Shown in pieces: positions 1 through 64,000 of a stretch of DNA of 64,000 nucleotides. A model generated the notes under the pieces. The model saw only the letters and a list, made by a program, of their open reading frames with translations, was not told the DNA's origin and did not search any database. Position 1 is the first letter of the stretch, and each line of letters opens with the position of its first letter. Both the position numbers and the translations under genes were made by a program. The stretch covers positions 1-64,000 of the forward strand of contig DAIDGV010000002.1 of NCBI GenBank assembly GCA_027452205.1, written 5' to 3'. This DNA comes from a candidate division FCPU426 bacterium. GTDB lineage: Bacteria; Oederibacteriota; Muellerivitia; Muellerivitales; Muellerivitaceae.

Positions 1-112
1 TTGGCCCCATTGGCCCCTTCAAGTTATATTAGCCAGCCTTGCCGTTCGCTGGATAAATGCTCCATCGGGCGATAAAATAAGCCTCCGTTGGCAACATCCT
101 CATGAGGTTGGT

Positions 113-1147
113 ATGAAAAAGAACACCGACGCTTCGCCTAAATCCCTTCTGTCCTCGGTAGACAAGGCCGAATTGCTGACCTTAGTGGGGGTCCTTCAAA
201 AGAAAAAGGTCGTGGTGATCGGCGACCTGATGCTGGACGTCTACATCAAGGGGTCCGTGGCGCGCATTTCTCCCGAAGCGCCCATCCCGGTGGTGGAGAT
301 CAACGAAGACGACAAGAAAATGCCGGGTGGCGCGGCCAACGTGGCGGCCAACATCACCGCCCTAGGCGGGAAAGCTTCCATCATCGGTACCACGGGCAAG
401 GACCTAGCGGGCCGGGAACTGGTCCGCGAACTCAAGAACTTCAACGTGGACACCACGGGCGTACTGGCCCTATCTGACCGACCGACCACCGAAAAGACCC
501 GGGTTGTTGCCAATACCCAACAAGTCGTGCGCATCGACCGCGAGGTCAAATCCGCCCTGAACGACACCCAACAAGACCAGATCATCCAAAAGGCCATGAA
601 GGCCATCCAAGGCGCCGACGGCGTCATTTTTGAGGATTACAACAAAGGCCTTTTGACCGCCAAGGTCATCCGCAAGCTGGTGGCTTTCGCCAAGGCCAAG
701 AAAAAGATCATTACGGTGGACCCGAAGTTCCATAATTTCTTCGAGTTCAAAGGCGTTACGGTGATGAAACCCAACATGAAAGAAATGACCGAAGCCCTGG
801 GCACTGAGGCTGTCGGGGAAAGTTTTGAGACCATCGGGTTCAAGGCCATGAAGCGCCTTCAATGTAAATCCCTCGTCCTGACCCGCAGCGAGCACGGCAT
901 GACCCTGTTCGAGCCGGGCCAACCGCCCCGTACCATCCCCACTGTCGCCCGGGAAGTTTATGACGTTTCCGGCGCGGGGGACACCGTGATCGCCACCCTG
1001 ACCCTGGCCCTGACCGCTGGAGCCACCCTGTTGCAAGCCGCGGCCCTGGCCAATTACGCCGCCGGTATCGAAGTGGAAAAGCTGGGTGTGGCCACCGTCA
1101 GCGCCGAAGAATTGACGCAACGGTTGTTAGAGGAAATGAATCACTGA
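113..1147 (+). CDS. rfaE1: D-glycero-beta-D-manno-heptose-7-phosphate kinase
   Basis: The 344-residue protein is a PfkB-family sugar kinase that would phosphorylate heptose 7-phosphate at C1 on the way to ADP-heptose for LPS core. The N-terminal substrate region contains GDLMLDVY and the glycine-rich stretch PGGAANVAANI (about residues 43-85), and the C-terminal PfkB signature DVSGAGDT (about 283-290) carries the catalytic Asp. The length fits the kinase half of HldE; the nucleotidyltransferase half is encoded separately at 3735. The ATG is preceded by GAGG about 5 bases upstream. Nothing is odd apart from the split from its partner. Assignment is by motif, and another PfkB sugar kinase is unlikely given the neighbours. 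Confidence 0.93.
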   Translation: MKKNTDASPKSLLSSVDKAELLTLVGVLQKKKVVVIGDLMLDVYIKGSVARISPEAPIPVVEINEDDKKMPGGAANVAANITALGGKASIIGTTGKDLAGRELVRELKNFNVDTTGVLALSDRPTTEKTRVVANTQQVVRIDREVKSALNDTQQDQIIQKAMKAIQGADGVIFEDYNKGLLTAKVIRKLVAFAKAKKKIITVDPKFHNFFEFKGVTVMKPNMKEMTEALGTEAVGESFETIGFKAMKRLQCKSLVLTRSEHGMTLFEPGQPPRTIPTVAREVYDVSGAGDTVIATLTLALTAGATLLQAAALANYAAGIEVEKLGVATVSAEELTQRLLEEMNH

Positions 1148-1156
1148 CCCTAAAGG

Positions 1157-1247
1157 AATTTTAAATTTTGAATTATGAATTATGAATTTTTAGGTCTTTT
1201 TAGGCAGGATCTTCAATTGAGAATTCAAAATTCAGAATTCAGAATTG
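1157..1247. repeat. Intergenic inverted repeat, GAATT family, copy 1
   Basis: The left half is made of repeated AATTTTGAATTATGAATT-like units and the right half (from about 1213) of AATTCAAAATTCAGAATTC-like units, so the two halves can pair imperfectly. A second copy with the same formula lies at 4217-4310. It fills the whole gap between two genes and is far more AT-rich than the flanks. Confidence 0.6.
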
Positions 1248-1257
1248 ATGTTACCAA

Positions 1258-2397
1258 ATGACTTTAGTGATGCCCTTGTTCTGGGTTTACCTTTCTTTTC
1301 TCTTCTTCATTTTCATCTTCCTGACCAATCGCATCAGCTTTCATCCCCCTTGTGGGTCCAATGAGTTCTATTGGACCTCCAAATGGTCGGCGGTCTTCAT
1401 CGCCGTTGAGTCGGTCCTGAGCCTTCTTTTTTTATATAAATGGGATTTCACGGTAGATGGCTTTGCCGAACTGGAGTGGTACTCGAAGGTCTATCTTCTC
1501 TTCATCTTCCTTTGGGTGGCTTGGATGGCGGTGGACCACGCGGTTTGGAAGGCCACGGTCCTTAAAAAAGTTCTTTATCGGAAGATCCGGATCGAGAAGA
1601 TCCCCGTCGACAGCCGGTTCCAGGCCCCTTATGGATTCCTGAAGTTTTTTGGCCTCGGCAATCAGATCTATCAACCCCAGATCACCGAATATGAAGTGAG
1701 GCTGGAGAACTGGCCTCAGGAATTCTCCGGGCTGACCATTGTCCAGATCTCGGACCTGCATTACGGAAAGTTCTTCCCTAAAGAGTATTTAAAGATCGTC
1801 CTTCAAAAAGCCAAAAGCCTGAAGCCGGACCTTTTCGCCCTGACCGGCGATTTCGTGAATTGGAAAAGCGACATCCCGACCATGAGCGGTCTTTTGAAGG
1901 GCTTCAAGGCGCCCATGGGGGTCTATGCCGTCCTGGGCAACCATGACCATGGCGCGGGGGCGGTGGAAATGACCAAAGCCCTGAAAAAGGACGGCATCAA
2001 GGTGATGGATCACCAGGTGGTTACCTTCAAACGAAAAGGGAAGAAACTGGCGGTGATGGGCGCGGCGGAACTGTGGTTCGGCAACAAGGACGAAAGCACC
2101 ATCCGTAACGCCCAGGCCGACGCCAAGGTGTTGTTGGCCCATCACCCGGATCATTTTTACCTGGCGAAAAAGACGGGTACTCATTTGCAGATATCCGGCC
2201 ACACCCACGGCGGCCAAATTTGTTTCCCGCTCATCGGCCCGCTCATCGTTCCTTCCAGTGAAGGCCGCAAATACGCCGGGGGGTTCTATAAAGAAAACCG
2301 TTCGGTGTTGTTCGTGACCAACGGCATCGGCTGCTATCCGCCGGTGCGCACGCTTTGCCCGCCCGAGATCGTGAAAATAAAACTGTTATCTGAGTGA
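1258..2397 (+). CDS. Membrane-anchored metallophosphoesterase (YaeI-like)
   Basis: Three hydrophobic segments (about residues 2-23, 43-60, 77-95) precede a calcineurin-like phosphoesterase domain. The metal-binding motifs are all visible: DLH (166-168), GDF (197-199), GNHDH (227-231) and the late HTHGG (about 316-320). This family includes E. coli YaeI-type enzymes that cleave phosphodiester or pyrophosphate bonds of lipids such as UDP-diacylglucosamine. A role in lipid A precursor cleavage (LpxH/LpxG-like) would suit the neighbourhood but is inference, since the sequence does not define the substrate. The start is the ATG just after an AT-rich intergenic repeat, and an in-frame ATG four codons later is also possible. 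Confidence 0.85.
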   Translation: MTLVMPLFWVYLSFLFFIFIFLTNRISFHPPCGSNEFYWTSKWSAVFIAVESVLSLLFLYKWDFTVDGFAELEWYSKVYLLFIFLWVAWMAVDHAVWKATVLKKVLYRKIRIEKIPVDSRFQAPYGFLKFFGLGNQIYQPQITEYEVRLENWPQEFSGLTIVQISDLHYGKFFPKEYLKIVLQKAKSLKPDLFALTGDFVNWKSDIPTMSGLLKGFKAPMGVYAVLGNHDHGAGAVEMTKALKKDGIKVMDHQVVTFKRKGKKLAVMGAAELWFGNKDESTIRNAQADAKVLLAHHPDHFYLAKKTGTHLQISGHTHGGQICFPLIGPLIVPSSEGRKYAGGFYKENRSVLFVTNGIGCYPPVRTLCPPEIVKIKLLSE

Positions 2398-2418
2398 ACT
2401 GTATGACGGGAGAAAAGA

Positions 2419-3654
2419 ATGCCGAAAAGTGAACCGCAGGTAGGATGGTGGATTTGGCCGCTTATTATTTTTGAAGCGGTGTTCTCGATGGCGATCTATT
2501 TGATTCCCATTGCCCTGACGCTCATACCGCTTTACATTTATGGATATTCTGATCTTGCGGTCGACTATAAGTTGAAAGTACTGGCTGGTTTTTTCTGCGC
2601 GGGATTGATCGGAAATTTATTCTTGGTTGGACGTCAGAAAAAGAACGCGTTGTATCAAATTGCATGGTCTTTTTATGTTGGTGCCATTTTGGGCGCGGTC
2701 GTGCTGTTGAGAGCGTGGGGGAATGATGCCCGCGTCGAATGGTTGTTAAAGCCGATGTTGTTTTATTTAAGTTATTTAGCAGTTCTCTTTGTTTTTATTC
2801 ATTTTTTCAAAGTGAAGTTCCGCTTTTTCGACGTTCCTTCTCAAAAAAAGAGAACCAAACCCTATTCCGAAAGAACTTTAAAGACGATCGAGAAGAACAA
2901 GAGAGGCAGAAGTGCTTGGAATTTGCTTAATCCAATTCTTCTCTTTTTCTATTTTTGGTTGTTTTTCTTCAAGTTGGACGGCCTGACTTTTGGATTTAAG
3001 GCGGCTCGTTGGTTCATTCCTCGTGAGGCGTCCGTTATCATTTTTCCGGATGAGGGTCCGTCGAGTTTGGTGTGGCCTGGGTTCTTTGTGTTGGGATCCT
3101 TTTTAGCGGCGATTCCTGTTTTATTGATCCTTGTTAATTTGACGGAATATTTGATTCCGTGGGCGCGAAGGGCTTTCGAACGGGACGCGGAGGATCGCGT
3201 CAATCTGAGTTTTAGATCAGCCAATAAAGCACTATTAGGAGGGGTCAAATGGATGACTTTGCCTCTACTTCCGTTCGTTGTTTTTGGACTTATGCGTTTT
3301 TACTATTTGGATCCTTTGGGCGTTCATCTTTTCCGCTTCCCTCTGAAGACGGTGGATTATCCGTGGGACAAGATCCAATGGGTTCGATTCAAGGCTAGGG
3401 CAAATAACGAGTCGCCCACTTTGAAAGCTAGGTATAGCTTGAAACTGCCCACGGAGCAGATATTGGAAGTTCATGAGGATTTCCTAGAAGGTGTTACCGA
3501 CAAAGACATCCTCCGGTCTTATGTTCAAATATCGCATGGCCTCAAAAACGCCCCCAAAGGTTCGGTGCAAACCGATATTAGTCCCCAAGGTCTTGAAGCT
3601 TTGAAAAGGGAACTGGGGGGTCAAACGAAGGACGTAATAACCAACACCGAATGA
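2419..3654 (+). CDS. Multipass membrane protein of unknown function
   Basis: This 411-residue protein has about seven hydrophobic segments: near residues 10-42, 53-67, 75-95, 107-126, 168-188, 219-240 and 278-293. They are followed by a soluble C-terminal part of about 110 residues. I recognise no motif. It follows the phosphoesterase after 21 bases with GGGAG upstream of the ATG, so the two are probably co-transcribed. Its base composition is visibly less GC-rich than rfaE1 or pyrG, which could mean faster evolution or later arrival. Confidence 0.75.
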   Translation: MPKSEPQVGWWIWPLIIFEAVFSMAIYLIPIALTLIPLYIYGYSDLAVDYKLKVLAGFFCAGLIGNLFLVGRQKKNALYQIAWSFYVGAILGAVVLLRAWGNDARVEWLLKPMLFYLSYLAVLFVFIHFFKVKFRFFDVPSQKKRTKPYSERTLKTIEKNKRGRSAWNLLNPILLFFYFWLFFFKLDGLTFGFKAARWFIPREASVIIFPDEGPSSLVWPGFFVLGSFLAAIPVLLILVNLTEYLIPWARRAFERDAEDRVNLSFRSANKALLGGVKWMTLPLLPFVVFGLMRFYYLDPLGVHLFRFPLKTVDYPWDKIQWVRFKARANNESPTLKARYSLKLPTEQILEVHEDFLEGVTDKDILRSYVQISHGLKNAPKGSVQTDISPQGLEALKRELGGQTKDVITNTE

Positions 3655-3678
3655 AGTAACGAGGATGGGTCGTGGCGC

Positions 3679-3707
3679 TTGCCACCCTGGGAGGCATTCC
3701 CTATAAT
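3679..3707 (+). promoter_or_regulatory. Sigma-70-type promoter for rfaE2-kdsB-pyrG-kdsA
   Basis: TTGCCA (3679-3684) and a perfect TATAAT (3702-3707) are separated by exactly 17 bases, placing the start of transcription about 20 bases before the rfaE2 start codon. The flanking CTGGGA and TCCCAG form a small dyad over the -10 region. Confidence 0.7.
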
Positions 3708-3734
3708 TGCCCATCCCAGTTAAGGTAGGCGTCG

Positions 3735-4217
3735 TTGGAATACTTCTTACCAGCCGATCAGTTAGCGCCCATCGTTCAAAACCTTCAAAAACAAGGCAAA
3801 AAAGTCGTCTTCACTAATGGGGTATTCGACCTGCTCCATTTAGGCCATGTGACTTACCTGCAAGAGGCCCGCAAACAAGGCGACCTTTTAGTGGTGGGTC
3901 TCAACAGCGACGCCTCCGTGCGGCGCATCAAGGGGCCTTTGAAACCCCTGCTGCCCCTGGCCGAAAGGGCGGAGATGCTGCTGGCCCTCTCTTGCGTCGA
4001 TTACGTTACATTCTTCGAAGAAGACAACCCATTTAACGTGATCAAAACATTGCAACCTGATGTGCTCATCAAGGGCGGGGACTGGGCCATTGATAAGATC
4101 ATCGGCGGCGACATTGTGACGGCCCGGGGAGGCCGGGTGGCCAATATCCCGGTGGTCGAGGGCCGCTCGACGACCAATCTGATCCAAATGGTGGTGGAAC
4201 GGTACGGGAACAAATAA
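3735..4217 (+). CDS. rfaE2: D-glycero-beta-D-manno-heptose 1-phosphate adenylyltransferase
   Basis: At 160 residues this is the nucleotidyltransferase half of HldE, making ADP-D-glycero-beta-D-manno-heptose. The nucleotidyltransferase signature FTNGVFDLLHLGHVTYL contains the HxGH motif (about residues 36-39), and GRSTTNLI near the C terminus matches the family. The start is a TTG just after a strong promoter. It works with rfaE1, which lies 2.6 kb upstream as a separate gene. Confidence 0.92.
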   Translation: MEYFLPADQLAPIVQNLQKQGKKVVFTNGVFDLLHLGHVTYLQEARKQGDLLVVGLNSDASVRRIKGPLKPLLPLAERAEMLLALSCVDYVTFFEEDNPFNVIKTLQPDVLIKGGDWAIDKIIGGDIVTARGGRVANIPVVEGRSTTNLIQMVVERYGNK

Positions 4218-4310
4218 TTTTGAATTATGAATTTTCAATTTTGAATTTTTGAGATTTTTCAGCGTAGAAAGCTGAAAAATGACCGCAATTTAAAATTAAA
4301 CATTTGGAAC
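4217..4310. repeat. Intergenic inverted repeat, GAATT family, copy 2
   Basis: The left half again contains AATTTTGAATTATGAATTTT-like units and the right half AATTTAAAATTAAA. The centre holds a perfect 10-bp stem: ATTTTTCAGC (4254-4263) pairs with GCTGAAAAAT (4271-4280) across a 7-base loop. It lies between two co-oriented LPS genes and relates in formula to the element at 1157-1247. Confidence 0.6.
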
Positions 4311-4342
4311 TGAAAATCCGGGAAAAAGGCAGGAGCGGTGTT

Positions 4343-5071
4343 ATGGGACAAAAAGTGGTGGGTGTTATTCCGTCGCGCTTTGGCGCGCAACGCTTTCCAG
4401 GAAAACCTTTAGCTTTGATCGCCGGGGTGCCGATGATCGTTCGGGTGATCCGCCAGGCCCAAAAGGCCAAGTGCCTGAGCGAGGTTTGGGTCGCCACCGA
4501 TGACAAGCGTATCGCCGAAGTGGTCGAACAGTCCGGCGCGGTGGCGGTGATGACGCCCGCTTCGCTCAAGTCCGGCACGGACCGCATCGCTTATGCCGTA
4601 AAGGGCAAAAAGGTCGATATTGTGGTCAACATCCAAGGCGACGAACCGGTCATGGCCCCGCAGGCCATCGACGCGGCGGTGGAAGTGTTGCAGGCCGACC
4701 CCAAGGTACTGATGTCCACGGTGGTGATTCCCATACAGAACAAGACGGATTGGCTGAACCCCAATGTGGTGAAGGCGGTCCTGGCCAAGAACGGCGATGT
4801 GTTATATTTCTCCCGGGCCCCTATTCCTTTCCCCCGGGAAGGCGGCGTGCCGAAGGCTTACAAACATATGGGCCTTTACGGTTATCGCCCCCAATGGCTG
4901 CAGACTATGGCCCAATTGAGGCCCGCGCCCCTGGAACTGACCGAAAAACTCGAGCAATTGCGCGCCATGGAAAATGGTGTGGTGATCCGGGCGGCTGTAC
5001 GCAAAGTGGAATCCATCGCCGTGGATGTGCCGGCGGACGTTAAACAAGTCGAAAGATATTTACGCAAATAA
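4343..5071 (+). CDS. kdsB: 3-deoxy-manno-octulosonate cytidylyltransferase (CMP-Kdo synthetase)
   Basis: The 242-residue enzyme activates Kdo with CTP for transfer to lipid A. The N-terminal nucleotide-binding signature IPSRFGAQRFPGKPL (about residues 8-22) and NIQGDEPVM (about 95-103) are characteristic. The ATG at 4343 is chosen over an in-frame TTG at 4304 because AGGAG lies 7 bases upstream and the family begins right at this point. kdsA follows two genes downstream, so Kdo synthesis and activation are clustered. Confidence 0.94.
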   Translation: MGQKVVGVIPSRFGAQRFPGKPLALIAGVPMIVRVIRQAQKAKCLSEVWVATDDKRIAEVVEQSGAVAVMTPASLKSGTDRIAYAVKGKKVDIVVNIQGDEPVMAPQAIDAAVEVLQADPKVLMSTVVIPIQNKTDWLNPNVVKAVLAKNGDVLYFSRAPIPFPREGGVPKAYKHMGLYGYRPQWLQTMAQLRPAPLELTEKLEQLRAMENGVVIRAAVRKVESIAVDVPADVKQVERYLRK

Positions 5072-5089
5072 CCTGATTCGGAGAGTGGA

Positions 5090-6715
5090 ATGACTAAGTT
5101 TATTTTTGTGACCGGTGGTGTGGTTTCTTCCTTAGGTAAAGGCATCGCTTCGGCCTCCATTGGCCGATTGCTCGAAAGCCGCGGTTTAAAGGTGACCATC
5201 GCCAAGTTCGACCCTTATTTGAACGTGGATCCGGGCACGATGAGCCCTTATCAGCATGGGGAAGTGTTCGTGCTGGACGACGGCGGTGAGACGGACCTGG
5301 ACCTGGGCCACTATGAGCGGTTCCTGACCGCCCGCTTGACCCGTAACAACAGTGTTTCCAGCGGCAAGATCTATAACTCGGTCATTTCCAAAGAACGCCG
5401 GGGTGATTACCTGGGCAAGACGGTGCAGGTCGTTCCCCATATCACCAACGAGATCAAGGAATCCATCCTGGCCATCTCGAAAGAACAAAAGGTCGATGTG
5501 TGCATCATCGAGGTGGGCGGGACCATCGGGGACATCGAAAGCCTGCCTTTCTTGGAAGCGGTCCGCCAATTCCGTTATGACATGGGCAAAGAGAACGCCA
5601 TCAATATCCACGTCACCCTGGTGCCTTACATCGACGCCTCGGGAGAAATGAAGACCAAGCCCACCCAAAAGACGGTGGCCGAACTTCGCGGTATCGGTAT
5701 CCAACCCGACGTCATTCTCTGTCGTTCCGAGTTCCCCATGCCGGAAGATATCAAAGCCAAGATCTCCTTGTTCTGTAACGTGGAGCCTGACGCGGTCTAT
5801 GACGCGGTGGACGCGGCCTCTATTTATGAGGTGCCCCTGCTCTTCAAAGCCCAGGGTTTGGACGACTTTTTGGTGAGGAAACTGCACCTCAAAGCCTCGC
5901 CTCACGCCCAGTTGGATAAGTGGTCCCATTTCGTGCGCCAGGTCTATCATCCGAAAAAAGAACTGGAGATCGCGATCGCGGGTAAGTATGTGGAGCTCCA
6001 CGACGCTTATAAGTCCATCATCGAGTCTTTCATCCACGCGGGCGTGGCCAACGCGACGAAAGTGAAGCTTCGCTGGGTCGATTCGGAAGAGGTGGAGAAG
6101 AAGGGCGCCGCCAAGTTGCTCAAGGGGGTTTCGGGCATCTTGGTGCCCGGCGGTTTTGGTGACCGCGGCATCGAAGGTAAGATCCAGGTCATCAAGTATG
6201 CCCGTGAAAAGAAGATCCCCTTCTTCGGCATCTGTCTGGGGATGCAATGCGCGGTCATTGAGTTCGCCCGCCACGTCATGAAGCTGCCCAAGGCCAACAG
6301 CGGCGAGTTCAACCCGAATACGCCCGACGAGGTCATCTCCATGATGGCCGACCAGCTCAACATCAAGAGCCTGGGCGGCACCATGCGTTTGGGCACCTAT
6401 CCTTGCAAAGTGGAAAAGAACTCGAAGGCTTACCAGGCCTATAAGCAGGCGCTCATCCACGAGCGTCACCGCCACCGTTATGAGTTCAATAACGCTTATC
6501 GCGAAAGAGCCAAGGCCGCCGGGCTTAAGCTTTCGGGTGTCTCGCCTGACGGGAAATTGGTCGAAATGGTCGAGCTGCCCAATCATCCTTGGTTCGTGGG
6601 CGTGCAGTTCCACCCCGAATTGAAGAGCCGGCCCCTGGCCCCGCATCCGCTGTTCCGCGAGTTCGTCAAGGCGGCGGTGAAGTACGGCGCCAAGCCGATC
6701 ATGAAGAAGAAATAA
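5090..6715 (+). CDS. pyrG: CTP synthase
   Basis: The 541-residue enzyme makes CTP from UTP with ATP and glutamine. The synthetase domain opens with [14 protein letters not shown] and the second half is a class I glutamine amidotransferase with nucleophile Cys382 in GICLGMQ and HPE near residue 506. The length is normal for the family. Its position between kdsB, which consumes CTP, and kdsA makes functional sense and is a common gene order in Gram-negative bacteria. Confidence 0.97.
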
Positions 6716-6724
6716 GGGGTTCCC

Positions 6725-7531
6725 ATGACGGATGTCACCCAACTCGGTAAGAACGGAAAATTCTTTGTCATCGCGGGGCCCTGTGTCATCGAGGGGGAGG
6801 TCTTTCTTCTCAAGGCTGCCAAGACCCTCAAGGACATCACGGACGCTTTCGATGTGCCCTTGGTCTTTAAATCCTCTTTTGACAAAGCCAATCGCAGCTC
6901 GGTGAAGGGTTACCGGGGTCCGGGCCTGAAAAAGGGTCTGGCCGCTCTGACTCAAGTGAAGAAAAAATTTGGTCTACCCGTCCTGACCGACATCCACGAA
7001 ATCGACGAAGTGCAGGCGGCCGCCAAGGTGGCGGATGTGTTGCAGATCCCGGCCTTCCTTTCCCGCCAGACCAGCCTGTTGGTCCACGCGGCCAAGCACG
7101 CCAAGGTCGTCAATGTGAAGAAGGCGCAGTTCATGGCGCCCTGGGAAACGGGCAATATCGTGGCCAAGATGCACAGCGTCGGCCAAAAGAATATCTGGCT
7201 GACCGAACGGGGAACTACCTTCGGCTATAACAATCTAGTGGTGGATTTTCGCGGGATCCCCGAAATGAAAAAGACCGGCTGCCCGGTGATCTTCGACGGC
7301 ACCCACAGTGTCCAGCAACCGGCGGCCCGGGGCACTTCCACCGGCGGTACCCGGGAACATGTGCCGGGTCTGGTTCGCGCGGCGGTGGCCATGGGCGTGG
7401 ACGGTCTCTTTACCGAAGTTCATCCCCATCCGGACAAGGCCTTGTCCGACGCGGCTACCCAGATCACCTATGAAATCTTTCACCAAGTCCTCAAGGACAG
7501 CTTGGCCATCCGCCGGGCGCTTCAAGAATAA
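6725..7531 (+). CDS. kdsA: 3-deoxy-8-phosphooctulonate synthase (Kdo-8-P synthase), metal-dependent type
   Basis: The 268-residue enzyme condenses PEP with arabinose 5-phosphate. The N-terminal motif AGPCVIE carries the Cys that ligates metal in class II (Aquifex-type) enzymes. In metal-independent enzymes such as E. coli KdsA this position is Asn. Further ligand candidates are Glu in FTEVHPHP and Asp in LSDAATQ near the C terminus. It starts 9 bases after pyrG, in the same operon. No kdsC or kdsD is in the window. Confidence 0.95.
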   Translation: MTDVTQLGKNGKFFVIAGPCVIEGEVFLLKAAKTLKDITDAFDVPLVFKSSFDKANRSSVKGYRGPGLKKGLAALTQVKKKFGLPVLTDIHEIDEVQAAAKVADVLQIPAFLSRQTSLLVHAAKHAKVVNVKKAQFMAPWETGNIVAKMHSVGQKNIWLTERGTTFGYNNLVVDFRGIPEMKKTGCPVIFDGTHSVQQPAARGTSTGGTREHVPGLVRAAVAMGVDGLFTEVHPHPDKALSDAATQITYEIFHQVLKDSLAIRRALQE

Positions 7532-7540
7532 AACTGATTA

Positions 7541-7640
7541 ACCACAGAGTACACAGAGGGCACCGAGTAAGGCTTTAAGATTTTGATGTTTAAATCAAAA
7601 ATGTTTGCCGTACCCTGTGTACTCTGTGAACTCTGTGGTG
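7541..7640. repeat. Intergenic inverted repeat, CACAGAG family, copy 1
   Basis: The left arm reads ACCACAGAGTACACAGAGG (7541-7559) and the right arm ends CTCTGTGAACTCTGTGGT (about 7622-7639). The arms pair over about 25 bases with a few interruptions around a variable AT-rich middle. It occupies the gap between kdsA and the RNase H gene and ends just before the start codon. Related copies lie at 20332, 27849, 28585 and 44554. Confidence 0.75.
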
Positions 7641-7644
7641 AAAG

Positions 7645-8061
7645 ATGTTTATGACTTACCAAATGTATAGCGATGGCGCTTGCCGGGGCAACCCAGGCCC
7701 TTCGGGCATTGGTGTCGTTATTTTCGACGCTAAGGGCAAAGTCGTTCATGAGATCGCCGAATATATCGGTGTGGGCACCAATAACGCGGCTGAATATAAG
7801 GCGCTTTTGGCGGGTCTGGACTATTGTGTGAAACACAAGCTTTCACCGATCGAGATCCTGGCCGACAGCCAATTGATGATCAAGCAACTGACCGGTGAAT
7901 ACCGGGTGAAGCACGAAGGCATCAAGCCGCTTTATATGGAAGCCCAGTCGCTCATCCGTCATTTGAAAGTCACGGCTTATAAGCACGTGCTGCGCGAGTT
8001 CAATAAGCACGCCGATAAGCTGGCCAACCAGGGCATCGACGACCACCAGGCTCATTCCTGA
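7645..8061 (+). CDS. RNase HI-family protein (RVT_3-like)
   Basis: The 138-residue protein has the RNase H fold signature: YSDGACRGNPGPSG with the first catalytic Asp (about residue 9), Glu in NNAAEYKALL (about 49), Asp in LADSQLM (about 73) and a final Asp/His cluster in FNKHADKLAN. It would cleave the RNA strand of RNA-DNA hybrids. The short form without an N-terminal hybrid-binding domain is common in Gram-positive and candidate-phylum bacteria. A second in-frame ATG two codons in could be the start. Confidence 0.88.
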   Translation: MFMTYQMYSDGACRGNPGPSGIGVVIFDAKGKVVHEIAEYIGVGTNNAAEYKALLAGLDYCVKHKLSPIEILADSQLMIKQLTGEYRVKHEGIKPLYMEAQSLIRHLKVTAYKHVLREFNKHADKLANQGIDDHQAHS

Positions 8062-8119
8062 GCCAGCCGACTAACGACAGCACAAAAGCGTAAAACCGGT
8101 ATTAGCTAAAAGGGCTCAG

Positions 8120-8145
8120 GGATAACCTCCTTTCAACAAAGGAGG
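8120..8145 (+). promoter_or_regulatory. Leader hairpin sequestering the Shine-Dalgarno of the giant SGNH protein
   Basis: CCTCCTTT (8126-8133) and AAAGGAGG (8138-8145) form a perfect 8-bp stem with a CAAC loop. The right arm is an ideal Shine-Dalgarno 7 bases before the GTG at 8153. The left arm with its upstream flank (8120-8134) matches the conserved 3' end of 16S rRNA, GGATCACCTCCTTTC, at 14 of 15 positions. Translation is therefore probably off unless the stem is opened. Temperature, a protein or another RNA could do this; which one is not shown. Confidence 0.65.
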
Positions 8146-8152
8146 AAAAGCC

Positions 8153-11100
8153 GTGATCCCGCAATCGACCCTTTTTAAATCGTTTTTTGCCATCCCGCGC
8201 TTTGGGGTCCTCTCTGTGTTCTTGTTCCTCCAGATCCTCGCCACCCCGCTTTTCGCCACCTCGGTCACCACGGGCACGGACCAGTTCGGTCGCAATTGCG
8301 ACGTTGTCACTTGGACCGACTCGACCGGCAATCCCCGCTCGGTCTGGATCGTCAATCAGACCCCCGGCAGTTTTATCTCGAAAATGACCTATGTCGTCGG
8401 AGGGAACACGGTCACGGCGACGGTGCCGACCACCGGCTTCGCTTTCTGCACCTTGGTCAACCACTATTACAGCACCAGCACCGCCTCCAACGATAATTAC
8501 GGGGGCAATTACACCTCCAACAACGGGGCCAGCAACCCGGCCAGCACCCAGCCCGGCGGCAGTACCTATGTGCAAGGCGCGGGAGTGAACCGGACCATCG
8601 CTTTTTCCGGTGCCCATCACTTGGTCTGGCAAGCGAACTTCCAGATGTATGAGCATCCCTGGGAATCCTCCGACGAGTGGTACATCACGGTGCAATATGT
8701 CTTCGTGGACGGGCGGGATGATTTTATTTTCAGCGACTCCTACGACTCGGGCGCCATTCCTGCGCTCAATACCGGCGGCTCCAACCAACAAGGCAGTTCG
8801 GCCTTGGCTCCTTATGATGACTTCAGTTACGACGGCGTTGGCAACACCATGACCGACGCCCAGAGCGGAATCGGTTTCGGCACGAACTATAAATTCGCCA
8901 CGAACTACACCTCGGGGGGATCCTTGAGCGCCAGTACGGGTTGGACCTACAACGTCGCCAACACCATCCCCTACGCCTGGATGTACAAGGACGCCACCAA
9001 GACCGACCGGGAGATGGGGGAGGTCCAGAACCAACCCTATAGCGAGAAAGACGCGGGCTATAACGCTTACTGGGCTATGACGGCCCCGCCTTCGACGGGG
9101 GTTACCATGCCCTCGACCTTGCCTTACCAAATGAACGAATTCGCCAGCTACGTGGGCATGCGATTCACCTGGGGGACCCAATACACCTGTTTCCAGAACA
9201 ATCACACCGATGGCCAAAGCGCTTATCCGGCGGGCGGACCTACAGGGTCTTGGGGCGTATATCCGGTGAACGCGGGCAGTTTCAATATCCTTGTCGATCA
9301 ATACACGAACCAAGGTGTTCCCAAGCTTATTACGGATACGGAGAATATCTATAAATCGACCTTAACGGCCGCGACCGGCACGGTGGTCACTACGGGTCCC
9401 AAAGGGCCTGGAAACTACCTGTCCCCGCAGACCGGTACCATGCCCACCCTGACCTATAGCCATCCGGGATTCGATTTCATCATGCGCCGCTGGAGGGTCG
9501 CCTGCTCGGGTGGAACCGCGGATGTCACCCTGAACGCCGGCGGCACGGGGCTTTATGATCCAACGCTTACCTTCGAGAACCTTTCCTCGGCGCCCTGCAC
9601 CCTTACCTTGAATGGAGTAGGTCAGGTAGAGGGAACGGATTACAACGGTTCTTACGATCCCACGAATCAAATTTATTACGTCACCTTTCTCAAAACCCTG
9701 GCGGCAGGGGCCAACCAAATCGTGATCCGAACCATTTGCGGTTCACCCACCAGTACCCCCACCGTAACTGTGACCAACACTCAAACCGATACTTCGACCA
9801 ATAGTCCTACCCTGACCATGACGTCCACTTCGACGATGACCCCGACGGGCACCTTGCCGAGCGATACGCCTACTCCGACATCCACTTTTACACCGACCTT
9901 TACCTATAGCCCGACGATCACCTCGACCCCTTCAGGGCTCATCAAGCCGGGGTTGAAGATATGTTTCATCGGGGACTCGATCACATACCGCGGCAATTAT
10001 GTCAAACAGGTCGAGAATTATTTGAACACCATCTATCCCAGCTATGGTTTGTCCTACGCCAACGTCGGGGTCGGGGGATGGACCGCGACCCAATTCCTCC
10101 AATACACGGGATCGGAACCCACTGGTTTGTCCTATGTGATCAACACGGTCAAGCCGGATATCGCCACGATCTGTTTCGGGATGAATGACGCGGGTTATAC
10201 CAATGAGGGCCCCAGTTATTTCAACCAATTCACCGCCAGCATGACCTCGATCATCTCACAATTGCAGACGGCGGGGATCAAGGTGGTCCTGCTCACGCCC
10301 GGCATGGTGGACCAGACCGTGCCTTTCGCGGCCAATACATCGAATATCCCGGCGGATTACAACACCAACACCAGTTACGGTTTGGCGGCTTACACGAACT
10401 GGGTCATGAGCTATGCCGCGGCCAACAATATTCCCGCCTTTAATGTGCATACCCTATCCTTGTCGGTGAACGCGGCCGCTCGGGCGGCCCACACGGGCCT
10501 GCCAGCCTATACCGACCAACCCCAGGATGGCATCCACCCCAATCCTTCGGGAGGTTTGGTCTATGCCTATGGATTGTTGAGCGCTCTGGGAGTGCCGACC
10601 CAGAACCGCACGATCACCCTCAATGGGAATTCGATCTCGGGTTCCGCGGGGGCCTCCACGGGAGCTTGGATCCCCAATGGGAATGGAGGTTCCTTTACCC
10701 TGGTTACCGACCCCATGCCTTATATCGGGAACCCGCAGGCCGCGAAAATACTGCCTTTTCTCAACTTCCAACAGACATTCAACAACATTCATTTCACCGC
10801 GACGGGGTTGTCCGCAGCAAGCTATTACATCATCGTGGATGGTTATCAGGCGGGTCCGGTCGCTTCTTCGGCACTGTCCTCGGGGATCGACCTTTTGGAT
10901 TATTGGCTGCCGCCCGCGACCTCGCCGACACAGAACCACACGGTCCAACTGGTCGACGCTTCCACCTTATCGGCGGCCTGTTACAACACACTGATCGACG
11001 ACATGGAGAACAGCAATAACTTTCCCCAGATCGGGACCTTGGGCGGGAACTCGCCTTGGCCGGAGAACCTTTGGGGTGGTTGGTGGTGGGCTGGCGTCAG

Positions 11101-12355
11101 CAGCGGAGCGGCGGGCTCCAACTCGCCTAGTCCTTTCGTGATGACTGCGCCTGGTTATAACTCCAATTACGCGGCGAACCTGACGGGTACCAATAACCTC
11201 GGCAGTCCTGGAACCACGGCGATCCTGCAATGCGCTTGCTATACCCAATATGACAATCCGCAAAGCGGTATCCAGTTCATGTTCAAGGGTTCAGCGGGGC
11301 AATCCTTCCGTTTTCAATGTCACATTGAGTTGGAGGACGCCAAACCGCAATACAACGATTATGGATATACCTTTACCGCTACGGGGAATTGGCAATTGGT
11401 GCAGGTGCCCTATTCCACGATGACCCAGCCGACCTGGGATACGCTCTTTACCTTCGATCCGGGCCAGATCGAGGAGTTGGAATGGATACCCTATAGCAAC
11501 GGCAACTTTTCCATGAGCGTGGATAACGTCTCGTTCTTTTGCGTGAATCCCACCGCGACCAGCACGGCCACCCGTACGGTGACATCGACCCCTACCCACA
11601 CGTCCATAGCCACTTCCACGATGACGCCCACCGTCACCGTTACGAGCAGCAATACCTCCACTTCCACCGTGACGATGACCCCTACGGTGACCGCGACGGG
11701 AACCTTGCCGACCTCGACGTCGACGCCCAGTTCTACCCCGACATCGTCGCCTACCGGCACCCCCACCTCGTCCATGACCAATACATCCACGTCCACGCTT
11801 ACTTCGACCCCGTCGGCGACGGCCACTTCGAGCCAGACCAAAACGGGTACGGCCACTTCAACTTGTACGTCCACGAATACGGCCACAGTCACGAATTCTC
11901 AAACCGTGACATCGACCTATACTTCGACGCCGACTTCAACAGGCACATCCACCCCTACCTCGACCCAGACGGTGACCCTAACGATGACATCCAGCTCTAC
12001 GGCAAGCACTACCTTCACTCCGACCGCTTCGAAAACCGCGACCTGGAGTTTTACACCCACTCCCAGCAATACCCCGATCCTGCCGTCGACGATCTACCCG
12101 AACCCTTCGGATGGAACGCATCCGGTCCATATCCATGTTCAAGGTATCGCGGGGACCGCCAATGTCCGGGTGGAGATCTTTACGATCGCTTTCCGTAAGA
12201 TCAGGGAATTGAGTTTTCAAGCCGTTCCGGAGGGGACCGATGTGGAAGTCGATTTGAGGGATCGCTCGGGGTTCCTTTTGGCGAATGGGCTTTACTACGT
12301 TTGTGTACAGGCCAATGGCCGCAGACAGGTCATGAAATTGCTGCTATTCAGATGA
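8153..12355 (+). CDS. Giant secreted SGNH/GDSL hydrolase with Thr-rich linkers and C-terminal sorting-like domain
   Basis: This 1400-residue protein starts at a GTG with AAAGGAGG upstream and has a signal peptide (about residues 1-36). An Asn/Gly/Thr-rich N-terminal domain of unknown family (37-525) is followed by a Thr/Ser/Pro linker (about 535-598). The SGNH hydrolase domain has GDS with Ser609, FGMND with Asn678 and DGIH with Asp792/His795. An aromatic-rich region that may bind carbohydrate (about 945-1130) comes next. A second Thr/Ser linker (about 1133-1305) leads to a C-terminal domain opening with YPNPSDG and ending in short beta strands, as in FlgD-like or type IX sorting domains. The likely role is an extracellular carbohydrate esterase. 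The gene overlaps the following regulator by ATGA. Confidence 0.8.
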   Translation: MIPQSTLFKSFFAIPRFGVLSVFLFLQILATPLFATSVTTGTDQFGRNCDVVTWTDSTGNPRSVWIVNQTPGSFISKMTYVVGGNTVTATVPTTGFAFCTLVNHYYSTSTASNDNYGGNYTSNNGASNPASTQPGGSTYVQGAGVNRTIAFSGAHHLVWQANFQMYEHPWESSDEWYITVQYVFVDGRDDFIFSDSYDSGAIPALNTGGSNQQGSSALAPYDDFSYDGVGNTMTDAQSGIGFGTNYKFATNYTSGGSLSASTGWTYNVANTIPYAWMYKDATKTDREMGEVQNQPYSEKDAGYNAYWAMTAPPSTGVTMPSTLPYQMNEFASYVGMRFTWGTQYTCFQNNHTDGQSAYPAGGPTGSWGVYPVNAGSFNILVDQYTNQGVPKLITDTENIYKSTLTAATGTVVTTGPKGPGNYLSPQTGTMPTLTYSHPGFDFIMRRWRVACSGGTADVTLNAGGTGLYDPTLTFENLSSAPCTLTLNGVGQVEGTDYNGSYDPTNQIYYVTFLKTLAAGANQIVIRTICGSPTSTPTVTVTNTQTDTSTNSPTLTMTSTSTMTPTGTLPSDTPTPTSTFTPTFTYSPTITSTPSGLIKPGLKICFIGDSITYRGNYVKQVENYLNTIYPSYGLSYANVGVGGWTATQFLQYTGSEPTGLSYVINTVKPDIATICFGMNDAGYTNEGPSYFNQFTASMTSIISQLQTAGIKVVLLTPGMVDQTVPFAANTSNIPADYNTNTSYGLAAYTNWVMSYAAANNIPAFNVHTLSLSVNAAARAAHTGLPAYTDQPQDGIHPNPSGGLVYAYGLLSALGVPTQNRTITLNGNSISGSAGASTGAWIPNGNGGSFTLVTDPMPYIGNPQAAKILPFLNFQQTFNNIHFTATGLSAASYYIIVDGYQAGPVASSALSSGIDLLDYWLPPATSPTQNHTVQLVDASTLSAACYNTLIDDMENSNNFPQIGTLGGNSPWPENLWGGWWWAGVSSGAAGSNSPSPFVMTAPGYNSNYAANLTGTNNLGSPGTTAILQCACYTQYDNPQSGIQFMFKGSAGQSFRFQCHIELEDAKPQYNDYGYTFTATGNWQLVQVPYSTMTQPTWDTLFTFDPGQIEELEWIPYSNGNFSMSVDNVSFFCVNPTATSTATRTVTSTPTHTSIATSTMTPTVTVTSSNTSTSTVTMTPTVTATGTLPTSTSTPSSTPTSSPTGTPTSSMTNTSTSTLTSTPSATATSSQTKTGTATSTCTSTNTATVTNSQTVTSTYTSTPTSTGTSTPTSTQTVTLTMTSSSTASTTFTPTASKTATWSFTPTPSNTPILPSTIYPNPSDGTHPVHIHVQGIAGTANVRVEIFTIAFRKIRELSFQAVPEGTDVEVDLRDRSGFLLANGLYYVCVQANGRRQVMKLLLFR

Positions 12356-14220
12356 CGACACCGGGTTTGGGTCCGCTTGACGCGAATGATGGAGAGGTCG
12401 AGAATGAAGAGCGAATGAAAACATCTTCGGCCCCTTCTTTCGATCCCTTGCGTTACGCGATCGTTCAAAGCGACCTGCTGAACCTTTTTGACAATTACAT
12501 CCCCTTGCCCTGTTACCTGGTGCCGGCGGGGCAGGATTACTACTGGTATGGATTGACCCCTAATCCGCGCGGTCTTCATCCTTTCCAATTCGAGCTCTAC
12601 TTCGGCAAAAAAAAGCAGCGGCATGACCACAATCGGCGCTGCTTCCAAAAAGCGGAAAAGACCCAAAAAGCCGTCTTGGGCTGCCACCAGGGTCTCTACG
12701 ATCTTTTTGTGCCGGTGCTGGACAAGGGAAAAGTGATCGCTTTCGTCATGTCGGGGTCGTTCTTGAAAAGCCTGCCCACCGAAAGCTGGCTGGTGGACCA
12801 ATGGAAAGTCCTGTCGGGACGCCAACCGGGCGCCAACGATCTGGAATTCTTGACCTACGCCCGGGTGATGTTGAGCACGCCGGTCTTCAGCGGTTCCTTG
12901 ATCAAGAGCTACACGAAACTGTTGGAGAACATGGGAAAGTTCGCGCTGGGCGGTCCAGGGACCGAAATGATCGGTATGGAAGTGAGCCGTTTGAGGTCGG
13001 AATTCGTCAAAGGGTTGTCCACCCGGATGATCCACTATGTCTCGACGAAAAGGGACCGTCTGAGCTGGGGCCCCTGGGAAGGGGAAGTCCTGGCTCCCTG
13101 GGACCAGGAAGAATTCGGTCTGTCCCGCCACCCCAATACGGTGTTGGCGGTCCAACCGCAGCGGACCCAAGGGCCCCGATCCGAATTGATTCGCATGGTC
13201 CAAGCCGCCCGTCTTCAGCATTTCAGTTATGAATGGTGCCGTACCGAGGCCGAGACGGTGGCGGGCCCCCTGGAAGGGGAAGGCTGTTTTCTTTTGACCT
13301 CGCCCAACCCGAAGAAGAACCAAACCCAAGCCCAGCTTCAGATCCGGGATCTGGTCGAACGCTACTCGAACGCGGTTTACAAAGCGCTTCGGTTGAGGGT
13401 GGTGGTGGGTATCAGCCGGGTCGGCGCCGCGGTGGAAGACCTGCCCGAGTATTTTCATCAGGCCCTGACGGCCCTGCGTTTCGCCGGCCACTTGAAGCAG
13501 TCCCCTTATTTTTACGGCGATTTCCCGAAGGCCCCCCAAGAGGGCCTTTACGGCCTTTCCCGGGAATTGGTGGAGGCGATGGGCAGTGGAAAAGAAGGCC
13601 AGGTTCCGGTCATTCGTGGGCAGTTCGTCCAGGAAGTTCTTCGCCTATCGGTGGGAAACCCCGATAACTTACGGGTCTATTTTTTGGACCTGTTTTACTT
13701 GGTTTGGGACGAGATGGCCCGCCGGTCTGTCCTCAACGAGGACGAGTTCCATTCCTATCGAAAATTGCAGGAAGACAAACTGGCCCAGGCCTTTTCGGTG
13801 GAAGAACTGCTCCAAAGGTTCCAGGAGAGTGTGGACCAAGCCGTTGTCTTTTTCCGATCGCCTACCGAGGGAACCCGGCTGGAGCGGATGGAAATGGCCC
13901 GGCGTTATATGCTCTCGAATTGCCGGAGAAAACTCACGGTCGGTGAGGTGGCTAAGGAAGTGGGGTTCTCAGTCTCGCGTTTCAGCCATCTTTTCCGGCA
14001 GGTTTTCGGCGAGAGTTTCATCGATCACTTCACCCGCCTGCGCTGCGAGGAGGCGGGACGGTTGCTCCAGACCAGCTCCATGTCCATTGTTCAGGTCGCG
14101 CAGACCTGCGGCTTCGGTACTTCCAGTCATTTCGCCCACATTTTCAAGCTTCGGATGGGATGCACTCCGGCGGAATATCGTCTGAAGATCCAGCCCAAAG
14201 ACGACGGTAAAAAAGCTTGA
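12352..14220 (+). CDS. AraC-family transcriptional regulator with PocR-like sensor domain
   Basis: The 622-residue protein ends in a two-helix-turn-helix AraC domain (about residues 515-615): LTVGEVAKEVGFSVSRFSHL and the second helix near SIVQVAQTCGFGTSSHF. The N-terminal third contains spaced Cys residues and CHQGLYDLFVPV, which resembles the PocR ligand-sensing domain, although that match is by eye only. The ATG overlaps the stop of the giant hydrolase gene (ATGA), implying coupled translation. An ATG at 12415 is the alternative start. The regulator probably controls the flanking SGNH hydrolase genes in response to a small molecule. Confidence 0.82.
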   Translation: MTTPGLGPLDANDGEVENEERMKTSSAPSFDPLRYAIVQSDLLNLFDNYIPLPCYLVPAGQDYYWYGLTPNPRGLHPFQFELYFGKKKQRHDHNRRCFQKAEKTQKAVLGCHQGLYDLFVPVLDKGKVIAFVMSGSFLKSLPTESWLVDQWKVLSGRQPGANDLEFLTYARVMLSTPVFSGSLIKSYTKLLENMGKFALGGPGTEMIGMEVSRLRSEFVKGLSTRMIHYVSTKRDRLSWGPWEGEVLAPWDQEEFGLSRHPNTVLAVQPQRTQGPRSELIRMVQAARLQHFSYEWCRTEAETVAGPLEGEGCFLLTSPNPKKNQTQAQLQIRDLVERYSNAVYKALRLRVVVGISRVGAAVEDLPEYFHQALTALRFAGHLKQSPYFYGDFPKAPQEGLYGLSRELVEAMGSGKEGQVPVIRGQFVQEVLRLSVGNPDNLRVYFLDLFYLVWDEMARRSVLNEDEFHSYRKLQEDKLAQAFSVEELLQRFQESVDQAVVFFRSPTEGTRLERMEMARRYMLSNCRRKLTVGEVAKEVGFSVSRFSHLFRQVFGESFIDHFTRLRCEEAGRLLQTSSMSIVQVAQTCGFGTSSHFAHIFKLRMGCTPAEYRLKIQPKDDGKKA

Positions 14221-14303
14221 AAACGTTAGAGCTGGTTTTGGCGGGGATTTAAACTGAGCCCATCTACCTGGCGAAAAGCGGGAAAGTTTTGAAAGAGGGT
14301 AGG

Positions 14304-15383
14304 ATGTTCAAACACCTTTTAAGGGGTTTCCTTATGGCCAGCGCGCTGATGACCACCTCTACCATGGATGCACAGGGCGGTCCGGGTCCCCAACAAGTCA
14401 TTCTTTTTCCCGATGTCCGGCTTTCGGTCTTTGGACTGCCCTGGTTCGACCAGGACAGCCCGTTGCTTTGCCGGCTGCCGGTCCGGTCGAAAAGCTCTTT
14501 CCGTAAGGAGATCTGGGACTTGGCCCGGGACCCCTCGGGCGGCCGGATCCGGTTCCGGACGAATTCGAAAAAGCTCACCCTCAAAGCCCGCTGTGAGAAC
14601 GACTACACCATGTTCCACATCACCAGCATCGCGCAGAACGGGTTCGATCTTTATGTGGACGGTTTTTACCAGGGTAGTACTTCGGCCATGGGTCCAGACC
14701 GAAAAGAAGTGGGGGAATGGTATTTAGGTCCCCCGGGAGTTGAAAAAGAAGTGACCCTTTATATGCCGCTTTATAAAGCGGTGACCATTGAGGAAATCGA
14801 CCTAGACGCGGGGGCCCAAGTGAAGTCCCCCAAACCTTACCGCCAGGCTAAACCGGTGGTCTATTACGGAACGAGCATCACGCAGGGAGGTTGCGCGTCC
14901 AACCCGGGGATGAGCTATCCCGCGATCCTGGAGCGGCGGTTGAACGCCGATTTCGTGAACCTAGGCTTCAGCGGTAATGGAAAAGGCGATCTATCGGTGG
15001 CGGAGGCCATGACTGAGATACCGGCCTCGGCGATCGTGCTTGATTACTGGGCCAATGTGCTGCCCGAAGAAATGGAAAAGACCCTGCCGCCTTTCGTGAA
15101 ACGCCTGCGGGAGGCTTTTCCAAGGACGCCCATCCTCCTGATCGGGCCCTATTACACCCTTCAAGCCGGGACCAATGAGGCGATGCAAAAGGTGGAGAAA
15201 AAATTCGTCGCGGCCCGGAAAAAAGCCGGTGACCGGCATATTATTTTCGTGGACGGGCAAAAGATGATCAGCCGTAAGACCGCTTACGCCCTCGTGGACG
15301 GCATTCATTGCAACACGCTGGGGTTCCAACTCATGGCGGACGCTCTGGAAGCTCCTCTCCGGAAGGCGCTTTTTTCCAAATAA
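14304..15383 (+). CDS. Secreted SGNH-type esterase with N-terminal GxDLY domain
   Basis: The 359-residue protein has a probable signal peptide, then a beta domain containing NGFDLYVDG. This matches the GxDLY motif of the domain that precedes SGNH esterases (PF14607-like). The catalytic part has GTSITQGG with Ser191 and DGIHCN with Asp332/His335. It probably removes acyl groups from a polysaccharide. The ATG is chosen because GAGGG lies 5 bases upstream. It lies 83 bases after the AraC gene and shares TAATG with the next gene. Confidence 0.85.
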   Translation: MFKHLLRGFLMASALMTTSTMDAQGGPGPQQVILFPDVRLSVFGLPWFDQDSPLLCRLPVRSKSSFRKEIWDLARDPSGGRIRFRTNSKKLTLKARCENDYTMFHITSIAQNGFDLYVDGFYQGSTSAMGPDRKEVGEWYLGPPGVEKEVTLYMPLYKAVTIEEIDLDAGAQVKSPKPYRQAKPVVYYGTSITQGGCASNPGMSYPAILERRLNADFVNLGFSGNGKGDLSVAEAMTEIPASAIVLDYWANVLPEEMEKTLPPFVKRLREAFPRTPILLIGPYYTLQAGTNEAMQKVEKKFVAARKKAGDRHIIFVDGQKMISRKTAYALVDGIHCNTLGFQLMADALEAPLRKALFSK

Positions 15384-16552
15384 TGGCCGAAAATTCGCCT
15401 GGCTCTTCGCTTTATGATCATTTGGGTCTCCGCTATGATCGTATGAAAAGAGCTTTGGGAAAAACCTTGCCCCCTTTGAAACGAAAAAAACTGGATCAAA
15501 TGAGCCGGCGGATCCGTGTGCTGACCCAAGAGGTCAGTATGTTCCAGCAGGCCATGCAGGGAATGCGGTCCACCCTTCAAGTGGATGACCTGATCAAGAT
15601 CGCCATCCGGTCGGTCTGTAAGGGTATGGGGTTCCGGCGTTGTGGCGTTTTTTTGGTGGAACCAGACGGAAAGCATATCCGCCTGGCCATGGGGATCAAA
15701 CCCAATGGAAAGTTCGAGAAGGGTGCCAGCCGGTTCTCCATCCGCAACCGGCGCGGTTACAACGACCAATCGGACCTGATCTTCGGCTATAAAAAATATC
15801 TGTTATCCAACAATGTGGTGGACCGCTATAAAGAAGGCCTGGGCGACGGTACGACGATCCACAATATGGCGCTGGTCCCTATTTATGCCGGCCCGGGCCG
15901 ACCCATCGGCAATTTGGCCGTGGACAACCTGAACCATTACCGTCACATCACCAAGGCGGACATCGCTTTTTTGTCCGACTACTCGACCCTGTTGGGCTTG
16001 GTCATCCAATCCGCCCGTAACTATAAGAATGCCGTGTCGCTTTCCGTGACCGACCCCATGACGGGCCTGGGGAATCGCCGTTCTTTTGAAGAAAAACTCG
16101 GACAAGAAATAAAGCGCTCTCAACGATATGGAAAAACCTTCAGCCTTTTGATCGCGGACATCGATTTTTTCAAGAAGGTCAACGACACTTATGGCCATGA
16201 TGTGGGCGACAAGGTCATCAAACACATAGCTCAAGTGTTGAAAAGCGTTGTCCGAGATATCGATCAGGTGGCCCGTATCGGCGGCGAAGAGTTCGCCATC
16301 TTACTTCCGGAGATACCCTCGAAAAACTTAGTAGAGGTCATCGATCGGATATTGAATAAAGTGCGCCAATCCAAGGCGCCTCTTCCGGTAGAGCCGACAC
16401 CTATGGTGACCCTCAGTTTGGGCGCGGCTACCTATAAAAGCGGCAGCGTTACGCCGTCAAAGTTGTTCAAACTGGCCGATGAAAGCCTTTATAAGGCTAA
16501 GTTGTCAGGCCGCAATGGTTGTGGCCCGCGCTTAAAAGTGACAGTCAAATAA
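15383..16552 (+). CDS. GAF-GGDEF diguanylate cyclase
   Basis: The 389-residue cytoplasmic protein has an N-terminal helical stretch, a GAF-like sensor (about residues 45-215) and a GGDEF domain (about 225-385). The active-site motif is GGEEF at 300-304. RDID at 291-294, five residues upstream, fits the inhibitory I-site RxxD, so product feedback is likely. It would make cyclic di-GMP from two GTP. The ATG overlaps the stop of the esterase gene (TAATG), which ties it to the carbohydrate-esterase locus. No partner phosphodiesterase is in the window. Confidence 0.92.
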   Translation: MAENSPGSSLYDHLGLRYDRMKRALGKTLPPLKRKKLDQMSRRIRVLTQEVSMFQQAMQGMRSTLQVDDLIKIAIRSVCKGMGFRRCGVFLVEPDGKHIRLAMGIKPNGKFEKGASRFSIRNRRGYNDQSDLIFGYKKYLLSNNVVDRYKEGLGDGTTIHNMALVPIYAGPGRPIGNLAVDNLNHYRHITKADIAFLSDYSTLLGLVIQSARNYKNAVSLSVTDPMTGLGNRRSFEEKLGQEIKRSQRYGKTFSLLIADIDFFKKVNDTYGHDVGDKVIKHIAQVLKSVVRDIDQVARIGGEEFAILLPEIPSKNLVEVIDRILNKVRQSKAPLPVEPTPMVTLSLGAATYKSGSVTPSKLFKLADESLYKAKLSGRNGCGPRLKVTVK

Positions 16553-16738
16553 ATGAAAGATCCATTAGTCACTGAAACTGTTGATCAGCCAGTCCATAAA
16601 GACAACGACATCCACCTCAAGCGCTCGTAAAACGATTTCGCTGACGGTTTTGTCCCTCCAAAATGCCAAAATTTCGTCTTTATCCCCATTATCGATGTAA
16701 AATAAGCCAATTCCGTAGCCCCTCGGGAGTGACCTCTC

Positions 16739-19700
16739 ATGGCCGTATTCCTTCTCAGCAACATCGAAGACTCCGCTAAAAAATGGGAACAATTCCACGA
16801 CGCCATGGCCAAGGCCCTGGTCCGATACGACGATATCCTCCAAAAATTCGTGACACAATTCGGTGGTTCCATCATCAAGACGGTGGACGACCAAGTCTTC
16901 GCCCTTTTCGATAACCGGAACACTTTGAAGTGCGCCCTGACCTTGCAGGAAGAACTCAAGAAACCCATTTGGGATTCGGTGAGCGGTTTCAAGGTCTGTT
17001 TAGCCCTGCACGCGGTGGACATGAAGGAGAACGAGGAAGATCGATTCAACACGGCGATGGACCGCGCGGCCTGTGTGCTGGCGGCTACTTGGGGCGGACA
17101 GACGGTAGTGACTCCGGAAGCACTGGAAGTTTCGGACAAGCCCGAAGGCGCGGTGGTTGAGGACCTGGGTGTCCATTTGCTCCGGGACCTTTATGATCCC
17201 CGGCCTCTTTTGAGCGTTGCTTCCGCGGCCTCCAAGGAAAAATTCGAGCCCCTACGTACGCTGACGACCGGCCCGAACAACCTGACGCCCCAAAGCACAC
17301 CTTTTTTTGGAAGGGCCGATGAACTCAAACGGGTCGATGGCGACCTGAAGGACCCGACCCGCCGTATGATCACCCTCTTAGGGCAGGGCGGTATCGGCAA
17401 GACCCGTTTGGCTCTGCAGGCCGCGGCCCAAAGAGCGGAAGATTTCGCCCAGGGGGTCTATTACGTTTCCCTGGCGTCGGTGACCAACCCGGAAGACCTG
17501 GTCCTGGCCGTGGCCGGGGCGGTGAAGTGTTTCTTTTCCGGTGATATGGACGCCAACCAGCAGCTTTTGCGTTTTCTCAAGGACCGTTCCTGTCTGCTGA
17601 TCTTGGACGGGTTCGAACACCTTTTGATCGCGGGTACCCTGGTGGATGAGATCCTCAGCGCGGCCCCTAAAGTAAAGGTGATCGTGACCTCCCGTTCCCG
17701 GCTGAACTTGCTGGAAGAAAAAGTGATCCAGATCGACGGTCTGGCCAGCCCCAAAAGCGAGGACCGGGGGCCGGTGGCTGATTTCAGCGCGGTGAAGTTC
17801 TTTTTAACCTGTGCCCAAAGGGTGAAGCCCCAGTTTGAATTGTCCGAAACGGAAGGCCAAGAAGTGGCTCAGATCTGCCGGTTATTGGGTGGGGTTCCCC
17901 TGGCTATTGAGTTGGCGGCGGCCTGGGTAAAGATGCTTTCCTGTCAGGAAATAAAAGAAGAGATCGAAGTGAGCCTGGACTTCCTTGAGTCCAAACAAGG
18001 CGGAACGGAAAAGAACCGCTCCCTGCGGGCGGTGTTCGAATATTCCTGGAGCGTGCTGACCGACGGCGAAAAGAAGATGCTCATGGACATTTCGGTGTTC
18101 CAGGGCGGCTTTTTAGCCGGGGCCGCTGAAAAGATCGCCGATTGCCCGCCGGAAACCCTTGCCGATCTGGTCGATAAGTCTCTTCTCCAAAAAAGCTATT
18201 CCAAGCGTTACGAGATGCACGAGATGATCCGGCAGTTCGCCGAGGAAAAACTGAAGGATTCCCTCGACCGTTACCAGGCGGTACGGGGCCGGCATACGGA
18301 GTATTTCTGCAATTTCCTGGCCGCCCGGGAAACAGGCCTCAAGGGCCCCGGCGGGGACCAGATCCTCAAAGAGATCGCCGGCGAGTACCGCAATGTGCTG
18401 GCTGCCTGGAAATGGGCGGTGGGTAAGCAAGACGAGGCTCTGGTCCAAAAGGCCTATGACGCCTTGTTCAATTATTTCGAGATCATGTTCCTGGCCAAAG
18501 AGGGCGAGGAAGCTTTCGCCCTGGCCGCGGCGGCCTTTTCGGACCCAGATGTGGCGGACACGCCCGAACGGCAATTGCTTTTCTCCATGATGCTGGCCCG
18601 GCAGGGCTGGTTCGTCCATCAACAGGGCCGGATGGAAAAGGCGGAAGCCTTGATCCGCGAAGGGTTGGCCCTGGCCCGTGAATTGAAACAAGCCCGGGCG
18701 GTGGGCGAGTGCCTGCATTATCTTTGCCCGCTCTATTCCTTCCTGCGCCGTTACGAGGAAGAGGAAAAGTGCGCCGCGGAAAGCCTGGAGATATTCCAGA
18801 CCCTGAACGACGAGTGGTGCGTGGCCTGGTCCTTGTTCCATATGGCCCAGAAGCCCAAACGGGACCATGAGAACGAAAAGGCCCGAAAATATTTCCTGCA
18901 AAGCGTCGAGATCTTCCGCCGGTTGGGTTACCGCGACGGCCTGGCCTGGAACCTGACGTCCTTAGGCCAGATCGCCATGCTGGAAAAGGACTATGAGGGT
19001 GCTAAGAAATATTTCAACGAAAGCCTGGGCATCTTTGAGGTGCGCGAGAATAAGGTCTCGGCGGGCATGATCCTTTTGGAGTTGGCCCACTTGTGCGAGG
19101 ACGTGGAGGATTTCGTTTCCGCTTATGTTTTTTCAAAACGCGCTTATGAATCCTTCCAAAGTTCCCAGAACCGGCTGCGGCTGGCCTGGGCCCAGTTCTA
19201 TTGCGCGGATTGCGCTTACAACATGGGCGATTGGGAAGATTCCTTGGGGGTGTCCAAGGATGCCCTGCGGCTCTTTTCGGAAGAAGAGGACCTGGTGGGG
19301 CAAGGTTGGACCTATGCCAATCTATGTCGGGCCTATAACGCGGGCGGTCAGTTCGAGGAAGGATCCGCTTACGGGGTCAAAAGCGTCGAGGTCTTTACGA
19401 AGATCCACGACATGGAAGGGGTCGGCGCGGCCCAGTATTACCTGGCCTTTTCCGAAATGGGCCTGGACAACCTGACGGTGGTGGAACCGCTTTTGCTTTC
19501 GGCCATGGAAAAGGGCATGGCCCGGGACATTCATTGGCGGGTGGTGGATGCCATCCTGGGATTGGCTGAATTGAAACTTAAACTAGGTGATGTGGTCACC
19601 GCGGTGACCTACGCTAATATCCTTCTCAAGGACCGGGAGATCGGCAAGGACCAGAAGAAACGCACCCAAAAATTGCTGGCCGAAAAAGGCCCGCTGCTGG

Positions 19701-19810
19701 ACGACGCGCAGATACAGCAAGTCGAGAAAAAGGCGGGTTCCTTCACGACCCAAACCTTGAGCGCTTTCCTGACGGCCCGTCCCCACGAAAAGTCCAAAGC
19801 CACGGTTTGA
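16739..19810 (+). CDS. STAND ATPase: degenerate class III cyclase domain, NB-ARC-like ATPase and TPR array
   Basis: The 1023-residue protein starts with a class III nucleotide-cyclase-like domain (about 1-155). The metal-binding Asp of the usual FTDIEGS motif is Asn8 here, and the usual GD turn is DD (50-51), so cyclase activity is doubtful. An NB-ARC/AfsR-like ATPase follows: FFGRADEL (189-196), P-loop GQGGIGKT (215-222), Walker B LLILDG (286-291), TSRSR sensor (317-321) and the GGVPLAIELAA motif (about 385). The second half is a TPR superhelix. Such STAND proteins act as ligand-triggered switches in regulation or defence. There is no DNA-binding domain, and the output of this one is unknown. 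Confidence 0.85.
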   Translation: MAVFLLSNIEDSAKKWEQFHDAMAKALVRYDDILQKFVTQFGGSIIKTVDDQVFALFDNRNTLKCALTLQEELKKPIWDSVSGFKVCLALHAVDMKENEEDRFNTAMDRAACVLAATWGGQTVVTPEALEVSDKPEGAVVEDLGVHLLRDLYDPRPLLSVASAASKEKFEPLRTLTTGPNNLTPQSTPFFGRADELKRVDGDLKDPTRRMITLLGQGGIGKTRLALQAAAQRAEDFAQGVYYVSLASVTNPEDLVLAVAGAVKCFFSGDMDANQQLLRFLKDRSCLLILDGFEHLLIAGTLVDEILSAAPKVKVIVTSRSRLNLLEEKVIQIDGLASPKSEDRGPVADFSAVKFFLTCAQRVKPQFELSETEGQEVAQICRLLGGVPLAIELAAAWVKMLSCQEIKEEIEVSLDFLESKQGGTEKNRSLRAVFEYSWSVLTDGEKKMLMDISVFQGGFLAGAAEKIADCPPETLADLVDKSLLQKSYSKRYEMHEMIRQFAEEKLKDSLDRYQAVRGRHTEYFCNFLAARETGLKGPGGDQILKEIAGEYRNVLAAWKWAVGKQDEALVQKAYDALFNYFEIMFLAKEGEEAFALAAAAFSDPDVADTPERQLLFSMMLARQGWFVHQQGRMEKAEALIREGLALARELKQARAVGECLHYLCPLYSFLRRYEEEEKCAAESLEIFQTLNDEWCVAWSLFHMAQKPKRDHENEKARKYFLQSVEIFRRLGYRDGLAWNLTSLGQIAMLEKDYEGAKKYFNESLGIFEVRENKVSAGMILLELAHLCEDVEDFVSAYVFSKRAYESFQSSQNRLRLAWAQFYCADCAYNMGDWEDSLGVSKDALRLFSEEEDLVGQGWTYANLCRAYNAGGQFEEGSAYGVKSVEVFTKIHDMEGVGAAQYYLAFSEMGLDNLTVVEPLLLSAMEKGMARDIHWRVVDAILGLAELKLKLGDVVTAVTYANILLKDREIGKDQKKRTQKLLAEKGPLLDDAQIQQVEKKAGSFTTQTLSAFLTARPHEKSKATV

Positions 19811-19876
19811 CGGCTGAAAGCCGTTAAAACCCTGCTTTCCAACTGTCTCCCTATGGATTTTGCCCCTTTTTGCCCC

Positions 19877-19882
19877 TATCAT
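19877..19882 (+). promoter_or_regulatory. -10 box of rnpB
   Basis: TATCAT lies 8 bases before the paired 5' end of the RNase P RNA. The -35 region (TGGATT, 17 bases upstream) matches the consensus poorly, so only the -10 is proposed. Confidence 0.4.
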
Positions 19883-19890
19883 GCCTTTTG

Positions 19891-20270
19891 GAAGCAGGTC
19901 GTGATCGCGGTTGGGGCCTTTTAGGTTCGCAATCGAGGAAAGTCCGAACTCCGTAGGACAGGATGCTGGGTAACGCCCAGTCGGCTCAGAAATGGGTTGA
20001 AGGAAAGTGCCACAGAGAATATACCGCCACCCGCAAGGGGGGTAAGGGTGAAAAGGTGGGGTAAGAGCCCACCGCGTCTTATGCGAGTAAGGCGGCATGG
20101 CAAACCCCATCCGGAGCAAGATCAAATAGGTGAACTTCGAGGTCGTCCGCCTCATTCTTTCCCGTCAAAAGGAAAGAAGGTTCACGGGTAAGATCGCTAA
20201 GAACGGGACCGGTAACGGCACCCGCGAGAGAAATGATCACAGACACAAAATTCGGCTTAGGCCCTGCTTC
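19891..20270 (+). ncRNA. rnpB: RNase P RNA, bacterial class A
   Basis: All conserved blocks are present: GAGGAAAGTCCGAACTCC near the 5' end, ACAGAGAATATACCGCC, GGTAAGGGTGAAAAGGTG, GAGCCCACCG, TGGCAAACCCCATCCGGAG with AAATAGG, and GAGAGAAATGATCAC near the 3' end. P1 is closed by GAAGCAGG (19891-19898) and CCTGCTTC (20263-20270), a perfect 8-bp pair that sets the ends. The RNA is the catalytic subunit for tRNA 5' processing. It is followed directly by a terminator. Confidence 0.97.
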
Positions 20271-20282
20271 TTTATTAACGAC

Positions 20283-20311
20283 AAAGAGCCGCTCGAAAGA
20301 GCGGCTTTTTG
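20283..20311 (+). terminator. Rho-independent terminator of rnpB
   Basis: AGCCGCTC and GAGCGGCT form a perfect stem with a GAAA tetraloop, extended by A-U pairs into a run of T residues. It lies 13 bases after the RNA 3' end. Confidence 0.9.
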
Positions 20312-20331
20312 ATTTTAAAAACTAATCTTGA

Positions 20332-20436
20332 ACCACAGAGTGCACGGAGTACACAGAGTAAGGCCTGAAGATCGATCGAAAATCGACAGTTTTTTAACTC
20401 TGTGAACTCTGTGGCTGCCGAAGGCAGCCTGTGGTG
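20332..20436. repeat. Intergenic inverted repeat, CACAGAG family, copy 2
   Basis: The left arm is ACCACAGAGTGCACGGAG and the right arm contains CTCTGTGAACTCTGTGG. The right end is interrupted by a small hairpin (GGCTGCC, GAA loop, GGCAGCC) before the terminal CTGTGGT. It fills the gap between the rnpB terminator and murA. Confidence 0.75.
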
Positions 20437-20456
20437 AAAAGGTTTAGGGGTTCCCA

Positions 20457-21716
20457 TTGCAAAAGATATCGGTCAAAGGCGGCAAAGCCCTGAAGGGCTC
20501 CGTGGATATCAGCGGTTCCAAGAACGCCACCTTGCCGGTGATGACCGCGGCCCTCTTGGGCCAGACCCTCTCGACGATCCATAATGTCCCTTATCTCAAT
20601 GACATCAAGACCATGGCCGAGGTGCTGCGTACCTTAGGCGCCCAAGTCGGCCTGGATGACCACCAGCTCAAGATCGATCCCGTGGGCTTCAATAAATTCG
20701 AGGCGCCCTATGAACTGGTCAAGACCATGCGCGCTTCCATCTATTCCCTCGGCGCTTCTTTGGCCCGTATGGGCGAGGCGAAAGTTTCCCTGCCAGGCGG
20801 TTGCGCCATCGGCGCCCGGCCCATCGACCTGCATTTGAAGGGCGTGGAGCAACTGGGCGCGAAGGTCACCATTGAACATGGTTACGTTCACGCCAAGGCG
20901 ACGAAGCTCAAAGGCGCGAATATATTCCTGGCCGGGCCCCACGGCCCCAGCTTGGGCGCGACGGTCAATGTGGTCCTGGCGGCCACCGCCGCGGAGGGGA
21001 CCACGGTCATTGAGTCCGCTTCCATCGAACCGGAAGTGGAAGAATTAGTGAATTTTCTCAACGTCATGGGCGCCCAGATCGAGGGTGTCGGCACTTCCCG
21101 GTTGGTCATCCCTGGCAAAAAGACCCTTAAGGGTGTTGACTACACCGTCATCCCGGATCGCGTCGAAGCGGGCACCTTTATGGTAGCTTCGGCCATCACG
21201 AACGGCGATGTGTTGTTGAAAAAGGTCAACGCCAACCAACTGACGGCGGTCACGGACAAATTGCGGCAGATCGGCGTGGTCATTGAGGAAACCGCCGAAG
21301 GCTTACGGGTGCGGGGCGGCGGGGATTATAAACCGGCGGATGTTATGATCATGCCTTATCCCGGGTTCCCGACGGACATGCAGGCCCAGATCATGGCCCT
21401 TTTGGCGGTGGTGCCGGGCATCAGCATTGTGACCGAGACCATCTGGGAGAACCGCTTCATGCACGTTTTCGAGCTCAACCGCATGGGCGCGGACATCAAT
21501 ATCGACCGGTCCCACGCGGTGGTCAAAGGCGCGAAAAAGCTCACCGGGGCCCCGGTGATGGCCTCGGACCTGAGGGCTAGCGCGGCCCTTATTTTGGCGG
21601 GGTTAGTGGCGGACGGTGAAACTTTGGTCCAGCGTATCTACCACCTGGACCGGGGTTATGAGAAAATCGAGACGAAGCTTTCGGCCTTAGGCGCGGATAT
21701 CCAGCGGGTCAATTAA
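20457..21716 (+). CDS. murA: UDP-N-acetylglucosamine 1-carboxyvinyltransferase
   Basis: The 419-residue enzyme transfers enolpyruvate from PEP to UDP-GlcNAc, the first committed step of peptidoglycan. The catalytic Lys-Asn pair is in SGSKNATLP (about residues 18-26). The fosfomycin-target Cys is retained in PGGCAIGARP, so the enzyme should be fosfomycin sensitive by this criterion. The start is a TTG with AGGGG 6 bases upstream. The length is standard. Confidence 0.96.
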   Translation: MQKISVKGGKALKGSVDISGSKNATLPVMTAALLGQTLSTIHNVPYLNDIKTMAEVLRTLGAQVGLDDHQLKIDPVGFNKFEAPYELVKTMRASIYSLGASLARMGEAKVSLPGGCAIGARPIDLHLKGVEQLGAKVTIEHGYVHAKATKLKGANIFLAGPHGPSLGATVNVVLAATAAEGTTVIESASIEPEVEELVNFLNVMGAQIEGVGTSRLVIPGKKTLKGVDYTVIPDRVEAGTFMVASAITNGDVLLKKVNANQLTAVTDKLRQIGVVIEETAEGLRVRGGGDYKPADVMIMPYPGFPTDMQAQIMALLAVVPGISIVTETIWENRFMHVFELNRMGADINIDRSHAVVKGAKKLTGAPVMASDLRASAALILAGLVADGETLVQRIYHLDRGYEKIETKLSALGADIQRVN

Positions 21717-21730
21717 TACGGAGGTCTTTC

Positions 21731-22069
21731 ATGACGGACTTTTTGTATCTCATCAAACCGGTGTTCTTCTGGCTTTTCATCCTGAGCGTGGTGGTGACCC
21801 TGGTGGTCAATGTGGCCAGGGTTTTCCTGAAAGATGAGGCCGCCAAGAAAAAACGCGAGTACTTGTTCTATTGCTGCCTGTTCATCAACGCGGTGTTGGT
21901 CTTTATCCTGGGCGTTTATGGCGTCAATATGCCCGACCATGAGGTCTGGAAATTGGTGGTGGAGATCGGCGGCGGGATGGTCGTCATCCTGGGCCTGTTC
22001 GTGATCCACTATTATCAGGATCTCTGGCTGCAATTAACACCAGCAGTTTCGAAAAGAAAAAAGAGATAG
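21731..22069 (+). CDS. Small three-helix membrane protein
   Basis: The 112-residue protein has three hydrophobic segments (about residues 10-32, 45-63 and 78-98) and a Lys/Arg-rich tail. It begins 14 bases after murA with GGAGG upstream, so it is probably translated from the murA transcript. I recognise no family. Confidence 0.7.
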   Translation: MTDFLYLIKPVFFWLFILSVVVTLVVNVARVFLKDEAAKKKREYLFYCCLFINAVLVFILGVYGVNMPDHEVWKLVVEIGGGMVVILGLFVIHYYQDLWLQLTPAVSKRKKR

Positions 22070-22071
22070 AT

Positions 22072-22983
22072 TTGAAACAAAAAAACAAAAAAATAATTTT
22101 TTTGTTTTTGCTTTTTACCTCCAGTTCTTTTTCTAGAACTATCACCGATGATAATCATTCGAAAAGAATTTTAACTACAACCGATAAAGAGTTCGTAAAA
22201 GCTGTTCGGAAGTCTTTGGTTTCGGAGAGGTTGAATTATTCGTGTTTCTTTGAATTTTTTTGTCATTTAGGAAAGAGCTCAACCAAACAACTTGTGGAAG
22301 CTGCATTGAAGGATGATAAATCTTGGGGAAAATTCAGAGACGACATTACATTTTATTTTTTTACATTCGATAATGGGAAAATAAAAAGTCAAAAATTGCT
22401 GGAAGGACATTACAGATCAAGTGGAGTTTATAAGGATGACGGTACTTATCAACCGAGCAGTAATTGTGGCGAAAGTGAGTTGAGGGTGATCAGGTTCCCT
22501 GATTCTGAAAGTAAGTTGCTTCTGATAAGCGATGACTCGTATGGTGATGGAGGAAAAGATCATTTTTATGATTTTGTTAATGGCAAGATTGAAGAGGTCA
22601 TGACCTGTAATGGGGATAGTTACGACCCTACGGCGTCTTCTTCGACGACATGTGTGCTTCCGGGATTAAAAAGGGCATTAAAAATAATGTATTTGTATCA
22701 GTCGGATATTAATAACAAACACGTGTTTAACCTTTCGGAAGAAGACTATGGATGGAACGGTAAAGCCGAAAAATACGAACTTGATAAAAAAGAGCATCCT
22801 GTTTCGATGATTGAGGCAATTTTGATTGGATGGGGAAATAAGGACTTTTTAGAGGAATTGAAGCTTGAGGCCGCAACCGACGAGAATGTGAAGAAGTTTG
22901 ACGCTTTTTTGAAAGAATCCAAATCTGAAACGGCGAAAAAACGAATTCGTGAATTTTTGAAAAATTCAGGGATTAACAATTAG
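22072..22983 (+). CDS. Secreted protein of unknown function, AT-rich
   Basis: The 303-residue protein starts at TTG two bases after the preceding stop and has a Lys-rich n-region with a hydrophobic core (about residues 8-20), typical of a signal peptide. The mature part is rich in Lys, Glu, Asp and Ser, with no motif I recognise. The composition and codon use are much more AT-rich than both neighbours, which suggests recent transfer or relaxed selection. A Lys/Glu-rich helix is likely at the C terminus. Confidence 0.65.
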   Translation: MKQKNKKIIFLFLLFTSSSFSRTITDDNHSKRILTTTDKEFVKAVRKSLVSERLNYSCFFEFFCHLGKSSTKQLVEAALKDDKSWGKFRDDITFYFFTFDNGKIKSQKLLEGHYRSSGVYKDDGTYQPSSNCGESELRVIRFPDSESKLLLISDDSYGDGGKDHFYDFVNGKIEEVMTCNGDSYDPTASSSTTCVLPGLKRALKIMYLYQSDINNKHVFNLSEEDYGWNGKAEKYELDKKEHPVSMIEAILIGWGNKDFLEELKLEAATDENVKKFDAFLKESKSETAKKRIREFLKNSGINN

Positions 22984-23001
22984 TTTGTATTGGAGAAACT
23001 T

Positions 23002-24351
23002 TTGAGAATTTTGAATCATTCGAACAAAAAAGACAAAGCCTTGATCGACAAACTCATCCGCCGGGAAGCTCTTTTGTCCATCCGGGGCAAGGGCAGCCGC
23101 GCCTCGCTGACCAAAAAGACCTTTGGCCGGGACCTGACCCCCGAACAAGCGGTCGATCGTATCGTGGAAGACGTGAAGAAAAAGGGCGACCAAGCCCTAT
23201 TCAGCTATACCCGCAAATTCGACGGGTTCGCCATTAACGCCAAGAACATCCGTGTGACCCCGGCGGAGATCAAAGCCGCCCTGAAGAACCTGAAGCCGGC
23301 CATGAAGACGGCCATCGACCTGACTATCCGCAATGTTCGGGCTTTCCACGTGAAAGAAAAACCGGCCCGTTGGTTCCACAATGGCCCCCAAGTGGCCCTG
23401 GGCCAACGCTGGACGCCGGTGGACCGCGCGGGGCTTTACGTGCCCGGTGGTTTGGCCTCTTATCCATCGTCGGTCATCATGAACGTCATCCCTGCCAAGG
23501 TGGCGGGCGTCCAAGAAGTGGTCGTGGTCACGCCGGTGAAAAAAGACGGCAAGGTGAACCCGGTCGTCCTAGCGGCGGCCCATTTGTCCGGGGCGGATAC
23601 CATCCTCAAGATCGGCGGCGCCCAAGCCGTGGCCGCGCTGGCTTACGGTACCAAGTCGGTGCCGGCGGTCGATAAGATCACCGGGCCGGGCAATCTTTTT
23701 GTGGCCCTGGCCAAACGCAAAGTGATCGGTCAAGTGGGTGTGGACGGTTTTCCGGGCCCCAGTGAGGTATTGATCCTGGCCGACGGCAGCGTTCCCGCTT
23801 CCTGGGCCGCGGCGGACCTTTTGGCCCAGGCCGAACACGACGAAATGGCCATGCCTCTTTTGGCGACCTACAACAAAAAATATGCCGCTGAGGTGGCGAG
23901 GGAAGTGGAGTTGCAAGTGGAACTTTTGGACCGGGAACAGATCGCCCTGGATTCCATCCATAGCCGCGGCGCGATCATCCTGGTCAAGAACCGCAAGGAA
24001 GCCCAGGATTTCTCGAATCGCTTTGCGCCTGAACATTTAGAAGTGCTCGCCAAGGACGCGCGTTCTTGGCTGCCCGAACTGCGCCACGCCGGGGCCATCT
24101 TCATCGGGGCCTATAGCGCCGAAGCCTTCGGGGATTACACCGCGGGGACCAACCACGTGCTGCCGACCAGTGGAACCGCCCGGTTCGCTTCGGGTTTGTC
24201 CGTGTTCGAGTTCCTGAAACGCACCAATGTGCTGGAGATCAAACAGTCAGGTCTGAAGACCCTGGGCAAGGCCACAGTCGATTTCGCCAATGAAGAAGGT
24301 CTGACCGCCCACGCGCAGAGCGTTCTTTTCAGACTCAATAAAAAGAAGTAA
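23002..24351 (+). CDS. hisD: Histidinol dehydrogenase
   Basis: The protein (about 449 residues) oxidises histidinol to histidine with two NAD, the last step of the pathway. The signature region GPSEVLILAD and LLAQAEHDE (with the Gln and His zinc ligands) and the C-terminal RFAPEHLEV are all present. The TTG at 23002 is chosen because GGAG lies 6 bases upstream; a TTG at 22990 is in frame. It is separated from the other his genes by three unrelated small genes. Confidence 0.94.
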   Translation: MRILNHSNKKDKALIDKLIRREALLSIRGKGSRASLTKKTFGRDLTPEQAVDRIVEDVKKKGDQALFSYTRKFDGFAINAKNIRVTPAEIKAALKNLKPAMKTAIDLTIRNVRAFHVKEKPARWFHNGPQVALGQRWTPVDRAGLYVPGGLASYPSSVIMNVIPAKVAGVQEVVVVTPVKKDGKVNPVVLAAAHLSGADTILKIGGAQAVAALAYGTKSVPAVDKITGPGNLFVALAKRKVIGQVGVDGFPGPSEVLILADGSVPASWAAADLLAQAEHDEMAMPLLATYNKKYAAEVAREVELQVELLDREQIALDSIHSRGAIILVKNRKEAQDFSNRFAPEHLEVLAKDARSWLPELRHAGAIFIGAYSAEAFGDYTAGTNHVLPTSGTARFASGLSVFEFLKRTNVLEIKQSGLKTLGKATVDFANEEGLTAHAQSVLFRLNKKK

Positions 24352-24372
24352 TTCCATCCTGCCGAGAAATAA

Positions 24373-24939
24373 ATGAAACGAATCCTATTCCTTTTGTTGG
24401 TCCTTTGCCTTCCTTTGGTTGTGATGGCCGAGGATGTGACCGATACCGAAACCGTTCCTAAACCCGCCCCTATCCATATGCACATGGACCTGGGTCTTTT
24501 CGGCATCTTAGGCAGTTCCATGGATTACAACTTGCGCGGAAAGAAACTGAACACCTATGAGGATTTCAAAAAGGTCATTTACCCCCTGCGGGACGAAGAA
24601 GCTTCTGAACAGATCCGACAAGCGGAAGAGTCCCATTTCGGGGCGTTGCTTTTTTATGGGGCGGGCGCTTTGACGGGGATCGACATCGCATTGTTCTTCC
24701 CGCCGACACCTTTTCTTCATGTTGATTGGACGGATAGGATCCTGACCGGAGCCTTTGTGGCCCAGTTCTTCGTGGGAGCGGGGGCCCTCTTCGACAACAA
24801 CGCCGCCGGACATAAGTTCAACGCGGTCCAGCGTTATAACGGATTGATCCGCCGGGAACCGGACGACCGGTTGGATTTTACCCCGCAGGTTTCTTGGACC
24901 AATAACGGGCCGACCTTGGCTTTGGTCCATTCTTTTTAA
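24373..24939 (+). CDS. Secreted or membrane-associated protein of unknown function
   Basis: The 188-residue protein has a clear signal peptide (MKRILFLLLVLCLPLVVMAE). Two mildly hydrophobic stretches (about residues 92-113 and 122-143) resemble the hydrophobic hairpin of small secretion-system or envelope proteins. I recognise no motif. It follows hisD by 21 bases and may be co-transcribed. Confidence 0.65.
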   Translation: MKRILFLLLVLCLPLVVMAEDVTDTETVPKPAPIHMHMDLGLFGILGSSMDYNLRGKKLNTYEDFKKVIYPLRDEEASEQIRQAEESHFGALLFYGAGALTGIDIALFFPPTPFLHVDWTDRILTGAFVAQFFVGAGALFDNNAAGHKFNAVQRYNGLIRREPDDRLDFTPQVSWTNNGPTLALVHSF

Positions 24940-25016
24940 AAGTTACCCTTTCTTCATGCCTTTTCCTTCAACAAAGAAATAAGATAGATGGTAGTTATCG
25001 CCGGGAGGTTTGAGCC

Positions 25017-25391
25017 ATGAACGATTTTCTTGAATACGCTGGCGCTTTGTTGATTGGTTCAATCCCGGTCGGCTTCTTGTTAATGAAAAAATTCAAAGGG
25101 CTGGACCTGGCGAAAGACCAGGGCGGTTACTCGGGAATTACGAATGTTTGGAAGGTGGCGGGTCCCTTTTGGGGGCTCCTGACCCTGGCGCTGGATATCC
25201 TCAAAGGCGCGACGGCCGTCTCCTTGGCGCATTTCCTTTCGCCTACAGACCAATCGGATTGGATCCTGGCCGGGTTCTTGGTCCTGTTGGCCGATGAGTT
25301 CCCGATCTTCTTGAAGTTCCGGGGTGGCCGTGGTATCGGCGTGGCGATGGGTGTTTTTGGTTCGCTCTTGTTCTTTTTTATGGGCAAATAA
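25017..25391 (+). CDS. Short PlsY-like membrane protein, degenerate
   Basis: At 124 residues it resembles glycerol-3-phosphate acyltransferase PlsY, which is about 200 residues. It keeps GSIPVGFLL near the N terminus, ITNVWKVAG, LDILKGA and FLKFRGGRG. The usual GSGNxGATN is altered to GGYSGITN, the GHxFP motif is ADEFP with the His lost, and the last two membrane helices are missing. It is therefore either a truncated paralogue or a protein with a new role. GGGAGG precedes the ATG, so it looks translated. Confidence 0.6.
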   Translation: MNDFLEYAGALLIGSIPVGFLLMKKFKGLDLAKDQGGYSGITNVWKVAGPFWGLLTLALDILKGATAVSLAHFLSPTDQSDWILAGFLVLLADEFPIFLKFRGGRGIGVAMGVFGSLLFFFMGK

Positions 25392-25486
25392 AAAGAACGG
25401 AATAAAAGATAAACCGGCGCGATTTTTTTAAAAACCGGTAGTTAAAGCAAAATAATTTTTTAATTTTATTCGTTTTTTTGAAGGAA

Positions 25487-25528
25487 CTCTCGTCCCAAGG
25501 ACCGGTCGGGAAGGTCTTGGGACGAGAG
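25487..25528. repeat. Perfect 13-bp inverted repeat between convergent genes
   Basis: CTCTCGTCCCAAG (25487-25499) and CTTGGGACGAGAG (25516-25528) are perfect complements around a 16-base loop. The element lies between the stops of two convergent genes, next to an AT-rich stretch. It could stop transcription from either side, but neither strand has the usual T run after the stem. Confidence 0.7.
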
Positions 25529-25546
25529 GGTCATCGTTAAAAAGCC

Positions 25547-25969
25547 TTAATCGTCATCCCCGTCCTTGTTCTTTTTACTGGACTGGCTATCGGCGGATTT
25601 TTCAGAATCGGCCAATTGCAAGTAAGTGATGCCCTTGGTCTTAATGACCGTTCCAGTCAATTCGATGGTTTCGCCGGCCTTATCTTTAATGACATTGCGG
25701 GCGGATTTAAAACTGGAATTAATGGGCACATATAAGTTGCCATGGTCATCCATCAGTCCCAAATCGGTGCCTTTCATGGAGCAGGACATCGCGCAGGCCC
25801 CGTGACCAGCCCCGTGACCGCCGTCCTTGCCCATAGCCGCGTTATGGGCCACACATTTCAAGCAAACCACCTCATATTTTTGGGTGATGGTGCTATCAGC
25901 GGCAAAAACCATACCGGCAGACAAAGCCAAACAACCAAGAATCGCTGCGAATAATCTGAAACTTTTCAT
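25547..25969 (-). CDS. Periplasmic Cys/His-rich protein
   Basis: The 140-residue protein has a signal peptide ending near AADS. A segment then has CLKC, several His residues and HGACAMSC (about residues 35-62), a likely metal-binding patch. An OB-like beta segment follows (NVIKDKAGETIELTGTV) and then an acidic Lys/Asp tail. AAGGAGG precedes the ATG. A role in metal binding or handling is inference; I do not recognise the family with certainty. Confidence 0.7.
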   Translation of the reverse strand: MKSFRLFAAILGCLALSAGMVFAADSTITQKYEVVCLKCVAHNAAMGKDGGHGAGHGACAMSCSMKGTDLGLMDDHGNLYVPINSSFKSARNVIKDKAGETIELTGTVIKTKGITYLQLADSEKSADSQSSKKNKDGDDD

Positions 25970-26166
25970 CGTAGGTCCTCCTTTTTTTGTTCTATCGCTT
26001 TCGCGATGATCCTTCGTTCACTAATAACAACGGGGAGGAGAATGGGTTACCGGAAAGGGAAGAAAAATAAAGTTTCGTTATTAAGGCGATGAAAATGGTT
26101 AAAAAACGGTCACAAGGGCGGGAAAAAGGTAAAATCGGTAGGTCTATTCCCCGTGAGGAGTCGAAT

Positions 26167-27234
26167 TTGAAAAAGATCAACATCAAGAACTGGTTTCGCC
26201 CCTCCGTTCTCAAGATGCAAGGCTATGTGCCGGGAGAACAACCCAAAGACCCCCGGGTGATCAAGCTCAACACCAACGAAAATCCTTACGCGCCGCCCAA
26301 GGCGGTACTGGACGAACTCCAAACCCTGGCCGACGACCGGCTGCGGTTATACCCTGAACCGACCGCGGACACCCTGCGGCAGGCCTTATCCAAGGTCTAT
26401 GACTGGCCGATGGACGGCATCGTGGTAGGGAATGGTTCGGACGAGATATTGAACATGCTTTTTGCCGCCTCAGTGGGAAAAGGCGACTTGATCCAATATC
26501 CGGACCTGACCTATAGTCTTTATCCAGTGTTGGCCCGTATCCGTGAGGGGAAAACCAAAGAAGTCGCACTAACGCCCAAATACGATCTGCCTTTCGAGAA
26601 GTTCGATCCAAAAGCCCGCTTGACCCTGTTCGGCTATCCCAATCCGCCGATCGGCAATTGCTTTCCGATGAAGAACATCGAAGCCTTCGTCAAAAAGGCG
26701 AAAGGACTGGTACTCATCGACGAGGCTTATGTGGATTTCGCGGACCGCCATTGCCTGCCTCTGGCCAAAAAATACCCAAACGTGCTCATTTTGCGCACGA
26801 TGTCCAAGTCCTTCTCGTTGGCGGGGGCAAGGTTGGGTTTTATTTTTGGCCATCCGGCGGTGGTGGAACAGCTGATGAAGGTGAAGGATTCCTACAACGT
26901 GAACCGGATGACCCAAGCGGTGGGGTTGGCGGCCTTGCGGCCTGAAAGTTTGAAGGAAGTCGCCAGGAATGTGAGCCATATCAAGTTGGAGCGCAATACC
27001 TTGGCGGAGTGCCTGAGAAATATAGGCTTTTCCGTACCCGATAGTCAGGCGAATTTCCTTTTGGCTACCTATTCGGGGAAGCCTAAGGCTGAGGACATCT
27101 ACAAAAATCTCAAAAAGAGGGGTGTTTTGATAAGATACTTCTCCCATCCGAGGCTCAAAGACTCACTTCGGATCACGATCGGGACGCCGGAGCAGAACGC
27201 ACGGCTGTTAGAGGAGCTTCAAAAGCTCCTGTAA
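26167..27234 (+). CDS. hisC: Histidinol-phosphate aminotransferase
   Basis: This 355-residue PLP enzyme of fold type I transfers the amino group to imidazole acetol phosphate. LNTNENPYAPP at the N terminus and RTMSKSFSLAGARLGF with the PLP Lys are diagnostic. The start is a TTG with GAGGAG 6 bases upstream. Longer in-frame starts add a Lys-rich stretch absent from the family. It heads the hisC-hisB-hisH-hisA-hisF cluster. Confidence 0.94.
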   Translation: MKKINIKNWFRPSVLKMQGYVPGEQPKDPRVIKLNTNENPYAPPKAVLDELQTLADDRLRLYPEPTADTLRQALSKVYDWPMDGIVVGNGSDEILNMLFAASVGKGDLIQYPDLTYSLYPVLARIREGKTKEVALTPKYDLPFEKFDPKARLTLFGYPNPPIGNCFPMKNIEAFVKKAKGLVLIDEAYVDFADRHCLPLAKKYPNVLILRTMSKSFSLAGARLGFIFGHPAVVEQLMKVKDSYNVNRMTQAVGLAALRPESLKEVARNVSHIKLERNTLAECLRNIGFSVPDSQANFLLATYSGKPKAEDIYKNLKKRGVLIRYFSHPRLKDSLRITIGTPEQNARLLEELQKLL

Positions 27235-27249
27235 GTACGGGAGAAAGAC

Positions 27250-27840
27250 ATGAAACGCGCCGCGACGATCAACCGCAAGACCAAAGAGACCGACATCCTT
27301 TTGACCCTGAACCTGGATGGCACCGGTCACCACGAGATCAAGACCCCAGTCCCATTCCTCAATCACATGTTAGAAGCCCTCAGCAAACATAGCGGGTTCG
27401 ACCTGGTCGTGAAGGCCAAGGGTGATACTCATATCGACGATCACCACACGGTGGAAGATATCGGCATCGCCTTCGGCGCGGCCTTGAACAAGGCCCTGGG
27501 CGACAAGAAGGGAATTACCCGTTACGGCCATTTCTACTGTCCTTTGGACGAAGCTTTGGTCCGTTCGGTGGTGGACCTGAGTGGCCGTAACTACCTGAAT
27601 TTCGGCTTGGACCTGATCGTCAAGAAGCGCATCGGTAATTTTGACACCGAGCTAGTGGAAGAGTTTTTCCGCGCGGCGGTGGACAACGGCAAGTTCAATC
27701 TGCACCTAGAAAAGATCCATGGGCGCAACAGCCATCATATCGTCGAGGCGGCCTTCAAGGCTTTCGCCCGGTCGCTGAAGATGGCGGTGGCCCATGATGA
27801 GAAGTTGAAGGGTATTCCCTCCACTAAAGGCAAAATCTAA
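27250..27840 (+). CDS. hisB: Imidazoleglycerol-phosphate dehydratase
   Basis: The 196-residue protein is the monofunctional dehydratase without the phosphatase domain seen in E. coli HisB. The manganese-binding His motifs are present: DTHIDDHHTVEDIG and HGRNSHHIVEA. It follows hisC by 15 bases. Histidinol-phosphate phosphatase is not encoded in the window. Confidence 0.96.
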   Translation: MKRAATINRKTKETDILLTLNLDGTGHHEIKTPVPFLNHMLEALSKHSGFDLVVKAKGDTHIDDHHTVEDIGIAFGAALNKALGDKKGITRYGHFYCPLDEALVRSVVDLSGRNYLNFGLDLIVKKRIGNFDTELVEEFFRAAVDNGKFNLHLEKIHGRNSHHIVEAAFKAFARSLKMAVAHDEKLKGIPSTKGKI

Positions 27841-27848
27841 ACAATTTC

Positions 27849-27951
27849 ACCACAGAGTGCACAGAGTTCACGGAGTAAATCGAGATCCCCTGAAGGCTTT
27901 AAGGTCTTTAAAATCAAAGTTTTACTCTGTGTACTCCGTGTACCCTGTGGT
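27849..27951. repeat. Intergenic inverted repeat, CACAGAG family, copy 3
   Basis: ACCACAGAGTGCACAGAGTT on the left pairs with the right end containing ACTCTGTGTACTCCGTG and CCTGTGGT. It lies inside the his cluster between hisB and hisH, so it must be transcribed with it. Confidence 0.75.
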
Positions 27952-27968
27952 TCGAGGTTTGGCTGAAA

Positions 27969-28586
27969 ATGATAACGGTCGTGGATTATGGCGTTGGTAA
28001 TTTACATAGCGTCGCGAAGGCCTTGGAAAAGGTCGGCGCCCAGACGCGCGTGACGTCGGACTGGCATGACGTGGAAAAGGCCGATGGGGTAGTGCTACCC
28101 GGTGTGGGCGCGTTCAAGGATTCCATGGACGCCATGCACCGCTCCGACCTGGCCAAGGCCATCAAAAGTTTTATCAATTCCGGCAAGCCTTTTTTGGGTG
28201 TTTGCGTGGGGTTGCAGATGCTCTTTAGCGAAAGCGAAGAGTTCGGTCAGTCGAAGGGTTTGGATGTTTTCGGCGGCAAGGTGGTGAAGTTCGCCCAGGG
28301 GCAGAAGGTGCCGCACATGGGCTGGAACCAGATCACCATTTCCAAGCCGGGAAACCCGCTTTTGCGGGGTCTGAGGGACGGCGACTACCTTTACTTTGTT
28401 CACTCTTATTACGTCGTTCCGCAGTCGAAGGATATCGTGGCGACCCAAACCAACTATGGGGTGGATTTCACCAGCATGGTCTGGCAAGGGAACGTCTTCG
28501 GGACCCAGTTCCACCCGGAGAAGAGCCAGGAAACGGGACTGAAAATATACGCTAATTTTAAGGATTTAGTTAATAGCCGTCTTTAA
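27969..28586 (+). CDS. hisH: Imidazole glycerol phosphate synthase, glutaminase subunit
   Basis: The 205-residue class I amidotransferase supplies ammonia to HisF. The nucleophile Cys is in GVCVGLQML (about residue 79) and the His-Glu pair in QFHPEKSQ near residue 180. The partner hisF is 1 kb downstream with hisA between. The length is normal. Confidence 0.95.
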   Translation: MITVVDYGVGNLHSVAKALEKVGAQTRVTSDWHDVEKADGVVLPGVGAFKDSMDAMHRSDLAKAIKSFINSGKPFLGVCVGLQMLFSESEEFGQSKGLDVFGGKVVKFAQGQKVPHMGWNQITISKPGNPLLRGLRDGDYLYFVHSYYVVPQSKDIVATQTNYGVDFTSMVWQGNVFGTQFHPEKSQETGLKIYANFKDLVNSRL

Positions 28587-28710
28587 CCACGAAGGGCACA
28601 AAGAACACAAAGGAAACACGAAGTTAATTTTTTGTTTGGACGCCGGTTTTTTCGGGAAGCGCATTGAAGTCTTAGTGATGACTTGGCGTCCTTAGTGACC
28701 TTTGTGGTTC
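28585..28710. repeat. Intergenic inverted repeat, CACGAAG/CACAAAG variant
   Basis: The left arm is AACCACGAAGGGCACAAAG and the right arm ends GTGACCTTTGTGGTT. The formula matches the CACAGAG family but uses CACGAAG/CACAAAG words. It fills the hisH-hisA gap. The middle has its own partial symmetry, with GACGCC and GGCGTC separated by about 45 bases. Confidence 0.7.
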
Positions 28711-28731
28711 AAAATTTTTGAAGGGGTTTTT

Positions 28732-29496
28732 ATGTACGTCATACCCGCTATTGATATCCGCAAAGGCCGGGCGGTCCGTCTGGTCCAAGGGGACCTGCGC
28801 GATGAGACGGTCTATTCCCAAGAACCGGTTTCCGTCGCCAAACTCTGGAAGCTCAAGGGCGCCAAGCGCCTGCATGTGATCGACCTGGACGGGGCCTTTT
28901 CCGGCAAGTTGTCCAACCTCGATTACGTGAAAGACATCATCAAAGCCACCGACCTCAAGGTGCAATTGGGCGGCGGGCTTCGCGATATCAAAACTATCGA
29001 CAAGGTCTTCAAGACGGGGGTCACCTCGGTCATCCTGGGTACCTCGGCGGTCATGAACAAGGACTTCGTAAAGGAAGCCGTGAAGGAATACGGTAAAGCC
29101 ATCATCGCGGGCATCGACGCGAAGAAGGGCATGGTGGCGATCAAGGGCTGGAAACAAGTGACCAAGGTGGATGCCATCGATCTGGCGAAGGAAATGCAAG
29201 ACTTGGGCGTAGGCGCCATCATCTTCACGGACATCCAACGGGATGGCATGATGGAAGGTCCCAACTTCAAAAGCACCAAAGAATTGGCCCAGAAAGTGGA
29301 CATTCCGGTCATCATCTCGGGTGGCATTTCGGGCTATAAGGACATCGAACACGCCAAGAAATTGGAAAAGTACGGTATCTCATCGGTCATCGTGGGCAAG
29401 GCCCTTTATACCGGCAAGGTGGACCTGAAAGTGGCCATCAAGATCGCCAAAGAACCGATCGCCCCGACCAAGACCAGCCGCAAGAAGAAAAAATAA
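28732..29496 (+). CDS. hisA: Phosphoribosylformimino-5-aminoimidazole carboxamide ribotide isomerase
   Basis: This 254-residue TIM barrel opens with IPAIDIRKGRAVRLVQGD, carrying the first catalytic Asp, and has a second Asp in TDIQRDGM about midway. The ATG at 28732 has AAGGGG upstream, and a TTG 30 bases earlier lies in the repeat and is not favoured. A Lys-rich tail of about ten residues is extra. Confidence 0.94.
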   Translation: MYVIPAIDIRKGRAVRLVQGDLRDETVYSQEPVSVAKLWKLKGAKRLHVIDLDGAFSGKLSNLDYVKDIIKATDLKVQLGGGLRDIKTIDKVFKTGVTSVILGTSAVMNKDFVKEAVKEYGKAIIAGIDAKKGMVAIKGWKQVTKVDAIDLAKEMQDLGVGAIIFTDIQRDGMMEGPNFKSTKELAQKVDIPVIISGGISGYKDIEHAKKLEKYGISSVIVGKALYTGKVDLKVAIKIAKEPIAPTKTSRKKKK

Positions 29497-29510
29497 ATCA
29501 TTTGGAACTG

Positions 29511-29585
29511 GGATAAATGCCGATGAACGCCGATAAAATCTTGAATTCGAAAAGTCATTATCTGTGTTTATCTGCGTTCATCCCT
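29511..29585. repeat. Intergenic inverted repeat, GATAAA/TTATC family
   Basis: The left arm reads GGGATAAATGCCGATGAACG and continues CCGATAAA. The right arm reads TTATCTGTGTTTATCTGCG and then TTCATCCC. The two pair over about 30 bases with mismatches. It fills the gap between hisA and hisF and is a different family from the CACAGAG copies next door. Confidence 0.7.
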
Positions 29586-29611
29586 ATTGCGTTAATGTTT
29601 TTGGGGTGCTT

Positions 29612-30379
29612 ATGTTAGCCAAACGTATCATCCCTTGCTTGGACGTTAAAGAAGGCCGGGTGGTGAAAGGCGTTCGTTTCGAGAACCTGCGCGACGCCGG
29701 GGACCCGGTGGAGATCGCCAAGCAATATGACGCCGAAGGCGCGGACGAACTGGTCTTTCTCGATATCACCGCTTCCCACGAAAAACGCGGCATCCTTTTG
29801 GATGTGGTCCAACGCACCGCCGAAGCGGTCTTCATGCCGCTGACCGTGGGCGGAGGCATCCGAACCACCGACGATATCCGTACTCTTCTTAAATCCGGCG
29901 CGGATAAAGTTTCCCTCAATACCCGAGCGGTCGAGAATCCCCGGTTGCTTCAAGAAGGGGCCGAGAAATTCGGCGCCCAATGCATTGTTCTGGCCATCGA
30001 CGCCAAACGCCGTAGCGCCGACCCTGCCCAAGGCTGGGAAGTCTTCACCCATGGCGGCCGCACGGCTACCGGTAAGGACGCGGTGCAATGGGCCATCGAG
30101 GGTGTGAAGTTGGGGGCGGGGGAGATCCTTCTCACAAGCATGGACCAGGATGGTATGAAGAACGGCTATGACCTGGAACTGACCCGGGCCATCTCCGAAG
30201 CGGTCAATGTGCCTGTTATCGCCTCGGGCGGGGTCGGCAACCTGGACCATCTGGCCGAAGGTATCCTGAAAGGCAAAGCGGACGCGGTGTTGGCGGCCTC
30301 CATCTTTCATTACCGCGAATACTCGGTCAAACAAGCGAAGGAATACCTGAAATACAAGAATATCCCGGTGCGGTTATGA
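29612..30379 (+). CDS. hisF: Imidazole glycerol phosphate synthase, cyclase subunit
   Basis: This 255-residue TIM barrel starts [19 protein letters not shown], containing the first catalytic Asp; the second is in [12 protein letters not shown]. It takes ammonia from HisH. The ATG at 29612 matches the family start. Its stop overlaps the next ATG (ATGA). Confidence 0.96.
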
Positions 30380-30642
30380 TCAACGACGCGTTGATCCAGC
30401 AACTTCAAAAAGTCGTCCAGATGAACGTGAACATGGAATTCCGTTCCAAGTCCGAAACTGAAAAGACACCCGATAAGGTGAAGGCCTTTGCCCAGAAACA
30501 ATTGGATTTTTTCATTACGGGCATCGCTAAGGAATCGCCGGAGCTTCAAAAACTGTGGGTCAAGGGGCATCCCTTCCACGCCACGCTTCGGTTCAACGCC
30601 ATGACCCGGTTTTATGATATTTTGATAACGACCGCTGACTGA
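30376..30642 (+). CDS. Small protein translationally coupled to hisF, unknown function
   Basis: The 88-residue protein begins inside the hisF stop (ATGA). It is predicted helical in the first half, with no signal peptide or membrane segment, and ends in a compact region [20 protein letters not shown] recognise no family. The coupling suggests a stable relation to histidine synthesis or simple operon membership. Confidence 0.65.
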
Positions 30643-30657
30643 CCTGAGGTAACTGTT

Positions 30658-31071
30658 TTGACCAAAAGAATCTTCTTTAATATCCTTTTCCTGCTGGCCC
30701 TGATGTGGTTCTCTCTTTGGATCTGGTGCATCGCCTTCGGCAGCCGGCCCTGGTTGAGCAACTTCGGCGTTGTCGCTTTTACGGTGACCGGTTTTCTTTT
30801 GGGCATCATTTATTTTTTCTCGTTCTATCAATGGTTCCAGAACGCCCGGGAAATAACGAAGGTCTGGAAGCGGCGTATGACCTATGTGGCTATCCTGTTG
30901 GCGCTGGCGTTCCTTTCCCATTGGGCCATCAAGGGTGTGCTGTGGGTGGCCACTTGGATGGGGAACACTTACGGGATCTCTTTTTGGTTCTTCGTGGGTT
31001 TCATCCTGAGCGGCTTCGTTCTCTATACCAAAGACAGGCTTTTGAGCGGTTTAAAAAATCTCTTCGTTTAG
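30658..31071 (+). CDS. Four-helix membrane protein, unknown function
   Basis: The 137-residue protein starts at TTG and has four hydrophobic segments (about residues 5-27, 35-56, 75-98 and 105-123). Short basic linkers separate them. I recognise no motif. It follows the coupled small gene by 15 bases and probably ends the his transcript. Confidence 0.65.
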   Translation: MTKRIFFNILFLLALMWFSLWIWCIAFGSRPWLSNFGVVAFTVTGFLLGIIYFFSFYQWFQNAREITKVWKRRMTYVAILLALAFLSHWAIKGVLWVATWMGNTYGISFWFFVGFILSGFVLYTKDRLLSGLKNLFV

Positions 31072-31150
31072 CTGGAATAAAAAGTATTCCTGGGTTGGAC
31101 GCGAATTGGGATATCCTTTGTTAGACACAAACATCAGCAAGGGGGCTTCT

Positions 31151-32311
31151 GTGATCGCTCGAAAACCTATCTTTCTTTTGTCCTTCTTATCATTGGTCAC
31201 CTTTGCCTTCGCGGTCCTCGTTCAATCTTGCGGCAGCAATCCTGCCGCGCCTTCCAACGCGCCTACAGCTACGCCCACTATTACCAGTATGCCAACGCCT
31301 TCGTGGCATTTAGTGGGCGGCGCGGGGTTCGCGGGACAGGCGAATTTTGTCCAGCTGGCCTTTAATGGCTCGGCACCTTATGTAGCTTTTCAGGATGCGT
31401 CCAATAGCTATAAAGCGACGGTAATGCAATTCAATGGGAGTAGTTGGGCGGCGGTAGGTGGCGCGGGTTTTTCGTCGGGCGCGGTCTCTTTTCTTTCTTT
31501 TGTCGTCAACAGTGGCACGCCTTATTTGCTTTATGAGGACGTTAGCGCCAGCAATAAGGCTACCTTGATGCAATACCAAAGTGGAAACTGGACGACAGTG
31601 GGCGGCGCGGGTTTTTCGTCGGGCGCGGTCAATTCCAACACCCTGGCTTTTAGCGGTACAACGCCTTATGTAGCGTTCCAAGATGGAAGCCAAAGTTATA
31701 AAGATACGGTCATGGAATATACGAGCGGAAATTGGTCCTTGGTGGGCAGCGCGGGATTTACAGCGAATTTTGGTTATTATCCTTCGCTGGCGATCTACGG
31801 CGGCACTCCCTATTTGGCTTATCAAGATTTCGCGAATAGTAATTTAGGGGCGTTGCAGCAATATACGGGAACGGGCGGCACGGGCTGGGCCGCTGTGGGG
31901 AGCGCTGATTTTTCGTCGAGCTCCGCTAACTTCACTTCTTTACTTTTTAACGGGTCTACGCCCTTGGTGGCTTTCGAGGATGGCGCGAATAGCAGTAAAG
32001 CCAGTGTGATGCAATATAGTTCGGGCGCTTGGTCTTATTTGGGCAGCGCGGGTTTTTCTGCGGGCCAAGCCCAGTCACTTTCATTCATGCTGAATGGCAG
32101 TACGCCCTATTTAGCCTTCGAGGATGGCGGCAATGGGAATAAAGCCACGGTGATGAAATACAGCGGCAGTAGTTGGTCGACCGTGGGTAATGCCGGTTTT
32201 TCACCCGGAACGGCATCTTCTCTTTCGCTGGCTTTCAACGGGAGCACCCCCTATGTGGCCTTTGTGGACGCGGCTAACGGCAGCAACGTCACGGTCATGG
32301 AATATTACTGA
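31151..32311 (+). CDS. Lipoprotein with seven tandem repeats, probable beta-propeller
   Basis: The 386-residue protein starts at GTG with AAGGGGG 6 bases upstream and has a lipobox LVQSC (Cys about residue 27). A PTATPTITSMPTP linker leads into seven repeats of about 47 residues (from about residue 53). Each opens with W-x2-(V/L)G-x-AGFS and carries GSTPYVAFxD and KATVMxY. Seven blades with a conserved Trp fit a closed beta-propeller at the cell surface. A binding or scaffold role is inference; no catalytic residues are obvious. Confidence 0.8.
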   Translation: MIARKPIFLLSFLSLVTFAFAVLVQSCGSNPAAPSNAPTATPTITSMPTPSWHLVGGAGFAGQANFVQLAFNGSAPYVAFQDASNSYKATVMQFNGSSWAAVGGAGFSSGAVSFLSFVVNSGTPYLLYEDVSASNKATLMQYQSGNWTTVGGAGFSSGAVNSNTLAFSGTTPYVAFQDGSQSYKDTVMEYTSGNWSLVGSAGFTANFGYYPSLAIYGGTPYLAYQDFANSNLGALQQYTGTGGTGWAAVGSADFSSSSANFTSLLFNGSTPLVAFEDGANSSKASVMQYSSGAWSYLGSAGFSAGQAQSLSFMLNGSTPYLAFEDGGNGNKATVMKYSGSSWSTVGNAGFSPGTASSLSLAFNGSTPYVAFVDAANGSNVTVMEYY

Positions 32312-32400
32312 TAAATCCACCGTTCCATTGACAGCCTTAAGGCTAGTTTTTTTCGAGCGAAAACATTAAGTTAGGCGTCACTTATTTTATGGAGGCAGTC

Positions 32401-32787
32401 ATGGGCTGGATCGACACTTTAAAATTCCAAGAGGACGGGTTGATCCCCGTCATCGCACAAGACGAAAAGACCGGCGAGGTGCTGATGTTCGCTTTTGCCA
32501 ACCGGGAAGCTCTCGAACACACGATCCAGACCGGGAATGTCACCTATTGGAGCCGCAGCCGCAAAAAGCTCTGGAAAAAGGGCGAGGAATCGGGAAATGT
32601 GCAGAAGTTGAAGGGCCTTTATACCGATTGCGATAAGGATGTGGTTCTGGTAAAAATAGAACAAGTCGGCGGGGCGGCTTGCCACACGGGCAAGAAGTCC
32701 TGCTTCTTCAATGAACTGTCGGGTGATAACTGGAAGGAAGTGGGTGTCCAGGTATTCGATCCCGAAAAGGTCTACGGTCACAAATGA
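32401..32787 (+). CDS. hisI: Phosphoribosyl-AMP cyclohydrolase
   Basis: The 128-residue protein opens the adenine ring of PR-AMP. TYWSRSRKKLWKKGEESGN is the family hallmark. DCDKDVVL and ACHTGKKSC carry the zinc and magnesium ligands. It lacks a fused HisE pyrophosphohydrolase. The ATG at 32401 has GGAGG 5 bases upstream, and an ATG 12 bases earlier overlaps that site. Confidence 0.95.
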   Translation: MGWIDTLKFQEDGLIPVIAQDEKTGEVLMFAFANREALEHTIQTGNVTYWSRSRKKLWKKGEESGNVQKLKGLYTDCDKDVVLVKIEQVGGAACHTGKKSCFFNELSGDNWKEVGVQVFDPEKVYGHK

Positions 32788-32795
32788 AGTCTTCG

Positions 32796-32840
32796 ATGAG
32801 TCTCAATTTGAGCCATTGGCGTCCCTCCGCTTGGCGTTAA
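32796..32840 (+). CDS. Putative trp leader peptide (two Trp codons)
   Basis: A 14-codon ORF encodes MSLNLSHWRPSAWR and lies in the 105-base gap before trpE. Two TGG codons in 14 (residues 8 and 13) are far above expectation. Both fall in copies of TTGGCGT. The second copy can pair with ACGCC just after the stop (32842-32846), or the first can do so instead, giving alternative hairpins. Codons 4-6 (AATTTGAGC) also pair perfectly with GCTCAAATT (32866-32874) just upstream of the trpE Shine-Dalgarno. The leader's own Shine-Dalgarno (GAAG) is weak. Confidence 0.5.
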   Translation: MSLNLSHWRPSAWR

Positions 32841-32874
32841 CACGCCCGGAAAGATGCTGCCGTTCGCTCAAATT
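32805..32874 (+). promoter_or_regulatory. Leader secondary structure upstream of trpE (attenuator-like)
   Basis: AATTTGAGC (32805-32813) pairs with GCTCAAATT (32866-32874), enclosing the GGCGT-TAAC-ACGCC hairpin (32833-32846). No T run follows, so if it regulates, control of trpE translation is more likely than classic termination. CTCC within the leader ORF (about 32825) could also pair with the trpE GGAG. Confidence 0.45.
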
Positions 32875-32892
32875 TAACTCTAAGGAGAACTC

Positions 32893-34494
32893 ATGAAAAC
32901 CGCTTCTGTTTCCCCCTCGTTCGAAGTCTTCGCGCAATACGCTAAAACCTATAACCGCATCCCGGTGTCGCTGGTTTTCCAGTCCGACCTGGAAACGCCC
33001 TTGTCGGTCTATTTAAAGCTGGCAAAAGGACCCAACGGCTTCCTGCTGGAAAGCGTGGAAAAGCATGAATTGGTGGCCCGTTATTCCATCGTGGGTTTCG
33101 AACCCTCGGGCGTTTATGAGGCCAAGGGCCAAACCCTGACCCTGACCGAGGGGAAGAAAAAGACCCGGGTCCAAACCCCGAATCCTTTGAGTGTCATCAA
33201 AGAAAGGGCCTTGGCCATCCGCCAAGCTCCCCTGGAAGGGGCGACCGGGTTCCTGGGCGGTTTTGTGGGTTACCTAGCCTATGACTCGGTGCGCTATTTC
33301 GAGAAGCTGCCTTCCACCAAGCCGGATGTGCTTCAATTACCCGACCTTTACCTGCTGGTGACCGACCATTTGGCGCTTTTCGATCATTTGAAGCGAACTC
33401 TGCGATTGATTGTCAACGTCCCTATCGATCCCAAGACCAACTTGAAGAAGGCTTATGACCAGGCGGTCAAGGAATTGATCCGTTTGACCAAAGCTTTGGA
33501 AAAACCGGTCAAGGGCGTGGCGGAGATCCCGGTGACGCCGCTGGTCAAGCCCGGAGCCAATGACCTGTTCGGATTCAAGGCCAACCAAACCCAGTCTGAT
33601 TACGAGGGCATGGTCACGAAGTCCAAGGAATACATCAAAGCGGGCGACATCATCCAGGTGGTGGGTTCGCTGCGTTTTGAAAAAACGGTGACGACGGACG
33701 CGGTCACTTTGTACCGGGTCCTACGCCGACTGAATCCATCGCCCTATATGTACCTGCTCAAGTTGAATGGTTTGGAGATCGTCGGATCCTCACCGGAAAT
33801 GATGATCAAGGTCCAGAACGGTATCGTGGAAACCCGTCCCATCGCGGGCAGCCGCCCCCGGGGCAAGAATCCGGAAGAAGACATCGCTTTGAGCGATGAA
33901 CTTTTAAAAGACGAAAAAGAACTGGCCGAGCATGTCATGCTGGTGGACCTTGCCCGAAACGACCTGGGCCGGGTCTGCGATTACGGCACGGTGAAAGTGA
34001 ACCAATTCAAACGGGTCGAGCGCTATTCGCACATCATGCATATCGTTTCCGATGTGACGGGCCAGCTTAAAAAGGGCCAGACCGCTTATGACGCTTTCCA
34101 ATCCTGCTTCCCGGCGGGCACTTTGTCGGGCGCGCCCAAGATCCGGGCGATGGAGATCATCGAGGAACTGGAACCTTCCCATCGCGGCGCTTATGGCGGT
34201 GCCATTACCGCTTTCGGTTATGACGGCAATATGGATTCGGCCATTACCATCCGCACGGCGGTCCTGAAAAAGAAGGGTAAGAAGGTCAGTGCCTATGTTC
34301 AGGCCGGAGCCGGGCTAGTGGCGGATTCGGTGCCAGCCACTGAATATATTGAATGTTGCAATAAGGCCCGGGCGGTCTTGATGGCTATTTTCGAAGCTGA
34401 GAAGGTGACTCAAAGGGAAGCAGCCCCTAAGACTCGCTTCGCTCGCACGGGGCCGAACGCAAAATCAAAACGGCGTTCGGGAGGATGCAAATGA
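32893..34494 (+). CDS. trpE: Anthranilate synthase component I
   Basis: The 533-residue enzyme converts chorismate to anthranilate. LLESVE near residue 52 is the tryptophan feedback motif of TrpE, which argues against PabB. The C-terminal chorismate-binding core has [36 protein letters not shown] and YGGAI. AAGGAG precedes the ATG. The tail after residue 500 is a basic extension rich in Arg and Lys. It overlaps trpG by ATGA. Confidence 0.95.
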
Positions 34495-35054
34495 TCCTCG
34501 TTATCGATAATTACGATTCCTTCACTTACAACATCGTCCAATACTTGGGTGAACTGGGCGCGGACATTCAAGTGGTCCGCAATGATGAGGTGACCGTCGA
34601 GGACATCCTTAAAAAGAAACCGGACCAAGTCCTTATCTCGCCGGGACCTTGCTCGCCCAAAGAAGCGGGCATCTCGGTGGAGGTCATCAAGCAATTGGCG
34701 GGTAAAGTGCCCATTTTGGGCGTTTGTCTGGGTCACCAAAGCATTGGCTACGCTTTTGGCGGGGAGATCGTCCGCGCCAAGAACCTGATGCATGGCAAGA
34801 CCAGCCTGATCACCCACGACGGTCAGGGCGTTTTCAAAGGCCTGCCGAACCCTTTCCGGGCGACCCGATACCATTCCCTGGTCATCAACAAGGATAAATT
34901 GCCTTCGGAGCTCATTGTGACCGCTACCAGCGAGGATGGCGAGATCATGGGTGTTCGCCATAAGACCCTGCCCATTGAAGGGGTCCAGTTCCATCCCGAA
35001 TCCATCCTGACGGAGTCGGGTAAGACTTTACTGGGCAATTTCCTGAAGTCGTGA
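34491..35054 (+). CDS. trpG: Anthranilate synthase component II (glutamine amidotransferase)
   Basis: The 187-residue class I amidotransferase has [13 protein letters not shown] at the start, the nucleophile Cys in GVCLGHQSI (about residue 79) and HPESILTE near the C terminus. The ATG at 34491 overlaps the trpE stop and has GGGAGG 7 bases upstream. It could also serve PabB, as in organisms with one shared subunit. Confidence 0.94.
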
Positions 35055-35358
35055 ACGGCTTATTAGCCACGGATGCATGGGATGAGGAAAACCCGTAGTA
35101 TAAAAATATTCAAACCGCGACTTTCGCCTGATCCAGCAAGGGTTTCCAATCGTTTTTGACACGGAAATACACGTTCGAGAGATTTCCCAACCTCGATTTC
35201 CTTAAGATTTTTCTTTCCAAACTTCCAACGTTGTCTTCGGGCCGGGGAAAGGGAATGACGTTACCGATCCCCTGGTGGCAAAGCCGAAACAAAGGTTTTT
35301 AATTTCCACAAAAATAAAAATAGGTAAGATGGCCCGATGAAACTTGGGAGAAAATCGA
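35055..35358. other. Gene-free stretch after trpG
   Basis: About 300 bases without a supported gene. It opens with AGCCACGGATGCATGGGATG (35065-35084), which looks like a single arm of another dispersed repeat family (CCACGGATGCACGGATG type) with its partner missing. A 60-codon minus-strand ORF (35110-35292) has no recognisable features. The rest is AT-richer and probably holds the promoter of the following pair. Confidence 0.5.
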
Positions 35359-35637
35359 GTGGAAAAATTCAAAGTTATTCTTGATGAAGAGGCCACGGAA
35401 GGTTTTACGGAATTGTCAAAAAGTCCTGTTTTTGGGGAACTTGTTAAACGTTATTTGAAAGAGCTTTATGATTTTCCGCCGGAAGCGTGGGGTGATGTAC
35501 ACCGCAAGGAAGGACAGAGTTATTTTAAGTCGGATAACCATATGATTTTTGACATTCAGGGAAAGATGCTTTGCGACGAACGGGGCCATGTTTATGGGGT
35601 TAAAATCACCCGTTTCCGGTTGCGGCGGAAGATTTAG
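35359..35637 (+). CDS. Small protein, candidate RelE/ParE-like toxin
   Basis: The 92-residue basic protein starts at GTG with GGGAG 7 bases upstream. The N terminus FKVILDEEATEGFTEL and the C-terminal strands HMIFDIQG and VYGVKITRFRLRRK are laid out like RelE/ParE toxins, but no diagnostic residue proves it. It precedes a ribbon-helix-helix-like protein by 67 bases, as in toxin-first pairs such as HigBA. This is an architecture-based guess. Confidence 0.5.
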   Translation: MEKFKVILDEEATEGFTELSKSPVFGELVKRYLKELYDFPPEAWGDVHRKEGQSYFKSDNHMIFDIQGKMLCDERGHVYGVKITRFRLRRKI

Positions 35638-35664
35638 AAGCATACAAAAAGATTCTTTTTGTGG

Positions 35665-35670
35665 TATAGT
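35665..35670 (+). promoter_or_regulatory. Possible internal -10 box before the antitoxin-like gene
   Basis: TATAGT preceded by TGTGG lies in the 67-base gap between the two small genes, about 35 bases before the second ATG. No good -35 is visible. It would let the second gene be expressed on its own, a common arrangement for antitoxins. Confidence 0.35.
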
Positions 35671-35704
35671 GAACACGGATTTACCGGAAGAAAAAGGGGG
35701 TACT

Positions 35705-36028
35705 ATGGCAAGCGTTATCAGTTACAGGCCCGCGCTGGGCAAAAATAAACTCGAAAAATTGGTTAAAGGCAAACTCCATTACAAGAACCTGAATCAGTTT
35801 ATTGACCATGCCGTAAACAAGACTTTACACGAAGAAATGCACGAAAACCCCATAGCTAAGAAGATAGCCCTTGAGGTGGAAAGGGCTGTTTATAAATACG
35901 TTCCCTTGAAATTTGTAAAACCCACCCCTAAAGAGGTCAAGGATATCGAGATGGCAGTTAAACGCACGGACAAAAGTGGCAAGTGGACTTCAGCTGAAGA
36001 CTTGATCAAGAAACACAACGTTCGATAG
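35705..36028 (+). CDS. Ribbon-helix-helix-like protein, candidate antitoxin
   Basis: The 107-residue protein starts at ATG with AAGGGGG upstream. KLEKLVKGKLHYKNLNQFI followed by DHAVNKTLHEE fits the helix-turn-helix part of a ribbon-helix-helix dimerisation domain (about residues 12-45). A charged C-terminal arm follows, suited to binding a partner. Together with the gene before it, it looks like a toxin-antitoxin pair. A terminator lies 48 bases after its stop. Confidence 0.55.
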   Translation: MASVISYRPALGKNKLEKLVKGKLHYKNLNQFIDHAVNKTLHEEMHENPIAKKIALEVERAVYKYVPLKFVKPTPKEVKDIEMAVKRTDKSGKWTSAEDLIKKHNVR

Positions 36029-36075
36029 TTATACCTAAGAGAAACTCAGTTAAGGTTTGTTCGTCGCTGATCTTT

Positions 36076-36102
36076 AAAGGCCCCTTTTGGGGCCTTTTTT
36101 GT
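36076..36102 (+). terminator. Rho-independent terminator after the toxin/antitoxin-like pair
   Basis: AAAGGCCCC (36076-36084) and GGGGCCTTT (36089-36097) form a perfect 9-bp stem with a TTTT loop, followed by further T residues. Confidence 0.9.
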
Positions 36103-36285
36103 TTTGGATATAAGTCGTGGCAGGTGTTATTGGGGCCTAAAATATGACCACTGTTTGGGATGGAGAAGTAAAAAGGGCTTACTGAATGAACCTTGGAACT
36201 TTAGCCAAAACTCGCTCCCGTGAAGGCAGGGCAACGTTTTCGGGAGATTTTTCATTTTTTTCTGATCAAACAGTTGAGGAAAACC

Positions 36286-36460
36286 GCATGGTGGCCGTCG
36301 GGGACGACGACCCGGGCGTGTTGCAGACCAACGAGGGTGATGTGCACTTCGTGTACAACGACCAAGGCACCCGTGTGTTCAAGATCCAGGGCGGCAACGT
36401 GAACGTGTACGTGAACCAGTTCTACACGCTACAGAACCTGCAAAGTGACCCCTTAGGGTG
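36286..36460 (+). pseudogene. Rhs/YD-repeat gene fragment 1
   Basis: Within a short ORF (36186-36497) the part from about residue 34 reads VHFVYNDQGTRVFKI and then VNVYVNQFYTL. This is the layout of Rhs repeats (YNDxGxRV, then YVxxxY). It is GC-rich and ends abruptly near 36455, where AT-rich non-coding sequence begins. The upstream part of the ORF is not Rhs-like and contains a CTCCCG/CGGGAG stem. A broken remnant is the simplest reading. Confidence 0.6.
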
Positions 36461-36499
36461 TAAATATTCAGCCCGCTGTTTTTGGGTCGTAAGTTAAAA

Positions 36500-37000
36500 A
36501 ATAATGCGGCTGTATACGTTGGAAGGCCAAAAGGCTTATTTCCCAATGGGAAGTCAGGTTTTTAGCTTTCGAGAGTGGTGTGAAATAAGGCTTTAGTATG
36601 GTTTGGAGACCTGACTTCACACTTTTGAGGGCTTGAGGTTGTTTCGCTCTTTGACAGGTGAAATAAGACAAGGCTAGGCCCCTGGGTACCGTCCCAGGGG
36701 CTTAGATCATAGGGTTTCAAAAACCCTTATTTTTTGAGGTCGGAGACCGACCTTTGTTTTTAAGGCTTTTTTGAAGATTTTGACCCAGAAAGTTACGGGC
36801 CGGAACTTTTGAACCCCGGTTTTACCAACCGTTGGTAAAACCATCGCCCTCAAAGCCTTACTTTTAGAGAATCTCTAAAAATCATCCTCAGGTCTTACCA
36901 ACCGTTGGTAAAACTAACCCCTCTCACGTCCAATTCTTTCCAGACTCTGGCCGAAATTGGACGCAAGACCGGGGTAATTGTCGGAGACTCCGACAAGCAA
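36500..37000. other. Non-coding region packed with odd-length inverted repeats
   Basis: No ORF of note occurs here. Dyads with a single central base are centred at 36546 (TTCCCA/TGGGAA), 36745 (AGGTCGG/CCGACCT), 36799 (AAAGTT and CGG with CCG and AACTTT), 36830 (GGTTTTACCAAC/GTTGGTAAAACC), 36871 (TTTTAGAGA/TCTCTAAAA), 36903 (TTACCAAC/GTTGGTAA), 36945 (CGTCCAATT/AATTGGACG around CCAGA/TCTGG) and 36987 (TTGTCGGAG/CTCCGACAA). A longer hairpin spans 36675-36704 (GCCCCTGGG/CCCAGGGGC), and GAAGTCAGGT/ACCTGACTTC embrace 36550-36618. A 20-base core of the 36830 dyad recurs at 36903. Function unknown. Confidence 0.75.
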
Positions 37001-37028
37001 AATAAGGGAATTTGGAGTGTTTTGACAG

Positions 37029-37536
37029 GGCCTGGGCCAAAGGCGCCGAAACAGCCTGCCCGTACCTGAATTGACGGCCTTGCAGGCGCCCATCCAGCAG
37101 ACCTTTACCTACGACAAGTTGTACCGCCTGACCAGCGCCACCGGTTTTGTGCCGGGCTGCTACGACCCCGACGACGGCCAGCTGATCGACGCCCAGTACA
37201 ACCTGGCGATGAGCTACGACAACATCCACAACATCACCAACAAGACCCAGACGGTCTGGCGCAAGAACCATGACGGAACGGTGGACTTCGACTCCGACAA
37301 TATCGACCCGACGCTGACCTATAACTGGAACTACAGCTATACCAGCGCCCATCCGCACGCGCCCACGCAGATCGCCTATACGGGCAATCCGTCGTAAGGC
37401 CGTAACTTCCTCTATGACCTGAACGGCAACCAGTTGGGTTATGACACCTTCTTCGCCCCGGGCAGCCATAGCTATGGCGTGGGACCGGACCGGAATATCA
37501 TTAAGGATGAATGGGATCCGACGAAAGACCGGTTTA
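37029..37536 (+). pseudogene. Rhs/YD-repeat gene fragment 2
   Basis: The frame reads QQTFTYDKLYRLTSATG, YNLAMSYDNIHNITN and, after an in-frame TAA at 37395-37397, FLYDLNGNQLGYD. All are Rhs/YD repeat motifs. The same frame continues on both sides of the stop, so it is a decayed gene rather than a short one. It has no start codon with a ribosome binding site and ends near 37536 at a repeat arm. Fragment 1 upstream would normally lie after this part in an intact Rhs protein, so the pieces are rearranged or come from two copies. Confidence 0.75.
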
Positions 37537-37544
37537 GGTTTTAG

Positions 37545-37612
37545 CCATCTGTGTGAATCCCGTGTATTTGTGGCAAAAATAGAGGTTCTGGCCTCTGTGG
37601 TAAAGGTTTCCT
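37545..37612. repeat. Single arm of a CACAGAG-type repeat
   Basis: ATCTGTGTGAATCCCGTG, then TTTGTGGC and a later CCTCTGTGGT resemble the right arm of the dispersed inverted repeats, without a matching left arm. It abuts the end of the Rhs remnant, which suggests the left half was lost with the rest of that gene. Confidence 0.45.
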
Positions 37613-37662
37613 CTGAAACCCCTTCTTGTTAAACTGTTCGCCACACTTTTCCAGGAGATTTC

Positions 37663-38562
37663 ATGAAACACCTTCTCGCGGTCCTCATCCTTATCTTGCT
37701 GGTCCCCGGTTGGGCGGGGGCGGTCTCCAATGAAGAGTGGCTCTACGCCCGGGAGATCGGTCAAAGATGGGTCGAGGAACACAACGCCAAACTACCGGAC
37801 CTGGTGAAAAAAGCCTCGCGGTTGGTCTCTAAAGAAGGCAACCAACTAGTGGTGCCTTCCAAGGGTTTGAAGGAACTCGCCAAAAAAAGCCTGGATGTGG
37901 ACAATGCGTCGAACTACGGCATCCCGTCCCAGGTCGTTAACGCCAAGGGCGTGACTGTCGGTTTGATGAAGCTTTACCGCACCGACGTGACGTTCGTTCC
38001 CGGCGGAGAGTTGGAACTTTACACCGCCGATTACTATGACGAATTGGCCCCGATCCACGCGGTCTCGGACCTCTATATCCATATCGGTCTCAAGTACATG
38101 CCCTTTTTCCACAGCGAAGGTTACGCCCACGGTATCCGGGTGTTTTGGATGGATGGGACCGAGAAAGAGACCCCGGTCTTTTTTGAGGTGGGACAATATG
38201 GCGGCGGGGTGCGGGTGGATAAGACCCTGTACACGTTGGACAAGAATAAGGTCGCCGGGCTTCCCCAGATGCTTTTCGACAGTCCCGAAAAGATCGATCC
38301 GCAGGATATGATCCAGAAAAAGCTCAGTTGGTCGGTCTGGCTGGCCGGAGAGACCTCTTACCGGGACTTGGCGGGGGACGATACTTTGGAGATCGTGAAC
38401 GTGACCCGGGCGGTCTATCCGGACGACCTGAAGGTGAAGTTGGCGAAAAAATATTGGTTCGTGAACACCGACTATACCCATTCGTTCCGGAAGACCGTGT
38501 CGGTCTATCGGTGGAACGATAAAAAACAAGCGCTCGACGATCTGGGTGACTTCTATTACTGA
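37663..38562 (+). CDS. Secreted protein of unknown function
   Basis: The 299-residue protein has a signal peptide (cleavage near GAVSN, residue 20). The mature part is mixed alpha/beta without membrane segments. It is rich in aromatic and charged residues, with HSEGYAHGIRVFWMDG and SWSVWLAGETSYRD as its more distinctive stretches. I recognise no family. AGGAG lies upstream of the ATG. It is followed 31 bases later by a lipoprotein gene in the same direction. Confidence 0.65.
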   Translation: MKHLLAVLILILLVPGWAGAVSNEEWLYAREIGQRWVEEHNAKLPDLVKKASRLVSKEGNQLVVPSKGLKELAKKSLDVDNASNYGIPSQVVNAKGVTVGLMKLYRTDVTFVPGGELELYTADYYDELAPIHAVSDLYIHIGLKYMPFFHSEGYAHGIRVFWMDGTEKETPVFFEVGQYGGGVRVDKTLYTLDKNKVAGLPQMLFDSPEKIDPQDMIQKKLSWSVWLAGETSYRDLAGDDTLEIVNVTRAVYPDDLKVKLAKKYWFVNTDYTHSFRKTVSVYRWNDKKQALDDLGDFYY

Positions 38563-38593
38563 TACTGATCTTTTTGTCCTTTAGAGTTCTCCA

Positions 38594-39406
38594 TTGAAAA
38601 TCCCTTTTTTAAGCCCGAAAACCTTCTGTTGGGTCCTGTTGGGGCTGGGTTTGGGTTGTTCTCCCAAGCCGACCTACCATGTGACCTTTTACGGGAAGGG
38701 AAAGCCCATTGAGGCGGTGGTTTCGGCGACTACGGTGGGGGAGGCTATCCACCAGCAAGGGATTGCCTTAAAGTCACAGGACGTGGTGGTTCCGCCGCCG
38801 GAAACACCTTTATTCGACGGCATGGAGATCGACCTGGGGTTGGTGGAACGCCGGGTCAAAGAGGCCAAGGTCAAGATACCGGCCCAGACCCATACGGATT
38901 ACACCGACACCTTGAACGTGGGCGAGATCATCGACGTTCAATTGGGCAAGGATGGTTGGGCGGACGAAGAGATCGAGACTTTCTGGCTGAACGGGCAACC
39001 CGCTTTTGAAAAGGTGCTCAAATCGACGGTTTTAACCCCGGCGAGGAATGCTAAAGTGATAGAAGGCACCGCGCTGCGGCAAAAGCTTTACCCGTTGAAA
39101 AAAAGGGCCCTGGTGAGGAAGATCATTACCTTGGAAGCCACGGCTTATTATCCCGGGCCGGAGGATACCTGGCCTTACGCATCCGGCACGACCGCTTCGG
39201 GCCTGAAGGCAGGGTATGGGGTAGTGGCGGTGGACCCCCGGGTGATCAAGCTTAAGACCCGCCTCTATATCGAAGGCTATGGTTACGCCATTGCGGCGGA
39301 CAAGGGCGGGGCGATCAAGGGCGGTAAGATCGATCTTTGTTTTGATACTTATGAACAGGCGGTCCAGTTTGGACGGAAGAAAGTTAAGGTCTATATCCTG
39401 CGCTAA
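38594..39406 (+). CDS. Lipoprotein with DUF348/G5-like and 3D domains (YabE/MltA-like)
   Basis: The 270-residue protein starts at TTG and has a lipobox LGLGC (Cys about residue 22). A ubiquitin-like DUF348 segment (VTFYGKGKPIEAVVSATTVGEAI) is followed by a G5-like region and a C-terminal 3D domain (about residues 180-268). The three Asp are in VVAVDPRVI, IAADKGGAI and KIDLCFDTY. The 3D fold is the catalytic double-psi barrel of MltA and of Rpf-like proteins, so it probably acts on peptidoglycan glycan strands. Its 3' end overlaps the next gene's upstream region. Confidence 0.85.
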   Translation: MKIPFLSPKTFCWVLLGLGLGCSPKPTYHVTFYGKGKPIEAVVSATTVGEAIHQQGIALKSQDVVVPPPETPLFDGMEIDLGLVERRVKEAKVKIPAQTHTDYTDTLNVGEIIDVQLGKDGWADEEIETFWLNGQPAFEKVLKSTVLTPARNAKVIEGTALRQKLYPLKKRALVRKIITLEATAYYPGPEDTWPYASGTTASGLKAGYGVVAVDPRVIKLKTRLYIEGYGYAIAADKGGAIKGGKIDLCFDTYEQAVQFGRKKVKVYILR

Positions 39407-40481
39407 ATGGTTGGGCCTGTTCTTGCTGTTCACGGCCGCGGCCCAAGCCCAGTTCGTGGCGCCCAACATGGGCGACCATTTTAACGGGTTCGATAATAAC
39501 AACGGGCCCACGGACACGCCGACCTGGGACCCGATGGTGCCTACGTATACGCCCACTCCGACGGCGACCTATAATCCCTTCGCTTCCGACACACCTTCCT
39601 CGACACCCGGCTCTCCAACGGATACTATCACCAATACCTTTACGGCCACCCAGACGGGGACCATCTATACCCCTACGCCCACTTGGACCTCAACCCCCAA
39701 TATCACCCGTGCCTCCCTCGTGCTGTTGCCCACGGCCTACACCAATGGCCGGTATGATTGGACGGGCTTCAACTGGGATGTCGACTTCACCTATTACATC
39801 GGCAGTATCATCTCCCGCGATTACACCAATCCCCAACAGGGATTGGATTCGCTGGAGCAGATCAATCTTGTCCTCTTGACGAATGACCTCAAGATGTCCT
39901 TGGTCGACGATAATGGGGATACGCCCGGGTTTGCCATGGGCCTCATGACGTCGCTTTTGGCCCAGGTGGGGTCGAGTAACTCGGGCGCGGGCAATACTTC
40001 TACGACGGGCACCACGAATAACGCCACTTTCCAGGTGGCGGGTAATGCGGTGGGTGGTCTCTACGCGGTGATGAGCAAAAAAGTCACTAGAAACACCGCG
40101 GTGCATTTTGGCTACATCTATGGCCTTCAAAATATCGCCGGCGACGTTTTTTCCACTAATTACGGTAGTCTTTTACCTTACTTCGGCCCCGGGTTGAACA
40201 ACTCGATCGGAGATAACCCGGATAGTCTTCTTTATATCGGGTTCAATACCTATTTTTGGGGACGTAATTGGAAAATGGAAATATGGAAACCGATGGCCCT
40301 TTGGCCCGCAAACACTTATTCCGATGTGCCCTTGCCCGGCAATCCCATTCTGCTAAACACCCAGATCGACGGTCTCCCGCTGGCTTTCAACTTAGGTTAC
40401 GAAAGATGGGATACCGGTTACGCGTTATTGGGTTACGTTAATTTCCGTATCCCGCTTCTACCTTCCGAACCCAGCTATTAA
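39369..40481 (+). CDS. Secreted outer-membrane-like protein with Thr/Pro linker
   Basis: The protein (about 370 residues) has a signal peptide ending AAAQAQ, a Thr/Ser/Pro-rich linker with TPTPTAT and TPTPTW (about residues 55-110), and a C-terminal part of alternating strands. That part includes TAVHFGYIYGL, LLYIGFNTYFWG, FNLGYERW and GYALLGYVNFRIP, and fits a small beta-barrel. The start is uncertain: a TTG at 39369 with AGGCGG 6 bases upstream is chosen, and an ATG at 39351 is in frame. Both overlap the end of the 3D-domain gene. Confidence 0.7.
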   Translation: MDGRKLRSISCAKWLGLFLLFTAAAQAQFVAPNMGDHFNGFDNNNGPTDTPTWDPMVPTYTPTPTATYNPFASDTPSSTPGSPTDTITNTFTATQTGTIYTPTPTWTSTPNITRASLVLLPTAYTNGRYDWTGFNWDVDFTYYIGSIISRDYTNPQQGLDSLEQINLVLLTNDLKMSLVDDNGDTPGFAMGLMTSLLAQVGSSNSGAGNTSTTGTTNNATFQVAGNAVGGLYAVMSKKVTRNTAVHFGYIYGLQNIAGDVFSTNYGSLLPYFGPGLNNSIGDNPDSLLYIGFNTYFWGRNWKMEIWKPMALWPANTYSDVPLPGNPILLNTQIDGLPLAFNLGYERWDTGYALLGYVNFRIPLLPSEPSY

Positions 40482-40538
40482 AATTGGGCTCAAATAAGTC
40501 GAAAGACGAAAGCGAAGTCGATCTAAAGACAGGAAATT

Positions 40539-41690
40539 ATGGCCGGTTCTAAATCTATCCTCGTGGTCGCCGGTGAAGTTTCGGGCGATATGCACGCCGC
40601 TGGTGTTATCCGGCAATTAAAAAGCAAGAATTCCAAATTAAAGATCTATGGAATGGGTGGACCTCAAATGGCCCAGGCGGGTATGGACGTCCGGGAAGAC
40701 CTGACCCGGCAGGCCCTCATTGGTTTTTGGGAAGTGGTCAAACACTATCCCTGGATCAAAAAACGGTTCGACCAATGCGTTGAGTGGATGGAGAAGGAAA
40801 GGCCGGACCTGGTTTTCCTAGTCGATTACCCGGGTTTCAACCTGCGTCTGGCCGAAAAAGCCCATCAGTTGGGCATTCCGGTCTGTTACTACGTGGCGCC
40901 CCAGGTCTGGGCCTGGCATAAGAGCCGCATCCACCAGATCCGCCGGGTGGTGAAAAAACTTCTGGTCATCCTGCCTTTCGAAGAGAGGTTCTTTAAGAAC
41001 GAGAAAGTGAACGCGGTCTATGTGGGCCATCCTCTGGTCGAAGAGATGCCCTTCAAGCCCCTGAGCCGGGGCCAAGCGTTGAAGAAATACCGGGTGCCCG
41101 CGGACCGAAAGCCGGTCCTTTGCGTCATGCCCGGCAGCCGCAAGGGGGAGATCGAGAAGCTTTGGCCCCTCTGTGTGGAGGCGGCCCGGGCGTTCCTTCA
41201 AAAATATCCCAAGGCGGCCTTTGTCGTGCCCCAACCCGCCGGGCTGGACCGCAAGAGCTATTCGGGTATCGGTCCCAAAGATCCTTTCTTTTTCGTGAAG
41301 GCTCCCGCTTACGATATCCGCCGGGTTTGCGACGCGGCTTGGGTCAAATCCGGCACAGGCACTTTGGAAACGGCCCTGCTCAAGACCCCCATGGTGGTCA
41401 TCTATAAAGTTTCGGCCCTTTCCGCCTTCCTGGCCAAACGGTTCCTGACCATCCCTTATGTTTCCTTGGTGAATATCCTGTTCAAGCGCAAGTTGGTGAC
41501 GGAGCTTCTGCAAGAGCAGGCAACAGCGACCAATTTGGTGATCGAAACGGAAAAGATCCTCAAAGACCCGAAGGTCCGACGGACCCAGATCCAAGGGTTC
41601 CGCGTCTTGGAAAAGAACCTGTCCCATTCCTCCAAAGCCTCTGGTAATTGCGCGGCGGAGATCCTTAAACTATTGGCCGTCCAAAAATGA
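40539..41690 (+). CDS. lpxB: Lipid-A-disaccharide synthase
   Basis: The 383-residue GT19 enzyme joins UDP-diacylglucosamine and lipid X. AGEVSGDMHAAGVIRQL at the N terminus, YYVAPQVWAWHKSR and PGSRKGEIEKL are family hallmarks, and KSGTGTLETAL matches the C-terminal nucleotide site. It is coupled to the next gene by ATGA. It sits in an envelope cluster with waaA and lpxK. Confidence 0.96.
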   Translation: MAGSKSILVVAGEVSGDMHAAGVIRQLKSKNSKLKIYGMGGPQMAQAGMDVREDLTRQALIGFWEVVKHYPWIKKRFDQCVEWMEKERPDLVFLVDYPGFNLRLAEKAHQLGIPVCYYVAPQVWAWHKSRIHQIRRVVKKLLVILPFEERFFKNEKVNAVYVGHPLVEEMPFKPLSRGQALKKYRVPADRKPVLCVMPGSRKGEIEKLWPLCVEAARAFLQKYPKAAFVVPQPAGLDRKSYSGIGPKDPFFFVKAPAYDIRRVCDAAWVKSGTGTLETALLKTPMVVIYKVSALSAFLAKRFLTIPYVSLVNILFKRKLVTELLQEQATATNLVIETEKILKDPKVRRTQIQGFRVLEKNLSHSSKASGNCAAEILKLLAVQK

Positions 41691-42340
41691 AAACCGAAAC
41701 CCACAAGCTTACCTTTACCGACTGGTTGGTCGTCCTGATCGCCACCCCTCTCATCCATTTGATCGGACTGTCCTTGCGCATCCAGGAAGAAGGGGAAGCC
41801 GCCTGGGGCCCCCGGGGCCGGCAGAGCGAGGCGCCCCTTTGGGCCCTTTGGCATGAGACCATCCTGATGAGCGTTTGGTACCACCGGGACCAGGATGTGC
41901 ATGTGATGATCTCGCCCAGCCGGGATGGGGAACTGATCTCCCGGATCGCCATGTTCTTCGGTTATGTGCCAGTGCGTGGGTCCAGCTCCCGGGGCGGGCG
42001 GGAAGCGCTGAACGAACTGGTCGGCCATCTCAAGGCCGGTAAACGCTGCGCCATCACGCCGGACGGCCCCCGGGGCCCCCGGCGGGAGATCAAACCGGGT
42101 GTGTTGAACCTGGCCCGGATGACGGGCTGCCCGGTGGTGCCTTTCGCTTTCGAGGCGGAACATTGCTGGCGGCTCAAAAGCTGGGACAAATTCATCATTC
42201 CGAAGCCTTTCAGCCGGGCGGTCTTTGTTTACGGAAAACCGATGAGGGTCCCTCGCCATGCCAAGCTGGACCAATTAAAATCGATCCAGGATGAATTGGA
42301 CCGGGTCACCCGGGTCGCTGAAAAGTATTTCAAAAAATAG
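41687..42340 (+). CDS. DUF374-family lysophospholipid acyltransferase-like protein
   Basis: The 217-residue protein has one N-terminal hydrophobic segment and the DUF374 signature: LWHETILM, SRDGELIS, RGSSSRGGREAL and TPDGPRGPRREIKPGV. This family is related to LpxL/PlsC acyltransferases and often neighbours waaA and lpxK. It may add a secondary acyl chain to Kdo-lipid A, which is inference from context. No lpxL or lpxM is seen in the window. The ATG overlaps the lpxB stop. Confidence 0.88.
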   Translation: MKTETHKLTFTDWLVVLIATPLIHLIGLSLRIQEEGEAAWGPRGRQSEAPLWALWHETILMSVWYHRDQDVHVMISPSRDGELISRIAMFFGYVPVRGSSSRGGREALNELVGHLKAGKRCAITPDGPRGPRREIKPGVLNLARMTGCPVVPFAFEAEHCWRLKSWDKFIIPKPFSRAVFVYGKPMRVPRHAKLDQLKSIQDELDRVTRVAEKYFKK

Positions 42341-42350
42341 GAACACACTG

Positions 42351-43223
42351 ATGAGACGTCTCTTTCTCTTTGTCCTTCTTGCTTGGACGCAAACCGCCTG
42401 GGCCACCGAAAAGTTATGGATCCCCCTGGGCACGCCCACGGGGGGCACGGTCCCCATCATCAGAGGCACCCCCAATGCCCAAGGCACGTCGGTGCCGATG
42501 GTCCAACCCACGCCGCTGGCCACTGAGACGCCGGTGATCGGCACGCCGGTCAAGGACGGCCATTGGGTCTACACCTATCCGGACAATAAAACCCCTGAAA
42601 GCGAAGGGGATTATGCCTTGGGTCAAAAAGAAGGTGTCTGGAAATATTACCGGCCCGATGGCAGCGAATGCCGGGAGATGGAATTCAAGGACGACCAATT
42701 GACCGGCAACGCGGTGCTTTGGGCCCCGGATGGCTCGCAGAAGTATTTCGACCATTTGACGGATATGATCCAGGCGGTGACGCCCCTCGAATTCAAGGTC
42801 AAGATGATCCTGCCCTATTGGGTGGACCTTTTGGGGGATGGCGATCACCAATTACTGGTCATTGCCCGGTCGGACAAATCCTCCCTGGTCCTGGTGCTGG
42901 ACGATAGCGGACATCTTTTGGACAGTCGTCCTTTTGACGGTATGGCCGATGATTTCGTTTTCGGGGAAATTAGGAAGGGTGGCCCCCTTTGCTTCGGTTA
43001 TGATAGGTCCTGCGACGGGAGCTTGGGCGTTTGCCAATGGGAGTTCGATGTTTGGGACGCCTCCAAGATCAAGACGGTGCTCCAGTACCAGGGTTGGTAT
43101 GGCAAGACCAATCCATTTGTCCTGCCGGTCTTCCAGGATGTGCAAGGTGAAACGGGGATCGTCACGGATAACGGTACTTTCCAGTGGGACGAGTCGCAGG
43201 GAGCCTTTAAAAAGGTACAGTGA
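42351..43223 (+). CDS. Secreted protein with Thr/Pro linker and MORN-like segment
   Basis: The 290-residue protein has a signal peptide (cleavage near WATEK) and a linker of repeated GTP/PTP units (about residues 27-68). A MORN-like pair follows (GDYALGQKEGVWKYYRPDG and the next repeat with LTGNAVLWAPDG), as in YwqK-type proteins. The C-terminal part has LLGDGDHQLLVIA, like FG-GAP-type strands, which suggests a beta-rich domain. Function unknown. The ATG is 10 bases after the acyltransferase stop. Confidence 0.7.
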   Translation: MRRLFLFVLLAWTQTAWATEKLWIPLGTPTGGTVPIIRGTPNAQGTSVPMVQPTPLATETPVIGTPVKDGHWVYTYPDNKTPESEGDYALGQKEGVWKYYRPDGSECREMEFKDDQLTGNAVLWAPDGSQKYFDHLTDMIQAVTPLEFKVKMILPYWVDLLGDGDHQLLVIARSDKSSLVLVLDDSGHLLDSRPFDGMADDFVFGEIRKGGPLCFGYDRSCDGSLGVCQWEFDVWDASKIKTVLQYQGWYGKTNPFVLPVFQDVQGETGIVTDNGTFQWDESQGAFKKVQ

Positions 43224-43264
43224 CCATTTCGGTCCGTTCCCCATCCTCTTGTGAAAGAAGATCC

Positions 43265-44554
43265 ATGAAATCCCTTCTTTTGAGCCGCCTGGTGATGTTC
43301 CTTTACCGGGGCTTGATGCTGGTCCTCTATGGGTTGGCCCGGGTCATCGGTCTTCTTTATCCTGCCTCTGGTTTCCAAGAGCGTTTAGGTTTCTATCCCA
43401 AAAAAGAACTGGACCATTTAAACGACGCGCCCCGGGTCTGGCTGCATGCCGCCTCGGCGGGTGAAGTGAACGCCATCCAGCCTTTTTGCCGGGCCCTGCG
43501 CCGCGCGGTACCGGGCGTGCAGATCATCGTGACCACCACTTCCAACACCGGTAAAAAACTGGTCCAAGAGAACGAATCGGCGGACATGGTTTTTTTGGCG
43601 CCCCTGGACATGGGCGCTTGCGTGCGGCGGGCCCTGAAGGCTTTCCGGCCGGCGGTCTATCTGGTGGCCGAAACGGAATTTTGGCCCAACGCCCTGCGAC
43701 TGGTTTCCGAAAGCGGTGTGCCCATACTGCTCATCAATGGCCGCATCTCCAGCCGCAGTTTTCCTTCCTACTACCGGATGAAGAGCCTCTTCAAACCCAC
43801 GCTCAACCATTTCACCCATTGCTTCGTCCAATCCCTGGGTGACCAGGACAAATTGATCCGTCTGGGAGTGCCGCCGGAAAAGATCACCATCGCGGGCCAA
43901 CTGAAATACGACCTGGCTCCGCCGGATGGTATGGCGGTGCAGCGGTTCAAGGAAGCGCTCAGTTTCATGCACAAAGATATCATTTTCACCTTTGGCAGCA
44001 TTCGCACCGGGGAAGATGACATGCTCCTGCCCATCGTTCCCCAGCTTTTGAAGTTCTCGCCGGATGTCCGGGTGCTCTTGGCGCCCCGTCACTTGAAGAA
44101 CATCCAAGTGTTGCAGGATAAGCTGGCGAAGATCGGGGTAGCCAGCACCCTGCGCAGCCGTATGCAGCAAGAAACGGTGCCGGAGCGGGTGGTTTTGCTC
44201 GACACGATGGGCGAGCTGGCGGTGTCCTACGCTTTCGCGCGGGCGGCCTTTGTGGGCGGTACCCTGGTGCCCATCGGTGGCCACAATTTGATGGAGCCGG
44301 CCTTGGCCGCGGTGCCGGTCTGTTTCGGCCCCTATGTTTCCAATGTGATGGAAGCGGCCCATATGCTGCTCCAGTCCGGCGGCGGGTTCCAGGTGAAGTC
44401 CGCCTCGGAGCTGGCGGAAACCTTCCAAAAGTTCATGGACGCGGATTTTGCCAAACAAGCCGGAAAAAAGGCCCATGAATCCGTGATTTCCATGAAAGGC
44501 GCGACGGATAAAACGGTCCAAGGTGTCCTAAAATGGTGGAAACAAGATTCTTGA
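43265..44554 (+). CDS. waaA: 3-deoxy-D-manno-octulosonic acid transferase
   Basis: The 429-residue GT30 enzyme has an N-terminal membrane anchor (about residues 5-32). The catalytic Glu is in HAASAGEVNAI (about residue 65), and VAETEFWPN and GGHNLMEPA mark the family. It transfers Kdo from CMP-Kdo, made by kdsB, to lipid IVA. Whether it adds one or two Kdo cannot be told. The ATG at 43265 is preferred to an upstream in-frame start inside the previous gene. Confidence 0.96.
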   Translation: MKSLLLSRLVMFLYRGLMLVLYGLARVIGLLYPASGFQERLGFYPKKELDHLNDAPRVWLHAASAGEVNAIQPFCRALRRAVPGVQIIVTTTSNTGKKLVQENESADMVFLAPLDMGACVRRALKAFRPAVYLVAETEFWPNALRLVSESGVPILLINGRISSRSFPSYYRMKSLFKPTLNHFTHCFVQSLGDQDKLIRLGVPPEKITIAGQLKYDLAPPDGMAVQRFKEALSFMHKDIIFTFGSIRTGEDDMLLPIVPQLLKFSPDVRVLLAPRHLKNIQVLQDKLAKIGVASTLRSRMQQETVPERVVLLDTMGELAVSYAFARAAFVGGTLVPIGGHNLMEPALAAVPVCFGPYVSNVMEAAHMLLQSGGGFQVKSASELAETFQKFMDADFAKQAGKKAHESVISMKGATDKTVQGVLKWWKQDS

Positions 44555-44658
44555 ACCACCAAGAGTGAAAGCACAAAGGGTCTTTTTAGCGAATGGTTAA
44601 AAATGATCGGTCCGAATTGTGGATCCTTTCTTGGTGTTCTTTGTGCCCTTCGTGGTTT
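44554..44658. repeat. Intergenic inverted repeat, CACAAAG variant
   Basis: AACCACCAAGAGTGAAAGC and CACAAAGGG on the left face TTCTTTGTGCCCTTCGTGG on the right. It fills the waaA-lpxK gap and has the same formula as the 28585-28710 element. Confidence 0.65.
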
Positions 44659-44685
44659 AGGACTTCGACTGGATCAAGGTGAAGA

Positions 44686-45810
44686 ATGAGCGACTGGGAA
44701 AATGCCTATTTAAAATTCATCAATGAGAAGCCAAAGGGATTTGCCCAAAATCTTGCGGCGGCTTCCCTTCGGGCATTTTCTTTCCTTTTCTTAATGGGGT
44801 GGTGGGTGCGCAAGACCATCTATCGCTCGGGGCTTTTCAAACGTAAACGCCTGCCTTGTCCGGTGCTGAGCGTGGGCAATATCACCACCGGCGGTACGGG
44901 CAAAACTCCCTTGGTCATCTTTTTGGCCAAACATTTCACCGAACAGGGCCGGCGGGTGGCGGTGCTCAGCCGGGGTTATGGCCGCAAGACGGATCCCTCC
45001 TCCCTGGTGTGGGTCTCGGACGGGAAAAAGATACTGGCCACTCCTGAAGAGGGAGGCGATGAGCCGGTCTTGATCGCGAAGAACGTGCCCCAGGCTGCGG
45101 TCCTGGTCTGTAAGGACCGTTACCGGGCCGGCCTGGAAGCCATCAAGGAATTCAAACCCGACCTTTTCATCCTCGACGACGGATACCAACGGCGATTCGA
45201 ACTGCACCGGGACCTGGATATCCTCGCTATCGACGGGGTCAATCCTTTCAGCACCGGTTACGTGCTTCCCGCTGGGTTGCTACGGGAGCCTCTGGGCGCC
45301 TTGGCCGAGGCGGATGTCTTTGTCATCAATAAGGTGAATCTTTCCAGAAGTCCTGAGGATGTGAGGACGATATTGCAACGGCATAATCCGAGGGCCTATT
45401 TGGTGGAAGCCAAATACCGCCCCGCGGTGCTGCGGGACCTGCATACGAACAAAGAGATGAAACCCTCTGCTTTGGAACGGATGTCGGTGGGCGCTTTTTC
45501 CGGAGTGGCCAGTTCCACTTCTTTCGTGAGGACCCTGGCGGACATGAAGGTCTTGATCCATCATTCTTACAACCTGCGGGACCACTACGCTTATACCCGG
45601 GAGAACCTGAAGGAAATTCTGAACGACGCGCACTTGCGCGGGCTTCAATACCTCATCACGACCGAAAAAGACGCCGTGAAGATCCCCCATGACCTTGAAT
45701 TTCCAGTCCCGATCCTGGTCCTGGAGATCCATTGGGAAGCGGTGAATGGCAAGCATCATTGGGAATCTGTCCTCAAGAACGTCGGCCTGAGTTGCGGGGC
45801 GGCCTCTTGA
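44686..45810 (+). CDS. lpxK: Tetraacyldisaccharide 4'-kinase
   Basis: The 374-residue inner-membrane kinase phosphorylates the 4' position of lipid A precursor. An N-terminal amphipathic helix with the SFLFLMGWWVRK segment precedes the P-loop GNITTGGTGKTP (about residues 65-76). DLFILDDGYQRR follows at about 160. The length is in the family range. It overlaps the next gene by TTGA. Confidence 0.95.
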   Translation: MSDWENAYLKFINEKPKGFAQNLAAASLRAFSFLFLMGWWVRKTIYRSGLFKRKRLPCPVLSVGNITTGGTGKTPLVIFLAKHFTEQGRRVAVLSRGYGRKTDPSSLVWVSDGKKILATPEEGGDEPVLIAKNVPQAAVLVCKDRYRAGLEAIKEFKPDLFILDDGYQRRFELHRDLDILAIDGVNPFSTGYVLPAGLLREPLGALAEADVFVINKVNLSRSPEDVRTILQRHNPRAYLVEAKYRPAVLRDLHTNKEMKPSALERMSVGAFSGVASSTSFVRTLADMKVLIHHSYNLRDHYAYTRENLKEILNDAHLRGLQYLITTEKDAVKIPHDLEFPVPILVLEIHWEAVNGKHHWESVLKNVGLSCGAAS

Positions 45811-46874
45811 GCGATAAAAAAACTAAAAATTCGAAGCCGAAATTCCGGCGTATTCTGGTCCTTCGCTATTCCTCCCTGGGTGATGTGGCCTTGACCAATC
45901 CGGTGATCGACCAGTTGGCAGCCGCTTATCCGGAGGCCGAGATCTATTACGCCACCAAGGACCGCTTCGCCCCGGCGGTCGCGGCCCATCCGTCCCTAGC
46001 GAAGACCCTTTTGCTGTCGGGGGGAGGGTTCCTTCATTTCTCCAAACATTTGCGGCAATTGAGGAGCCTTCGGCCTGACCTGGTAGTCGATCTGCATGAC
46101 TCCTTACGCACCCGGCTCTTCCGGCCTTTTTTCTCCGGCGCCCGGATCCTGGTTTATGACAAAGAAGCGGTCCACCGCCGTCTTTTGGTCCAAAAGCTCA
46201 AGGGGGAACCAAGCCTCCATACGGTAAATAAATACCTGAAGGTACTCGAGGCGCTGGACATCCCTTTGCCTGCCCAGGTGGATTTCACCGTGCATATCAG
46301 CCGGGAAAAGCAGACTTTTTTGAGGGAATTCCTGGAACGGCGCAAGATCAACTCCAACCAGCTGGTGGTGGGATTGGGGCCGGGCTCCAAATGGAAGACC
46401 AAACAATGGATGCCGGAACATTACGCCGAATTGGCTTCCCGGTTGGTGCGGGACGAAAAGGCCCTGCTCTTTTGGTTCGGAAGCCCGGACGAGAAGGCGC
46501 TGATCCAGACCATTCAAGACCGAATGACGGTCCATCAAGCGGACCGGGGTGTCGATCTGTCGGGGGATTATTCCCTGGAACGTTGTATCGCCCTTTTGGG
46601 CCGTTGCGACCTTTTCATCGGTAATGACTCGGGCCTCATGCACCTGGCCTCGGGCCGTGGCACCCGGGTCGTTGTCATTTACGGTTCCACCACCCCCTCG
46701 CTGGGTTTTGAGCCCTGGGGCCCGCACACTATCGTCGAGAATACCGCCTTGAGCTGCCGCCCCTGCGACGTGCATGGGAAGAGCGAATGCCCCCTGGGTC
46801 ATTTCAAATGCATGAAAGAATTGTCGGTAGACTTGGTCGAAGGGGCTGTCAAAAGGTCCCTTCGACGAAAATGA
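45807..46874 (+). CDS. GT9 glycosyltransferase (heptosyltransferase type) 1
   Basis: The 355-residue protein has VLRYSSLGDVALTNPVI at the N terminus, GLGPGSKWKTKQWM in the middle and IGNDSGLMHLAS in the donor site, all typical of ADP-heptose:LPS heptosyltransferases. The C-terminal Cys set is CRPC, then C seven residues on and C six further. A TTG overlapping the lpxK stop is the likely start. The position next to lpxK and waaA suggests heptosyltransferase I (WaaC-like), but the exact acceptor cannot be read from sequence. Confidence 0.88.
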   Translation: MSDKKTKNSKPKFRRILVLRYSSLGDVALTNPVIDQLAAAYPEAEIYYATKDRFAPAVAAHPSLAKTLLLSGGGFLHFSKHLRQLRSLRPDLVVDLHDSLRTRLFRPFFSGARILVYDKEAVHRRLLVQKLKGEPSLHTVNKYLKVLEALDIPLPAQVDFTVHISREKQTFLREFLERRKINSNQLVVGLGPGSKWKTKQWMPEHYAELASRLVRDEKALLFWFGSPDEKALIQTIQDRMTVHQADRGVDLSGDYSLERCIALLGRCDLFIGNDSGLMHLASGRGTRVVVIYGSTTPSLGFEPWGPHTIVENTALSCRPCDVHGKSECPLGHFKCMKELSVDLVEGAVKRSLRRK

Positions 46875-46889
46875 TCCCGGGAGATCCTT

Positions 46890-48047
46890 TTGAAGCGTAA
46901 ACCCAAGGTCGCGATGCTGCGCGGGCCTTTCCTCAATTCCTTCGAGATGCAATCCTACGAACTGGTCAAGGACGAGTTCGATATTACCGCCTTCACCCCC
47001 CATAAGACCTATTTCGACACTTCCAAGGTGGACCTGAAAAAAGAAACCCTTTGGTGCCCCATCGCGGCCAAGGTGCCTTTTGAGCGACCCAGGCGCAAAT
47101 GGCAGACCCTGAAAGACCAACTGACCGGTAATACCCATTCTTTTTGCGGATTGGTGGACCGCCTGACGGGGTTCGATATTTATCACATCATGGACCAGGC
47201 CTTTTGTTTCAGTTACGAGGCGGCCTTGGCCAAACGTAAATATGGCGGCAAGCTGGTGGTGACCGAGTATGAGAACATTCCCCATTTGAACGAACGCAAG
47301 TTCATGGAAAGCCGCATCAAAAAAGCGGTCAAGGAACAGGCCGATCTCTTTCTGGCTATTTCACAAGGCGCCCGGCAAGCCTTGATAGAAGAGGGTGTGC
47401 CCGATCGAAAGATTCATTCCTTTTCCGGGGCGGTGAAGGTGGATGTATTCAAACCGGGCAAGGCGGACCCGGCTTTAAGAAAGTCCCTGGGCATTCCTGC
47501 CGGTGCCTTCGTCGTGCTTTATGTGGGCCGTTTGGCTGAAAGCAAAGGCACCTTCACCCTTCTGGAAGCGGCTAAGCGATTGGCGACCATTGACCCCAGC
47601 TTTTACTTCGTTCTGGCGGGCAAGGACGAGGAAGGTGTCGCGAAATGGATCGAAAAGAACAAACTGGGATCCTCGGTGCGCTTGGCGGGTTTCGTGCCTT
47701 ATACCCAAATGCCGGACTATTACCGCCAGGCGGATGTTTTCGTGCTGCCAAGCTTACCCACGAAGGGTTGGATCGAGCAATTCGGTTATGTGCTGGCGGA
47801 GGCCATGGCCAGCGGCGTAGCGGCAGTCGGGTCGGACTGCGGGGCCATCCCGGAAGTGATCGGACGCCCGGACCGGGTCTTTCCGCCGGGTTCGGTGGAA
47901 GGTTTGGCCTCGGTATTGCTCGACGTAAAGAAAAAGGGTGCCAAGGCCGAGGGGCGCCAGGCCCGGCAAAGGGCCGTGAAGGTCTATTCTTCCCAAGTAC
48001 TCGCCAAGGCCATTAAAGAGGTCTATTGGAAGGTTTTGGCGGGATAA
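46890..48047 (+). CDS. GT4-family glycosyltransferase
   Basis: The 385-residue GT-B enzyme has VLYVGRLAESKG (about residue 210), and the EX7E-type region EQFGYVLAEAMASGVAAVGS (about residues 290-310). It would add a sugar from a nucleotide donor in LPS core or capsule. The TTG start has GGGAG 6 bases upstream. It is the last gene before a gap with a new, weaker transcription signal. Confidence 0.88.
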   Translation: MKRKPKVAMLRGPFLNSFEMQSYELVKDEFDITAFTPHKTYFDTSKVDLKKETLWCPIAAKVPFERPRRKWQTLKDQLTGNTHSFCGLVDRLTGFDIYHIMDQAFCFSYEAALAKRKYGGKLVVTEYENIPHLNERKFMESRIKKAVKEQADLFLAISQGARQALIEEGVPDRKIHSFSGAVKVDVFKPGKADPALRKSLGIPAGAFVVLYVGRLAESKGTFTLLEAAKRLATIDPSFYFVLAGKDEEGVAKWIEKNKLGSSVRLAGFVPYTQMPDYYRQADVFVLPSLPTKGWIEQFGYVLAEAMASGVAAVGSDCGAIPEVIGRPDRVFPPGSVEGLASVLLDVKKKGAKAEGRQARQRAVKVYSSQVLAKAIKEVYWKVLAG

Positions 48048-48129
48048 GAACCCTTGTTTCTTCTTTTCGTTGTTTTGGGGACTGTGATAGTGTTGGGACC
48101 CGTATTTAACAAAGAAGGACCTATATTCA

Positions 48130-49245
48130 GTGAGTCTCAGACACCAATCTTTTTATCTATTGTTGTTTATTTTTCTGTGGGCCGGTCAGGTCCTCGCAGA
48201 CGGAGCCCCTCTTTCCGCTTTTGATAACGGTGTGTTGAACTACAAGGCCAGGAATTTCCAGGCCGCGATTAATTTTTTCTCGTCGGACATAGCCGGAAAC
48301 CCCGACCACGCGCCAGCCTATATGTACCGTGCCAACAGCTATTATTTACTCGGTCAATATGCCCTGGCCCTTCAGGATTTCCAAAAGGTCCAAATCCTTC
48401 GTCCCAACCCGCAGGTCGCGGCCTTCATTGCCCGTCTCCAACAGTGGTTATCCGCTCACGGCATGACACCCTCGAAACCGGTTAGGGCTTCCACGGCCCT
48501 CAAGAAAGAAAAGCCGGGGGAAGGGATCAGCGTGCGGGTTTATGGCAATCAAGGCTGGTTCACCCCGACGGACTTTATCACCGATATGAATACGAACAAG
48601 GCTAATACGGCCCATTATGCCTTAACGGATACTTCGGCCACTTTCTATTCCATGTATCCGACCAGTGATGGCGCGGCAGTTGTTGAACCTTGCTATCGAT
48701 TTGATTCCCACTTCGAAGTGGGTATGCCAATTGCCAGTGTTGCTTCTGTTCCGGTTTCTGAATCGCAATACAGTAACAGCTTGGGGCCGATCAACACGGT
48801 CTATAATTTATCCGCTATGTCTCTGGGCCTGAACGCGCGTTACATTTTGGGCAACGGAGAATTCGCTTTTGAATTCTCGGGTGGTCCGCGTTTTGTACCC
48901 ATTACCATGCAATACACATCGACGACCAATTCGGCCACTTACACTAGCAGTGCGACATCCTTAGGGATTGGTCTTCAAGCTCAATTTGGTATCGATTGGC
49001 AGTTGTTCACCGGAGTGGTGATCTCGCCCTTGATCGGCTATCAATTGGTCAGCGCTAGCGGGTTTCATAGCACCATAACCGGTGGTGGGCTGAACCTGAC
49101 AGGAACCTGGGAAATGGTTCCGGGGTCTCAGGGAACGGCTATAGGTTTGGTCCAAGACGGCACTTCAGCACCCAGCGGATCCCGCCCTTTGGTGATAGAC
49201 TTTAGCGGGATGACTTTTGGTGGCCAATTGGCCATTTATTTTTAG
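48130..49245 (+). CDS. Outer-membrane-like protein with N-terminal TPR
   Basis: The 371-residue protein starts at GTG and has a signal peptide (cleavage near VLADG). A TPR-like pair follows (about residues 30-105: YKARNFQAAINFF, YLLGQYALALQDF). From about 135 the sequence is alternating short strands with Gly and aromatic residues, as in a small beta-barrel, ending in LAIYF with a terminal Phe typical of outer-membrane proteins. Confidence 0.7.
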   Translation: MSLRHQSFYLLLFIFLWAGQVLADGAPLSAFDNGVLNYKARNFQAAINFFSSDIAGNPDHAPAYMYRANSYYLLGQYALALQDFQKVQILRPNPQVAAFIARLQQWLSAHGMTPSKPVRASTALKKEKPGEGISVRVYGNQGWFTPTDFITDMNTNKANTAHYALTDTSATFYSMYPTSDGAAVVEPCYRFDSHFEVGMPIASVASVPVSESQYSNSLGPINTVYNLSAMSLGLNARYILGNGEFAFEFSGGPRFVPITMQYTSTTNSATYTSSATSLGIGLQAQFGIDWQLFTGVVISPLIGYQLVSASGFHSTITGGGLNLTGTWEMVPGSQGTAIGLVQDGTSAPSGSRPLVIDFSGMTFGGQLAIYF

Positions 49246-49255
49246 AGGAAAGCGA

Positions 49256-49939
49256 ATGAAAAAGAACTTTCTGGTTTTGATCTTATTGACCGGTTTTTTC
49301 ACCCTGGGCTGTAGTTCTACATACGGGCCAACTTACTATTACAGTCCCCCCGTGACCACGACGCCAACGCCTACGGGCATTTCCAGTTCGAACCCTATCC
49401 GAATAATGGGGAACCTGTATCCCGAAACTTATCCTGGTTATAGTCCGGCAGCCTCGTCTGCGGTTTCTGTATATGTCAACGGGACCGCGGTGACCAATGC
49501 CGCAGTTACTTTGATCACTCCTTATTCGACCATGGTTCTTCCTTGGGATTCCGTCGATCGGATCTATCAGAATGATGGGTTCGGCATCACCCTCGATTAT
49601 GGACAGGTCTATACTATCCAGGCGACCACGACCGCCGGCGTGGCCAGCGCTTCCTGCACGATGCCGGGACCCATTAATTTGAGCTCTAACGGTCTCTATG
49701 CCACTTGGTCAAATCCACCTAATTCCAATGTAGGATTCAATGTAGAAAGAGGCGGTTACACGCTTGGCTCCTATTCAGGCTATTCTCCCTATTACTTGCC
49801 CGCGACCGTCTTCTCGCAAGGGTCAGGAACTTATCTGTACGATATGGTCATTGCCAATCAGGCCTATATTTTTTCCAACGCGGGGACAGGCTCTGCTTTC
49901 GTTATCAATTTCCAAAATTATGTTAATGTGACCCACTAG
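49256..49939 (+). CDS. Lipoprotein of unknown function
   Basis: The 227-residue protein has a lipobox FTLGC (Cys about residue 18), a TTTPTPTG linker and a beta-rich domain with many Tyr and Pro. I recognise no family. GAGGAAAG precedes the ATG. It follows the barrel-like gene by 10 bases and may be its partner lipoprotein. Confidence 0.65.
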   Translation: MKKNFLVLILLTGFFTLGCSSTYGPTYYYSPPVTTTPTPTGISSSNPIRIMGNLYPETYPGYSPAASSAVSVYVNGTAVTNAAVTLITPYSTMVLPWDSVDRIYQNDGFGITLDYGQVYTIQATTTAGVASASCTMPGPINLSSNGLYATWSNPPNSNVGFNVERGGYTLGSYSGYSPYYLPATVFSQGSGTYLYDMVIANQAYIFSNAGTGSAFVINFQNYVNVTH

Positions 49940-50022
49940 AGGCTCGTTTTTGGGCGAAACTAAGGTAATTACAGCTTAGCTGGTCTGTTCAAGCTCATAC
50001 CCCTGGGCTAAACTAAAGGCCT

Positions 50023-51096
50023 ATGAACGCCTCGCCTACTTATTCCAACATCCTCGTCCGAGTGCCCAATTGGCTGGGCGATACCATGATGGCCACGCCG
50101 GCTCTCCTCGCCGTCCACAAAGCCTTTCCCAAGGCTAAATTGACAGTCCTTTCTAAACCTAACTTCTCAGCTTTTTGGAGCCGTTTTCCGGGGGTCGATC
50201 AAGTGATCGAACTGGAAAAAGGATTCTTTGGTTTTTGGAACACCGCCAAAAAGGTGGAAGTCCAAAATTTCGACGCGGCTTTGACCCTGCCGACCTCCTT
50301 CTCGTCCGCTTTCCTCATTTTTGCCGCTGGGGTGCCCCATCGTGTGGGCTGGGGCGGGGAAGGGCGGGACCCCTTTTTGACCCAAGTGGTGTCCCGTCCG
50401 GATGCCCGGCAAAAACATTTGGTCTGGGAATTCTTGGAATTGACCCGGGAAGGGTTGGGCCGAACCTCGGCTTTGAAGACCTTCCAGTTGGAAGCGCCGG
50501 TCGATGCCAAGGCCAAAGCGGAGCTAAAGGCCTTGTTCAAGGAATGGGGTGTAAACGACAAAAAGGGCCTGATCGCCCTGGGACCGGGAGCCACCTATGG
50601 TCCGGCCAAACGCTGGCCCCTGGTCTATTGGAAAGAGTTGATCGAGCGGCTCTTAAAGACCCGGTCCGAAACCCTTTTGGTCTTGGGCGGTCCTGAGGAG
50701 CAGGAGTATCTGCAAGAATTGTTCGGTGGTGAGAACAAACGATTGATCTCCTTGGTAGGTCGGACGACCCCGATGGTACTGTCGGCTCTTTTAGAGAAGT
50801 GCAAAGTCCTGATCACGAACGATACCGGGCCCATGCATGTGGCGGCGGCGGTCCGTACACCGACGGTGGCTTTGTTCGGGTCCACTTCACCCACTTGGAC
50901 CCGGCCTTTCGGCGCTGGCCATGAGGTCATCTATAAAAACGAAGAATGCAGTCCCTGTTTCCAAAAGACCTGTCCTATTGGTTACCCCTGTCTGCACCGG
51001 ATCACGGTCGAAGAGGTCCTTGCCAAAACGCAGAAAATATTGAAGGCCCGCGTGAAAGTGAAAAGCGAAAAGGCCCCGGCGGGGGTAGCGTTATGA
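50023..51096 (+). CDS. waaF: GT9 heptosyltransferase II-like
   Basis: The 357-residue protein opens with ILVRVPNWLGDTMMATPAL, the closest match in the window to WaaF. The middle has GPGATYGPAKRWP and the donor site has ITNDTGPMHVAAA. The Cys set CSPC, FQKT, C, PIGYP, C is near the C terminus. It probably adds the second heptose. It overlaps the next gene by ATGA. Confidence 0.88.
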   Translation: MNASPTYSNILVRVPNWLGDTMMATPALLAVHKAFPKAKLTVLSKPNFSAFWSRFPGVDQVIELEKGFFGFWNTAKKVEVQNFDAALTLPTSFSSAFLIFAAGVPHRVGWGGEGRDPFLTQVVSRPDARQKHLVWEFLELTREGLGRTSALKTFQLEAPVDAKAKAELKALFKEWGVNDKKGLIALGPGATYGPAKRWPLVYWKELIERLLKTRSETLLVLGGPEEQEYLQELFGGENKRLISLVGRTTPMVLSALLEKCKVLITNDTGPMHVAAAVRTPTVALFGSTSPTWTRPFGAGHEVIYKNEECSPCFQKTCPIGYPCLHRITVEEVLAKTQKILKARVKVKSEKAPAGVAL

Positions 51097-52142
51097 AACG
51101 CATCCTGATCGTCAAACTTCGGCCTTTGGGTGACGCTATCTTGGCGGGCACCTGTTTTGAGGCGGTACGGAAGGCTTTTCCTATGGCTTGGATCACGGCT
51201 CTGGTCCAGCCCCCGGCCAACGAGCTTTATAAAAAATCCGGCTGGGTGAACGAGGTAATGGCCTATCACCGTGGCGCGATCGACCGAAAGTCTTTCTTCA
51301 CCCGGGTGCTCAAGAATTCCCAAATGGTGAGTGCCCTCAAAAAACGCCACTTCGACCTGACCATCGATCTTTCCGCGGCCCATCGCAGCGCACAGCTCAT
51401 TACCTGGGGCCAGGGCGGATTGAAGATCGGGCTGGGCTTGCCGGAGATCAAAAAGTTCTACGATCTGAGTGCCAACGCCGAGGACGAGTTGAAAGTGCCG
51501 GCGGTGGAGTTGGATCACCGGATCCTGCGGTTGATCGGCCTGGAGACCGAACCTCATGACCGGGTGGGCGGCTATTGGAAAGTGCCCGATGAGGCGGTCT
51601 ATTTCGCCGATAACTTCTGGAAAGCTAACCGATTTACCGAAGACGACTTGGTAGTGGGGGTAAATCCCTTCGCCAGCTGCGCCAGCAAAGAGTGGTATCC
51701 CGAAAAATGGGCGGCTGTCATCCGGGAATTGGAAGGCCATGGCCTGAAACTGTATTTCACCTGCGCGCCCCTGGAAAAGAAGGGGTTGGAGCCTATTGAG
51801 GCGGCTTTGGGCCATAGTTTGCCGGTCTATGCCGGAAGCGCCTTGACCCCCTTGATGGGTCTGTATAAACGCTCTGCTTTGGTCTTGAGCGTGGATTCGG
51901 GACCCCGGCATTTGGCCGCGGCGGTGGGGACACCGACCTTGACGGTCTGGGGACCGGAGCCGGTCAACCGTTGGCATCCTTACACCCTAGAACGGCATCC
52001 TATCGCGATCCGCCAGGTGCCTTGCCGTCCTTGCGCGCTGACGGTGTGCGTGGAAAAGAAGCATGAATGCATGGCCCAGTTGGAACCGTCCTTGGTGGTC
52101 AAAGAGGTCAAACATCTCCTTCGCCAGGTCATGGGGGGTTAA
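51093..52142 (+). CDS. GT9 glycosyltransferase (heptosyltransferase type) 3
   Basis: The 349-residue protein has MKRILIVKLRPLGDAILA at its start, VNPFASCASKEWYPEKW mid-way and LSVDSGPRHLAAA in the donor site. The Cys set is CRPC, ALTV, C, VEKKHE, C. The ATG overlaps the waaF stop and the stop abuts the next GTG, so the three enzymes are translated in series. The acceptor sugar is unknown. Confidence 0.85.
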   Translation: MKRILIVKLRPLGDAILAGTCFEAVRKAFPMAWITALVQPPANELYKKSGWVNEVMAYHRGAIDRKSFFTRVLKNSQMVSALKKRHFDLTIDLSAAHRSAQLITWGQGGLKIGLGLPEIKKFYDLSANAEDELKVPAVELDHRILRLIGLETEPHDRVGGYWKVPDEAVYFADNFWKANRFTEDDLVVGVNPFASCASKEWYPEKWAAVIRELEGHGLKLYFTCAPLEKKGLEPIEAALGHSLPVYAGSALTPLMGLYKRSALVLSVDSGPRHLAAAVGTPTLTVWGPEPVNRWHPYTLERHPIAIRQVPCRPCALTVCVEKKHECMAQLEPSLVVKEVKHLLRQVMGG

Positions 52143-53177
52143 GTGGCCGAGCCTCAAAAGATATTGATCATCCGTCCCCGGTTCCTAGGGGACCTGATCC
52201 TGGCCACTGGGTTGGTGGAGGTCATTAAATCAGCCCAGTCCCAGGCGGAAGTTTGGTTCTTGGCGGAGACCGCCTATTCAGAAGCCCTATCCCATCACCC
52301 GGGTATCGCCGGAATAGTTCCTTTTGACGCGAAAAAGAAAAATAACTTTTTTTACCTCACGGGTTTTTATAAGAAATTGCGGGACCAGAAATTCGATATC
52401 GCATTGGACCTGTTCGGGAACCCCCGGTCGGCCCAGATCACTTTCTGGAGCGGCGCTAAGACCCGGGTAGGTTTTGACCTGCGGGGCCGGAAATGGGCTT
52501 ACAACGTGATCGCTCCGCCCTCCTCGGCGCCTTTGCCTTCGGGCCGCCGACGGGTGACCGAGGCTTATTTGGACCAAGTCCGGGCCTTAGGCATCGCTAC
52601 TCCCGCGCCTTACCGAACCTCCCTTCAGGTCAGTGATGATGAGAAAAATTATGTGCGTAAACTTTTCGATCGGGCGGGCATCGTTCCGGGCGACAAGGTG
52701 GCGGTTTTGACCCCGGGGGCTTCCTGGCCCGCGAAAAAATGGCCCCTGGATAACTTCATTGAATTAGGTTTCATGCTTCAGGCCCGAAAGGTGCGCCCCA
52801 TCTACATCTTCGGTCCCAAAGAAGACGCCCTGGCCAAGGAGTTCGAGGGCCGCATGAACAAGGATTGGATCTATCTGAACCAACCGTCCTTGCGGGGATT
52901 GATGGCCTTCATCGAAGCGGCGGACGTGCTTGTCTCCAACGACTCAGGTCCGATGCATGTAGGCCCGGCGGTGGGAACACCTACCCTGGGCCTATTTGGC
53001 CCCGGGGAGCCGGAGGTCTGGTTCCCCTATTCGGGTCCCCATCAGGTGCTCTATAGTGAGGTGCCCTGTGGCCATTGCGGGTTGGATAGTTGCCCCTGGA
53101 TGACCTGCATGGACCGCTTGACCAGCGTGGAAGCGGCGAAAAAAGCCATCGACCTGATGGCATTGAAAAAAAGATAA
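52143..53177 (+). CDS. GT9 glycosyltransferase (heptosyltransferase type) 4
   Basis: The 344-residue protein starts at GTG immediately after the previous stop. ILIIRPRFLGDLILATGLV, LTPGASWPAKKWPL and VSNDSGPMHVGPA are family motifs. The Cys set is CGHC, GLDS, C, PWMT, C. It is probably another core heptosyltransferase, or a related enzyme such as the RfaQ type. Confidence 0.86.
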   Translation: MAEPQKILIIRPRFLGDLILATGLVEVIKSAQSQAEVWFLAETAYSEALSHHPGIAGIVPFDAKKKNNFFYLTGFYKKLRDQKFDIALDLFGNPRSAQITFWSGAKTRVGFDLRGRKWAYNVIAPPSSAPLPSGRRRVTEAYLDQVRALGIATPAPYRTSLQVSDDEKNYVRKLFDRAGIVPGDKVAVLTPGASWPAKKWPLDNFIELGFMLQARKVRPIYIFGPKEDALAKEFEGRMNKDWIYLNQPSLRGLMAFIEAADVLVSNDSGPMHVGPAVGTPTLGLFGPGEPEVWFPYSGPHQVLYSEVPCGHCGLDSCPWMTCMDRLTSVEAAKKAIDLMALKKR

Positions 53178-53183
53178 AGACCT

Positions 53184-54518
53184 ATGCCCCAAAAGATCCT
53201 TCTCGTCCTGTTGTTCCTTTTTCTTCTTGGTTTCCGTACCTTTTTCGGCCTTTCGAAGCCTTTCTTTGGCGACACCATCATCGAACAGGACGCCCTGCAG
53301 ACCTATTTGATCGGCCTGAAACCTTACACGACCAATACCTGGCCTTATTTCGGGCCGGACCAGTATGAGCTGGATACCGGATATCACACCCAGATCGCCG
53401 GAGCCTTGGAGCCCCTCTCGATCGATTGGCCGTTGAGGGTTTGGCCTATCCCTGAAGCGCCTTTTCTCTTTTTAAACCTTTTGTCGCTCTCGGGACTGGG
53501 TCTGTTGGCTTGGTATATTTGGCGCCGTTCGAAGAACCTGCCTTTTTGGTTCATCCTGGTCTGGGCCTGCCTGCTACCCTGGAACCTGAACGAGTCCTGT
53601 CATGTATTGAACATCTGTTATGTCCTGTTCGGAGCTTGTCTTTTCTTCGTGGGGTTCTTCGAGGCGATCCCTGAATTTTCGATCGATTGGCTGACGCCCG
53701 GCTGGGCCTTTTCCTTGATGAGCTTTGGCATTTTCTGGAACATGCAGTTCCACCTGTCATGGGTACTCCAGGGTCCCTTCCTGGCGGGCGCATTCCTGTG
53801 GCGGCGTTACCGGCAGGTTCCGGGGTGGGGAAGGGAAGTGATAGGGTTGGTGCTGGGCGCGGCGCCGCCTTTAGCGTTCGTCATCCCGACTTGGTTGGCT
53901 TATGGTTTCGATAGTTCCTCGGGGGGATTAACGCATACCGCTCACGCGGGATTCGATCTGCATAATTTTGGGATGGGATTTACGATCCTGGCCCGTTATT
54001 ACTCCCTGGTCTGTTTCGAGATGCCGCGCTTTATTGGCGGCAGCACCGCCGAACGGACCGCCTTTTTAAAAGAAGTGCCATGGATCATTCCGCCCGCGAT
54101 CTGGCTCACTTTAGTGGGATGGATCCAACCTTTCCTACTTTTGGCGGGCGGGTGGATCAAGGGTGAGAAGGTTTCCCGAAACTTTTGGCTGCTTCAGAGT
54201 TTGGCCTTTGCCGGATTCTTGTGGGTGTGGTCCTGTTTTTCTTTTTCCGCCAAGGAACCTATGGCCCACATGTATTACGTCCTTCTACCGTTGCTTTTGG
54301 TCTATTCCATGGCGGTGTGGGACCGGTTGGCGCCTATCCGCTGGGTCCGGGTCTTGGCGGTGATCTGTATCGGGGCCAGTTTGTGGTTCCAAACCGGCAT
54401 GGCCTTGAAGCGACTGACCGAACCCAGGTCCCTCTATCATGACCGGGACCGTGTAGTGAAGGCGATCGACCAAAAGGACTACCGCATCTTGGGGGAAAGA
54501 CGGCCCTGGGCCCATTGA
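53184..54518 (+). CDS. Multipass membrane protein, possible GT-C glycosyltransferase
   Basis: The 444-residue protein has about nine to eleven hydrophobic segments. Near the N terminus the sequence FGDTIIEQDALQTYLIGLKP resembles the first periplasmic loop of GT-C enzymes, with acidic residues. I see no further diagnostic motif, so a lipid-linked sugar transferase role is inference from this loop and from four neighbouring glycosyltransferases. It follows the GT9 trio by 6 bases. Confidence 0.6.
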   Translation: MPQKILLVLLFLFLLGFRTFFGLSKPFFGDTIIEQDALQTYLIGLKPYTTNTWPYFGPDQYELDTGYHTQIAGALEPLSIDWPLRVWPIPEAPFLFLNLLSLSGLGLLAWYIWRRSKNLPFWFILVWACLLPWNLNESCHVLNICYVLFGACLFFVGFFEAIPEFSIDWLTPGWAFSLMSFGIFWNMQFHLSWVLQGPFLAGAFLWRRYRQVPGWGREVIGLVLGAAPPLAFVIPTWLAYGFDSSSGGLTHTAHAGFDLHNFGMGFTILARYYSLVCFEMPRFIGGSTAERTAFLKEVPWIIPPAIWLTLVGWIQPFLLLAGGWIKGEKVSRNFWLLQSLAFAGFLWVWSCFSFSAKEPMAHMYYVLLPLLLVYSMAVWDRLAPIRWVRVLAVICIGASLWFQTGMALKRLTEPRSLYHDRDRVVKAIDQKDYRILGERRPWAH

Positions 54519-54554
54519 TCCTTGGCCGAAGATGTCCGGACCGGTCTAACTGGC

Positions 54555-54583
54555 TTTCACTGCCCTGGGCTTTTCCCTATAAT
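54555..54583 (+). promoter_or_regulatory. Sigma-70-type promoter of ilvE
   Basis: TTTCAC (54555-54560) and TATAAT (54578-54583) are 17 bases apart, about 38 bases before the GTG start. The CCCTATAAT context repeats the one before rfaE2. Confidence 0.6.
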
Positions 54584-54621
54584 GACCGAACTTTTCATTC
54601 CCCCTGGCGAAGGAGCCTCCT

Positions 54622-55539
54622 GTGTTCGGTAAAGGCAAGATCTGGTTCGACGGAAAATTAGTTGATTGGAAAAAGGCCACTATCCACGTGATGTCCCACG
54701 TGGTCCACTACGGTTCAAGCATCTTCGAGGGTGTCCGTTGTTACCAAACCAAGCAGGGTTCGGCCATCTTTCGCTTGGAAGAACACATCGACCGTTTGTA
54801 CGACTCCGCCAAGGTCTACCGTATGGAGATCCCCTTCACGAAAAAGCAGTTCATGGAAGCCGTTGTCAAAGTGGTGAAGGTGAACAAGCTCAAGAGCTGT
54901 TATATCCGCCCGGTTGTTTTCCGCGGCTATGGCACCATGGGCGTTAACCCCTTGAAGAACCCGCTGCATTGCGCGGTGGCGGCTTGGTCCTGGGGTTCCT
55001 ATTTGGGCGAAGAAGCTTTGGAAAAAGGCATTTCGGTGCGGATCTCTTCCTGGCACCGCCAGGCCCCGAATACCTTTCCGACCTTGGCCAAGGCGGGCGG
55101 CAATTACCTGAATTCTCAATTGATCAAGATGGAAGCCTTACAGGACGGTTTTGACGAGGGCATCGCCCTGGACAGCTATGGTTATGTGTCCGAAGGATCC
55201 GGCGAGAACGTTTTCATCGTCAAGAACGGGGTCATCTTCACGCCACCGACCAGTTCGGCCATCCTGGCGGGCATCACCCGTCATTCGATGTTTGTCATTG
55301 CCCGGGACCTGGGAATGGAGATCCGCCAACAAGTGCTGCCCCGGGAAAGCCTCTATATCGCCGACGAGGTCTTCCTGACCGGTACCGCCGCCGAATTGAC
55401 GCCGGTCTCCAAGATCGACAACATCATCATCGGCAACGGCAAGCGGGGTCCGGTGACCGAGAAACTACAAAAGGCCTTTTTCGACATCCTTCGCGGGGAG
55501 ACCCCCGATCGTTTCGATTGGTTGACCCCTGTCAAATAA
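54622..55539 (+). CDS. ilvE: Branched-chain amino acid aminotransferase
   Basis: The 305-residue fold-type IV PLP enzyme transfers amino groups to make Val, Leu and Ile. [24 protein letters not shown] with the PLP Lys region, and [15 protein letters not shown] match the family. The start is GTG; the Shine-Dalgarno AGGAG (54611-54615) is followed by CTCCT, making a small dyad over the site. It sits inside an LPS glycosyltransferase run, with a GT9 gene one base after its stop. Confidence 0.94.
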
Positions 55540-55540
55540 G

Positions 55541-56599
55541 ATGAACGCCAAGTCCATTCCCGAACCGAAGCGGATACTGCTCATCCGCTTCAAGGGTATC
55601 GGGGATGTCATTCTCTCGACGCCGCTCTTTCGCGCCCTCAAGAAGAAATATCCTTCCGCGCAGATCGATCTGGTCACCCGGACTTTTTGCGCCCCCATAG
55701 TTCAGAATGACCCGCACTTGAGCCGGGTCATCCTCTATCCTGAAAAAGGCGCGTCCTTAGGGGAATTGATCCGCTTCATCCACCGTATCCGTGGCGAGAA
55801 ATACGATTGGGTGCTGGACCTAGCCGCCGAACCCCGGTCCGCCTGGCTGACCTTGTTCTCGGGCGCGGCTTTGAGAGCGGGTTATGCCTTCCATTTCCGC
55901 CAATGGGCCTTCAATTACCGCATCCCCAAGAACCAAGTGCGCAAATACCAAGCCGAGGTGAACCTGGACATCATCCGGGCCCTGGGTGTGCCCGATGCGG
56001 GCAATCAGACCGAGATCCGTTTGAGCGCGGAGGACAAAGCCTGGGCCGAGGCTTGTTTCGCCCGGAGCGAGTTCAAGGACCTGAAAGTGAAGGTGGGGTT
56101 GAATCCGACGGGCACTTGGCCCTCCAAACGCTGGCCGGTATCCCATTGGCGGGAACTGATCCAAAAACTGAACGGGGAAGGGGTTAAGCCCATCCTCGTT
56201 GGGGCGCCCGCTGACCAGTCCTTGTTGGATGAGATACGAAAGGGGTTGGAAGGGCTGACCTTGATCAAACCGGAGACAACCTTGTCCCAAGCGGCGGCTT
56301 TTGTGTCGAAATTGGACCTTTTGATCGGCAATGACGGCACGCCCCAGCATTTCGCCCAGGCCTTTGGGGTCAAAAGCCTCACCCTTTGCGGGCCCCATTG
56401 GGGCATGAGCTGGGTGAAACCGGGGGACGTGCGGCACCGTTTTTTACAGCATTTCCTGGATTGCGGCCCCTGCGACCTGAATGTGTGCCCTTTTCCTAAA
56501 GAACAAGGCGCCGCGGCCCATGTGCATCAGGAATGTCTGGTCAAGATCACGCCGGAAAAGGTGCTGGGTGTCGCGAAAGAGATGTTAGCAGGATACTGA
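55541..56599 (+). CDS. GT9 glycosyltransferase (heptosyltransferase type) 5
   Basis: The 352-residue protein has ILLIRFKGIGDVILSTPLF, VGLNPTGTWPSKRWPVSHW and IGNDGTPQHFAQA. The donor-site Ser-Gly of the others is replaced by Gly-Thr here. The Cys set is CGPC, DLNV, C and then a C fifteen residues on. It is the most divergent of the five and may use another sugar. It starts one base after ilvE. Confidence 0.84.
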   Translation: MNAKSIPEPKRILLIRFKGIGDVILSTPLFRALKKKYPSAQIDLVTRTFCAPIVQNDPHLSRVILYPEKGASLGELIRFIHRIRGEKYDWVLDLAAEPRSAWLTLFSGAALRAGYAFHFRQWAFNYRIPKNQVRKYQAEVNLDIIRALGVPDAGNQTEIRLSAEDKAWAEACFARSEFKDLKVKVGLNPTGTWPSKRWPVSHWRELIQKLNGEGVKPILVGAPADQSLLDEIRKGLEGLTLIKPETTLSQAAAFVSKLDLLIGNDGTPQHFAQAFGVKSLTLCGPHWGMSWVKPGDVRHRFLQHFLDCGPCDLNVCPFPKEQGAAAHVHQECLVKITPEKVLGVAKEMLAGY

Positions 56600-56621
56600 A
56601 AAATTATTTTTCAGAATAGCG

Positions 56622-58625
56622 TTAAACCTTCAAGAGAAGTCCCGCCCAAAGGCCTGCCAGGGCCAGCAAGCTGATGAAAAGCCCCAATCGAAAACTGACC
56701 GGTTCGTAACTCAGGTCCACAGCCCCGCTTTGTTTGTCCAGGGGTATCCCCTGGAACATCCCGTCCGCCAGGAAGATCGGTGTCGGTTTGCCATCCACCC
56801 AAGCCTTCCAACCCGGCAAGGCATTTTGTGTAACGATGAAAAAACCGGCCGGATGTTCCTTGAGGTCGAAGTGCGGGCCTGAAGGCCCTCCGTATCGGTC
56901 ATTGAAGGGTAGTGGCTCTTTTCCCAAGTAAAGGTCTTTTAAAGGGTTTGCCACGCCAGTGGCAAAGGTGGTGAAGATATCTTTTCGTTCAGCGGTTCTG
57001 GGTTGAGCAGCCGTAAAAAAATGATCCCCGACCGAAGCGGGGTTTTGCCAAAGACCCCATCCGTCCAAGGATCCTACTTTCTTGAAGTTCTTCGGCATTT
57101 CCTTTTGATCCATCAGCAACAGGTCCACTCCCAAAAGATCCAATAGATGACCCCGGTAGGGAAACCCATATTTGTAATAGAGACTAGCATCCAAGGCGCC
57201 CCAAGAAGGCCAGGTGGAGCTGTAAAAATTGGCGGAGGGTAGTCCCGCATAAAGATTGGAGTTGCCGCCGAAGTACTTAAAGTGAGCGGTTGGCTCCGGG
57301 TCGGGTTGGGGAGTGTAGAGCTTGGAATATTCCTCTTGGCTGGGAAGCGCTAAAAGCCGGCCAGTACCCAGGTGATCTTGAAGGAACTTGGCCTTTTCGG
57401 TCAAATATTTGTCCGGCGGGGTGAGGTTTTTTTCGGTGGGTTGGAGCCAGATGTTTGTCAGGAGTGAAATGAAAAAAACAGCCAGGAGCCAACGATGCCA
57501 AGGTTTTCCGAAGTTCAAATATTGGAATAAAAAACCCATGGCGATGAGCTCGAAGAAATCGACCAAAACCCAGGCTTTGGCGGGCTCCAAGAACGCGGGT
57601 AACGCCAAATGAACCAAGCCGAAAGCCCAGTTAAAGAAACCGAAGGTCCAAAGGATCGAGAAACCGAAACCAGCTGTCCAAAAGCAGGTGGGTTTATTCC
57701 ACTTTTTGAAATGGTAAAGGCCGATGGCCAAGATCAATAAAGGCAAGCTGCTACTGTAGAAGTTGAAGTAGAAATAAGTGGGTGAGGCGACATAATCCAC
57801 TAGGTTTTTCTCCCGCAGGGCGTGGGAGGTTAAAAAGGTCAAAAGGTTCTTGAGCGGAAGGACGAAGTCTGGGTTGTTAGGTACGGCAGGTAGACGAATG
57901 GCCTGGAAAAAGAGGTATTCGACCGAAGGCAGCCATTGAGCGGCGGTCAGGGCCGCGGCGACCAAGCCGGGGACGATCAGGGGTTTTAGATTTCGAAAGA
58001 AAACGAAGCCATAGATCGAACCGCAAATGACCGTGTAGAAAAGGGTGTGGGGATACCCGGCTAATATCTGCAGGGTGAGGGCAGCGCCTAATTTGAAGGC
58101 TCCCCAGGGTTTTTCTTCTAAAGTCTCGTGAACGCCGATGAAGACCCATGGAATCCAGGCCATGGCGTCCATGGGCGCGTTACTTCCCAAGTGATTTATC
58201 GCGCAGGCGTTGGTCAGGGCGATGGCGGAGCTGACAAATGCCCCGAGAACCGCAACATTCAGGCTTCTTAAAAAACAATAAATGCCTATCGAGAAGATAA
58301 ATAGGTGAAGGACTCCCGACAGATTCCAAGCGGACAAACCGAGCCAAGTGAAAAGCAGAGTGCCGGGGTAGAGGACTTCGGTGGCCCAAGAGGCCAACCA
58401 GGGGACACCAAAACCCACTTGGGAATTCCAAAGTGGTAAATGACCGTTGGATAGGGACTGGGCGGTCCAGTAACGAACGGGAAAGTTCCAGGTGTCATTC
58501 TCGGGACAAGCGAAGTGAAGATCCGGGTGAAGCAGGATGTTGCCGTAGGCCAAAATAATGAGCGTTAACCAGCCCAGGGGGAGAAGAAAGGTCGGTCTTT
58601 GATACCAGGGTGTATCTTTATTCAT
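56622..58625 (-). CDS. Large YfhO-like membrane protein
   Basis: The 667-residue protein has about a dozen membrane segments over the first two thirds, a periplasmic region (about residues 400-630) with FFTAAQ, and a last helix at the C terminus. YfhO family members are GT-C-like enzymes or flippase-associated proteins that help glycosylate lipoteichoic acid or other envelope polymers. Early in the protein, CPENDTWNFPVRYW fits an acidic catalytic loop. The family call is by architecture. It is convergent with the GT9 gene. Confidence 0.7.
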   Translation of the reverse strand: MNKDTPWYQRPTFLLPLGWLTLIILAYGNILLHPDLHFACPENDTWNFPVRYWTAQSLSNGHLPLWNSQVGFGVPWLASWATEVLYPGTLLFTWLGLSAWNLSGVLHLFIFSIGIYCFLRSLNVAVLGAFVSSAIALTNACAINHLGSNAPMDAMAWIPWVFIGVHETLEEKPWGAFKLGAALTLQILAGYPHTLFYTVICGSIYGFVFFRNLKPLIVPGLVAAALTAAQWLPSVEYLFFQAIRLPAVPNNPDFVLPLKNLLTFLTSHALREKNLVDYVASPTYFYFNFYSSSLPLLILAIGLYHFKKWNKPTCFWTAGFGFSILWTFGFFNWAFGLVHLALPAFLEPAKAWVLVDFFELIAMGFLFQYLNFGKPWHRWLLAVFFISLLTNIWLQPTEKNLTPPDKYLTEKAKFLQDHLGTGRLLALPSQEEYSKLYTPQPDPEPTAHFKYFGGNSNLYAGLPSANFYSSTWPSWGALDASLYYKYGFPYRGHLLDLLGVDLLLMDQKEMPKNFKKVGSLDGWGLWQNPASVGDHFFTAAQPRTAERKDIFTTFATGVANPLKDLYLGKEPLPFNDRYGGPSGPHFDLKEHPAGFFIVTQNALPGWKAWVDGKPTPIFLADGMFQGIPLDKQSGAVDLSYEPVSFRLGLFISLLALAGLWAGLLLKV

Positions 58626-58643
58626 CGATGTCCCCGGGTTCTT

Positions 58644-59660
58644 TTAGGCGTTAAATTCGCCGCCCGCTATTTCGGGCACTAAGCCCATGTCTTGGATCAT
58701 TTGGTGGTCCGCATCCTGGCCTTGGCCGCTGGTGGTCAAATAACCGTTGGTGAAGATGGAATTGGCTACATAAAGGACCAGGGGCTGTAGGGCGCGGAAA
58801 GTGACCTCGCGGCCGCCTGCGGCACGCACATCCACGTCGGGATGGATGAAACGGAAAAGGCTCAAGACGCGCAGGGCGTAGTAAGGTTCCACCTTCGGCA
58901 AATGGGCGAAGGGGGTGCCGGGCCGGGGATCCAAAAAGTTGACCGGCACGGAGGTAGCCCCAATCTCCCGAAGGGCAAAAGCCAATTGAACGACATCCTC
59001 GTTCTTTTCGCCCATGCCCACGATGCCCCCTGAACAGACTTCCATGCCGGCTTCTTTGGCGTAACGGGCGGTTTGCACCCGGTCGGAATACTTATGAGTA
59101 GAAACGATCTGGGCATAACGCTCCTCAGAAGTTTCCAGGTTGTGGTTAAAGCGGTCCACGCCGGCCTCGGCCAGTCGTTTGGCCTTTTCCTCGGTCAAAA
59201 TGCCCAAGGAAGTGCAAACCTTCACTCCGACCTCTTTTTTGATGATACGGGTGGCCTCGCAAATGACATCCAGGTCCCGGTTGCTGGGCCCCCGGGTGGC
59301 AGTGACCATGCAATATTTCCAGGCGCCGGCGGCCTTGGCCTTGCGGGCCCCCTCGACGAGGGCCTCGATTTCCATCATGGGATAAGTGGCGGCGGGAGTG
59401 GTGTATTTGGAGGATTGGGAGCAAAAACCGCAATCCTCGGGGCAGGCGCCGGATTTGGCGTTCTGGAGCACGTGGATGCGGACCTTATTACCGTGAAAAT
59501 GGCTGCGAACCTTGTAAGCGGCATGGATGATGGAAAGGGTCTCGGTGCCGGAGGCAGACAGGACGGCCAGGGCTTCTTCCTTGGTAGGGGCTATTTTTTT
59601 CAGGGCTTTTTCGGCTAACTGGTCCCAGAGCTCGGTGGTTTGGGAGGGCGCAAAGATCAT
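58644..59660 (-). CDS. bioB: Biotin synthase
   Basis: The 338-residue radical SAM enzyme inserts sulfur into dethiobiotin. CPEDCGFC (about residues 73-80) is the CxxxCxxC cluster motif. Ligands of the second cluster occur in KVCTSLG, and SGGIVGMGE and VNFLDPRPGTP are typical. No other bio gene is in the window. It is divergent from the following plus-strand gene. Confidence 0.96.
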   Translation of the reverse strand: MIFAPSQTTELWDQLAEKALKKIAPTKEEALAVLSASGTETLSIIHAAYKVRSHFHGNKVRIHVLQNAKSGACPEDCGFCSQSSKYTTPAATYPMMEIEALVEGARKAKAAGAWKYCMVTATRGPSNRDLDVICEATRIIKKEVGVKVCTSLGILTEEKAKRLAEAGVDRFNHNLETSEERYAQIVSTHKYSDRVQTARYAKEAGMEVCSGGIVGMGEKNEDVVQLAFALREIGATSVPVNFLDPRPGTPFAHLPKVEPYYALRVLSLFRFIHPDVDVRAAGGREVTFRALQPLVLYVANSIFTNGYLTTSGQGQDADHQMIQDMGLVPEIAGGEFNA

Positions 59661-59778
59661 GGTTCATCCTTTTCCTGTAAGGGTCTCGAGGGAAACGAGT
59701 ATAACACGGTGATTTCTATTACGGCTGGGTTAAAAAAACACCCATCCGGCTTCGGTTTTATTTTATTCTTTACCGTAT

Positions 59779-60393
59779 ATGAGCGAGACCATCATGGACA
59801 AACCTAAGAAGAAAAAAAAGACCCCAAAGCTTTTTCAGTTCCTTTTGGGGTACAGCTTGGGCTTCTTCGCTTGGTTGGGGGGGCTTCACTGTTTATCCGT
59901 GGACGAAAAGGGCGGGCTTTCGCTTTCCGCCAAGAGATTCCGTCGGCATCTTTTGAAAGTCTTCCTGTGGACCTTGGAGATCGGCATGGTCTGGAATCTA
60001 TTGGTCGCCTACCACGCTTGGCTCATGAACGCGACCGTCCCGGAGATCGAGATCGCCTTCGTTGTCAAATCGGTCATCTTCCTCTACATCAAGGTTTTTT
60101 GGCCCCGGGTCTTTCCGGAGATACTGCCCGGGATGCACGTTTTTTTCTGCCCCCAGTGCTATCAAAAACAAACCTTTAAGTTCCTGCCGGTATCCTTTCA
60201 GTTCGGGTTCTTCGTTACCTATCTTTGTAGTTATTGCTCTTGCCTGGTGAATGGCTGGGGCGAACAGATCTTTTATCCGGTCCAGGTTTCTTTCAGGAAA
60301 GTGACGCCTTTTTTACTCAAGACCCTGCCTTTGGTCGGGGTGGCCATGGCGCTCGGCGTGACCTTGTTCCGGATGATTTGGGACCTTTTCTGA
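59779..60393 (+). CDS. Membrane protein with CxxC/CxxC zinc-ribbon-like cysteines
   Basis: The 204-residue protein has a Lys-rich N terminus, membrane-like segments (about residues 22-36, 56-75, 93-110, 136-150, 173-190) and FFCPQCYQKQTFKF followed by CSYCSC (about residues 127-160). The paired Cys could bind zinc or iron or form disulfides. I recognise no family. It is divergent from bioB. Confidence 0.65.
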   Translation: MSETIMDKPKKKKKTPKLFQFLLGYSLGFFAWLGGLHCLSVDEKGGLSLSAKRFRRHLLKVFLWTLEIGMVWNLLVAYHAWLMNATVPEIEIAFVVKSVIFLYIKVFWPRVFPEILPGMHVFFCPQCYQKQTFKFLPVSFQFGFFVTYLCSYCSCLVNGWGEQIFYPVQVSFRKVTPFLLKTLPLVGVAMALGVTLFRMIWDLF

Positions 60394-60397
60394 TCTT

Positions 60398-61165
60398 TCA
60401 ATTCTTCGATAAGGGATAGACCCACTGGAGGCCGCTCACCTTCATGTTTTGGGGATCTTGAAGCCAAACGGCTACGCCGCTTTGGGACGGTCTGACCCCC
60501 GGGTTCGGCAATGACAAGGTTTGTTCCTTTTCCTTTTTAAGATCCGAATAAGTCATCTGTTTCCAAGAGCGCACGACGAAATCCTCGCTTAAGGTCCTTC
60601 CGCCATTCTCGCCCCGTTGGACCGAGGTCGTTAGGCCGTTCTCGAAAAGGACTACGCAAAGCACGGGGTTGTTGGATGTCCCGTGGACGAGTTCGACGGG
60701 GACCGAGATCTTGGCGTGAATGGACTTACCGTTCATCGTCGCCAAAAGACCCAAGGCCGGGAAAGTGGCTTGGGATCTGGACAGTTCCAATTGGGCCCGG
60801 GCGCGGTCCGCGCCGTTAAAACCAACTTGGCCTTGAACCACCGATTGCGGGGTGTAGATCGTATTGGATTGAAAAAAGGTCCCATAGTTTCTTTGGCGGT
60901 CCGAAGCGGCGGAGGAAGAATAGGGGTCTTTCCAGCCCAAATAGTCCCAATAATCCACATGAAAGGCCAAGGGTAAGGCCTTCTTGGCTTGGAATAATTC
61001 CATCCCCCAACTATCGAGCAAGGCTTCGGCGGGCGGGCAACTGGAGCAACCTTGGGAAGTGAAGAGTTCTATTAGGACTGGAGCCTTGGTCAAGGAAAGG
61101 TCTTGGGCCCTGGCATGGGTCATTGCCAAACAAAGAACGAGGAAAAAGAGAATGGATGTTCTCAT
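60398..61165 (-). CDS. Secreted DUF1223 protein (thioredoxin-like)
   Basis: The 255-residue protein has a signal peptide (cleavage near ARAQD) and the DUF1223 signature VLIELFTSQGCSSCPPAE with a CxxC pair. WDYLGWKDPYSS and QSVVQGQVGFNGAD are further conserved points. The family is predicted to have a thioredoxin fold; its role is unknown. The ATG at 61165 (MRTSILFF) with GGGGG upstream is chosen over an in-frame start 27 bases earlier. Confidence 0.9.
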   Translation of the reverse strand: MRTSILFFLVLCLAMTHARAQDLSLTKAPVLIELFTSQGCSSCPPAEALLDSWGMELFQAKKALPLAFHVDYWDYLGWKDPYSSSAASDRQRNYGTFFQSNTIYTPQSVVQGQVGFNGADRARAQLELSRSQATFPALGLLATMNGKSIHAKISVPVELVHGTSNNPVLCVVLFENGLTTSVQRGENGGRTLSEDFVVRSWKQMTYSDLKKEKEQTLSLPNPGVRPSQSGVAVWLQDPQNMKVSGLQWVYPLSKN

Positions 61166-61219
61166 GGAAGCCCCCTTGAGTTCCTTCTTCAATACGGAGG
61201 GGGTTTTAGAAAGGTTTCG

Positions 61220-62359
61220 TCAGTTTTTTTCGGGGAAGTCGCGAAGCAGGTCGGCGACCACCTTTTGGAACTGTTCCGGAATCTGGGGTATGCGGGGATC
61301 ATCGATCGAAATGGGTTTATCAAAGAGAGGGTAGCACTTGGAGATGCCCACTTCATTGAGCCAAATGATATTGGGGGATATGGCGCCAACCACCGCCACG
61401 CAGGGAATGCCCATTTTTTTGGCCAAGAGGGCCACAGAGACCGGAGCTTTACCCTCAAGGCTGGAGGCGTCCAACATTCCTTCGCCAGTGATGACCAAGT
61501 CGCATCCCCTCATTTGTTCCTCGAGTTTGAGAATGTTCGAAACGAAATCGAAACCGCTCTCCAATTTGCCGCCCAAGGCCAGGAGGGCCATGCCCATGCC
61601 ACCGGCGGCTCCGGCGCCACGTTGACTTTTTAAAACCGTGCCGGAAGCCCTGGAAAGAACGCTTTCAAAGTGAGCCATGCCTTTTTCCAGTTCCTTGACC
61701 ATTTCGGGGGTGGCGCCTTTTTGGGGACCGAAAAAGCGGGCTGAACCATATTCACCCAGTAGCTGCACCCGAACATCGACCAGGCCGGTCAGGTTCAGTT
61801 CCTTTAAGTTCTTGCGGACGAACTCGAGGTTGACTTCGTTTACCAGTGATAGATGCTGTCCGGCCACGCCCTTGGGCAGGTGGGTCGAAGAGATCAATTG
61901 GGCACCGAGGGCCTGGAGGAAGCCGATGCCGCCGTCCACGGTTGCGCTGCCGCCCAAGGCGATGCGGATGTTTCGCGCACCTTTTTTGTAGGCTTGCACT
62001 ACTAGTTCTCCCGTGCCATAGCTGGAGGTCAACATCGGGTTGCGTTCGTTGTGGGCCAGTTTTGATAATCCGGAAGCTTGGGCCATTTCAATAAAAGCGG
62101 AATTTTTCTCGGGAAGGTCCGAAAGGCCATAGGTGGCGTCGTGAGGCCGCATGAGGGGGTCGTGGACCGAGGTGGAGTAAGTTTTGCCCTTGAGCATATG
62201 AATGACCGTGTCGAGGGTTCCCTCGCCGCCGTCGGCAACAGGGCAAACACGGATGAAAGTGCTGGAACGCTGTTTGAGGATGGCTTTTTGAATGGTATCG
62301 GCCACGCCTTGGGCCGTCGAGATGCCTTTGAATTTATCCGGAGCGACAAGTATTTTCAT
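61220..62359 (-). CDS. glxK: Glycerate 2-kinase
   Basis: The 379-residue kinase of the GarK/GlxK family opens with KILVAPDKFKGISTAQGVA and has VCPVADGGEGT and RIALGGSATVDGGIGFLQALG. It phosphorylates glycerate to 2-phosphoglycerate. No glyoxylate or tartronate semialdehyde genes are in the window, so the metabolic source of glycerate is not shown. The gene is divergent from acs. Confidence 0.92.
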   Translation of the reverse strand: MKILVAPDKFKGISTAQGVADTIQKAILKQRSSTFIRVCPVADGGEGTLDTVIHMLKGKTYSTSVHDPLMRPHDATYGLSDLPEKNSAFIEMAQASGLSKLAHNERNPMLTSSYGTGELVVQAYKKGARNIRIALGGSATVDGGIGFLQALGAQLISSTHLPKGVAGQHLSLVNEVNLEFVRKNLKELNLTGLVDVRVQLLGEYGSARFFGPQKGATPEMVKELEKGMAHFESVLSRASGTVLKSQRGAGAAGGMGMALLALGGKLESGFDFVSNILKLEEQMRGCDLVITGEGMLDASSLEGKAPVSVALLAKKMGIPCVAVVGAISPNIIWLNEVGISKCYPLFDKPISIDDPRIPQIPEQFQKVVADLLRDFPEKN

Positions 62360-62449
62360 GGGGTTTAGAGGGCCATTATTCGTTTAATTTTCGAACATTC
62401 AGTATTAAACTACCCGCCGGTTTAATGTTTATCATTTTAAGGGGGAAAA

Positions 62450-64000
62450 ATGTCTTCGCAAGACCAATCCATGCTTTCGTTACAAAAAGATTCGGCGCTC
62501 TTCCCACCGCCAGCCGCCTTCAAGGCTAAGGCTTACATCAACTCTCCTGAACAATACCAAAAAATGTATGACCGCTCGATCAACGACTCCCACAACTTCT
62601 GGCTGGAGCAAGCCGAGGGGTTCCACTGGTTCAAGAAACCCACGCAAACGCTGAAATATACTTGGGACAGCAAGGCCAACAAGATCGAACACACTTGGTT
62701 CGAGGACGGTCAGATGAACGTGTCCTATAACTGCTTGGACCGTCACCTGGGCACGCCGGTGGAGAACAAAGTCGCCATCCTTTGGCAGGGTGAAAAGGAT
62801 GAGGACGTCCGCAAGATCACCTATAAAGAAATGCACGAGCTGGTCTGCCAGTTCACCAACGTGCTCATTGCCCGGGGCGTCAAAAAGGGCGACCGGGTCT
62901 GCGTTTATATGCCCATGGTGGCCGAAGCGGCGGTAGCGCTTTTAGCCTGTGCCCGCTTAGGCGCCATTCACTCGGTGGTTTTCGGCGGATTCAGCGCTGA
63001 ATCCATCAAGAGCCGTATCCAGGATTCGGACAATACCGCGGTCATCACTGCGGATGTCGGTTTCCGCGCCGGCAAGGTCATTCCCCTGAAGAACATCATG
63101 GACGAGGCCTTGAAGGACTGCCCGGGCGTGAAGAACGTCATCGTTTACAAGCGTGGCGACGGCCAAGTCAATATGAAGGCAGGCCGGGATTTCTGGTGGC
63201 ACGACGAAATGGTGAAAGCCCCGAAAACCCATAAAGCGGAGGCTCATAAGGCAGAGGACCCGCTGTTCATCCTTTATACATCCGGGTCTACTGGCAAGCC
63301 GAAGGGTGTGCTTCACACGACCGCGGGTTACTTGATGCACGTTGCCCTGACCCACAAATATATCTTCGACTGGCATCCTGAGGATATTTACTGGTGTACA
63401 GCGGATATCGGCTGGGTGACGGGCCATAGCTATATCGTTTATGGACCTTTGGCCAATGGCGCCACATCCATCATGTTCGAAGGTGTTCCGAACTTCCCCG
63501 ATCCGGGCCGTTTCTGGCAGGTCGTTCAAAAACACAAGGTGAATATTTTTTATACGGCTCCCACCGCTATCCGCGCGCTGATGCGCGAGGGGGAAGATTG
63601 GCCGAAAAAATACGACCTTTCCTCCCTCAAGGTGCTGGGCTCCGTCGGTGAACCGATCAATCCGGAAGCCTGGATGTGGTACTACCGTAATGTGGGCCAC
63701 AACAACACCCCGATCGTGGATACCTGGTGGCAGACCGAGACGGGTGGGTTCCTTATCTCCCCATTCCCGGGAGCTCACACCTTGAAGCCGGGTAGCGCCT
63801 CGCGGCCCTTCTTTGGAGTGGAGCCGGTGGTCCTGCGGGACGACAGCACCGAATGTAACCGCAATGAAGGCGGCAAACTTTGCATCAAGAAGCCTTGGCC
63901 GGGCATCATGCGCACCACCTGGGGCGACCATGAACGCTTCGTGAATACCTATTTCAAGACCTTTAATGACATGTATTTCACCGGTGATGGTTGCCGCGTG
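62450..64000 (+). CDS. acs: Acetyl-CoA synthetase, 5' part (runs past window end)
   Basis: The open frame covers 517 codons to the end of the window; the family is about 650 residues. YTSGSTGKPKG (about residues 275-285) is the AMP-binding P-loop, with TADIGWVTGHSYIVYGPL and DTWWQTETGG downstream. The last conserved Lys that is acetylated lies beyond the window. The ATG is preceded by GGGGG. It activates acetate with ATP and CoA. Confidence 0.96.
   Translation, partial: MSSQDQSMLSLQKDSALFPPPAAFKAKAYINSPEQYQKMYDRSINDSHNFWLEQAEGFHWFKKPTQTLKYTWDSKANKIEHTWFEDGQMNVSYNCLDRHLGTPVENKVAILWQGEKDEDVRKITYKEMHELVCQFTNVLIARGVKKGDRVCVYMPMVAEAAVALLACARLGAIHSVVFGGFSAESIKSRIQDSDNTAVITADVGFRAGKVIPLKNIMDEALKDCPGVKNVIVYKRGDGQVNMKAGRDFWWHDEMVKAPKTHKAEAHKAEDPLFILYTSGSTGKPKGVLHTTAGYLMHVALTHKYIFDWHPEDIYWCTADIGWVTGHSYIVYGPLANGATSIMFEGVPNFPDPGRFWQVVQKHKVNIFYTAPTAIRALMREGEDWPKKYDLSSLKVLGSVGEPINPEAWMWYYRNVGHNNTPIVDTWWQTETGGFLISPFPGAHTLKPGSASRPFFGVEPVVLRDDSTECNRNEGGKLCIKKPWPGIMRTTWGDHERFVNTYFKTFNDMYFTGDGCRV

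Follow-up and report, generated by a model that had tools for sequence, protein, structure and literature searches.

A helically phased array of odd palindromes in an FCPU426 bacterium and its probable derivation from the linkers of ParB/Noc-like genes

The window, i.e. the whole stretch of 64,000 nucleotides that was analysed, lies on contig C2 of the 2.9-Mb genome of a candidate division FCPU426 bacterium (G000, hereafter the own genome). At 36500-37000, in non-coding DNA between two Rhs fragments, it contains a dense series of palindromes with odd centres. Upstream of this array, at 35344-36028, are two adjoining small genes resembling a toxin-antitoxin pair; a strong hairpin that looks like a terminator comes after them, at about 36076-36098. 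A sequence-only reading of the same DNA had listed seven dyads with a single central base, and all of them were recovered at those centres, four being strong and three weaker. The strong ones are the dyads centred at 36830 (36818-36842; GGTTTTACCAAC-C-GTTGGTAAAACC), which has perfect arms of 12 bp, and at 36871 (36861-36881; TTTTAGAGA-A-TCTCTAAAA), 36903 (36892-36914) and 36987 (36976-36998, forward strand; class AATTGT-N11-ACAATT), all three with perfect arms of 8-9 bp. The 36903 dyad is a second copy of the 36830 core, a 21-mer that occurs six times in four patches of the own genome. The weaker class comprises the 36799 dyad (36788-36810; AAGTTACGG-G-CCGGAACTT), which has one mismatch and is perfect in its copy on contig C3, the long imperfect dyad at 36945 (36922-36968; 23-nt arms, 74% complementary), which is kept on C3, and the 36745 dyad (36737-36753, reverse strand; AGGTCGG-AGA-CCGACCT), a unit here termed B-type with 6-bp arms around a free AGA centre. 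The additional odd dyad claimed at 36546 (36538-36554) is present and shares the helical phase of the series, but is weak (75% over 24 nt). Likewise, the hairpin claimed at 36675-36704 is real (36674-36705; CTAGGCCCCTGGG-TACCGT-CCCAGGGGCTTAG), but it has an even loop of 6 nt, is imperfect in the C3 copy and falls outside the phased series. A non-palindromic motif (CTTGCGTCCAATT / AATTGGACGCAAG) also recurs between palindromes, both in the window (36924-36968) and at L021, L022, L080 and L084.

Shuffling, the control proposed with the sequence-only reading, gave no comparable dyads: at three thresholds the 36500-37000 segment has 7, 5 and 4 odd dyads, whereas 500 shuffles averaged 0.12, 0.07 and 0.02 and never exceeded 2, 2 and 1, respectively. 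Measured from 36830 in turns of 10.5 bp, the remaining centres fall at -27.05 (36546), -8.1 (36745), -2.95 (36799), 3.9 (36871), 6.95 (36903), 10.95 (36945) and 14.95 (36987). A BLAST search of the own genome recovered partial copies of the patch on C3, C23 and C10, and additional patches were found on C26 of the own genome and in the relatives G001, G002, G004 and G007; altogether twelve further patches in the same FCPU426 family behave like that in the window. In the own genome, for which the counts combine some 400 kb of sampled DNA with pattern searches, the palindromes are clustered in such patches. Rhs fragments border only the own patches on C2 and C3, and neither those on C10, C23 and C26 nor those of the relatives, so that a special tie to Rhs genes is weak.

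Across 44 gaps from nine patches of four genomes, the spacings of adjacent odd dyads peak at 10.5 bp when periods of 8-14 bp are tried (phase -0.01 turn, R 0.68). Spacings inside a single tandem array are non-independent, and after dropping homologous and tandem duplicates the phase is retained (R 0.61, n 33, p 4e-6). It is also found in the own genome with the window left out (p 0.0017 to 1e-5, depending on the threshold) and in the relatives alone (p 0.02). The dyad thresholds and the merging distance were of our choosing, with the phase result being stable for thresholds of 6 to 7.5. Arrays recognised later, on contigs C45 and C13 of G002 and C2 and C16 of G004, have gaps of 52, 51, 105, 29, 41, 63, 106, 64, 75 and 94 bp and display the same phase (R 0.78-0.79, p 0.002-0.004). 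Between homologous sites of the window and C3 the spacing has changed by 10 and 42 bp, close to whole turns. Even-centred dyads at the same threshold number zero in any of the nine patches. The whole-turn spacing noticed in the window is thus borne out well beyond it, and the sites of an array share a single face of the helix.

Comparison of the copies showed that the flanks are conserved, with the palindromes being altered on both arms. For example, the B-type unit reads GGTCGG-AGA-CCGACC at 36745, TCCGG-AGT-CCGG on C3 and GGACGG-CGG-CCGTCC on C23. Similarly, TTGTCGGAG-A-CTCCGACAA at 36987 corresponds to TTGTTTGCA-A-TGCAAACAA on C3, where the core of the homologous place is wholly different (TTGCAATGCAA) and the symmetry intact. 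In fifteen copies of the AATTGT-N11-ACAATT class with a conserved flank, 97% of the cells are paired as against 77.5% in shuffled sets, two-sided changes number 31 versus 8, one-sided changes just 1, and the covariation score is 0.53 versus 0.13; the signal collapses on sliding the partner by one column. G-T intermediates are almost absent among the covarying arms. Such a near-absence of one-sided changes would be unusual in an RNA helix and is expected of two half-sites in double-stranded DNA. Hence, the arm changes in homologues are compensated, contrary to what would have refuted the sequence-only reading, and the view that varied odd dyads at fixed phase speak for dimers on double-stranded DNA finds support; a cruciform or a single-stranded element does not. 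The dyads are varied in sequence, as had been noticed, but not unrelated: they fall into a few classes with common outer arms and variable inner bases.

The provenance of these units is indicated by coding remnants within the arrays. Around the 36745 dyad, at 36720-36800 on the reverse strand, is a remnant of a ParB-like linker, ARNFLGQNLQKSLKNKGRSPTSKNKGF, comparable to ARTLVKENLQKTLKNDDYDVITKNKGF of the intact gene on C9 (tblastn E 0.002); it shares a DNA match of 63-65 bp with the ParB-like genes on C9 and C23. A second remnant of the linker (VIVGDSDKQNKGIWSV), of a C-type, at 36974-37021 on the forward strand, spans the 36987 dyad plus a conserved AAATAAGGGAATTTGG flank. Translated searches of the patches recovered linker remnants both from these two places in the window and from C3, C23, C26, contigs C104 and C114 of G001 and contig C46 of G002; the decayed start of a ParB-like gene adjoins the C23 array.

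The intact genes of this kind have a striking feature in common. All 18 intact ParB/Noc-like genes, drawn from five genomes (G000, G001, G002, G004 and G006), contain one odd palindrome each, situated in the codons of the linker between the helix-turn-helix (HTH) and the next helix of the DNA-binding domain, and in all 18 its centre falls on codon position 2. Its sequence differs in nearly every paralogue (e.g. CTTGTCTCC-G-GGAGACAAG, TTTACGCAA-G-TTGCGTAAA, GTGCCCGAA-A-TTCGGGCAC and AATTGTCCGCG-A-CGCGGACAATT), the weakest being that of the C9 gene of the own genome, a near-copy of the C23 gene. The palindromes are 17-25 bp long overall (about 17-23 bp in genes) with an odd centre throughout, rather than the even 16 bp of parS/NBS. 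Two canonical chromosomal ParB genes and the outgroups G003 C329 and G018 lack the linker palindrome. Synonymous recoding yields an equally strong palindrome in merely 0.05 to 2.4% of the trials (p 0.0005-0.024 per gene); the combined p of about 1e-28 counts shared history repeatedly, as the genes are related. Furthermore, the members of two orthologue pairs agree at 21/21 nucleotides of the palindrome and at 7/7 third positions, against nucleotide identities of 0.74 and 0.67 in the surroundings. At the level of sequence comparison these results show that codon choice maintains the palindrome in the DNA itself.

Some palindromes were also encountered elsewhere in coding DNA. The ParB-like frame on C23 has a second perfect 11-bp odd palindrome, AGTCGATTCCTT-T-AAGGAATCGACA, at about residue 171 (L023), which is in codon position 3 and not seen in the C9 paralogue. 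The moeA gene of G002 (C19:22368-22388; L026, L112) contains, without a mismatch, the 21-mer of the window array, TTTTACCAACCGTTGGTAAAA, in frame (FYQPLVK) with its centre on codon position 2. It has neither an indel nor a ParB context, is found with one mismatch in the sister species G007 (C127, L113) and was not found in the other relatives.

The path from gene linker to array can be followed in a ParB-like pseudogene on C45 of G002, where the linker palindrome TTTTAGAGA-A-TCTCCAAAA, with its centre on codon position 2, is amplified with a period of 52 bp, after which the ParB-like sequence resumes. The 36871 dyad of the window is near-identical to this palindrome, and together they indicate that arrays can grow out of a linker. 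For 3/5 types of non-canonical ParB-like genes in the own genome, the palindrome of the gene recurs in own patches (CTTGTCTCC twice on C23; GTGATTAC on C26; TTTACGCAA on C10, flanks not shared). The linker remnants and matching sites suggest that linker units from several paralogues, in both orientations, make up the window array. Judged by these matches, array units and gene linkers are shown to be of common descent. Among the own-genome ParB-like genes found, none has a palindrome of the TTTTACCAAC or AATTGT type, though these are the main sites of the window array, which implies that the binder of those sites is missing from the assembly, has been lost or reads several sites.

A profile of five of the proteins matches the structures of Spo0J (1vz0, E 7e-21) and Noc (7ng0, E 8e-20), as well as those of ParB. 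The ParB_N domain (PF02195) is detected in the own C3 protein with 39 bits and in G2_C69 with 28.6 bits, above the cut-off of 26.3, and in several others below it; an HTH_ParB domain follows ParB_N, with the own C24 protein scoring 20.6 bits, slightly under the cut-off of 22.6. The NCBIfam Noc and ParB models match far under their cut-offs, Noc being the nearest model for most of the proteins. With regard to the CTP binding and sliding clamp of the ParB family, a GxxR-like motif is kept, with G77 and R80 invariant in the five proteins. The C-terminal ParB dimerisation domain (PF23552) was not found in the five ParB-like proteins scanned, and is present in the canonical ParB of C12. In most of the proteins the DNA-binding domain is followed by a hydrophobic segment predicted to be a transmembrane helix; a simple hydropathy scan predicted no such helix in G2_C69, G1_C108 and G1_C36. 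The frames listed around the five ParB-like genes of the own genome include no evident ParA. The ParB-like genes on C10, C24 and C9 occur singly and, judged by reading the sequences, adjoin cytosine methyltransferase-like, type I restriction-like and OLD-like ATPase genes, surroundings that resemble defence islands. In phage, plasmid and viral collections no relatives with the same protein architecture were found, and the distant ParB matches from phage and plasmid records cover the N-terminal part only. A viral origin was rejected, IMG/VR having no match to the palindromes, the flank or the ParB-like proteins.

In 15 proteins, distances between half-sites (positions 2-9) correlate with those between recognition helices (Mantel r 0.43, p 0.0008), also after controlling for the N-terminal domain (partial Mantel r 0.38, p 0.002). 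The inner positions 2-5 alone are marginal (Mantel p 0.057, partial 0.18), and the covariation in this small sample rests on positions 2-9 and the outer ones. Three proteins with a proline preceding the conserved lysine of the helix have A at half-site position 4, and two with a glutamate in that place have C. These variable residues are located at position 173 of the recognition helix of ParB and next to it; residue 173 is among the four that determine ParB versus Noc specificity (PMC7383237). This is the pattern expected if a protein co-evolved with a site within its own gene, and the difference of the embedded palindrome from gene to gene suggests that each gene may carry an address read by its own protein.

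In having ParB_N followed by an HTH the proteins resemble chromosomal ParB, and a parS near or within parB is known for spo0J. In contrast to the chromosomal ParB-parS system, the genes described here have no evident ParA alongside among the frames listed, no ParB_C, and a paralogue-specific site at one place in the DNA-binding-domain codons, and the canonical ParB gene of the own genome is devoid of such a palindrome. Known ParB and Noc sites are palindromes of 16 bp (PMC8429893, PMC6238139), whereas those reported here are longer and odd. Noc, the nucleoid occlusion protein of Bacillus, also belongs to the ParB family, recognises palindromes and tethers DNA to the membrane (PMC8429893); it is the second-best PDB relative of the present proteins. 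However, NBS sites share one 16-bp sequence and are distributed around the chromosome, unlike the many odd sequences, one per paralogue, that occur here in genes and phased arrays, and Noc has an N-terminal amphipathic helix in place of the predicted transmembrane helix. The F plasmid sopC (parS-F) consists of 43-bp repeats, i.e. about four turns, with inverted repeats bound by ParB (PMC6238139). A comparable 41-43 bp is a common spacing in the arrays considered here, but sopC repeats a single site, and here successive sites differ and are spaced by 3, 4, 5 and more turns. A precedent for an odd centre is provided by OB, the palindrome of the ParB-family protein KorB of RK2 (oligonucleotide GGGATATTTTAGCGGCTAAAAGGA; PMC11790492), albeit as one operator sequence dispersed over the plasmid and not embedded in a diversified gene family.

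Several other explanations were weighed. Rickettsia palindromic elements are inserted, sequence-conserved and found in many genes, and selfish elements of this type, spreading by insertion with the ParB-like genes as tolerant targets, would account for palindromic units dispersed over coding and non-coding DNA both within and between genes, for shared flanks of 60-80 bp and for coding copies that remain in frame. Yet the palindrome-free ParB-like protein of G003 C329 aligns through the linker ungapped and the moeA copy has no indel, which argues that these palindromes were not inserted; an insertion lengthening the host gene is ruled out by these gapless alignments. Moreover, nearly all coding copies are at one position of essentially one protein family, it is the symmetry that is kept and not the sequence, and neither the helical phase nor the covariation with the recognition helix is explained, making this account unlikely. 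Operator clusters for ordinary, unrelated repressors would suit odd and varied dyads on one face, as such regulators are dimeric, but these palindromes and their flanks also occur within ParB-like genes and the array units keep ParB-like coding remnants, so that we give this option very little credence.

Hairpins of RNA or single-stranded DNA with a loop of one to three bases, serving for instance as a translation pause after the DNA-binding domain, would be selected for structure rather than sequence. The pairing maintained despite varying sequence agrees with this, as does the frequent mismatch of the innermost pair, which is compatible with a triloop. It is nevertheless improbable, given the near-absence of G-U intermediates (1 one-sided against 31 two-sided changes), the whole-turn spacing of a double helix, the units in both orientations in non-coding arrays, the correlation with the recognition helix and the lack of an Rfam match; in the search of RNA families no score came near the gathering threshold. 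Finally, template switching, which perfects near-palindromes and copies changes from arm to arm, could produce compensated arms as a mutational by-product without selection or function. It leaves unexplained why each gene has its palindrome at one constant place, why all centres are odd and why the sites are whole turns apart, and is difficult to reconcile with third codon positions conserved between orthologues and with palindromes concentrated in patches across the roughly 400 kb sampled; hence it is highly unlikely.

We therefore regard the patch in the window as probably an orphan array of putative sites of the ParB/Noc kind (parS/NBS-like), derived from the linkers of genes that would carry the cognate sites of their own products. 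Several observations count against it: the main sites of the array have no matching ParB-like gene among those found in the own genome, the palindromes are longer than known ParB and Noc sites and odd, three of the proteins have no membrane helix in the hydropathy scan, the Mantel test covers only 15 proteins, and moeA of G002 has the 21-mer outside any ParB context. Of the functions left open in the sequence-only reading, which is partly supported overall, a partition site comes nearest, in that the dyads descend from or match palindromes in ParB/Noc-like genes. On the orphan-array account, each palindrome would be recognised by the dimer that its own gene encodes, and a gene carrying its own address would pass on specificity and site together. 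Arrays would arise via tandem expansion of a linker, as seen on C45 of G002, and accretion of linker segments from several paralogues, with the rest of the gene decaying to leave an orphan array such as that of the window. Changes in spacing would be restricted to whole turns, as expected for dimers placed side by side on one face. Given the transmembrane helix that is predicted behind the DNA-binding domain in most of the proteins, the simplest role would be to hold the array DNA at the membrane, in the manner of Noc and NBS; such tethering, as opposed to partition, repression or marking, is drawn by analogy and is the least certain part of the reading. More tentatively still, and with rather less likelihood than the orphan-array account, the genes may form a self-addressing family with a diversified own site within the DNA-binding-domain codons, in which domain swaps move specificity and site jointly. 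The chromosome might then collect the sites of many paralogues in helix-phased arrays that seat different membrane-anchored dimers next to one another, forming a mixed membrane anchor or keeping a record of the addresses of elements encountered earlier.

We know of no family with a different own site per gene at one place in the codons of the DNA-binding domain, nor of arrays in which differing ParB-type sites keep a helical phase, and a survey of the open-access literature found neither such a self-site gene family nor a phased mixed array of ParB-type sites. The diversification of specificity in the ParB family has been dissected on the pair of ParB and Noc (PMC7383237). The genes described here would offer a natural set of protein-site pairs, each encoded in a single gene, that would permit a direct reading of the ParB/Noc recognition code and of how it evolved. 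The whole-turn spacing seen among different ParB-type sites is also relevant to the assembly of these proteins on DNA, here in a phylum for which sequences are nearly the only source of knowledge. As a further observation, perfect odd palindromes (GGTCACAA-W-TTGTGACC and GGTCGCAA-T-TTGCGACC) occur in a frame named ORF6N-like from its sequence, at L109:13290 and 13329 (C46 of G002) and near the ParB-like gene on C10 of the own genome (L174); this frame is possibly the gene of another DNA-binding protein that carries its own palindrome.
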